NCBI GenBank assembly: GCA_025363315.1
Contig: JANYED010000305.1
Location: forward strand, 1-35,559
DNA: 35,559 nt
Reading direction: 5' to 3'
Origin: Polaromonas sp.
Lineage (GTDB): Bacteria > Pseudomonadota > Gammaproteobacteria > Burkholderiales > Burkholderiaceae_C
In this document: piece by piece, positions 1 to 35,559 of the stretch
Position numbering within the stretch: the first letter of the stretch is position 1
Layout: every line of letters starts with the position of its first letter
Made by a program: the position numbers and the translations under genes
Notes under the pieces: model-generated
Seen by the model: only the letters and a program-made list of their open reading frames with translations
The model's database searches: none
Told to the model about the DNA's origin: nothing

Positions 1-101
1 TCAAAGCCGATGATGACTTCATAACCCTGTACAAGCGGGCCGGTGGGTCGGCCGAGCTGTGTCTCGGCAAATGGGTTCACGGTAGTTTGGGTTTGGCTCA
101 T
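1..101 (-). CDS. gatB: Aspartyl/glutamyl-tRNA amidotransferase subunit B, N-terminal part (cut by window edge)
   Basis: Only the first 33 codons are present. The gene reads leftward out of the window from an ATG at 99-101. After a short family-variable leader the translation contains LVQGYEVIIGFE, the usual start of the GatB catalytic core. GatB activates misacylated Glu-tRNA(Gln) or Asp-tRNA(Asn) so that ammonia from GatA can convert it to the amide form. It lies 10 nt after the gatA stop, so gatC-gatA-gatB is very probably one transcript. The call rests on this short stretch plus operon position. Confidence 0.9.
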   Translation of the reverse strand, partial: MSQTQTTVNPFAETQLGRPTGPLVQGYEVIIGF

Positions 102-111
102 TTCAAATCAC

Positions 112-1629
112 TTAAATGTCTTGGGGCTGGCGCATGTGCCAGTCGGTCGCCAATTGAAACTGATGCGCCGCGCCAAGCAATTGCGCTTCCTTAAAGTAAT
201 TGCCAATCAGCTGCAAACCCACGGGCATGCCGTAGGCGCCAAGACCGGCTGGCACGCTCATGCCGGGCAGGCCTGCCAGGCTCGACGACAGCGTGTAGAT
301 ATCGGCCAGGTAGCTGGCCACTGGATCTTTGGCGTTTTCGCCAATCTTCCAGGCCACGGTGGGAGACACCGGTCCGGCAATCACGTCGCATTGCGTGAAG
401 GCTTTCTGGAAGTCTTCGGCAATCAGGCGGCGGATTTTTTGCGCTTTCAGGTAGTAGGCGTCGTAGTAGCCGTGCGACAGTACGTAGGTGCCAATCATGA
501 TGCGGCGTGTGGCCTCGTCGCCAAAACCTTCGGAGCGCGACTTTTTGTACATGTCCGTAAGGTCAGTGTAGTGCGCGGCGCGGTGGCCGTAGCGCACGCC
601 GTCAAAACGGCTCAGATTGCTGCTGGCTTCTGCGGGTGCAATCACGTAATACACGGGAATCGACAGTTCGGTTAACGGTAAATCGACATCTACCAGCGTG
701 GCGCCGAGTTTTTCAAACTCGGCCAGCGCTGCGCGAACCGCTGCCAGAACGTCAGGCGCACACCCTGCACCGAAGAACTGTTTGGGCAGGCCAATGCGCA
801 ATCCTTGCAAGCTTTTTGGGTCTGTACGGCAGGCTTTATCGGCACCAGCTGCTATTAATTCAGTAGCGTAATCGGTGACAGGCAAGTCCAGCGAGGTCGA
901 GTCGCGGTCCAGGTCGGGGCCTGCCATGCTTGACAACAGCAGCGCGCAGTCGAGTGCGCTGCGTGCCATGGGGCCGGCCTGATCCAGGCTGGAAGCAAAG
1001 GCTACCATGCCGTAGCGTGAGCAGCGGCCATAGGTCGGTTTGATGCCGGTGATGCCGGTGAGAGACGCAGGCTGGCGAATTGAGCCGCCGGTGTCGGTGC
1101 CCGTGGCGGCAGGCACCAGGCGCGCGGCCACAGCTGCTGCTGAACCGCCAGATGAGCCGCCCGGAATACGGCTTAAGTCCCATGGGTTGTGCACCGGCTT
1201 GTAGGCGCTGTTGTCGTTGCCCGAGCCCATGGCGAATTCGTCGCAATTGAGCTTGCCCAGCGTGACCATGCCGGCCTGGGCCAATTTGCTGACCACCGTC
1301 GCATTAAACGGGCTGCGGTAGTTCTCCAGCATTTTCGAGCCCGCTGTGGTGACGAAGTCGCGCGTGACGAACACGTCTTTGTGGGCCAGCGGCACGCCCA
1401 GCAAAGGCGTGCGCTCGCCGGCTGCCAATCGCACGTCGGCCGCCTTGGCTTGCGCCAGCGACACGTCGGCATCCAGCGCCAGAAAAGCGCCGAGGGCGTC
1501 TTGCTGTTTTATGCGGGCCAGAAAGTGCTGGGCTATTTCGACACTGGAGACCTCGCGTGCGGCCAGCTTGGCGGCGAGTTCTGCCACGGCGAGGTTGTGC
1601 AGGTCGGGTTGGAGGGGCACGCTGCTCAT
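112..1629 (-). CDS. gatA: Glutamyl-tRNA(Gln)/aspartyl-tRNA(Asn) amidotransferase subunit A
   Basis: 505-residue amidase-signature protein that releases ammonia from glutamine and passes it to GatB for transamidation of tRNA. The Ser-cisSer-Lys triad is visible: Lys84 in AHKD, cis-Ser159 in GGSSGGS and nucleophile Ser183 in [11 protein letters not shown]. The spacing 84/159/183 equals that of other amidase-signature enzymes. Length is slightly above the usual 480-490. One reason is an extra stretch around residues 258-270 ([15 protein letters not shown]) just before the conserved LQGLRIGLP, which looks derived from an interspersed repeat (see repeat at 811-858). The start ATG overlaps the gatC stop by 4 nt (ATGA), indicating translational coupling. 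Confidence 0.97.
811..858 (-). repeat. Diverged copy of the ~55-nt interspersed repeat inside gatA
   Basis: Read on the minus strand, TTAATAGC is followed after exactly 24 nt by TACAG and then an A-rich tail. That is the same framework and spacing as the copies at 12073 and 31443. The middle is diverged. It encodes an extra peptide in GatA that, from memory, most GatA proteins lack. Seen directly: the motif spacing. Inferred: common origin. Confidence 0.45.
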
Positions 1630-1925
1630 TCGATCACCTTAGGGACTAAAAACAGGCCGCGTTCGACGGCGGGGGCGCTGGTCTGGCTGGCGTCGCGCTG
1701 GTTGGGTTCGCTGGCGATATCCTCACGCAGGCGCAGGGCGACATCGCCCAGAATCGCTGCTGGGTGGGCCAAGGGTTCCACGCCGTCAGTGTTGACGGCC
1801 TCCATTTGTTCAACCAGGGTAAAAAAACTATTGAGCTGGCCTAAAACGCGTTCGGTCTCGTCCGGACGCAATTCAAGCCGCGCCAGATTGGCGACGCGAG
1901 CAATTTCTTGGTGTGTCAAAGCCAT
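1626..1925 (-). CDS. gatC: Glutamyl-tRNA(Gln)/aspartyl-tRNA(Asn) amidotransferase subunit C
   Basis: 99-residue small subunit that clamps GatA and GatB together. The start is the ATG at 1923-1925, giving [19 protein letters not shown], the classical GatC N-terminus. An upstream in-frame ATG at 2022-2024 would add 33 residues with no family similarity. The motif DGVEPLAHP in the middle is typical. It is the first gene of gatCAB and overlaps gatA by 4 nt. The region upstream is shared with divergent mreB. Confidence 0.95.
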
Positions 1926-3321
<1,396 letters not shown>

Positions 3322-3406
3322 CCCAGCCGCTGCTGTCACACTGCATCAGGATGGCCTGCATGGCATCAACACGCCAAGTACAGACAGTGCGGTTGCGGGG
3401 TGATAC

Positions 3407-4327
3407 ATGCCTTTAGGAACACTGGACCGTGCCCCGCCGCCCTTTTTCAAGCAGGGTCCGTCGGCTTTGTCCAAGTTGATGTTTTTCAGTGCCTTGGCGC
3501 TGTTCCTGATGGTTGCTGACACGCGGTTTCGCATTACCCAGCCAATTCGCGCGGCGCTAAGTACTGCGCTTTATCCGGTGCAGTGGCTGGCCTTGCAGCC
3601 GGTGCGTGCGGTGCAGGGCGCGGGCGAGTATTTCACCAGCCTGTCCCAAGCCAATTCCAGCAGCGAAGATGCGAACAAAAAACTGGCCCTGCAGTCGCTG
3701 CGGACTGGGCAGGTCGAGCAGTTGAGCCAGGAAAACAACCGCCTGCGCAAGTTGCTGGGCCTGCGTGATCAACTGGCTACCTCGGTCATGGCTGCTGAGG
3801 TTCTGTATGACGCAGCCGACCCCTACACGCGCAAAATCATCATCGATAAGGGCCTGCTGCAGGGCGTTGAGCTGGGCTCGCCGGTGCTCGACGAATCCGG
3901 TGTGCTGGGCCAGGTGACGCGCGTGCATCCGCTGGTCAGTGAGGTCACGCTGGTCACTGACCGTGATCTGGCCATTCCGGTGCTCAATGTGCGTACCGGT
4001 GCGCGCAGTGTCGCTTATGGTGACCCGTCGGTGTCTGGAAGCGGGCTGGAATTGCGCTTTATGGGTAGCAACTCGGATGTGTTGAAAGGCGACCTGCTGA
4101 CCACCAGTGGTATCGATGGTGTCTACCCTCCGGGCCTGCCGGTAGCCAAAATCAGCCGCATCGAGCGCCGCGCCGAATCGGCATTTGCTAAGATTTATTG
4201 TGCTCCGCAAGCCCTGGTGAATGGCGCGCGGCACGTCATGGTGGTCAAGCCCGTGGCCAGCCAGATACCACCACGGCCCGACGCCGCGGTGGTTGCGCCC
4301 GTAGTTAAAAAAGGGGGCTCCAAATGA
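3407..4327 (+). CDS. mreC: Rod-shape-determining protein MreC
   Basis: 306-residue bitopic protein of the elongasome that bridges MreB/MreD and activates PBP2 in the periplasm. A short cytoplasmic N-terminus precedes one membrane segment (about residues 22-40). A probable coiled coil follows (about 75-118, ending in QENNRLRKLLGLR), then the beta-barrel MreC domain with conserved stretches such as VLDESGVLGQV and LLTTSGIDGVYPPGLPV. The C-terminus (about 283-306) is a low-complexity Ala/Pro/Val tail. It lies 85 nt after mreB and 19 nt before mreD. Confidence 0.95.
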   Translation: MPLGTLDRAPPPFFKQGPSALSKLMFFSALALFLMVADTRFRITQPIRAALSTALYPVQWLALQPVRAVQGAGEYFTSLSQANSSSEDANKKLALQSLRTGQVEQLSQENNRLRKLLGLRDQLATSVMAAEVLYDAADPYTRKIIIDKGLLQGVELGSPVLDESGVLGQVTRVHPLVSEVTLVTDRDLAIPVLNVRTGARSVAYGDPSVSGSGLELRFMGSNSDVLKGDLLTTSGIDGVYPPGLPVAKISRIERRAESAFAKIYCAPQALVNGARHVMVVKPVASQIPPRPDAAVVAPVVKKGGSK

Positions 4328-4346
4328 GCTTGCAAGGATTGACAAC

Positions 4347-4865
4347 ATGATCATGCGATCTGGCCAGCAACTGCTGCTGCCAGCCAATCCGCTTTTTATA
4401 TGGAGCAGCCTGATCGCAGCGCTGCTGCTCAACATGCTGCCGCTGGGTCGCGTGCCGTGGATGCCTGACTTTCTGGCGCTGGTACTGGTTTTCTGGAATG
4501 TGCACCAGCCCCTGCGCGTGGGCATTGGCGTGGCTTTTATGTTTGGCCTGGGCATGGACGTACACCAGTCTTCGTTGCTGGGGCAGCACGCGCTGTCGTA
4601 CACGGCGCTGAGCTTTTCAGCCGCCATGATCCACCGCCGCTTGCTCTGGTTTACAGTGCCCTCGCAAGCCTTGCAGATGCTGCCGCTGTTTGCCGGGGCG
4701 CATGCTCTGGAGTTGATGGTCCGTATGGCGGGCGGCGGTATTTTTCCAGGCTGGATCATGCTCATGGCACCGCTGCTCGAGTCGGTGCTGTGGCCGGTGG
4801 TCAGCATCCTGCTGCTGGCGCCGCAGCGACGAGCGCCAAACCCCGACGAAAATAGACCACTCTAG
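4347..4865 (+). CDS. mreD: Rod-shape-determining protein MreD
   Basis: 172-residue integral membrane protein with about five or six hydrophobic segments. It is the usual size for MreD and partners MreC and RodA/PBP2 in the elongasome. Family features include the PDFLALVLVFWNVHQP stretch near residues 40-56 and a following Gly-rich helix FGLGMDVHQSSLLGQHAL. Its position between mreC and mrdA makes the assignment firm even though the family is weakly conserved. A second in-frame ATG two codons in (4353) is an alternative start. Confidence 0.93.
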   Translation: MIMRSGQQLLLPANPLFIWSSLIAALLLNMLPLGRVPWMPDFLALVLVFWNVHQPLRVGIGVAFMFGLGMDVHQSSLLGQHALSYTALSFSAAMIHRRLLWFTVPSQALQMLPLFAGAHALELMVRMAGGGIFPGWIMLMAPLLESVLWPVVSILLLAPQRRAPNPDENRPL

Positions 4866-4874
4866 ATAGATATG

Positions 4875-4992
4875 ACGCCCCCACGGTTGCTCACTGCGTG
4901 TAGCGCCCTGCCCCCCGAGGGGGCCGCTGCGCCTGCGGCCTGGCAAAGCCAGTTCCGCGGCTCCTGCCTGGATGGCAAATATGGGATCGGGC
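4875..4992 (+). repeat. GC-rich interspersed repeat with nested hairpins between mreD and mrdA
   Basis: The mreD-mrdA gap holds a GC-rich element with three inverted repeats: GCCCCC/GGGGGC around a CGA loop (4910-4924), a GCCGC/GCGGC-type pair just after it, and CTGGC-AAA-GCCAG (4940-4952). From memory, elements with this CCCCCCGAGGGGG core followed by a CTGGCAAAGCCAG-like hairpin recur between genes in many Comamonadaceae genomes. Only one copy is in this window. It could fold in the mRNA and partly separate mreBCD from mrdA, but there is no U-tract, so it is not a classical terminator. Confidence 0.6.
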
Positions 4993-5023
4993 ACTTTTAC
5001 ACCGCAAACCGCCTCTTAAAGCG

Positions 5024-7090
5024 ATGACTGAACTCCGAAACGTTGAAGCTGACCTGTCGCGTTTTCGTGCGCGCGTGGTGGTGGCCAGCCTGGTGGTGCT
5101 TGGCTCGTTTGCACTGCTGGCCAGCCGGCTGGTTTACCTGCAGGTGTATCGGCATGCTGACCTCAGCGAGCAGGCCGAAAGCAACCGCACCGCCATTGTG
5201 CCGATCGTACCTAACCGGGGGCTAATTCTGGACCGCAATGGCATCGTGCTGGCCTCCAACTATTCGGCCTACACGCTGGAAATCACGCCGTCTAAAGTCC
5301 CCAACCTTGAAGAAACGATTGCTGCGCTGGAGAAAGTCGTTGATATTCAGCTGCGAGACAAGCGCCGTTTCAAGCGCTTGCGCGAAGAGTCGAAAAATTT
5401 TGAGTCCCTGCCGATTCGTACGCGCCTGACAGACGAAGAAGTCGCGCGTTTTGCGGCGCAGCGTTTTCGCTTTCCGGGCGTTGATATCAAGGCCCGCCTG
5501 TTTCGCAGCTACCCTTACGGCGAGCTTGGTAGCCATGTGGTGGGCTACATAGGCCGCATCAATCAGGCCGAAAAAGAGACCATCGAAAGTGGTGACGACG
5601 AGGGCAACTACCGCGGTACCGACTACATTGGCAAGCTTGGGGTAGAGCAGAGCTTTGAGCAGCAGTTGCACGGCACCACGGGTGTCGAGCAGGTTGAAAC
5701 ATCTGCCGGTGGGCGCGCCGTGCGCAAGCTGGCCACCAACCCGGCCACGCCTGGTGACACCGTCATGCTGTCCATTGACATCAAACTGCAGCACCTGGTC
5801 GAAGAGATGTTTGGTGACAGGCGCGGGGCGCTGGTGGCGATTGACCCCAAAACGGGCGACGTGCTGGCCTTTGTCAGCAAGCCCACGTTTGACCCGAATC
5901 TGTTTGTGGACGGGATTGACACCGAGAGCTGGCAAGACCTCAACGAGTCGATCAACAAACCGCTGCTGAACCGGGCGCTGCGCGGCACCTACCCGCCGGG
6001 CTCAACGTACAAGCCTTTCATGGCGCTGGCGGCCTTGCAAACCGGTACCCGCGCGGCCACCACGCTCATCAACGATCCTCTGTTTTTCATGTTCGGTGGC
6101 AGGCGCTTTGGCAGCCCTGAAAATGAAAAGGGCGGCATCATGGACATGAACCGCGCCATCGTTGAGTCAAGCAATGTGTACTTTTATTCGCTCGCCAACG
6201 AGATGGGCGTGGACACGATTCACGACTTCATGAAGCCGCTGGGCTTTGGCCAAACCACAGGCATCGACATCAACGGTGAGGTGCGCGGCATTTTGCCCAG
6301 CCAGGACTGGAAGAAGCAATACTTTAAAAAGCCGGAAGCCAAAAAATGGTTTGCCGGGGAGACCATCTCGCTCGGCATTGGGCAGGGCTACAACAGCTTC
6401 ACCATGTTGCAGCTGGCGCAGGCCACGGCGATCGTGGCCAACAACGGCATCAAGCACAAGCCCCGTCTGGTGATTGGCACACAAGATTCGGTTACCCGCA
6501 CCATGAAACCGTCGCCGCTGGCAGCGCCCGAAGACCTCGGCTACAAGGCAGAGAACGTCGCCATCATTCGCAAAGCGCTGGCTGGCGTGACCCAGCGCGG
6601 CACATCGGCCAAAGTGTTTGCCGGGGCCGGGTACTTGAGCGGTGGCAAAACCGGCACAGCGCAGGCAGTGGCCCTGGCGGCCAATACCAAATACAACAGC
6701 GCCAAGCTGGAAGAGCAACAGCGCGACCACGCCCTGTACATCGCCATGGCGCCTGCAGACGACCCCAAAATTGCGATTGCAGTGATTGTTGAAAACGCGG
6801 GCTGGGGAGCCGGCTCTGCTGCTCCGATTGCCCGCCGCGCTTTCGACTACATGCTGCTGGGCCAGTACCCGAGTGAAGAAGACATGGCGGCTGTCAAGCT
6901 GGGCCAGGCCGGCGCGCCCATCGGCAAACCGCGCCGGGCGGCTGACATGACCAATTTGTTGCCAGGCGGGGCCAGTGTGGCGGGACTGGTGACGGTCGGC
7001 CAGCCCATAGCCGCAGCCCCGGCCCCACTAGCACCCGTTGCAGCGCCAGACAGCAAAGCTGTCAAGATGGCGGCAAAAACCACCCCTTAG
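5024..7090 (+). CDS. mrdA: Penicillin-binding protein 2, elongasome transpeptidase
   Basis: 688-residue class B PBP, D,D-transpeptidase for lateral wall synthesis, working with RodA and MreCD. One N-terminal membrane segment (about 20-40) is followed by the dimerisation/pedestal domain and then the transpeptidase domain. Active-site motifs: Ser327-Thr-Tyr-Lys330 in PPGSTYKPF, Ser382-Ser-Asn384 in VESSNVYFY, and Lys542-Thr-Gly-Thr545 in GGKTGTAQ. The C-terminus carries an Ala/Pro-rich tail of about 60 residues beyond the catalytic domain. rodA, often next to mrdA, is absent here. The stop codon overlaps the stop region of convergent ridA by 4 nt. Confidence 0.96.
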   Translation: MTELRNVEADLSRFRARVVVASLVVLGSFALLASRLVYLQVYRHADLSEQAESNRTAIVPIVPNRGLILDRNGIVLASNYSAYTLEITPSKVPNLEETIAALEKVVDIQLRDKRRFKRLREESKNFESLPIRTRLTDEEVARFAAQRFRFPGVDIKARLFRSYPYGELGSHVVGYIGRINQAEKETIESGDDEGNYRGTDYIGKLGVEQSFEQQLHGTTGVEQVETSAGGRAVRKLATNPATPGDTVMLSIDIKLQHLVEEMFGDRRGALVAIDPKTGDVLAFVSKPTFDPNLFVDGIDTESWQDLNESINKPLLNRALRGTYPPGSTYKPFMALAALQTGTRAATTLINDPLFFMFGGRRFGSPENEKGGIMDMNRAIVESSNVYFYSLANEMGVDTIHDFMKPLGFGQTTGIDINGEVRGILPSQDWKKQYFKKPEAKKWFAGETISLGIGQGYNSFTMLQLAQATAIVANNGIKHKPRLVIGTQDSVTRTMKPSPLAAPEDLGYKAENVAIIRKALAGVTQRGTSAKVFAGAGYLSGGKTGTAQAVALAANTKYNSAKLEEQQRDHALYIAMAPADDPKIAIAVIVENAGWGAGSAAPIARRAFDYMLLGQYPSEEDMAAVKLGQAGAPIGKPRRAADMTNLLPGGASVAGLVTVGQPIAAAPAPLAPVAAPDSKAVKMAAKTTP

Positions 7091-7473
7091 CTTGCCACGG
7101 CAACACACTCAATTTCAATGAGCATGCGCGGGTCAGGCAAAGACAAGACCACCGCGGTCGTTCGCGCTGGGTAAGGTGCGGGGCCAAAGGCAATCGTGTA
7201 GCGGCGGTTCATCTCTTGAACGTCTTGCAAACGCGTCAGCAAAACATTCACCTTGACCAGTGCCCGCATGGAACTGCCCGCCAGTACCAAGACCTCTTCA
7301 AGTGTGATGATTGCCCGATCAAATTGCGCGCCAAAGTCGCTGTCGATACGTCCGTCTTTGTGGTACCCAGGTGTACCGGACACAAACACCATGTTGCCTG
7401 TACGCACTGCCACTGACAACGGCGGCACTTTAAAGCTGCCGGTTGAGGCGATGTGGCTCAAAACTGTTGTCAT
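7087..7473 (-). CDS. RidA/YjgF family enamine/imine deaminase
   Basis: 128-residue RidA-family protein. Typical members hydrolyse reactive 2-aminoacrylate-type enamines/imines formed by PLP enzymes. Conserved features are GNMVFVSGTPG near residues 27-37 and PYPARTTAVVLSLP near 102-115, where the Arg corresponds to the substrate-carboxylate-binding Arg of RidA. The ATG at 7471-7473 was chosen because AAGGAA lies just upstream and the family starts there; a longer frame would add 16 unrelated residues. It follows the TSUP gene by 28 nt, so co-transcription is likely. It is convergent with mrdA with overlapping stop regions. Subfamily function is not certain. Confidence 0.88.
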   Translation of the reverse strand: MTTVLSHIASTGSFKVPPLSVAVRTGNMVFVSGTPGYHKDGRIDSDFGAQFDRAIITLEEVLVLAGSSMRALVKVNVLLTRLQDVQEMNRRYTIAFGPAPYPARTTAVVLSLPDPRMLIEIECVAVAS

Positions 7474-7501
7474 GAAAGTTCCTTGGGCAGGGCAGACAGC
7501 G

Positions 7502-8260
7502 TTAGCGCATGAACGCATCAAACCCGGTTTTTAAAATCAGCGCGCTGACCACCACGATAAAAACGATTCGCACAAAGCCCGAGCCATGCTTCAATGCCAG
7601 CCGCGTGCCCAGCACACTGCCCACCACATTGGCCACCGCCATCGTCAACGCAAAGTGCCACCAGACGTGGCCCTTGTAGGCAAACAGCGCCAGGGCGGCC
7701 AGGTTGGTGGCAGTGTTCAGCAGTTTGGCGGACGCCGAAGCGTTTAAAAAATCGTAGCCCAGCCAGCGCACGAATAAAAAGACAAAAAAGCTGCCGGTAC
7801 CGGGGCCAAAAAACCCGTCGTAAAACCCCAGCACCAGGCCAATGCTGCAAGCGGCAGCCGTCTCGGCGGTGCCGGTAAAGCGCGGTGCATGGGTGCTGCC
7901 GAGCTCTTTTTTTGCCAGTGTGTAAGCCAGTACTGTCAGCAGCAAAAACGGCAGCCCTTTGCGCAAAAAACTGCCGTCAATCAGCGTGACGAGCCAGGCG
8001 CCGCCCAAAGACCCGGCAAAGCCCGCCGCCGCCGCTGGCAGCAGGGCGGCCCAGCGCAGGTCGACCCGGCGCGCGTACTGCACCGTCGCCACCGCTGTGC
8101 CCCATACCGATGCGCCCTTGTTCAGACCAAACAGCGTGGCGGGCTGTGTGGTGGGAAACACAGCAAACAGCGCGGGCACCATGATCAGTCCGCCGCCGCC
8201 GACTATCGAGTCCACAAACCCTGCCAGCAGCGACGCCAGCGAAAGGATCAACAATTCCAT
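7502..8260 (-). CDS. TSUP (TauE/SafE, YfcA-like) membrane permease
   Basis: 252-residue polytopic membrane protein with about eight hydrophobic segments and the repeated TSUP motif: the first half has GFVDSIVGGGGLIMVPAL (about residues 13-30), the second GFYDGFFGPGTGSFFVF (about 147-163). The family moves sulfur-containing or organic anions such as sulfite, sulfoacetate or thiosulfate. Its position downstream of fccAB suggests export of an oxidised sulfur product or uptake of a sulfur compound, which is inference. The start ATG at 8258-8260 is preferred; an ATG three codons upstream is also in frame, and neither has a clear ribosome binding site. Confidence 0.88.
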   Translation of the reverse strand: MELLILSLASLLAGFVDSIVGGGGLIMVPALFAVFPTTQPATLFGLNKGASVWGTAVATVQYARRVDLRWAALLPAAAAGFAGSLGGAWLVTLIDGSFLRKGLPFLLLTVLAYTLAKKELGSTHAPRFTGTAETAAACSIGLVLGFYDGFFGPGTGSFFVFLFVRWLGYDFLNASASAKLLNTATNLAALALFAYKGHVWWHFALTMAVANVVGSVLGTRLALKHGSGFVRIVFIVVVSALILKTGFDAFMR

Positions 8261-8292
8261 GCACCACATTGTCGCATTGAACAGAGTTTTAA

Positions 8293-8349
8293 ATTGCTAT
8301 GCTTTCAGGAGCTGCTCCCGCCCGTATTTATTGGGCTACAGTCACTTTT
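8293..8349 (+). repeat. Interspersed ~55-nt repeat, intergenic copy
   Basis: Contains CAGGAGCTGCTCCCGCCC followed by GTATTTATTGGGCTACAG and a T-rich end, with an ATTGCTAT-type left end. It matches the copies at 12073, 13002, 20261, 20923 and 34333 over the core GGAGCTGCTCGCGCCCGTAT. It lies just upstream of the TSUP gene start, pointing away from it. Confidence 0.85.
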
Positions 8350-8374
8350 GGTGTGGTATTTGTAATTTTCAGGC

Positions 8375-8404
8375 AAAAAAAAGCGCCGGGGTTGCCAGCG
8401 CCTT
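8375..8404 (-). terminator. Rho-independent terminator downstream of fccB
   Basis: On the minus strand AAGGCGCTGG pairs with CCGGCGCTTT around a CAACC loop (10 bp including two G-U pairs), and the RNA then continues in U residues (eight T in total). Position and strand fit termination of the fccA-fccB transcript, leaving the TSUP gene with its own promoter. Confidence 0.8.
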
Positions 8405-8591
8405 GTTAGCTGCACCCCTTGTGAGCGGTGCAACTGCCTTGAATCAAATTATGTGTCTCCTCGGCTTCTCGCATGCAGGGCCCACAAGCACCGCAGCAAT
8501 GCTGTAATTGTGGTCAATGCACTACGGCAGTGCATTGGGACTTTCCCGCCCCCGAATTGCGCGCCTGCACTTGCCGCCAGGCGCTCGCGCC

Positions 8592-9896
8592 TCAGGCCAG
8601 CGTATCTGCCCAGATGTTGCTGGCCCAGCTCAGGGCATAGCTGGCTTCCAGTTCGTTGGGCGCCGCGCTGACGCCGCCAGAGCCTGCAACGGCTTTAAAG
8701 GTTTTATCAAGCGCGACATACTCGTGCACGCTGGCCACATGAATCACGTTTTTGGTATTGACAAAGCTGTAGCAGGTGTTGGTTAGCATGGGCGCCGGGT
8801 TCACGTCCCAGCCCGACAGCTGCGCCACGATGGCGCTGGCCGCCACCTTGCCGTGGCCGTTGGCCATGTGCGCGCTCTTGGGCATGGCGGGTGCAATTTG
8901 AATGGAATCTCCCAGCACATGCACGTCTTTGGCGGCAGTTGATTCAAACGTCAGGTAATTGACGCCGCACCAGCGGTTGTTGGCCTGGTTGTTGAGCCCG
9001 GTTTTCACCGCAATCGCACCGGCCCGCATGGGCGGCAGCACATTCAGCACGGCGGCGGTCACGTCGTCCTGCACGTCGAATTTAACGGTGTTCGTTTTCG
9101 CATCAACCGCTATGGCCTTGTGCTGGCCGCGGTATTCCACCATGCCGGGGTACTGCTCGGCCCAGACCTTTTTAAACAGCGCGGGTTTGGACGTGACGTC
9201 CGGGTTCGCGTCCAGAATCAGCACTTTTGATTTCGGCTTGTTGGCCTTGAAGTAAGCCGCCACCACCGACGCCCGCTCATACGGGCCGGGTGGGCATCGG
9301 TACGGCGCTTCAGGAATCGTGATGGCAAACACGCCGCCGTCGGGCATGGCCTCAAGCTGCCTGCGCAGCGCCTGCGTCTCGGCCCCGGCCTTCCAAGCTT
9401 GCAGAATCTGGCCGCTCGCGTTGGCGGCTTGCAGGCCTTCAATGCCGCCAAGCATCAACTCGACCCCGGGCGACACCACCAGCTTGTCATACGCCATCAC
9501 GCTGCCACCGCGCAGGGTTACTGTCTTTTTGGCGGTGTCGATGCTGTCTGCAAAGTCTTTGACCACCGTGATGCCGTGGTTCTTGGAAAGACTGGCGTAA
9601 GACGTGGTCAAAAAATCCATCTGTTTGATGCCACTCACAACCAGGTTTGACATCGGGCACGACGCAAACGCGTCTTGTGGTTCGATCAACACCACGTCGA
9701 TTTTGTAGTCAGACAACAGGCGCACATACTTGGCCGCCGTTGCACCGCCGAAGCCGCCACCAATCACCACCACGGTAGCTCTGGACGGCACACCCGTCAT
9801 GCTGGCGCAGGCCGACAAGCCCGCCGCGCCGAGCAAGCCCAGGGCGGCAGATGACTGCAAAAACGAACGGCGACTGGATGGTGAGGTGTTGCGCAT
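8592..9896 (-). CDS. fccB: Flavocytochrome c sulfide dehydrogenase, flavoprotein subunit
   Basis: 434-residue FAD protein that oxidises sulfide in the periplasm and passes electrons to its cytochrome c partner. A Tat signal (SRRSFLQ, residues 8-14) is followed by a hydrophobic stretch and a lipobox-like LSAC. The FAD dinucleotide fold VVVIGGGFGG starts near residue 42. Cys80 in FASCPMSNLVV matches the covalent FAD-attachment Cys. A Cys in PYRCPPGPYER and one in NTCYSF near the C-terminus probably form the redox disulfide. The C-terminal FCSD domain is present (LEASYALSWASNIWADT). The ATG at 9894-9896 has AGGAAAG upstream; it follows fccA by 13 nt. Confidence 0.93.
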   Translation of the reverse strand: MRNTSPSSRRSFLQSSAALGLLGAAGLSACASMTGVPSRATVVVIGGGFGGATAAKYVRLLSDYKIDVVLIEPQDAFASCPMSNLVVSGIKQMDFLTTSYASLSKNHGITVVKDFADSIDTAKKTVTLRGGSVMAYDKLVVSPGVELMLGGIEGLQAANASGQILQAWKAGAETQALRRQLEAMPDGGVFAITIPEAPYRCPPGPYERASVVAAYFKANKPKSKVLILDANPDVTSKPALFKKVWAEQYPGMVEYRGQHKAIAVDAKTNTVKFDVQDDVTAAVLNVLPPMRAGAIAVKTGLNNQANNRWCGVNYLTFESTAAKDVHVLGDSIQIAPAMPKSAHMANGHGKVAASAIVAQLSGWDVNPAPMLTNTCYSFVNTKNVIHVASVHEYVALDKTFKAVAGSGGVSAAPNELEASYALSWASNIWADTLA

Positions 9897-9909
9897 GATG
9901 TAGCTTTCC

Positions 9910-10248
9910 TTATTTCTTTTGCGCGGCAAAGTAAGTTGCCAGCACCTCAATTTGCGCGTCGCTGTAGCCCTTGCTGAGCTGGTGCATCACCGTGGCAGGA
10001 CGGGTGCCGTTTTTAAAGGCGGCCATTTGTGCCATGGTGTAGGCCTTGTCCAGCCCCGCCAGCGAGCCAACGCTGGCACCAGAAACCGCCACGCCGTTGG
10101 TGCCATGGCAACTGGCGCAGGTGGCGGCCAGGCTTTTGACGTACAGCGCATCTTTGCCAGCATCGGTTTGTGCATAGGCTGAGCTTGCCAGGCAAAACAT
10201 CAAGGTGGCCAACAAGGGTAAGCGAGTGGCCAGAGCTTTGATTTTCAT
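9910..10248 (-). CDS. fccA: Small periplasmic c-type cytochrome, FccA-like partner of the sulfide dehydrogenase
   Basis: 112-residue class I cytochrome c with a Sec signal peptide (about residues 1-26, ending SSAYA) and one haem site Cys44-Ala-Ser-Cys47-His48. A Met in the second half (TVMHQLSKGYS) is the likely axial ligand. It lies 13 nt upstream of fccB on the same strand, so it is very probably the haem subunit that accepts electrons from FccB. It has one haem, unlike the dihaem subunit of the purple sulfur bacterial enzyme. The ATG at 10246-10248 is preferred because the signal peptide starts there. Confidence 0.9.
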   Translation of the reverse strand: MKIKALATRLPLLATLMFCLASSAYAQTDAGKDALYVKSLAATCASCHGTNGVAVSGASVGSLAGLDKAYTMAQMAAFKNGTRPATVMHQLSKGYSDAQIEVLATYFAAQKK

Positions 10249-10386
10249 GATGATTCCGTGGGGTTGGTTCAAGTCACAATTTAACGTGCTGAGGCGCATG
10301 CCATACGTGGAGTATCCAGTAGTTGGGCTGTCTTGCGGCGCTGCCCCTTCGACTGATTTGCAATTTGCTTATGCAGACATTCAGGG

Positions 10387-11406
10387 CTAAAAAATCGCGT
10401 CGGGCCGTGTTGGCAGCAAATCATCGCTCGACAAAGCTGACATTGGCCTGCCGTAAATGCGGCGAATGCGTTCTGCCAGCGGTGGGTGTGTGGCAAACCA
10501 CCGGCCCGCGTCCTGCGCGTCCAGCAGCATGTGTTGCACGCTGGGGTGCAGCCTGGGCAGCTCAGTCCCCTGGCCTGTTGACTGACCCAATACCTTGCGC
10601 AACACGCCGCCCAGGCCGTCCTTGCTGCGGGTAAATTGCACCGCGCGCGCATCGGCCAAAAATTCGCGCTGCCGCGACACCGCGGCCAGTAAAAGCCGCC
10701 CCGCCAGCCAGCCCAACGAGCCTGTCCACTGGATGGCAAAACCGGGTAGCGCCAAAAATGAACGGCTGCCCTTGTCGTCTGGCTCGCACATGGTGCGGCC
10801 TAGGTTGAAAATCATCTCCAGTCCCGACACCATGCCCGCCAGCCGCATGTTCAGTGGCATGTCACCCTCGCGGATATGGCTGAACTCATGCGCCACCAGG
10901 CCCTGCAACTCGTCTCTTGTCAGGCAGTCGAGCGCGCCCTGCGTCACGGCCACCACCGCATCGTTTTCATTCCAGCCACAGGCAAAAGCATTGATGCTGT
11001 CCACCCGGTCCAGCACCATCGGCTTGGGCGCCTTCATGCTGGCAGCAATGGCCAGCTCGCTGACGATATTGCAGAATTTCTGTTCGGCGTCTTCCGAGCC
11101 TAGCCTGGACAGCGGCCCCAGCACCTTTGCCTCGCGCGCACCCGCGCGGCGTGCCAGTTGCTCGCCACCGCCGTCCAGGCTGGCGCTTTCAAGCCACCAG
11201 CCGCCCAGCACAAACAGCAGCGTCACGCCGGTATTGATCTGAAAAAAGTAAGCGGGAAAACCGTGTCCGCCCCAGGCCACAACGCGCCAGGTTGCGGCCA
11301 GCGCCCCGTTAACCGCCAGCACCAGCACCATCACTGTGACGAAGAACAGCACCAGCAGGCTCGTCGTTTGCGCCCTGGCGTCGTGTTGTTGCTCAAAAAA
11401 CCCCAT
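10387..11406 (-). CDS. M48 family membrane zinc metallopeptidase (HtpX-like), partner of LemA
   Basis: 339-residue membrane protein with two N-terminal membrane segments (about 16-38 and 54-72). The M48 domain has the zinc motif His173-Glu174-Phe-Ser-His177 in LVAHEFSHIREGD, and a later Glu in FLADARAVQF is in the region of the third ligand. M48 membrane proteases degrade damaged membrane proteins. It starts 8 nt after lemA, a pairing seen in many bacteria, so both probably act together at the inner membrane. The substrate is unknown. It is not close enough to E. coli HtpX to be given that name. Confidence 0.88.
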   Translation of the reverse strand: MGFFEQQHDARAQTTSLLVLFFVTVMVLVLAVNGALAATWRVVAWGGHGFPAYFFQINTGVTLLFVLGGWWLESASLDGGGEQLARRAGAREAKVLGPLSRLGSEDAEQKFCNIVSELAIAASMKAPKPMVLDRVDSINAFACGWNENDAVVAVTQGALDCLTRDELQGLVAHEFSHIREGDMPLNMRLAGMVSGLEMIFNLGRTMCEPDDKGSRSFLALPGFAIQWTGSLGWLAGRLLLAAVSRQREFLADARAVQFTRSKDGLGGVLRKVLGQSTGQGTELPRLHPSVQHMLLDAQDAGRWFATHPPLAERIRRIYGRPMSALSSDDLLPTRPDAIF

Positions 11407-11414
11407 CGCCCGAC

Positions 11415-12008
11415 CTACATTTGAATCCGGACGGCCTTGCGTTCGTCGGCGCTTTCAGTCGCCTGCAACATGGCTGACGGCGCAAAGCTGAAGAGTTTGG
11501 CAACCAGCACGGCAGGAAATTGCCCTTGCGCATTGTTGTAGTCCAGCACGGCGTCGTTGAAGGCCTGGCGGGCAAACGTCACCTTATTTTCAGTGCTGGT
11601 CAGCTCCTCGCTCAGTTCGCGAATGGTCTGGTCAGCCTTCAATTCGGGATAGGCTTCGTTCAGCGCAAACAGGTTGCCTAGGCTGCTCGTCAAGGTTTGC
11701 TCGGCCGCTGCCAGCGTGGTCACGGCCAGCGCATTGGCCGGGCGGCTGCGCACCGCGTCGCTGGCGCTTTTGGCCTGGTTGCGTGCATTGATGACGGCCT
11801 CCAGCGTTTCGCGCTCGTGTAGCAGGTATTTTTTGGCGGCTTCGACCAGGTTGGGAATCAAATCGTAGCGACGCTTGAGCTGCACATCGATTTGCCCAAA
11901 GGCGTTGGCAATGACGTTTTTCAGGCGAATCAGGCGGTTGTAAGCGCCCACAGACCAAAAAACAAGCACAGCCAGGATGGCAATTGAGATCAGGTTGGTC
12001 GGTGTCAA
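11415..12008 (-). CDS. lemA: LemA family protein
   Basis: 197-residue LemA protein with one N-terminal membrane segment (about residues 5-24), then a long alpha-helical domain beginning with the family signature NRLIRLKNVIANAFGQIDVQ and LKRRYDLIPNLVEAAKKY. LemA proteins are small inner-membrane helical proteins of unclear biochemical role that often accompany M48 proteases or TPM-domain proteins. First gene of a two-gene operon with the downstream protease. GGAGCA precedes the start. Divergent from the beta-lactamase gene across a 156-nt gap that contains an interspersed repeat. Confidence 0.93.
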   Translation of the reverse strand: MTPTNLISIAILAVLVFWSVGAYNRLIRLKNVIANAFGQIDVQLKRRYDLIPNLVEAAKKYLLHERETLEAVINARNQAKSASDAVRSRPANALAVTTLAAAEQTLTSSLGNLFALNEAYPELKADQTIRELSEELTSTENKVTFARQAFNDAVLDYNNAQGQFPAVLVAKLFSFAPSAMLQATESADERKAVRIQM

Positions 12009-12072
12009 GCGGTGCTCCTTCGGGCTGTTATTAGCAGATTGCCGAGGTTAACTGATTTTTACAAGTGTTTTC

Positions 12073-12130
12073 AATACTATTATTTTAATAGCTGCTCGCA
12101 CCCGTATCTATTAGGCTACAGCCGCATTTA
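12073..12130 (+). repeat. Interspersed ~55-nt repeat between lemA and the beta-lactamase gene
   Basis: TTAATAGC, then 24 nt containing TGCTCGCACCCGTATCTATT, then TACAGCCG. It lies in the divergent promoter region and is a direct copy of the element at 13002, so the beta-lactamase gene is bracketed by two copies in the same orientation. Confidence 0.85.
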
Positions 12131-12149
12131 AGGGATAAAACCGGTTGAT

Positions 12150-12158
12150 TGATATAAT
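12150..12158 (+). promoter_or_regulatory. Extended -10 promoter element of the class D beta-lactamase gene
   Basis: TGATATAAT: a perfect TATAAT (12153-12158) with the TG dinucleotide of an extended -10. No good -35 hexamer lies about 17 nt upstream. The ATG begins only 6 nt after the -10, so transcription should start at or next to the start codon, giving a leaderless mRNA. There is no Shine-Dalgarno sequence before the ATG, which fits. Confidence 0.55.
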
Positions 12159-12164
12159 TCGGCC

Positions 12165-12995
12165 ATGATCCGACGGCATTTTGTTTTTTCTGCATTGACA
12201 GCTTCCGTTGCAGCTGACGCGGTGGCCCAAAGTGGGGCTGACTTGGGTGCTCAAGGCGCTGTGCAGGACCGACCGGACTGGGCAACGTTTTTCTCGAAGG
12301 CTGATGCGCAAGGCACCATTGCTGTGCTGGATGCGCGCAGCAAGACCGACGCAATGTTTGCGTACGACCCGCAGCGCGCGGCGCGGCGCTACACGCCCGC
12401 GTCAACCTTCAAAATCGCACACAGCCTGTTCTCGCTTGATGCGGGTGTGCTGCGCGACGAGTTTCAGGTGATCCCCTGGGACGGCATCAAACGCCCCACC
12501 GAAGCCTGGAACCACGACCAGACGCTGCGCTCTGCCATGCGCAACTCAACCGTTTGGGTTTACGAGCGGTTCGCCCAGCAGCTGGGCAACCAGAAAGAAG
12601 CCGCCTACATGACAAAAATTGGCTACGGCAACGCAGCCACAGGCGGCAGCAAACCGTTTTGGGTCGAAGGCGATTTGGCGATCTCGGCGACAGAGCAAAT
12701 TGCGTTTTTGCGGCGGTTGTATGCCAACAAGCTGCCGTTTCAGGTGTCGCACCAGCGCCTGGTCAAGGACGTGATGATCAACGAAGCGGGCCGCGACTGG
12801 ATTTTGCGGGCCAAGACCGGATGGAGCGGCAAAATTGGCTGGTGGGTCGGCTGGGTGGAGTCAGTAGAGTGGCCGCAAGGCCCGGGGTTTTTTGCATTGA
12901 ACATCGACACCCCCAACCGGCTGGCCGATCTGGCCAAACGGGAAGACATCACGCGCAGCATTTTGCGGTCGATCAGTGCGTTGCCACCGGCGTGA
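12165..12995 (+). CDS. Class D (OXA-type) beta-lactamase
   Basis: 276-residue periplasmic serine beta-lactamase with a Sec signal peptide (about residues 1-21, MIRRHFVFSALTASVAADAV). All class D motifs are present: Ser80-Thr-Phe-Lys83 (PASTFK), Ser128-Thr-Val130, Tyr154-Gly-Asn156 and Lys217-Thr-Gly219-Trp. WDG near residues 105-107 and WVGW near 228-231 are also typical. Substrate range cannot be read from the motifs. Base composition resembles the neighbours, so it looks like a resident chromosomal gene. It is bracketed by two direct copies of the interspersed repeat (12073 and 13002), and an AmpG-like permease gene follows one gene away. Confidence 0.95.
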   Translation: MIRRHFVFSALTASVAADAVAQSGADLGAQGAVQDRPDWATFFSKADAQGTIAVLDARSKTDAMFAYDPQRAARRYTPASTFKIAHSLFSLDAGVLRDEFQVIPWDGIKRPTEAWNHDQTLRSAMRNSTVWVYERFAQQLGNQKEAAYMTKIGYGNAATGGSKPFWVEGDLAISATEQIAFLRRLYANKLPFQVSHQRLVKDVMINEAGRDWILRAKTGWSGKIGWWVGWVESVEWPQGPGFFALNIDTPNRLADLAKREDITRSILRSISALPPA

Positions 12996-13001
12996 TGGTC
13001 A

Positions 13002-13059
13002 ATTGCTATTATTGTAGGAGCTGCTCGCGCCCGTATCTATTGGCTTAGCGGCTGATTTT
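13002..13059 (+). repeat. Interspersed ~55-nt repeat between the beta-lactamase and M48 protease genes
   Basis: ATTGCTATTATTGTAGGAG leads into GCTGCTCGCGCCCGTATC, then TATTGGCTTAGCGGCTGATTTT. It is one of the best-preserved copies. It fills almost all of the gap between two convergent genes, 6 nt after the beta-lactamase stop. Confidence 0.88.
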
Positions 13060-13069
13060 CCACCTCAAA

Positions 13070-13903
13070 CTAACCCCTGGCGCGCTGGTAAAGTGCCTGC
13101 ACCTTGGGCACGTTGGCCTGTAGTTGTTGAATGCGCTGCGGCCCGGACGGGTGGGTTGACAAAAAGCTCGGGCCACTTGCGCCGCCGCCAGCCTGGGCCA
13201 TCTTTTCCCACAGGCTCACGCTGGCTTGCGGGTTGTAGCCGCCGCGCGCGGCCAGCTCCAGGCCGACCAGATCAGCGTCGGTTTCGTCCTCACGGCTGAA
13301 TTTAAGGGTCAACAGCTGCGTGCCCAGATTGGCGGCCACGTCGCCCAGCTGGCCCAGGCCCAGCAGCTGCGCGCCAATTGACAGCAGCGTGCCGGTGCCC
13401 TGGCTTTTGGCGATGCGCGAGCGGGCGTGCTCGCGCAGCGCGTGCGCCATCTCGTGACCCATGATCATCGCGGCCTCGTCGTCTGACAGCTTGAGCTGGT
13501 CCAGAATGCCGGTATAAAAAGCGATTTTGCCGCCCGGCATACAAAACGCATTGATCTGCTTGCTGCCCAGCAAATTGACTTCCCATTTCCACTGGCGGGC
13601 GCGGTCGTTCCACTGCGCGGTTTGCGGCACCAGCTTGGCGGCGATTCGTTGCAGGCGCTGCAGTTGCGGGCTACCGGGCGGGGCCAGCGCGCCCTTGGCC
13701 CGCGCATCAGCCAGTAACTGGGCGTACTGCTGCGTGGCCGCGCCCTCCAAGTCCTCAGCCGGTACCAGCTTGCGCAGGCCAGACGACGGCCCCACGTCAA
13801 CCTGAGCCACGGCAGGCGCAGCGATGGCGCCAGAGCCCGCAGCCACTAAAAATGCCCGGCGGCGAACCCAAGCGGATGATTTAGCCTCACAGAGTAAACA
13901 CAT
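13070..13903 (-). CDS. Exported M48 family zinc metallopeptidase (BepA/LoiP-like)
   Basis: 277 residues. The N-terminus has an RRRAF Tat-like pair (residues 14-18) and a hydrophobic segment ending APAVAQ, so it is predicted to be periplasmic. Zinc motif His150-Glu151-Met-Ala-His154 in MGHEMAHALREHAR; the downstream EDETDADLVGLELAARGGYNP carries the third ligand region, as in BepA, LoiP and other M48C proteases. QINAFCMPGGKIAFYTGIL (about 116-134) is the usual conserved strand before the helix. Likely role: periplasmic quality control of outer-membrane proteins. Divergent from the ampG-like gene across 57 nt. Confidence 0.9.
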   Translation of the reverse strand: MCLLCEAKSSAWVRRRAFLVAAGSGAIAAPAVAQVDVGPSSGLRKLVPAEDLEGAATQQYAQLLADARAKGALAPPGSPQLQRLQRIAAKLVPQTAQWNDRARQWKWEVNLLGSKQINAFCMPGGKIAFYTGILDQLKLSDDEAAMIMGHEMAHALREHARSRIAKSQGTGTLLSIGAQLLGLGQLGDVAANLGTQLLTLKFSREDETDADLVGLELAARGGYNPQASVSLWEKMAQAGGGASGPSFLSTHPSGPQRIQQLQANVPKVQALYQRARG

Positions 13904-13960
13904 GGCCTAATAATAGTCACAAATTATTGACTGCGTGGCGGTTTTTCCCCGTCCTCCAAC

Positions 13961-15316
13961 ATGATCTCTGAACCCGTCATTACGGCCCCTGAAAAAGCCA
14001 AAAAACCGTGGCGCGACGTGTTCGCCGTGTATGCCGAACCTGCCACCCTGCGCATGTTGTTGCTCGGGTTTTCAGCCGGGCTGCCGCTGCTGCTGGTGTT
14101 TGGCACGCTCAGCTTTTGGCTGCGCGAGGCCGCTATTGACCGCACCACCATTGGTTACTTGAGCTGGGTCGGCCTGGCCTACGCTTTCAAGTGGGTGTGG
14201 GCACCGCTGGTCGACCGCATGCCGATACCCGTGTTGACCCGAATGCTGGGCCGCCGCCGCAGCTGGCTGCTGGTGTCGCAACTCATCATCATCAGCGCGT
14301 TGATCAGCATTGGCCTGACCGACCCGCGCGTGGCATTGACGCCCGTGGTGTGGTGCGCACTGGCGATTGCCTTTGGCTCGGCCACGCAAGACATTGCGCT
14401 CGATGCTTACCGCATTGAATCAGCCGACACCGACCGCCAGGCTGCACTGGCCGCCGCCTACCAAACCGGCTACCGCATCGCCATGATTTGGGCCGGCGCA
14501 GGCGCGCTGTGGATTGCTGCGCGGGCGGAAGTGCCGGGCGTGGTGGGCTACCAGCAAGGCGCGTGGCAGATTGCGTATTGGGTCATGGCCGCGTCGATGT
14601 TGCTGGGCGTGGCCACGGTGCTGCTGTCGCCTGAGCCAATTATTCGACATTCATCGCGCGCTTTTGCGCCTGCCCGCAACGCGGCTGAGTGGCTGCAAGG
14701 TGCGTTGATTGAGCCGTTTGCAGACTTTTTGCGCCGCTATGGCAAGCAAGCCATTTTGATTTTGGCGCTGATCGCCGTCTACCGCATCAGCGACGTGGTG
14801 ATGGGCATCATGGCGAACCCGTTTTATGTCGACATGGGTTACACAAAGGACGAAGTAGCGGCGGTGACCAAAATCTACGGCGTCATCATGACGCTGGTCG
14901 GCGCCTTTGTGGGCGGCGTGCTGGCCATGCGTTTTGGCGTGATGCGCGTGTTGATGCTGGGCGCGGTGCTGTCAGCTGCCAGCAACCTGCTGTTTGCATG
15001 GCTCGGGTCGCGCGGCCACGACGTGTGGGCGCTGACATTTGTGATTTCAGCCGACAATTTGTCCAGCGGCATTGCGTCGGCGGCGTTCATTGCGTATTTG
15101 TCGAGCCTGACAAACATCAACTATTCGGCCACGCAATACGCGCTGTTCAGCTCGATGATGCTGTTGTTGCCTAAATTTCTGGCGGGCTATTCTGGCAAGT
15201 ATGTCGATGCGTTTGGCTACAGCCACTTTTTTACCGCCACGGCTTTGCTGGGCTTGCCGGTGCTGGTGCTGGTTTATCTGGCATCGCGCGCGCAAGCAAC
15301 GCAGCCTGCAACGTAA
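13961..15316 (+). CDS. ampG: AmpG-like muropeptide permease (major facilitator superfamily)
   Basis: 451 residues with about 12-14 hydrophobic segments. AmpG imports GlcNAc-anhydroMurNAc peptides from the periplasm for cell-wall recycling and, in many bacteria, for beta-lactamase induction. Recognisable stretches are LLLGFSAGLPLLLVFGTLSFWLRE near residues 32-55, AYAFKWVWAPLVDR near 75-88 and ATQDIALDAYRIE near 141-153. Its position close to a class D beta-lactamase gene is suggestive, though no ampR- or ampD-type regulator is present. A second in-frame start is not needed; the N-terminal 20 residues are hydrophilic. Confidence 0.88.
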   Translation: MISEPVITAPEKAKKPWRDVFAVYAEPATLRMLLLGFSAGLPLLLVFGTLSFWLREAAIDRTTIGYLSWVGLAYAFKWVWAPLVDRMPIPVLTRMLGRRRSWLLVSQLIIISALISIGLTDPRVALTPVVWCALAIAFGSATQDIALDAYRIESADTDRQAALAAAYQTGYRIAMIWAGAGALWIAARAEVPGVVGYQQGAWQIAYWVMAASMLLGVATVLLSPEPIIRHSSRAFAPARNAAEWLQGALIEPFADFLRRYGKQAILILALIAVYRISDVVMGIMANPFYVDMGYTKDEVAAVTKIYGVIMTLVGAFVGGVLAMRFGVMRVLMLGAVLSAASNLLFAWLGSRGHDVWALTFVISADNLSSGIASAAFIAYLSSLTNINYSATQYALFSSMMLLLPKFLAGYSGKYVDAFGYSHFFTATALLGLPVLVLVYLASRAQATQPAT

Positions 15317-15379
15317 CCATTTACCCCATCTTTACCCAAGCGACAAACCGGCTTGCCGCAATCCAATCAGGATAACTGC

Positions 15380-16096
15380 ATGGCACAACAACACCTATTA
15401 ATGATTGAAGACGACACCCGCCTGGCCGCCATGGTAGGCGAGTATTTGCGCCAGTCGGGTTATGGCTTTGCCCATGCGGCCGACGGTGCCAGCGGGCTGG
15501 AGGCGCTGCAAAGCACGCCGCCTGATCTGGTCATTCTTGACCTGATGCTGCCCGACATGGACGGCTTGGAAGTGTGTCGGCGCATCAAGGCGCTCGGTGA
15601 CAACACAAATAAGGCCACCGCCGTGCTGATGCTGACGGCCAAAGGAGACCCGATGGACCGCATCGTCGGGCTGGAAATTGGTGCTGACGACTATCTGCCC
15701 AAACCATTTGAGCCGCGTGAATTGCTGGCACGCATTCGTGCGGTGCTGCGCCGCGGCGGCGATGTGGCCAACACCAGCGCCGTGCACAAAACCCTGCGCT
15801 TTGGCTCGCTGGAGATTGACCGCGATGCGCGCACCGTCATGGTTGGCGGCAAGGCAAGCGAGCTGACGTCCTACCAGTTCGATCTGCTCGTCGCGCTGGC
15901 TGAACGCGCTGGCCGGGTGTTGACCCGCGACCAGATCATGGAGGCAGTGCGCGGCCGCGAGCTGGAAGCGTTTGACCGCTCGATTGACGTGCACATGGGA
16001 CGCATCCGGCAAGCGATTGAAGTCGATGCCAAAGAGCCGAAACGCATTTTGACGGTGCGCGGTGTGGGGTATGTGTTTGCCAAGCAGCAGGACTAA
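15380..16096 (+). CDS. OmpR/PhoB-family response regulator
   Basis: 238 residues: receiver domain (about 5-120) with acidic pocket Glu10-Asp11-Asp12, phospho-acceptor Asp54 in LVILDLMLP and the conserved Lys in DDYLPKPF, then a C-terminal winged-helix DNA-binding domain with EAFDRSIDVHMGRIRQ and RGVGYVFA. The ATG at 15380 is preferred because AGGA lies 7 nt upstream and the family starts there; a longer frame from 15353 has no support. It pairs with the kinase 15 nt downstream. Overall resemblance is to RstA/CpxR regulators of envelope responses. Confidence 0.93.
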   Translation: MAQQHLLMIEDDTRLAAMVGEYLRQSGYGFAHAADGASGLEALQSTPPDLVILDLMLPDMDGLEVCRRIKALGDNTNKATAVLMLTAKGDPMDRIVGLEIGADDYLPKPFEPRELLARIRAVLRRGGDVANTSAVHKTLRFGSLEIDRDARTVMVGGKASELTSYQFDLLVALAERAGRVLTRDQIMEAVRGRELEAFDRSIDVHMGRIRQAIEVDAKEPKRILTVRGVGYVFAKQQD

Positions 16097-16111
16097 CCGG
16101 ATGCGCAACTG

Positions 16112-17305
16112 ATGTGGACGCGCCTGACGTCCCGCTTGTACGTTCGCATATGGCTGGCCGTGGTGGCCACCGTGGTGGTGCTGACGTTTGCCGCCACCGC
16201 CGTCTGGCATGCCAGCCGCGAGCCGCGCGAGCTGCCCATCCGCGAGATTTTGGTGCACAACAAGGCGGGCGAAGTCATCGGCACTGCGCAAACCAAGCCC
16301 GGCCGCAAGTGGGGCGATGGGCTTGAATTTGATGTCACCACCAAAGATGGTCAAACGCTGGTCATGCTGCTGCCGCGACCGCCCCGCCCGCCCGGCGCGG
16401 GCCCCATAGGCGCTGCGGGCGGGTCTCTACAGGGCTTTGGTTTTGGCTGGATGCTGGCTCTGGTTGGCCTGGCGGTGGCGCTGGGTAGTTATCCCATCAT
16501 CCGGCGGCTGACGGTGCGCCTTGAAGCGCTGCAAAGCGGTGTTGAGCGTTGGGGCGCGGGCGATTTGTCTACCCGGGTGAACGCTGACGGCAAAGACGAA
16601 GTGGCATTTTTAGGCCAGCGCTTTAACCAGGCGGCGCAGCGCATTGAAACGCTGATGAACTCGCACAAGTCACTGCTGGCCAACGCGTCACATGAGTTGC
16701 GCTCGCCACTGGCCAGAATCCGCATGAGCCTGGAACTGATGGGCGTTGATGCCGCGTCGCCGCAGCGCATGGAAATTTCGCGCAGCATCACCGAGCTGGA
16801 CCAGCTGATCGACGAGATTTTGCTGGCCAGTCGGCTCGACGCTAGACAGGCTGACGCAGAGCCCTTCGAGTCACTTGACCTGACGGGCCTGGCGGCCGAA
16901 GAATGCGCCCGGGCCAATGCCGAACTGGGAATGTCTGCCACCGGTCAAAGCCTGCTGGTGCAGGGCTCGCCGCGCCTGCTGCGCCGCCTGATGCGCAACC
17001 TGCTGGAAAACGCCAAACGTTATGGGCAGGGCGATGTCACCCTTGAACTGACGCAAAAGCAGGTTGGCCTGCAATCATTTGCCGTGATCGCGGTACACGA
17101 CCGCGGCCCGGGTGTTCCGCTGGCGCAGCGCGAGCGCATTTTTGAGCCTTTTTACCGCCTGCCGGGTGCCAGCGAGCGCGAAGGCGGTGTTGGCCTGGGG
17201 CTGGCGCTGGTCAAGTCGATCAGTGAGCGCCACGGCGGCACGGTACGTTGCGAAGCCCGGCCCGGCGGCGGCGCCACGTTCGTTGTTGAATTGCCAACGG
17301 CTTGA
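16112..17305 (+). CDS. Sensor histidine kinase (CpxA/RstB-like)
   Basis: 397 residues. Membrane segments lie at about 11-32 and 108-130 with a short periplasmic sensor of roughly 75 residues that ends in a Pro/Arg-rich run (RPPRPPGAG). HAMP domain follows (about 130-182), then the H-box with His194 in ANASHELRSPLAR. The N-box is LMRNLLENAKRYG; G-boxes are DRGPGVP and GGVGLGLALVKSI. It autophosphorylates and passes phosphate to the adjacent regulator. The signal is unknown. The small sensor and envelope-gene neighbours suggest an envelope signal, which is inference. Confidence 0.92.
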   Translation: MWTRLTSRLYVRIWLAVVATVVVLTFAATAVWHASREPRELPIREILVHNKAGEVIGTAQTKPGRKWGDGLEFDVTTKDGQTLVMLLPRPPRPPGAGPIGAAGGSLQGFGFGWMLALVGLAVALGSYPIIRRLTVRLEALQSGVERWGAGDLSTRVNADGKDEVAFLGQRFNQAAQRIETLMNSHKSLLANASHELRSPLARIRMSLELMGVDAASPQRMEISRSITELDQLIDEILLASRLDARQADAEPFESLDLTGLAAEECARANAELGMSATGQSLLVQGSPRLLRRLMRNLLENAKRYGQGDVTLELTQKQVGLQSFAVIAVHDRGPGVPLAQRERIFEPFYRLPGASEREGGVGLGLALVKSISERHGGTVRCEARPGGGATFVVELPTA

Positions 17306-17363
17306 CGTAGGCGATGCCAAACGCTGTGGCCGCTTGTTTGCGCAGCGGCATTTCTCGTTCGCG

Positions 17364-18350
17364 TCAAATATGCATGGCTGCCAGCACCCGCTCGGCGCTG
17401 ATGTCATTCAGACATCGGGTGTGGCCCAGTGGGCACTCGCGCGCAAAGCACGGTGCACAGTCGAGCGGGGGCTGATACGCGGCATCGTTTTTCAGCCACA
17501 GCACAACCGCTTTGTCGCTCAGCGGCGGCGTGTGCAGCGGGCTGCTGGAGCCAAAAATCGCCACCTGCGGCACGCCCAGCGCGGCCGCCACATGCATCAA
17601 GCCGGAGTCGTTGCTCACTATGATTTTACTAGCTGCTAGCGCCCGAATTGCTTGGGCTAGCGACGTTTTTCCTGCTAAATTAATGCAATTGTGGGCGGTG
17701 CTGGCGATGCTCTGGCACAGCTCAGCCTCTTTGCCAGAGCCCAGCAACACCACAGGCAGATTCAGCCTGGCGGCGGCTGCCGCGTAATGGGCTGCTGGCC
17801 AGCGCTTGGCCGGGCCATATTCAGAACCCGGTGCAAACACCGCATAAGCGCCACGCTGCAAACCCAGCTCGGTCAGCGTTTGGTGGATGTCGGCGTCATG
17901 CACCTGCAGTTGCGGGCGGTCAGCCTCAATGCCTGTTTGTCCACTCAAGGCCGAATAAAACGCCACCATCGGTGGTTTGTTGTTGGGGTTTTTCAAGCGG
18001 TGCGTCAGCAGCCCGATGCGGGCCTCGCCCAGGTAGCCAATGCGTTTGGGGATGCTGGCCAAAAACGGTAGCAATGCGCTTTTAAGCGAGTTGGGCAACA
18101 CATATGCGGCGTCGAACTGGCCTTCTATTATTTTGGCAATATTGCGCCGTGCCCTGAACTGCAAACCGCCATGCGCAAACGGAAATTCAATCACGTCCGT
18201 TACCTGCGGCATGGCCCGGTAAATTGGCGCCACCGACGGCAACGCTCCCACGGTTAGCCGCTCACCTTTGGCAGCCAACCGGCGCATCAAAGGCTCGGTC
18301 ATGACCGCATCGCCAATCCACTGAGGCGCAATGATGAGGGATCGGGTCAA
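17364..18350 (-). CDS. waaF: ADP-heptose:LPS heptosyltransferase II (GT9 family)
   Basis: Cytoplasmic GT9 enzyme that adds the second heptose to the LPS inner core. Family motifs: LIIAPQWIGDAVM at the N-terminus, FAPGSEYGPAKRWP in the middle, VSNDSGLMHVAAALGVPQVAIFGSSSP for ADP-heptose binding, and the Cys-rich end DCAPCFARECPLGHTRCL typical of WaaF. The start is uncertain. I chose the TTG at 18348-18350 (MTRSLIIAPQ, 328 residues). A TTG at 18378-18380 would add 10 residues but lies inside an 18-bp inverted repeat. No ATG and no Shine-Dalgarno site is available, so a REPIN-like insertion may have altered the 5' end. Confidence 0.88.
   Translation of the reverse strand: MTRSLIIAPQWIGDAVMTEPLMRRLAAKGERLTVGALPSVAPIYRAMPQVTDVIEFPFAHGGLQFRARRNIAKIIEGQFDAAYVLPNSLKSALLPFLASIPKRIGYLGEARIGLLTHRLKNPNNKPPMVAFYSALSGQTGIEADRPQLQVHDADIHQTLTELGLQRGAYAVFAPGSEYGPAKRWPAAHYAAAAARLNLPVVLLGSGKEAELCQSIASTAHNCINLAGKTSLAQAIRALAASKIIVSNDSGLMHVAAALGVPQVAIFGSSSPLHTPPLSDKAVVLWLKNDAAYQPPLDCAPCFARECPLGHTRCLNDISAERVLAAMHI
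17620..17670 (+). repeat. Interspersed repeat motif embedded in the waaF coding sequence
   Basis: CTAGC, then 24 nt beginning TGCTAGCGCCCG, then TAGCG and a T-rich end: the same framework and spacing as the intergenic copies, on the strand opposite to waaF. It encodes SLAQAIRALAASKIIVSN without changing the length of the protein there. It may be a true copy or a chance match favoured by codon use. Confidence 0.5.
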
Positions 18351-18364
18351 AACAAGAAAATAAA

Positions 18365-18412
18365 TGGCGTCTGACCCCAATTGACTGCATTTTTAATTGG
18401 GGTCAGACGCCA
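18365..18412. repeat. REPIN-like perfect inverted repeat at the 5' end of waaF
   Basis: tggcgtctgaccccaatt (18365-18382) is the exact reverse complement of 18395-18412, an 18-bp perfect stem with a 12-nt loop. A further 3 bp pair beyond one mismatch. The arm sequence TTGGGGTCAGACGCC resembles repeats that I associate with REP-associated tyrosine transposases (RAYT) in betaproteobacteria; that link is from memory. No transposase is in the window, so this would be a non-autonomous copy. It ends close upstream of waaF and of the convergent zinc-finger gene stop. Confidence 0.75.
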
Positions 18413-18428
18413 ATTAAATCGCTCAGCG

Positions 18429-18638
18429 TCAATGATGCGCGCCAAAATGCTCACCCGCCTTCAGCGCGTACACGGTCCCGCAATACGGGCACTTGGCGCT
18501 GCCGGTACGCGCCACGTCCAGGTAAACCTTCGGGTGACTGCTATAAATTTGCATGTGCGCTTTGGCGCTGGGGCAGTACACGCCGCCTTGCGCGTTCAGG
18601 TCAGTTGCCAGCAATTCAATGTGCGAAGAGGTGGTCAT
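18429..18638 (-). CDS. Small CHCC-type zinc-finger protein
   Basis: 69-residue protein with Cys22-x12-His35-x14-Cys50-x2-Cys53 (YCPSAKAH, SSHPKVYL, KCPYCGTVY), the layout of the zf-CHCC family. Relatives include the mitochondrial complex I subunit NDUFS6-like domain and small bacterial proteins of unknown role. It starts 5 nt after the ilvE stop and is almost certainly co-transcribed with it, a neighbourhood I recall as common in betaproteobacteria. The ATG at 18636-18638 is preferred to one three codons upstream because the latter overlaps ilvE. Function is unknown. Confidence 0.85.
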   Translation of the reverse strand: MTTSSHIELLATDLNAQGGVYCPSAKAHMQIYSSHPKVYLDVARTGSAKCPYCGTVYALKAGEHFGAHH

Positions 18639-18643
18639 CTGGC

Positions 18644-19585
18644 TCAAACCTTGGCGAGCCAGGAGGCGTATTTTGGATTGCGGCCATTGACGATGTCAAA
18701 AAACGCCGCCTGGATTTTCTTGGTGATTGGGCCTCTTGAACCCGAGCCAATCTCGATCCGGTCCAGCTCGCGAATCGGGGTGACTTCAGCCGCTGTGCCG
18801 CTGAAAAACGCTTCATCTGCGATGTAAATTTCATCGCGGGTGATGGGCTTTTCTTTCAACGTCAGACCAAGGTCCTGGCAGATCGAAAAAATCGTGTTGC
18901 GGGTGATGCCGTTTAGCGCGCCGGCGCTTGAATCAGGCGTGTACACCACGCCCTTGCGCACGATGAACACATTCTCGCCCGCGCCCTCGCTCACAAAGCC
19001 TTGCGGGTCCAGCAGCAGCGCCTCGTCGTAGCCTTCGTCTGTGGCCTCCATGTTAGCCAAAATCGAGTTGGTGTAATTGCTCACCGCTTTGGCGTGAATC
19101 ATGGTGATGTTGACGTGGTGGCGGGTAAAACTCGATGTTTTGACGCGAATGCCGCGCTTCAAACCCTCGTCACCCAGGTAAGCGCCCCAAGGCCAGGCGG
19201 CCACCATCAAGTGGATTTTGTTGCCCTTGGGCGACACGCCGAGCTTTTCAGAGCCGATCCACGTCAACGGGCGGATGTAGCAGCTGGGCAGCTTGTTCTC
19301 GCGCACGACAGCCAGGGTTGCCTGCATGACTTCCTCTGGGGTAAACGGGATTTTCATGCGCAAAATTTTGGCGCTGTTGAACAAGCGCTCGGTGTGCTCT
19401 TCCAAGCGAAAAATGCCCGTGCTGCCGTCAGCCAAATGGTAAGCGCGCACGCCTTCAAAAGCGCCGCAGCCGTAGTGAAGTGTGTGCGTCAGCACGTGGA
19501 TTTTCGCGTCACGCCACTCGACCATGCGGCCATCCATCCAGATTTTGCCGTCGCGGTCGTCCATTGATTGCGGTGTGGTGGCCAT
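18644..19585 (-). CDS. ilvE: Branched-chain amino acid aminotransferase
   Basis: 313-residue PLP fold-type IV transaminase that makes or degrades Leu, Ile and Val by exchange with glutamate/2-oxoglutarate. The PLP Lys is Lys166 in IHAKAVSNYTNS. Other family stretches are HTLHYGCGAFEGVRAY (about 34-49), FVSEGAGENVFIV (about 208-220) and the late GTAAEVTPIRELD. Length is typical (about 305-310). It is followed by the zinc-finger gene in a probable operon. Its upstream neighbour on the same strand ends 59 nt away with no clear terminator. Confidence 0.96.
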   Translation of the reverse strand: MATTPQSMDDRDGKIWMDGRMVEWRDAKIHVLTHTLHYGCGAFEGVRAYHLADGSTGIFRLEEHTERLFNSAKILRMKIPFTPEEVMQATLAVVRENKLPSCYIRPLTWIGSEKLGVSPKGNKIHLMVAAWPWGAYLGDEGLKRGIRVKTSSFTRHHVNITMIHAKAVSNYTNSILANMEATDEGYDEALLLDPQGFVSEGAGENVFIVRKGVVYTPDSSAGALNGITRNTIFSICQDLGLTLKEKPITRDEIYIADEAFFSGTAAEVTPIRELDRIEIGSGSRGPITKKIQAAFFDIVNGRNPKYASWLAKV

Positions 19586-19644
19586 GCTTGTCCTAAGTTG
19601 GTGAAATTTGCAGAAATTTTTGGAATTGCTGGATTTTACGGGGG

Positions 19645-20046
19645 CTAGGCCGCCTCAGCGCCCGGCCTGACCAATTCATGGTGCGCCAGCTTGCCCCCTA
19701 CAAAGGTGCAGGTCACGGACGATTCGCTGCCGTCTTTCCATTCAAACACCTCGGGCTGCTCGCCCTTGATGCTTTTGAGCAGCCCCAAGGTTCGCGTCAG
19801 GGCCACAACATGCAGCAGTGTGGCGCCAGGCTTGAGCTTGGCGTTCAGCATGACAGCGCTGTCGACATAGCCCATGGGCCGATTAGCAGCGCGCTTGAGC
19901 ACCTGCATCATGCGGCTGAAATGCAGCAGGATGCCAAACACCAGCACACTAACCACAACCACCACGCCCTTCCAGCCATAAGACTGCCAGGCCAGCCCCG
20001 CGCCGCCAACGACAGCCAGTGGAATGAGTATTTTTTGAAAGTTCAT
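19645..20046 (-). CDS. Small membrane protein of unknown function
   Basis: 133 residues. Two hydrophobic segments at about 8-22 and 26-46 form a probable membrane hairpin. A soluble C-terminal part of about 85 residues follows, rich in beta-prone sequence (FEWKDGSESSVTCTFVGGKL). No motif I recognise. The ATG at 20044-20046 is preferred because it begins at the membrane domain; a longer frame from 20118 would run into the metallophosphoesterase remnant. It lies 59 nt upstream of ilvE on the same strand and could be co-transcribed. Confidence 0.7.
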   Translation of the reverse strand: MNFQKILIPLAVVGGAGLAWQSYGWKGVVVVVSVLVFGILLHFSRMMQVLKRAANRPMGYVDSAVMLNAKLKPGATLLHVVALTRTLGLLKSIKGEQPEVFEWKDGSESSVTCTFVGGKLAHHELVRPGAEAA

Positions 20047-20117
20047 CCTGCTATTTTCGCAGCTTGATGCGGCGCGCCACGAGCCGGTTAGCAGCGCTGG
20101 CTGAATGAAGCAGAGCA

Positions 20118-20238
20118 CCCAATGGAGTCGCCGCAGTTGATGATCTGGTCTACGCCCACCGCGTCAGCCTCGGCCAGCACCGTTTGCAGAGCGGGCAGGT
20201 TGCCATGAATATCTGGAAATAAACGCGATTTTCGTCGT
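20118..20238 (-). pseudogene. Remnant of a calcineurin-like metallophosphoesterase gene
   Basis: The minus strand encodes TKIAFIS and, one base out of frame, DIHGNLPALQTVLAEAD followed by VGVDQIINCGDSIG. This is the start of a YfcE-type phosphoesterase, with metal-binding Asp-x-His and Gly-Asp. One extra A within ATTTCCAGATATTC breaks the frame between Ser and Asp. There is no start codon upstream, and homology stops after GDSIG, with a stop codon 10 codons later. The 5' side abuts an interspersed repeat. It is clearly a dead fragment, not a short gene. Confidence 0.75.
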
Positions 20239-20260
20239 GACTGGCTTGCGCCAGGATTGA

Positions 20261-20320
20261 AATGCTATTTCTTCAGGAGCTGCTCGCGCCCGTGTCTATT
20301 GGCTTACCGCTCTATTTTTT
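20261..20320 (+). repeat. Interspersed ~55-nt repeat downstream of recX
   Basis: AATGCTATTTCTTCAGGAG leads into GCTGCTCGCGCCCGTGTC, then TATTGGCTTACCGC and a T-rich end. It lies between the recX stop and the phosphoesterase remnant. With the copy at 20923 it brackets recX in direct orientation. Confidence 0.87.
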
Positions 20321-20370
20321 AACCAAAAGAGCTGAAAAGTCAAACAACAAATAGGTCGGTCTGTTTTGTC

Positions 20371-20874
20371 TTAATCGTCCTCACGCCCCGACACCACGCG
20401 CCGTATCGCATCCGCCCCAAAGCCGCGAGCGGCCAAAAAGCGCATTTGTTTGGCACGGTCTGCTGGCGTGGTGCCTGCATCGGTTTTGCTGTCAAACTTT
20501 TTGCGCCACAGCTCGCTTGCGCGCTCCAGCTCGGTGGCTTTAAGGCTGTCCATCGCCTCGGCCACCATGCCCACGTCCAAGCCCTTGCGCTGCAGCTCGC
20601 CTTTGATGCGGGACGCGCCCAGTTTGGCTTGGCGGCGGTTGATGACCGACTCAATCACGCGGGCGGGGCTGATGAAGTCTTTGGCCTCTAGCTCATCGAG
20701 CACTGCGGCCAGTTGGCCGGGCTCTTCTTCGTGGGGGGCTAACTTGCGCTCCAGCTCTTTGCGCGACTGCTCTCGTGCTGAAAGCAGCCGCAGCGCACGA
20801 CCTTTGAGCGACAGCGCAAAGCCGGATTTGCCAGACTTGCCAGAAGTGGGCGTTGAGTGCGGTCTGTTAATCAC
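20371..20874 (-). CDS. recX: Regulatory protein RecX
   Basis: 167-residue all-helical RecX, which caps and limits RecA filaments. Three-helix repeats are visible: ALRLLSAREQSRKELERKL, then LDELEAKDFISPARVIESVINRR with LGASRIKGELQRKGLD, and a final repeat ending AKQMRFLAARGFGADAIRRVV. Length is within the family range. It lies 153 nt downstream of recA on the same strand, the usual arrangement, with an interspersed repeat in between. Expression probably comes in part from recA read-through. Confidence 0.93.
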   Translation of the reverse strand: MINRPHSTPTSGKSGKSGFALSLKGRALRLLSAREQSRKELERKLAPHEEEPGQLAAVLDELEAKDFISPARVIESVINRRQAKLGASRIKGELQRKGLDVGMVAEAMDSLKATELERASELWRKKFDSKTDAGTTPADRAKQMRFLAARGFGADAIRRVVSGREDD

Positions 20875-20922
20875 CGCGCCGCCCTCATAGCCGACATCAG
20901 AACCGACGTCATAGCCATCGCC

Positions 20923-20985
20923 ATACTGCTACTAGTTTAGGAGCTGCTCGCGCCCATATCCATTGGGCCACAGGACTATTTTTCA
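20923..20985 (+). repeat. Interspersed ~55-nt repeat between recA and recX
   Basis: ATACTGCTACTAGTTTAGGAG leads into GCTGCTCGCGCCCATATCC, then ATTGGGCCACAGGACTATTTTT. It is oriented against recA/recX transcription and sits in their shared intergenic space, so it would be part of any recA-recX mRNA. Confidence 0.87.
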
Positions 20986-21027
20986 CGATTTAACACCTGA
21001 AAGTGACTAAAAAGCGGTTTTTACCGT

Positions 21028-22173
21028 TCAAGCTGCGCTTTTAGGCGCTTTGTCTGCCTTGTCCGCTTTGGCAGGCTTGTCTGCCGCCTTGTCAATCACG
21101 TCCAGCACCTCTTGCGATACTTGCACCAGCGGGATGCCGAGGGATTCGCGCACCTTGTTTTCAATCTCAATCGCCAACTCGGGGTTTTCTTTCAAGAATT
21201 CGCGCGAATTGTCGCGGCCCTGGCCGATTTTTTCGCCGTTAAAAGCGTACCAGGCACCAGCTTTTTCAACGATATGCCCAGCCACGCCCAGGTCAAGCAC
21301 CTCGCCTAGCCTGCTGATGCCTTCCCCGTACAAAATGTCAAACTCTGCCGTTTTGAAGGGTGAGGCAACTTTGTTTTTCACCACCTTCACCCGGGTTTCG
21401 TTGCCGATGATTTCTTCGCCCTTTTTGATGGAGCCGATGCGGCGAATGTCAAGACGTACCGAGGCGTAAAACTTCAGCGCATTGCCGCCAGTGGTCGTCT
21501 CGGGGCTGCCAAACATCACGCCAATCTTCATGCGGATCTGGTTGATGAAAATCACCATACAGTTGGCTTTTTTAATCGTTGCCGTCAGCTTGCGCAGCGC
21601 TTGGCTCATCAGTCGGGCTTGCAGGCCGGGCAGGCTGTCGCCCATCTCCCCTTCCAGCTCGGCCTTGGGCGTCAGCGCCGCTACCGAGTCAATCACAATC
21701 AAATCAACCGCGCCGGAGCGGGTCAGGGAATCAACAATCTCTAGCGCCTGCTCACCAGTGTCGGGCTGGCTGATCAGCAGTTCTTGCAGGTTAACGCCAA
21801 GTTTTTGGGCATATTGAATGTCGAGTGCGTGCTCAGCATCCACAAACGCGCAGGTGCCGCCCAGCTTTTGCATCTCTGCAATGACTTGCAGTGTCAGCGT
21901 GGTTTTGCCAGATGATTCAGGGCCATAAATCTCCACCACCCGGCCGCGCGGCAGGCCGCCGACGCCCAGGGCGATGTCCAGACCCAACGAGCCGGTTGAA
22001 ACGACCTGGATGTCTTCAATCACCTCGCCGTCGCCCAGCTTCATGATGGTGCCCTTGCCAAACTGCTTTTCAATCTGGGCCAGCGCGGCTTGCAGGGCCT
22101 TGGCTTTTTCAGTGTTCAGCGCGGCGATTTGTGCGGGGGTAGATGAGGCGGTTGGGCGGCTGGGGAAGTCCAT
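21028..22173 (-). CDS. recA: DNA recombinase RecA
   Basis: 381-residue recombinase for homologous recombination and LexA self-cleavage. Walker [10 protein letters not shown] at residues 84-92, catalytic Glu in VDAEHAL, loop L1 EGEMGDS, and loop L2 around [31 protein letters not shown]. The N-terminus carries about 20 extra residues before the conserved core ([16 protein letters not shown]), and the C-terminus is a Lys/Asp/Ala-rich tail ([13 protein letters not shown]) longer than in E. coli. AGGAGC precedes the ATG. A LexA-like operator lies upstream (22221-22254). Divergent from a MarR-like gene. Confidence 0.98.
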
Positions 22174-22220
22174 GAAAAGCTCCTGGGGATAGTGAAGTTA
22201 GAAAGAACCAAGTGCAAACG

Positions 22221-22254
22221 CTGTTTGCATGACCAGTACTGTATGAGCACTGTT
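22221..22254 (-). promoter_or_regulatory. Candidate LexA (SOS) operator region of recA
   Basis: CTGTTTGCATGACCAG (22221-22236) fits the LexA rule CTGT-N8-ACAG with one mismatch. Two bases later TACTGTATGAGCA matches the left part of the E. coli recA SOS box exactly, but its right half-site is degenerate (TGTT instead of ACAG). The operator is about 50-80 nt upstream of recA, the expected distance. LexA binding is inferred. Confidence 0.55.
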
Positions 22255-22314
22255 GAAATAAGTAAATGCTATTTTTAGTCAGTTTGCCTGATTAATTAAC
22301 GGTACACTTAAAAC

Positions 22315-22821
22315 ATGAATAACGTCATGGAAATCCAGGCGGAGCCGAGCTGGCGCGTCAGTCATTTAGGCCGTTTGATGGGCCATGCGCTGCGGCGCTT
22401 TGACGAGCGTGTACTGTGGCTGATGTCACGTGACGTCCTGGTGCCGCTGGCGCTGTCAAACCTGGCAGCGCGCGACCAGGTGGGTGCGGCGCACATCCAC
22501 ATCACGCGGCATGTGGCACTCAAAGGCTCGCGCCTGACGGACTTGGCGCAAAGCGCAGGCATGAGCAAGCAGGCCATGGGCGATTTGGTCGCGCAGTGCG
22601 AAGCCTGGGGGCTGGTGACGCGTGAGGCGGATGCCTATGACAAGCGCGCCAAGAAGGTGCTGTTTACCGCCGATGGCTTGCTCTGGTTGGGCGCGTTTGA
22701 GCGGGCCGTGACCCAGGCGGAAAGTGAGTTTCGTGCGGCCGTGGGCAAAGACGTGGCAACGGTGGTGGCGCTGGGGCTGGAGGCTTATGGCGAAGGCATT
22801 TCCCAAAAGCCTAAAATTTGA
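22315..22821 (+). CDS. MarR-like winged-helix transcriptional regulator
   Basis: 168 residues. The central winged helix-turn-helix is visible as SRLTDLAQSAGMSKQAMGDLVAQCEAWGLVTREADAYDKRAKKV (about residues 72-115), with the wing Asp-x-Arg-x-Lys typical of MarR. N- and C-terminal helices would form the dimer. Divergent from recA. Just upstream is a perfect 8-bp palindrome TTAATTAA (22292-22299) that could be an autoregulatory site. A downstream in-frame ATG (22327) is an alternative start. It lies 27 nt before the response regulator gene, so it may share a transcript with that two-component system. The ligand is unknown. Confidence 0.82.
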   Translation: MNNVMEIQAEPSWRVSHLGRLMGHALRRFDERVLWLMSRDVLVPLALSNLAARDQVGAAHIHITRHVALKGSRLTDLAQSAGMSKQAMGDLVAQCEAWGLVTREADAYDKRAKKVLFTADGLLWLGAFERAVTQAESEFRAAVGKDVATVVALGLEAYGEGISQKPKI

Positions 22822-22848
22822 GTGCACCCAAGAACGACGGAGACACCC

Positions 22849-23523
22849 ATGCGAATTTTGATTGCCGAAGACGACCAAATTCTGGCCGATGGCTTGCTGC
22901 GAACGCTACGTGCATCGGGCGCGGCGGCTGACCATGTGGCCAGCGGGTCTGAGGCCGACGCCGCGCTGCTGACCAACACCGAGTTTGACCTGCTGATTCT
23001 GGACCTGGGGCTGCCCAAAATGCATGGGCTGGAAGTGCTCAAACGCCTGCGTGCACGTGGCTCGGTGCTGCCAGTGCTGATACTGACCGCCGCTGATAGC
23101 GTAGAAGAGCGCGTCAAAGGCCTGGACTATGGCGCTGACGACTACATGGCCAAACCGTTTTCATTGCAAGAGCTCGAAGCACGGGTGCGCGCGCTGGTGC
23201 GGCGCGGCGCGGGCGCGGCCAGCAGCACCATCAAACACGGCCCGCTGGTGTACGACCAAGGTGGGCGCGTGGCCACGATAGACGGCGCGATGGTCGACTT
23301 GTCGGCGCGCGAACTGGGACTGCTTGAGGTCCTGCTGCAACGCACAGGCCGCCTCGTCAGCAAAGACCAGCTGGTTGAACGGCTGTGTGAATGGGGCGAA
23401 GAAGTCAGCAATAACGCCATTGAGGTGTACATCCACCGGCTGAGGAAGAAGATTGAGAAAGGGCCCATCAGAATTGCGACAGTTCGTGGCCTTGGTTATT
23501 GCCTAGAAAAAATTCCAAGCTAA
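22849..23523 (+). CDS. OmpR-family response regulator (TctD/QseB-like)
   Basis: 224 residues. The receiver domain has acidic residues Glu7-Asp8-Asp9, phospho-acceptor Asp52 in LLILDLGLP and Lys in DDYMAKPF. The C-terminal winged helix contains VSNNAIEVYIHRLRKKIE and RGLGYCLE. The ATG at 22849 gives the classical MRILIAEDDQ start; nine extra codons upstream are unsupported. The gene is followed 9 nt later by its kinase. Sequence style is that of TctD-type regulators of carboxylate uptake. No tripartite tricarboxylate transporter genes are adjacent, so the target is open. Confidence 0.92.
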   Translation: MRILIAEDDQILADGLLRTLRASGAAADHVASGSEADAALLTNTEFDLLILDLGLPKMHGLEVLKRLRARGSVLPVLILTAADSVEERVKGLDYGADDYMAKPFSLQELEARVRALVRRGAGAASSTIKHGPLVYDQGGRVATIDGAMVDLSARELGLLEVLLQRTGRLVSKDQLVERLCEWGEEVSNNAIEVYIHRLRKKIEKGPIRIATVRGLGYCLEKIPS

Positions 23524-23532
23524 GCCCGCGAC

Positions 23533-24987
23533 ATGGCAATTCGCATCTTCCAGCGCGAGCGCCGAAGTTTATTTGGCGAAATTCTTGACTGGATGCTCAC
23601 GCCGCTGTTGTTGCTGTGGCCCATCAGCCTGGCGTTGACCTGGCTGGTGGCGCAAAACATTGCGGGCAAGCCGTTTGACCGCGCTCTCGAATTTAACGTT
23701 CAGGCGTTAGCCAAGTTTGTGGTAGTTAAAAACAATCAAGTGCAGTTCACCATGACGGGCCCGGCACGAGAAATTTTGCGGGCTGACGACACCGATCTGG
23801 TCTACTACCAAGTGCGCGGCATCGGTGGCGAATTCTTGGCTGGCGAGCGTGACCTGCCTGCCCCGGTTGAAGAAGACAAAGCGGCTGACGGCGAGGTGGT
23901 GCTGCGCCTGGACAGAATCAATGGCGAAGAAGTCAAAGTTGCCTACACCTGGATCAAGGTGGATGCCAAAGGTGAGGGCAAGTCTGGCAATCAGGTGTTG
24001 GTTCAGGTGGCCGAAACCCTTGAAAAGCGCAAAACTCTAGCCACTGAAATCGTGAAAGGCACGATGGTGCCGCAATTCGTCACGCTGCCATTGGCAGTGC
24101 TGCTGGTGTGGCTGGCGCTGGTGCGCGGCATCAAGCCGCTGGCGCAGCTTGAAAAACGCATTCGCGCCCGCAAACCCGACGACATGAGCCCGCTGGACGA
24201 CAACGCCGTGCCCGAGGAAGTTGCGCCGCTGGTGTCGTCCATCAATGACTTGCTCAGCCGCCTGAAAGTCTCGCTCACCACGCAAAAACGCTTTCTGGCA
24301 GACGCTGCGCACCAACTTAAAACGCCGCTGGCCGGGCTACGCATGCAGGCCGATTTGGCACAACGCGAAACCAATGCCGACGAGCTGAAAAAGTCGCTTA
24401 AAAACATTGGCAGGTCAAGCGTGCGTGCAACCCACACGGTTAACCAGTTGCTGGCATTGGCGCGGGCTGAAGCCACTGGCCGCAGTCTGCCCAAGCAGCT
24501 GGTAGACCTGGTCACCATCGCCAGCGAAGTCGTGGCCGATTCTGTGCCGCGCGCCCTTGAAAAGCAGATCGATCTGGGTTACGAGGGGCCTGAGTCGGGC
24601 GGGCAAGGCACACGACTTGAAGGCAACCCGACACTGCTCAAAGAACTGATGCGCAACCTGCTGGACAACGCCATTGCCTACACGCCCGAAAAAGGCCAGG
24701 TCACGTTGCGGCTGGTAGCCGACAGCTTCAGTGGCGCGTTGGTGTTGCTGGTGGAGGACTCAGGCCCCGGCATTCCGGCAGCCGAGCGCGAACTGGTGTT
24801 CCAGCCTTTTTATCGGGCGCTCGGTACCAATGTTGATGGCTCGGGTTTGGGCTTAGCGATTGTGGTCGAAATCGCCGATCAGCATGATGGGGTCGTCAGC
24901 ATTGAAGACGCGCTACTACCAGGCCATCCGCAGTCACCCGGAACGCGGATTGCAGTACTGTTCAGCGGCGTACAGCGGCAACGCTGA
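23533..24987 (+). CDS. Sensor histidine kinase (TctE-like)
   Basis: 484 residues. Membrane segments lie at about 20-42 and 177-198, flanking a periplasmic domain of about 135 residues resembling the 2CSK_N sensor of TctE. HAMP-like linker follows, then the H-box with His260 in LADAAHQLKTPLAGLR. The N-box is LMRNLLDNAIAYTPE; G-boxes are EDSGPGIP and DGSGLGLAIVVEIA. The H-box HQLKTPL and the sensor class fit TctE/QseC-type kinases. It pairs with the regulator directly upstream. The signal is not known. Confidence 0.92.
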   Translation: MAIRIFQRERRSLFGEILDWMLTPLLLLWPISLALTWLVAQNIAGKPFDRALEFNVQALAKFVVVKNNQVQFTMTGPAREILRADDTDLVYYQVRGIGGEFLAGERDLPAPVEEDKAADGEVVLRLDRINGEEVKVAYTWIKVDAKGEGKSGNQVLVQVAETLEKRKTLATEIVKGTMVPQFVTLPLAVLLVWLALVRGIKPLAQLEKRIRARKPDDMSPLDDNAVPEEVAPLVSSINDLLSRLKVSLTTQKRFLADAAHQLKTPLAGLRMQADLAQRETNADELKKSLKNIGRSSVRATHTVNQLLALARAEATGRSLPKQLVDLVTIASEVVADSVPRALEKQIDLGYEGPESGGQGTRLEGNPTLLKELMRNLLDNAIAYTPEKGQVTLRLVADSFSGALVLLVEDSGPGIPAAERELVFQPFYRALGTNVDGSGLGLAIVVEIADQHDGVVSIEDALLPGHPQSPGTRIAVLFSGVQRQR

Positions 24988-25269
24988 AAATACAACCGTT
25001 ACTTGTCAGCCGGGGCTTGCGCCGCCGAGAAAACTGGGATGTCAAACGAGCCATCTTCCTAGTTTGGCACCTGCTCAGCGCACCCGCGGACCGCCAGCCC
25101 TCAATTGGCGCAACAGCGTCATACAAACGTCACAACGCTGACACAAACCAAATTTACATTGTGAGTAGCTGTTGCAGTGTTGTCATGTCCGCCACCACTG
25201 CATTGCCGATAAAACCTATTGTCATCCTTCGGCACGCAGAGCGCATGCCTACCAACCGGAGTTCACCGA

Positions 25270-25731
25270 ATGAGAAATTACGTATTTAAAACAACGCTGG
25301 CCGCGATCTTGGTCGCAGGTTTGCTCAGTGCCTGCGGTGGCGGCGACGACAGCCCACCAGACACGCGAGCCACGTTCGGCGCGGCTTACGGTAGCGGCTT
25401 GGCAAACATGAGCACGGCAGCTGGGCTTCAGCGCGCTGCCCTGCTTGACGTAGTGGACGCTGGCTTTTTGGACGGTGGTTATAACCGGGCCAAGATGGCG
25501 AGTAACTTTTCTGCAGATGCCGCGTCATTGAGCGGCGCTACTGCAGTGTCTTTGTTTCCGATGGTTTCACTCAGCAATCCCGTGATTACCTGCCCAACCA
25601 GCGGCAACATTTGCAGCTTCACGGGCACCGTCACAAACACCGATGCGGACGCAACCGAGGCAAGCTTCACAACCCCAGTGATTTTTAGTGATGGCGCTTT
25701 CCGCCTGTACGGCGATCAGGCTAGCAGCTGA
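25270..25731 (+). CDS. Small lipoprotein of unknown function
   Basis: 153 residues. The signal peptide ends in a lipobox LLSAC with acylated Cys22, followed by GGGDDSPPD, a flexible linker seen in many betaproteobacterial lipoproteins. The mature part is Ala/Ser/Thr-rich and contains two Cys (ITCPTSGNICSFTG) that could form a disulfide. No domain recognised. The ATG at 25270 was chosen because it starts the signal peptide. It lies 65 nt upstream of the DUF3604 gene and may belong to the same export cluster. The 282-nt gap before it holds nothing recognisable. Confidence 0.78.
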   Translation: MRNYVFKTTLAAILVAGLLSACGGGDDSPPDTRATFGAAYGSGLANMSTAAGLQRAALLDVVDAGFLDGGYNRAKMASNFSADAASLSGATAVSLFPMVSLSNPVITCPTSGNICSFTGTVTNTDADATEASFTTPVIFSDGAFRLYGDQASS

Positions 25732-25750
25732 TCCAAATGCAGCGTTGATT

Positions 25751-25778
25751 TTGACCTTCATTCCGATTTTTTAATATT
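25751..25778 (+). promoter_or_regulatory. Candidate sigma70 promoter of the DUF3604 cluster
   Basis: TTGACC at 25751-25756 and an AT-rich -10 candidate (AATATT, 25773-25778) with a 16-nt spacer, in an AT-rich patch just before the gene. GAGG at 25786-25789 is the likely ribosome binding site, 7 nt before the ATG at 25797. Judged by eye only. Confidence 0.35.
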
Positions 25779-25796
25779 TTCTACCGAGGCTTCGCC

Positions 25797-27911
25797 ATGA
25801 GAAACACATTCAAACCCCGCGACATCACCCTGGCGGTGTGCGCCGTTGCCAGCCTGGCAGGGCTGGCCCTGACCCAACACGCTGGTGCCGCCCCAAAAGC
25901 CAATACGAAGGCTGCAGGCACCTATGTTACGGGCGATTTCCACAACCACACCACCTGCTCAGACGGCACCTTGTCGATGAAAAAACTCATCGACAAAAGC
26001 GCAAAAACCTACAACCTCGACTGGTTCGTCCAAGCCGACCACGGCGGCAGCAGCACCCGCAACTGCACGGTGGCAGAAGACCCGTTCGAGCCCGTCGCGC
26101 CAGCGCTTGGTTTAACCAACAGCACGACAGGACCTTACCCGCCTGCGACGTACCCGTCCGGTGGCGAGCCCGCGGCATTGCTCAAAGGCCCAAACCAAAG
26201 CTGGGAGTCAACGCTTCCCAATGGCCGAGCTGACATTAAGGGTGACGGCACTGCAGTACCCAAAGCCATGTGGCGCTGGCAAGAAATCAAGGAATTTCAA
26301 TACGCTGTAACTGAAGCTGAAAGCCGTAGCCGCCTGAAACCCATCTGGATTGGCGTGGAGCAAAACGCGCCCGGACACGAGCATGTGTCAACGAACGTTT
26401 TGAAAGGTCAGCTGCCTTGGCCATCCACGGCTGCCGGCGGCAATGCCAACTTGCAAGCGCAATACGAATATTGCTTTGACCGCTCTGATGCAGACACCAG
26501 CCGCGGCGCTGAAAACCAGTGGGACTGCTCAGTGGTCGGCAACGCCAGCAACAGCCTTATCAACGCGACTGCGGCGAAAATCACCGGCAACAACAGCGCG
26601 GCCACACCTGACTTGGGCCATACCAAATCGTTGATGGGCGTGGCGTGGATGGCTGAAAAAGCACCAACCACCAGCTACTTTATACCGGCCCACCTCGAGC
26701 GCGCTGGTGCTTACAACCCGGTGGCGAGCAGCGGTTTTAACGTGGAGCACTTGCGCAACTTCAACAACGTCGCACCGAACGTCGCTTTTGGATTTGAATC
26801 GATGCCCGGACACCAGGCTGAAGCAGGTCGCGGCAGTTACAACACCACCGCGGTCGGCGGCGGTACTTACGGTGGCACAGGCGTTTACGCTGCGGCCATT
26901 GGCGGTGTGTGGGACGCACTGTTGGGTGAAGGCCGCGGTTGGTGGTTCTTTGGCAGCTCTGACTACCATAACCGCGGGCAATTCGGACCAGACCAGCGTG
27001 AAACAACTGCTGACTTTTATCCTGGCGAGTACACCAAAGACTACGTCATGTCGCGCCGCGGCACGAACAACTTGTCGCCTGAAGCCATCATTGACGGCCT
27101 GCGTTCCGGCAACAGTTTTGTCGCCAACGGCGATTTGATTGACCGCATGGCATTTGTGGCCTGCGCCTACAACCCTGGCCTGCCACGCCCAGCGTTCAAA
27201 GCCCTGATGGAAAAAGCGGCCATCAACGCGGTGACTAAAAATGCTGAAGTGCGCATCGACGGTTGCGCGACCATGGGTGAAAAGCTGGTGGTGCGCCCAG
27301 GCGCGGACATTTTGGTGACGATGGCAGTGCGCGATCCCCAGGGCACCAACAACTCGCCTTATAGTTTTGCCAACCCCTCTCTTAAGCAGATCAATATTAC
27401 CCAGCCGCTGAACGCGCCGGTGCTCGACCATTTGGACTTGATTGGTGGCGATGTAACCGGCCTTGTTGCGCCGACCGACAGCGCCAAGTACGCTGGCGCA
27501 CTTGGGAGCGCTGCAGCAACTAATAAATCGACAGCCGTCAAAAAGGTATTTAACAGTACCAGCTGGACGATTCTGCCCGGTGGTGTTCGTTTGATGAGCT
27601 ACCGCATCCCGGCAGTTAGCGCGTCACAGTTTGTACGATTGCGCGGCACCAATTTGCCGCCGTCTACGCCGTTTGAGTCAGATGTAAATGGCAATCCAAT
27701 TTTGGATTACGACCTGAGCCCATCAGACCAAACCGTGGCCGGCAAGGTGGCGTGTACCGACGCAGCCTGCCCAGCGCACATGCGCACCGTGGCCGGTGTC
27801 AAGTACTCCAGTTTTGACGTGGCATCTTGGGCAGACCTGTGGTTTTACAGCAATCCAATCTTTATTGAAGTGACAAACTCGGTGAAGGTTGCTGGTATCA
27901 ACGTCAAGTAA
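25797..27911 (+). CDS. Exported DUF3604 (PHP-like) metal-dependent protein
   Basis: 704 residues with a Sec-type signal peptide (about 1-31, ending QHAGA). The mature protein opens with a PHP-like metal motif: GDFHNHTTCSDG with His49, His51 and Asp56, and QADHGG with Asp81-His82. A later SSDYHNRG supplies Asp389 and His391, so a periplasmic or secreted metallo-hydrolase/phosphoesterase fold is likely. Two Cys-x-Asp/Ala regions near the C-terminus (CTDAACPAH) may be disulfides. The substrate is unknown; DUF3604 has no established reaction that I know of. It begins the cluster that continues with the spermidine-synthase-like, PpiC and HupE genes. Confidence 0.85.
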   Translation: MRNTFKPRDITLAVCAVASLAGLALTQHAGAAPKANTKAAGTYVTGDFHNHTTCSDGTLSMKKLIDKSAKTYNLDWFVQADHGGSSTRNCTVAEDPFEPVAPALGLTNSTTGPYPPATYPSGGEPAALLKGPNQSWESTLPNGRADIKGDGTAVPKAMWRWQEIKEFQYAVTEAESRSRLKPIWIGVEQNAPGHEHVSTNVLKGQLPWPSTAAGGNANLQAQYEYCFDRSDADTSRGAENQWDCSVVGNASNSLINATAAKITGNNSAATPDLGHTKSLMGVAWMAEKAPTTSYFIPAHLERAGAYNPVASSGFNVEHLRNFNNVAPNVAFGFESMPGHQAEAGRGSYNTTAVGGGTYGGTGVYAAAIGGVWDALLGEGRGWWFFGSSDYHNRGQFGPDQRETTADFYPGEYTKDYVMSRRGTNNLSPEAIIDGLRSGNSFVANGDLIDRMAFVACAYNPGLPRPAFKALMEKAAINAVTKNAEVRIDGCATMGEKLVVRPGADILVTMAVRDPQGTNNSPYSFANPSLKQINITQPLNAPVLDHLDLIGGDVTGLVAPTDSAKYAGALGSAAATNKSTAVKKVFNSTSWTILPGGVRLMSYRIPAVSASQFVRLRGTNLPPSTPFESDVNGNPILDYDLSPSDQTVAGKVACTDAACPAHMRTVAGVKYSSFDVASWADLWFYSNPIFIEVTNSVKVAGINVK

Positions 27912-27917
27912 TCGATT

Positions 27918-27958
27918 TGGATCCGCGCTAGCAGCCGCTTGGCTGTTAGCTCGATCCA
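27918..27958 (+). other. Long imperfect hairpin between the DUF3604 gene and the next gene
   Basis: TGGATC (27918-27923) pairs with GATCCA (27953-27958). Inside it GCTAGCAGCC pairs with GGCTGTTAGC (one G-U) around a GCTT tetraloop. There is no U-tract, so it is more likely an mRNA-processing or stability element than a terminator, limiting expression of the downstream genes relative to the exported protein. Confidence 0.6.
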
Positions 27959-27962
27959 GTGA

Positions 27963-30536
27963 TTGTTTGCAGGACTGATTGCACCGTTGTTTTTTGCTAC
28001 CTTTTTAGCCTTCCTGTCTGGTGCTGCCGGACTGGTGTGGCAAATCGCCTGGACCACCCAGCTCGGACTGATGCTTGGTCACGAGCTGGTCTCCGTTTTG
28101 GCGGTGATGGTCGGTTTTTTCGGCGGCTTGGCTGCAGGCGCTTTTTTGCTGGCCAGAAGAGTCGAGCAGTCCAAACGCCCGGGACAGTGGTACGCCGCAC
28201 TGGAAGCGCTGACGGGCTTGTGGGGCCTGCTGATCGTCTTCTCAAACACGTATATCTCAAGCATGGTGACAAATTGGCTGGGCGCTGAACCACCGGCCTG
28301 GCAGCACTGGCTCGTCGCCTTTGCGGTACCGCTGGTTTGCTTGTTGCCCGCCACCATGGCCATGGGAGCCACCTTGCCTGCGTTGGAGCGACAGTGCCGC
28401 GCTGCAAGTGCGCATGCGCTGCGATTGCTGTACGCGTGGAACACGGCGGGTGCGATGGTGGGCTTGCTGGCTGCTACCTTCTGGTTGTTGCCAGCCGTTG
28501 GCTTGAAGGCATCTGCAAACCTCTTTGCCATGTTGAACCTGGTCTGTGCATTGCTAGCATTTTTGAAGTGGCGCACCCAGTTAATTTGCGTGCCAGAGAC
28601 CACTTCGACTCATTCGCATCAAACGCGCGAAATACCAGATCAGCCAAACTCAAAACGCTTGCAAGTAGCCCTGTTTGCGACGGGTTTGCTCGGCATTGGC
28701 TACGAAGTAATGGTGGTGCGGACGCTCAGCCAAGTGACTGAAAACACCGTTTATTCCTATGCGCTGTTGTTGGCCGTGTTTTTGCTCGGCACGGCGCTTG
28801 GTGCGCGCCTCCTGCATGGCAACGCACCCGACCATTCAGACAATCGGCGAATTGACAATTTGCTGATCTGGCTAGCCGTCAGTGTGCTGGTATCCGGCAG
28901 CAGCCTGTGGTGGGCTGATCGCTGGGTGACTCTGCCAGCTGTCTGGCTGGGCGGTGGCCAGGCCACGGCGCTTGCAGGCGAGGCGCTGGCAGCAATCGCT
29001 GCGCTGCTCTGGCCCGCGATGGTGATGGGTGCCTTGTTTGCAGAACTGAGCATTCGGGCACAAGCCAGCGGCAGCACATGGGGCAGGGCGCTGGGCATAA
29101 ATACGGTAGGCGCTGCGCTAGCCCCGGTGTTGATGGGCGCTGTGCTGGTGCCGCAGTGGGGTGCACATATTGTCCTGGTTCTGCTGGTGCTGGGCTACTT
29201 GGCGCTGTGCTCACGGCTCACTTGGCGGCGGCCTACGCATTTGGGGTTGGTGGCAGCTGCGCTAGCGCTGCTGGTGTTGGCACCGCCGCTGCGCTTTGTA
29301 GATGTGCCCGAGCAAGGCCGAATCCTCAACTATCGCGACGGCATCATGGCTGCCGTCAGTGTGGTGGAAGACTCGGGCGGCACGGCGCGCCTTCACATCA
29401 ACAACCGGGTGCAAGAAGGCAGCAGCGCCAGCGGCTTGGTTGAAACGCGGCTCGCGCAACTGCCCCTGCTGCTGCACCCCGCGCCACGCACCGCCTTGTT
29501 TTTAGGACTAGGCACCGGCTATACCGCGCAAGCCGCTGCGATTGACCCAGCGCTGCGCGTGCAGGCAGTCGAGTTGCTGCCCGAGGTGGTCGAGGCGGCG
29601 CAGTTGTTTGCCCTCAAGCCCGGCGCACCGCGCGCCGCCTGGCCGGTTGCCATTGCGACTGCTGACGCGCGACGATATGTGCAATCCAAAGGCCTGGCTT
29701 ATGACGTGATCGTGGCGGACTTGTTTCACCCCGCCCGCAGCGGCGCGGCCTACCTGTACACGCGTGAGCATTTTCAGGCAGTTAAATCGCGTCTGGCAGA
29801 CGGAGGTGTGTTTTGCCAATGGCTGGCACTGCATCAAATGGACCTGGCCAGTTTGCGTAGTATCAGTGCGGCGTTTATGCAGGTCTACCCCGACGCGGTC
29901 CTTGTGCTGGCCAGCAATAGCCTGGACACGCCGGTGGTGGGTTTGATGGCGCGCAACGGCGGCGTGCCGTGGTCCATCGACCGAATCGCCGCCAGATTTC
30001 AAAGTCAGCCCACCGAGCTGGCCAGCGCCTTGAAGTTGGCTCGAATTGACGATGCCTATGCGGTGCTGGGCAGCGTGCTGGCCGACCCACAGTCGTTGCG
30101 AAACTTTATTGGCACCCAGCCCGCCAATCTTGACGACCACCCAATCGTTGCACATATGACCGCCAGCGTTGACTACGCACCGCAAGACACGCCCCGCCAA
30201 CGCTTGGCTGCGTTGCTGCTGTTGTTGCAACCGCGATTGGAGGGCGTGACGCAAGCAAGCACTGACCAACGCCTGCTCGCTTACTGGCAAGCCCGACACC
30301 AATACCTGGCTGTCGGCCTGCAAACCCAGGCGCGTAACGACCCAGAGCGCATGCTGGCGCAACTCAGCCCCGCATTGCTGGCGGTTGCCAACATGAGCGC
30401 CGACTTTCACCCTGCCACCGAGTCGTTAATCAGCCTGGCCAACGCCGCGTTGGCGCGCAACCCACAATCTGCGCTGGCCAAAGACGCGTTGGCAGCGCTT
30501 CGTTTTGAAACTCCAACCAACACCACGACAAAATGA
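27963..30536 (+). CDS. Polytopic membrane protein fused to a spermidine-synthase-like domain
   Basis: 857 residues. The N-terminal 450 or so contain about 12-14 hydrophobic segments starting with FLSGAAGLVWQIAWTTQLG, the usual opening of MFS/spermidine-synthase fusions. The C-terminal part (about 460-690) is a class I methyltransferase-like aminopropyltransferase fold: FLGLGTGYT near 513, VELLPEVVEAA, ADARRYVQS and VIVADLFHPAR. About 150 residues follow with helical, repeat-like character. Whether it makes polyamines is unknown; the nucleotide-loop motif differs from the GGGDG of true SpeE. The start is uncertain: TTG at 27963 directly follows a stop and no Shine-Dalgarno site is seen. It overlaps the next gene by 4 nt. 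Confidence 0.85.
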   Translation: MFAGLIAPLFFATFLAFLSGAAGLVWQIAWTTQLGLMLGHELVSVLAVMVGFFGGLAAGAFLLARRVEQSKRPGQWYAALEALTGLWGLLIVFSNTYISSMVTNWLGAEPPAWQHWLVAFAVPLVCLLPATMAMGATLPALERQCRAASAHALRLLYAWNTAGAMVGLLAATFWLLPAVGLKASANLFAMLNLVCALLAFLKWRTQLICVPETTSTHSHQTREIPDQPNSKRLQVALFATGLLGIGYEVMVVRTLSQVTENTVYSYALLLAVFLLGTALGARLLHGNAPDHSDNRRIDNLLIWLAVSVLVSGSSLWWADRWVTLPAVWLGGGQATALAGEALAAIAALLWPAMVMGALFAELSIRAQASGSTWGRALGINTVGAALAPVLMGAVLVPQWGAHIVLVLLVLGYLALCSRLTWRRPTHLGLVAAALALLVLAPPLRFVDVPEQGRILNYRDGIMAAVSVVEDSGGTARLHINNRVQEGSSASGLVETRLAQLPLLLHPAPRTALFLGLGTGYTAQAAAIDPALRVQAVELLPEVVEAAQLFALKPGAPRAAWPVAIATADARRYVQSKGLAYDVIVADLFHPARSGAAYLYTREHFQAVKSRLADGGVFCQWLALHQMDLASLRSISAAFMQVYPDAVLVLASNSLDTPVVGLMARNGGVPWSIDRIAARFQSQPTELASALKLARIDDAYAVLGSVLADPQSLRNFIGTQPANLDDHPIVAHMTASVDYAPQDTPRQRLAALLLLLQPRLEGVTQASTDQRLLAYWQARHQYLAVGLQTQARNDPERMLAQLSPALLAVANMSADFHPATESLISLANAALARNPQSALAKDALAALRFETPTNTTTK

Positions 30537-31417
30537 CCGACGTAACACTCACCCCCGACCACAGCCAAACCCCGAGCGGCACTAGCGGCATTGGCAGCCG
30601 TTTCAATTCCTGGCGCCAGCACCCCTTGCTGCGCGAGCCGCTCGTTCACTTCGTGTTCTTGGGTTTGTTGATCTTTGCTGCAGACCAGGTCGTGCTGGCC
30701 ATACGCGGCAATCCGCAGGAAATCATTGTGCCGGTTGCTTCACAAAAAGAAGCAAAGGACGCGTTCGTGGCGGGCATGAAGCGCGAGCCCACACCCGCAG
30801 ACATGAAAATTTTGATGAACCGCTGGGTTGACAACGAGGTGTTGTACCGCGAAGGCATTTCATTGGGTTTGGACAAGGGCGACACATCGATTCGTGAACG
30901 GGTTATTTTTAAAGCACTCACCATTACCCAGTCCGGCCTGTCTTTGCCGAAAATTAACGAGGCTGGCTTGCGCGCCTGGTTTGTCACCAAGCAGGGCCGC
31001 TACGACCAGCCCGCGCGCTTTGACTTTCAGGAGGCGATGGTGCTGGGCGACAGGTCCGCCGAGCGCATGGCCGCATTCGTCAAAGCGCTCAACAGCCAAA
31101 GCCTGTCGGATGTTGAAAGCAGCCTGAGCTTGTTCAAAGACCGTCCGCGACCCAACCTGGTTCAAAGCTATGGCGAGCCCTTTGCCGCAGCGCTTGAAAA
31201 GCAAACCCCCGGCGTGTGGGCAGCGGTGGACAGCCGCGAGGGCGTGCGCGTCATCAACCTGACCGCCATCGCAGCAGGTCAAACCAGCAACTTTGATGCG
31301 GTCAAAAAACGCGTGTTTCAAGACTGGAAAGATGACGCCACCGGCCAAGTGACCCAGCAAGCGCTGCAAGGCATGGCACGCAAATACCACATTCGCGGTG
31401 ATGGGTTTGCGCTATGA
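30533..31417 (+). CDS. Membrane-anchored PpiC/SurA-like peptidyl-prolyl isomerase family protein
   Basis: 294 residues: a hydrophilic N-terminus, one membrane segment (about 38-56, VHFVFLGLLIFAADQVVLAI), then a periplasmic helical SurA_N-like part (NRWVDNEVLYREGISLGLDKGD near 100-121). The C-terminal region corresponds to a rotamase domain but is poorly conserved, so catalysis is doubtful and a chaperone role is as likely. The ATGA overlaps at both ends (30533-30536 and 31414-31417) couple its translation to the spermidine-synthase-like and HupE-like genes. It may fold or insert the exported members of the cluster. Confidence 0.82.
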   Translation: MTDVTLTPDHSQTPSGTSGIGSRFNSWRQHPLLREPLVHFVFLGLLIFAADQVVLAIRGNPQEIIVPVASQKEAKDAFVAGMKREPTPADMKILMNRWVDNEVLYREGISLGLDKGDTSIRERVIFKALTITQSGLSLPKINEAGLRAWFVTKQGRYDQPARFDFQEAMVLGDRSAERMAAFVKALNSQSLSDVESSLSLFKDRPRPNLVQSYGEPFAAALEKQTPGVWAAVDSREGVRVINLTAIAAGQTSNFDAVKKRVFQDWKDDATGQVTQQALQGMARKYHIRGDGFAL

Positions 31418-32382
31418 GTGGTTTCATCAAATGGCTCACTCATAAATTAATAGCTGTTTGCGCCCTATTTATATGGGCTACAGCCGTAAATGCCCATGAA
31501 ATGACGATCACCGACCTAAACCTGCGCGAAACCCAGCCCGGTCAATTCGTCTGGTCCTGGGGCTTGCCCGGTAAAAGCAAACCGGTGGCAGAAGACTTAA
31601 AACCGCTGTGGCCCGAAGGCTGCGCCGGGGACGAACGCACCTTGCGCTGCGGCCCCAAAGGCCTGGCTGGCACGCTGGCGGTAGACGGCATAGGTAAAAA
31701 TTATTCAGCAGTGATCTTGCGGGTGCGCTGGCGCGGCGGCGATCAAACCACTTTCACCATCACCGAGTCGCAGCCCAAAGTGCAGCTGTTCGGCAGCGCC
31801 AAAGACGATCGCCCCGCCAGCGAGGTCATCGTTGCTTACGGCATGCTGGGCTTTCAGCACATCCTGGAAGGCATTGACCACTTGCTGTTTGTGCTCAGCC
31901 TTCTGTTTTTGGTCGGTTTCAGGCGGCAGCTGCTGACCACCATCACCGCATTTACCGTGGCCCACAGCCTGACGCTGGCGGCCAGCGCACTCGGCGCCTT
32001 GTCACTGCGGCCAGCGCCGGTTGAGGCGACGATTGCGCTGTCAATTGTGCTGGTCTGCGCCGAGGCGCTGAGCCGCAAAGACTCACTCACCCGGCGCTAC
32101 CCGGCAGCGGTGGCGTTTGTGTTTGGCCTGGTGCACGGCCTGGGTTTTGCAGGCGCACTCAAAGATATCGGTCTGCCAGAACGCTTCACCAACTGGGCGC
32201 TGGTCAGCTTCAACGTCGGCGTTGAAGCGGGGCAGTTGCTGGTGATTGCAGCGGCTTGGGGTTTGTGGTGGGGCTTCAGGCGCCTGCGCGTTGCACCCCG
32301 TGCCAGGCAATGGGTGTTGTATGCCATGGGCGGCATGGCATCGTTTTGGACGCTGTCGCGGTTGGTGGTGATTGCCGGGTGA
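31414..32382 (+). CDS. HupE/UreJ-like membrane protein with periplasmic N-terminal domain
   Basis: 322 residues. The signal peptide is about 1-27, cleaved before His28-Glu-Met. A periplasmic domain of about 110 residues follows, then six or seven membrane helices of the HupE/UreJ_2 type. Conserved polar membrane residues: His149 and Asp155-His156 in QHILEGIDHLLF, His184 in VAHSLTLA, His241 in VHGLGFAG. These suggest a metal (nickel, cobalt or copper) permease; the substrate is not known for this subfamily. The hydrophobic core of the signal peptide (LIAVCALFIWATA) is encoded by an interspersed-repeat copy. The start overlaps the preceding stop by 4 nt. Confidence 0.87.
   Translation: MSGFIKWLTHKLIAVCALFIWATAVNAHEMTITDLNLRETQPGQFVWSWGLPGKSKPVAEDLKPLWPEGCAGDERTLRCGPKGLAGTLAVDGIGKNYSAVILRVRWRGGDQTTFTITESQPKVQLFGSAKDDRPASEVIVAYGMLGFQHILEGIDHLLFVLSLLFLVGFRRQLLTTITAFTVAHSLTLAASALGALSLRPAPVEATIALSIVLVCAEALSRKDSLTRRYPAAVAFVFGLVHGLGFAGALKDIGLPERFTNWALVSFNVGVEAGQLLVIAAAWGLWWGFRRLRVAPRARQWVLYAMGGMASFWTLSRLVVIAG
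31443..31491 (+). repeat. Interspersed-repeat copy encoding the HupE signal-peptide core
   Basis: TTAATAGC, then 24 nt with TGTTTGCGCCCTATTTATATGGGC-type sequence, then TACAGCCG. This is the same framework, spacing and orientation as the intergenic copy at 12073. In this frame it reads without stop as hydrophobic residues. Here the element is part of a coding sequence, not flanking one. Confidence 0.72.
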
Positions 32383-32415
32383 GATGTTTCAGCCAAGTTT
32401 TAAACTGCAAAACGT

Positions 32416-33066
32416 ATGCCAGACCAAGTAAATAGAGCGCAAGCTGCTACGGTTTTTGAATTGTTTCCGACGCCCGTGCTGCACGTGCCCGCACTGCTGA
32501 CGACCCCTGATGCGCAAGCTTTGGCGCAGCGCCTGGTCCTGCGCGCAGCCGTGCCCAACAGCAGCTCAGACAAGCTGGCGCACACGCAGCCACTGGCCCC
32601 GGGCGATGACGCAGGCGTGGACGCCCTGGTCAGCCTGATTCGCCCGCACCTGCAGCGCATGGGCCAACTGCTGTTTGGCCAGACGCTGCCGTGGCTGGTC
32701 AAGGACATCTGGGCCAACGTGCTGCAAACGGGCGGCCAGCAGGCGCTACACAACCATGCCAACTGCTTTGTGTCAGGCATCGTTTACCTGACCGAACCCG
32801 ATGCATCCGCCCGCACCGTTTTTGCGCGGCCATTGGGTGGGGCTGACTTTGTTTTTCGCAACGACCACGCTGGCAGCCAGACCAACGCTTTTAACGCCGC
32901 CAAATGGATAGTGCCTGCGCCGCAGGTCGGTGACTTGCTGCTGTTCCCGAGCTATTTGCTGCACGAAGTGCCGCGCAATCAGGGCGGTGAGCGCATCAGC
33001 GTGGCCTTCAACGCGATTGCCCAGCGGCTGGATTCGTGGGGCTACGCGGTGTCTTTTCAACCCTGA
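32416..33066 (+). CDS. 2-oxoglutarate/Fe(II) oxygenase-like protein (TIGR02466-type)
   Basis: 216 residues. The C-terminal double-stranded beta-helix shows HNHANCFVSGIVYL (His112, His114), FPSYLLHEVPRN (His183) and the 2-oxoglutarate Arg193 in ERISVAFN. The N-terminal FELFPTPVLHV is typical of the putative 2OG-Fe(II) oxygenase family TIGR02466. No signal peptide, so cytoplasmic. The substrate is unknown. It lies 33 nt after the HupE-like gene in the same direction and is probably the fifth gene of the transcript; the predicted iron dependence adds to the metal theme of the cluster. Confidence 0.83.
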   Translation: MPDQVNRAQAATVFELFPTPVLHVPALLTTPDAQALAQRLVLRAAVPNSSSDKLAHTQPLAPGDDAGVDALVSLIRPHLQRMGQLLFGQTLPWLVKDIWANVLQTGGQQALHNHANCFVSGIVYLTEPDASARTVFARPLGGADFVFRNDHAGSQTNAFNAAKWIVPAPQVGDLLLFPSYLLHEVPRNQGGERISVAFNAIAQRLDSWGYAVSFQP

Positions 33067-33085
33067 TTTTTGTGAAGCGACCACC

Positions 33086-33514
33086 ATGTTTAATCGCATA
33101 TTTGCCGTGTCGATGTTGTCTCTAGCGTGCAGTGTCGCCCCTGCTCTGGCACACGAGTACTACACCCCCGGCTTTACCTTCGTCCACCCATGGGCCGAGG
33201 CCACCGCTGCCGGCCAGCTTGACGCGCCGGTGTACTTTGAACTTGACAACGTTACCCGCAGTGACACGGTGCTGGGCGCCGCTACGCCAGCGGCAGATAG
33301 GGTCGAACTGCGTTCGGGGTCCGACCAGAAAGCCGCCGCAGCGGTTCAACTTTCCGTGCCGGCAGGAGACTCAGTGTCCTTTTCTGCCGACAAAGCCCAT
33401 TTAATGCTGCGCGGTCTGAAGGCGCCCCTGCAGTGGGGCCGCAGCTATTCAATGATGGTCGATTTTGAAAAAGCGGGCAAGGTGCTGGTGATGATTTCTG
33501 TGGGCGCGCATTAA
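33086..33514 (+). CDS. PCuAC-like periplasmic protein with a degenerate copper site
   Basis: 142 residues with a Sec signal peptide (about 1-22, ending PALA before HEYY). The mature protein has the PCuAC cupredoxin-like fold: FVHPWAEAT at the start, then AHLMLRGLKAPLQWGRSY (His105, Met107) at the end. Classical PCuAC proteins carry a further His and Met cluster in the middle (usually E-x-H and M-rich). Here that position reads VELRSGSDQKAAAA and lacks both, so copper binding may be weak or changed. It starts 19 nt after the oxygenase gene. Two 11-nt tandem units overlap its stop codon. Confidence 0.8.
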   Translation: MFNRIFAVSMLSLACSVAPALAHEYYTPGFTFVHPWAEATAAGQLDAPVYFELDNVTRSDTVLGAATPAADRVELRSGSDQKAAAAVQLSVPAGDSVSFSADKAHLMLRGLKAPLQWGRSYSMMVDFEKAGKVLVMISVGAH

Positions 33515-33537
33515 GGGGCAATTAAGGGGCAATTAAG
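33509..33537 (+). repeat. Short tandem repeat overlapping the PCuAC gene stop codon
   Basis: ATTAAGGGGCA occurs twice in a row and is followed by a partial third unit (ATTAAGAGG). The first unit contains the TAA stop. Probably a slippage product; no role is evident. Confidence 0.7.
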
Positions 33538-33711
33538 AGGTATTTGGCACGCCTAAAAACGACAGCCAGGTTTGCGGATCAAGCGTTCTGGCAAGGCCAT
33601 TTATCCTTGTCACGCACAGGACTTGTTTGCGCCGTACGCTTGGGAACTGGACGCATGCATTCACAGGCGCTCTAGCAGATCACTTCTGATCAAACTCCCA
33701 AGGAATTTCCC
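33515..33711. other. Intergenic region upstream of the fasciclin gene
   Basis: 197 nt that must hold the fasciclin promoter. Apart from the tandem units at its left edge and the ribosome binding site at its right edge, no structure was recognised. Confidence 0.4.
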
Positions 33712-34128
33712 ATGCATGACATTATTGACACCGCTGTTGCCGCCGGATCGTTCAAAACGCTGGCTGCCGCTGTTACGGCTGCAGGACTGGTTCCCACGCT
33801 CAAAGGCGCTGGCCCATTCACCGTTTTTGCACCAACCGATGAGGCATTCGCCAAGCTGCCAGCCGGCACCGTTGAAGCCTTGTTGGCTGACATCCCCAAG
33901 CTGGCCGCAATCCTCACGTACCACGTTGTGGCCGGCAAAGTCATGGCGGCTGACGTAATGACGATGGACGGCAAATCAGCCGCCACCGTGAACGGCGCCA
34001 CAGTAGCCATCAGCACCAAAGACGGCGTTAAGCTGAACGGCGCATCCAAAGTCGTCACCACTGACATCGCCTGCACCAACGGCGTGATCCACGTTATCGA
34101 CACCGTGCTGATGCCCCCATCAGCCTGA
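33712..34128 (+). CDS. Fasciclin (FAS1) domain protein
   Basis: 138 residues forming a single FAS1 domain. The H1 motif [17 protein letters not shown] (about 34-50) and the H2-like [14 protein letters not shown] (about 69-82) are clear, ending with [13 protein letters not shown]. Bacterial FAS1 proteins are usually adhesive or surface-associated, but no signal peptide is visible here, so location is uncertain. AAGGAA lies 6 nt before the ATG. It is a monocistronic unit: a gap of almost 200 nt precedes it and a terminator follows. Confidence 0.92.
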
Positions 34129-34170
34129 TCGTTAAAAGCGGCTGGTTGTTAAACTGGCCGTGGTTAGTTA

Positions 34171-34201
34171 AGAAGCTTGACAGCGGTGCCGTCAGGCTTC
34201 T
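34171..34201 (+). terminator. Rho-independent terminator after the fasciclin gene
   Basis: AGAAGCTTGAC pairs with GTCAGGCTTCT (one T-G pair) around a 9-nt loop and is followed by TTGTTATGT. It sits 43 nt after the fasciclin stop. Confidence 0.7.
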
Positions 34202-34332
34202 TTGTTATGTGTGCGTGTCGATCTGCGGGCGTTAAAAAAGCAGGCCATTCAAGAGCGGGCAAAGTATGACATGTGTCGCGGCTTTGTTGATCGCTGATTG
34301 TGGTAAGGTTTTAAATGCAGTAGTCGGTCAAC

Positions 34333-34380
34333 AAGCCAATAAATACGGGCGCGAGCAGCTCCTAAAGTAATAGTATTTTA
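34333..34380 (-). repeat. Interspersed ~55-nt repeat, inverted copy downstream of the Lrp-type gene
   Basis: On the minus strand it reads TAAAATACTATTACTTTAGG, then AGCTGCTCGCGCCCGTAT, then TTATTGGCTTGTTGAC. It is the only intergenic copy in the opposite orientation. It starts 18 nt after the end of the Lrp-type gene. Confidence 0.87.
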
Positions 34381-34397
34381 ACTGGCAATCCGCGCAT

Positions 34398-34877
34398 TCA
34401 ACCTCGCCCCAAATGCCCCAGTGGCAGTGCGCTGCTGGCCTTGACTTCTCCCAGCGAGAAGCTGGTGTGGATGTCTTTCACATGCGGCAAGTTCATCAGC
34501 TTTTTCAGCGCAAACTGGCTGAAGGCTTCCAGGTCTTGCGCCACCAGTTGCAGTTCGAAGGTGCCGGTGCCGCTGATGTAGTGGCAGGCTACGACTTTTG
34601 GCATTTTTTTAATCGCTTCTTCAAGCTTGCCGGTTGAATCTGCACTGTTGCGGTCGGCATCCAGCCGCACAAAGGCCAACACACCCAAGCCGATTTTGTG
34701 ACGATTGATTTCGGCGCGGTAGCCGGTGATGTAGCCAGCTTCTTCAAGCGCGCGCACGCGCCGCCAGCAGGGTGCGGCGGACAGGCCCACGCGTGACGCC
34801 AATTCAGCGTTGGTCTGGCGTGCGTCGGATTGCAGCTGCACCAAAATAGCGACATCAAACTTATCGAGTGTTTCCAT
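34398..34877 (-). CDS. Lrp/AsnC-family transcriptional regulator
   Basis: 159 residues. The N-terminal helix-turn-helix (METLDKFDVAILVQLQSDAR, then QTNAELASRVGLSAAPCWRRV at about 21-41) is followed by the C-terminal RAM/AsnC ligand domain with VVACHYISGTGTFELQLVAQDL. Length and layout are typical. The ATG at 34875-34877 gives the family start; a longer frame with 29 extra residues is not supported. It is divergent from the indolepyruvate oxidoreductase gene across 127 nt and probably controls it in response to an amino acid or its keto acid. Confidence 0.92.
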   Translation of the reverse strand: METLDKFDVAILVQLQSDARQTNAELASRVGLSAAPCWRRVRALEEAGYITGYRAEINRHKIGLGVLAFVRLDADRNSADSTGKLEEAIKKMPKVVACHYISGTGTFELQLVAQDLEAFSQFALKKLMNLPHVKDIHTSFSLGEVKASSALPLGHLGRG

Positions 34878-35004
34878 AAACTGCATTTTGCAGCAAGATT
34901 CTTGCGCCAACAAGCCTGAATCGGGCACACAACGCAAAGACTTATCTTGGGTAACGGCATACACTTTGCTTAACTACAAGGACCTCACGTACGGAGACAA
35001 CACG

Positions 35005-35559
35005 ATGAACGCACCGCTGCCCGAACACATTCGCAAAGCACTTGAGACCGTTACCTTGGATGACAAGTATTCGCTAGATTACGGTCATGCCTTCATGAGC
35101 GGCGTGCAAGCGCTCGTCAAGCTGCCGATGTTGCAGCAGCTGCGCGACAAGCTGCAAGGCAAGAACACGGCGGGTTTTATATCGGGCTACCGTGGCTCGC
35201 CACTCGGCGGGTACGACCAGGCGCTGGTCAAAGCTGCAAAGTATCTGAAAGAGCGCAACATCGTCTTCCAACCCGGTGTAAATGAAGAGCTGGCCGCCAC
35301 CGCCGTGTGGGGCACTCAGCAACTCGGCTTTGCGCCACCGGGCACGAACAAGTTTGATGGCGTGTTTGGCATTTGGTACGGCAAGGGGCCGGGCGTAGAC
35401 CGCACGTCTGATGTCTTCAAGCACGCCAATATGGCGGGCACCACGGCGTGGGGTGGCGCACTGGCGATTGCGGGTGATGACCACATTTCAAAAAGCTCCA
35501 CCGCTGCCCACCAGAGCGACCATATTTTTAAAGCCTGCGGGCTGCCTGTGTTCTTCCCC
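35005..35559 (+). CDS. Indolepyruvate ferredoxin oxidoreductase family protein, N-terminal part (cut by window edge)
   Basis: The first 185 codons of a large 2-oxoacid:acceptor oxidoreductase are present, open to the end of the window. Family stretches: YGHAFMSGVQALVKLP, TAGFISGYRGSPLGGYDQAL and NEELAATAVWGTQQ, leading into the pyrimidine-binding part with WYGKGPGVDRTSDVFKHANM. The full proteins (about 1150-1200 residues in this group) fuse alpha, beta and gamma domains. They convert aryl or branched 2-oxo acids to acyl-CoA in amino acid breakdown. GGAG lies upstream of the ATG. Confidence 0.92.
   Translation, partial: MNAPLPEHIRKALETVTLDDKYSLDYGHAFMSGVQALVKLPMLQQLRDKLQGKNTAGFISGYRGSPLGGYDQALVKAAKYLKERNIVFQPGVNEELAATAVWGTQQLGFAPPGTNKFDGVFGIWYGKGPGVDRTSDVFKHANMAGTTAWGGALAIAGDDHISKSSTAAHQSDHIFKACGLPVFFP

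Follow-up and report, generated by a model that had tools for sequence, protein, structure and literature searches.

The seven neighboring genes at positions 25270-33514 of the window (the whole stretch of DNA analyzed, 35,559 nucleotides) belong to a gene set whose members are found together repeatedly in many bacteria of soil and water. We tentatively interpret the cluster, with a little less than even confidence, as a co-inherited phosphate-starvation (PhoB) module in which a secreted PHP phosphoesterase is combined with a PpiC foldase, a metal-catching HupE protein and a modifying pair formed by a 2OG oxygenase and a fused MFS/spermidine-synthase-like protein (SpdMFS). Under this interpretation, phosphate shortage would set off the PhoB response and turn the module on, and a two-domain, metal-dependent PHP-type phosphoesterase would be exported and, once outside the cytoplasm, would free phosphate from organic phosphorus. 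Folding of this enzyme would be aided by the membrane-anchored PpiC protein, and a transition metal would be caught by the N-terminal-His domain of the anglerase-type HupE protein and passed on to the enzyme. The 2OG oxygenase and SpdMFS, a SAM-binding membrane protein, would act as a second sub-unit that modifies the PHP enzyme, its anchor or its product.

ORF calling on the window placed all seven genes on the + strand; a simple caller was used, so some of the ORF starts will be wrong. The genes encode a small lipoprotein with a lipobox and no matching Pfam family (25270..25731), a predicted exported two-domain PHP-type phosphoesterase of 704 aa (25797..27911; PHP fold match, export judged by eye), SpdMFS (27963..30536), a membrane-anchored PpiC-type (Rotamase_2) protein (30533..31417), a HupE/UreJ-2 protein with the anglerase layout (31414..32382), a 2OG-Fe(II) oxygenase family protein (32416..33066) and a PCuAC-fold protein without the copper motif (33086..33514). 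The original prediction had described seven same-strand genes with two 4-nt ATGA overlaps; positions and strand were borne out for every ORF, and the overlaps lie at 30533-30536 (genes 3 and 4) and 31414-31417 (genes 4 and 5). Its labels spermidine-synthase-like, PpiC, HupE, 2OG oxygenase and PCuAC also agree with family matches over curated cut-offs: Spermine_synth (30.3 bits) and the fused MFS/spermidine synthase family NF037959 (62.1 bits, cut-off 40) for SpdMFS, Rotamase_2 (30.8 bits) for the PpiC protein, HupE_UreJ_2 (PF13795; 153.3 bits, cut-off 24.5) for the HupE membrane domain, 2OG-FeII_Oxy_5 (84.5 bits) and TIGR02466 (67.6 bits) for the oxygenase, and PF04314 (65 bits, cut-off 29.4) for the PCuAC protein. 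The match of SpdMFS to the spermidine synthase SpeE (TIGR00417), at 37.2 bits, stayed under the cut-off of 249.55.

An alignment of seven relatives of the 704-aa protein was used to scan species genomes and yielded 416 relatives, of which the best 80 were kept and joined with four earlier loci to give the 84 loci studied. These correspond to 83 distinct loci, since L027 and L011, each 26366 bases long, are apparently the same contig. Both lie outside the set of 44 full loci, in which the PHP gene is flanked on either side by 7 kb or more, and L027 was dropped from the residue-conservation alignments and from the upstream and later analyses. The PpiC, HupE and 2OG genes were each found beside the PHP relative in 44/44 full loci and the SpdMFS gene in 43/44, while the PCuAC gene was present in 28 and the lipoprotein gene in 12. 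The co-occurrence that the original prediction had put forward for testing is strongly supported by the partners present at 43-44 of the 44 full loci, and the module partners adjoin PHP relatives more often than by chance. Gene order is also constrained among the loci studied: the PpiC and HupE genes lie on the same strand within 53 nt of each other in 72/72 cases and overlap in 59, the PHP gene lies ahead of PpiC, with the strand shared, in 70/71, and the 2OG and SpdMFS genes share a strand in 61/62. In the window type all genes form one run; elsewhere the 2OG-SpdMFS pair is divergent, upstream or downstream.

The distribution is patchy, because the gene for the 704-aa protein was found in only 3/61 nearest genomes (its own and two of the same genus, G006 and G014), and because an even draw of 369 class genomes yielded six matches, its own included, the other five being remote (22-91 bits). 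G014 carries the cluster on other contigs, but its counterparts of the two flanks of the window cluster (identity to the window 78 and 84%) are separated by only 1.3 kb, with no cluster between them; the cluster at the window site behaves as an inserted block. All seven genes occur in the same order on a plasmid of a Comamonadaceae leaf isolate (L014), beside nikR and a TonB-dependent receptor gene located just upstream (L014:8046-10699).

The 704-aa protein had been labeled DUF3604, and this assignment was not upheld. No Pfam family matched at E<=0.1, DUF3604 (PF12228; gathering score 20.4 bits) included, while true DUF3604 members scored 833 and 763 bits with the same library. Profile comparison of DUF3604 with the window protein gave a probability of 12% and no convincing link, although the motifs of the two share their order when judged by eye, and no DUF3604 match was found in the window's own genome at E<=0.001. 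The best named family was CehA/McbA (NF038032; 35.3 bits, E 8e-9), below its curated cut-off of 80 bits. The protein has a clear match to the PHP fold, which the original prediction had missed, and the residues HxH, D, H, E, H, H, DxH, which we take to be the PHP superfamily metal-ligand set, are invariant in an alignment of 78 relatives. We predict from this fold that the protein is a phosphatase. The Bacteroides two-domain PHP-like phosphoesterase BVU_3505 (3e38) differs from it in length (342 residues), has 14% identity and gives no sequence match to the window protein.

A search of the upstream regions for spaced four-base pairs, made with no prior motif, recovered ACAG-5-TGAC in 21/54 upstreams of loci without the lipoprotein gene and in none of three shuffles; no recurring spaced pair was found in the 24 upstreams of lipoprotein loci. 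The pair can be read as a PhoB-type direct repeat with an 11-bp period. Scoring was done against CTGTCAT-4-CTGTCAT, which we assume to be the PhoB box consensus, and boxes with at least 11/14 matches were present in 22/78 module upstreams and in 13/494 control upstreams from the same loci. Other periods (7 to 17) reached this score in only 1-6 of the 78, and 200 shuffled half-site consensuses gave 1.9 upstreams on average and 16 at most, against the 22 obtained with the real one. The enrichment persisted with one region per similarity group (15/53) and was weaker in lipoprotein loci (5/24) than in the others (17/54); 30/78 module upstreams score 9 or less of 14, and four-half-site arrays were not clearly enriched (4/53, p 0.06). 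The window itself has on the + strand a possible box with 10/14 matches at 25169..25186, 83 bp before the lipoprotein start, and a possible array of three half-sites with an 11-bp period and 14/21 matches at 25116..25144; both are weak alone because 59 and 22, respectively, of the 494 control upstreams score as high. Given the enrichment in the family and the weak boxes in the window, the gene family is probably PhoB-linked, a link missed in the original prediction, and for the window copy PhoB control is only suggestive.

The window's own genome contains 204 sites with three or fewer mismatches compared with 79 for a reversed control, and the sole single-mismatch site among those listed lies 37 bp before ppk (polyphosphate kinase), on a contig that also carries pstS; this site overlaps the end of another called ORF. 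PhoX and PhoD are exported, metal-dependent phosphoesterases of the Pho regulon under Pho boxes, in which they resemble what we propose for the window PHP protein, but their fold is different and we know of no dedicated PpiC and anglerase partners for them. A phoD gene is found beside 5/84 of the loci studied. Riboswitch control was considered and rejected: the window has no Rfam match at gathering thresholds, and the sole element in a search of six loci, a cspA element in L045, lies outside the module.

The HupE protein has an N-terminal His28 after the signal peptide, a predicted exported beta-sandwich and a helical membrane domain. His28 is conserved in 73/73 relatives and is preceded by Ala in 70, the cleavage site being judged by eye. 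The nearest solved structures are the same as for Ang-1 (the Vibrio zinc protein ZrgA), and Ang-1 (PDB 9GCE), as presented in the main text of PMC12537917, likewise has a His right after the signal peptide and a PF13795 membrane domain; the exported beta-sandwich of Ang-1 may have its counterpart in the window protein. The 2025 description of anglerases left their role unsettled. According to that text, metal capture and import are proposed for this HupE class, and RbAng-1a binds Cu with a Kd of 74 nM and Ni with a Kd of 220 nM. The Ang-1 neighbors given there are unknowns, DUF4198, indigoidine-A-like and PfkB proteins, whereas PHP, PpiC, 2OG and SpdMFS genes are constant in the window type; DUF3604, PpiC, an isomerase and a Pho box are not named in the main text. 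The original prediction had made PpiC a folding helper and HupE a metal permease for the exported metalloprotein. This idea fits the anatomy of the proteins and has gained an experimental anchor in the Cu-binding Ang-1 domain of a related HupE/UreJ-2 protein, but the main text of the 2025 paper favors metal import (PMC12537917). The gene neighborhood suggests to us that the metal would be delivered to the PHP enzyme. A second HupE_UreJ-type (PF04955) membrane protein is encoded near the module at L052:5039-6226 and in five other loci of those studied.

The PpiC-HupE pair is also found without a window-type PHP gene. DUF3604 is present in 33/340 class genomes, and among 20 DUF3604 regions fetched from these 33 genomes the pair adjoins DUF3604 in 10, as the neighborhood check proposed in the original prediction had anticipated; PpiC occurs alone in one, and nine have neither gene, several of the nine being on short contigs. 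Strong PpiC-profile matches (E<=1.4e-24) occur in 20 genomes, 18 of them DUF3604-positive and the other two being the window's genome and G324. The profile was built with nine of these 20 genomes plus the window, and among the ten strong-match genomes outside the profile 9/10 are DUF3604-positive compared with 33/340 overall. Weak matches in 306/340 genomes are expected because PpiC is a general family. The DUF3604 triads resemble the window in having the same pair by an exported PHP-like protein and differ from it in that no 2OG or SpdMFS relative was found in the 20 regions and that boxes of at least 11/14 occurred in 0/18 upstreams, without enrichment. As the same pair stands beside either DUF3604 or the window PHP type, we take it to be the constant core, with a varying exported protein. 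A Deinococcus proteolyticus plasmid (L017:7593-10066), where a PHP relative adjoins a HupE gene with PhoX and Nramp genes nearby, fits this pattern; the PHP relative is apparently 5'-truncated and adjoins an IS630 transposase. Five PHP relatives that are more distant lie on other plasmids, and neither PpiC nor HupE was found in the stretch fetched around them. It is conceivable, though doubtful, that PpiC and an anglerase-type HupE protein form a general device of two genes by which exported metalloenzymes of the PHP superfamily are made, with a membrane-tethered foldase and a metal angler sharing one client (DUF3604 or a PhoB-controlled phosphoesterase). If so, anglerases would load metal into secreted enzymes instead of acting as general importers, and the secreted phosphatase would need the copper or nickel that is captured.

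In SpdMFS the SAM-site residues GxGxG, E537, D568 and D586 are kept in 99-100% of 68 relatives. The lipobox Cys22 and Cys115 of the lipoprotein are invariant in 26 aligned sequences. A small protein that carries a VPLPA/PEP-CTERM sorting signal (for example L063:3522-4166, and 22 further loci) is found in 23 of the 84 loci and the lipoprotein in 28, never together; either may be an anchor or a substrate. The label PCuAC remnant proved apt, since H(M)x10Mx21HxM, presumably the PCuAC copper motif, occurs in 0/44 relatives, and this loss makes a copper-chaperone role unsupported and unlikely. The place of the mature N-terminal His is occupied by a lipobox-like Cys in 24/44 aligned sequences and by His in 19, so that the PCuAC relatives seem to switch between lipoprotein and His-start forms.

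The main rival to the phosphate-starvation reading is copper or nickel acquisition, which we regard as possible but unlikely: the anglerase-type HupE protein would import the metal, a TonB receptor (where present) would bring in the complex and the PHP enzyme would free the metal from an organic ligand. It agrees with the capture and import proposed in the main text of PMC12537917 and with the Cu and Ni binding of RbAng-1a, as well as with nikR and the TonB receptor beside the plasmid copy, the TonB receptor family near 11/84 loci and the second HupE_UreJ-type protein in six. The PhoB-type boxes of the family argue against it, nikR is annotated in just one locus, the partner that is always present is a hydrolase instead of an ABC or TonB system, and the PCuAC motif is lost.

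Modification of a surface protein, in which SpdMFS and the 2OG oxygenase would act on one of two small proteins, the lipoprotein or the PEP-CTERM-like protein, which the PHP enzyme would trim or anchor, would explain why these two small proteins exclude each other as if replacing one another, why the two modifying genes share a strand and why the SAM site is retained. We consider it improbable, as the small proteins are not universal (12/44 full loci for the lipoprotein and 14/44 for the PEP-CTERM-like protein) and have no known modification site. Least probable in our judgment is a horizontally spread degradative esterase or amidase of the CehA/McbA kind, acting on a xenobiotic or natural ester; CehA/McbA is the best named family, and the patchy occurrence, the plasmid copy in one host and the inserted block at the window site would suit such a gene, but the score is far below the family cut-off and the PhoB-type boxes favor phosphorus substrates.

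A search of the open-access literature found no description of the module, its DUF3604 counterpart or the Pho link, while every component is of a known kind, the anglerase being recent. That the PpiC-HupE pair accompanies an exported protein in two distinct gene contexts, a PHP-type protein in one and DUF3604 in the other, points to a candidate client for anglerases, and the PhoB-type boxes in one of the two contexts suggest a physiological cue. If the phosphate-starvation reading is true, soil and freshwater Burkholderiales would have a new phosphorus-scavenging route with metal supply tied to phosphate acquisition. The function of this PHP family, of DUF3604 and of the PpiC-HupE pair can now be tested in cultured Variovorax or Roseateles relatives.

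The region upstream of the cluster (window:21031-24987) encodes recA, a MarR-type gene and a 2CSK_N-type two-component system. The latter (22822-24987) was rejected as a dedicated regulator and is considered part of the flank, because its kinase is genus-wide (at least 73% identical and listed in 34/37 other same-genus genomes), compared with the PHP gene in 3/61 nearest genomes, and because in G014 the kinase end and an Lrp/AsnC gene lie 1.3 kb apart with the module absent between them. A single-domain fasciclin gene just 3' of the cluster (33712-34128) was rejected as a module member, being present in 0/44 full loci; other fasciclin copies exist in the same genome. Farther upstream, the - strand of the window (8595-9950) encodes a flavocytochrome c sulfide dehydrogenase flavoprotein.
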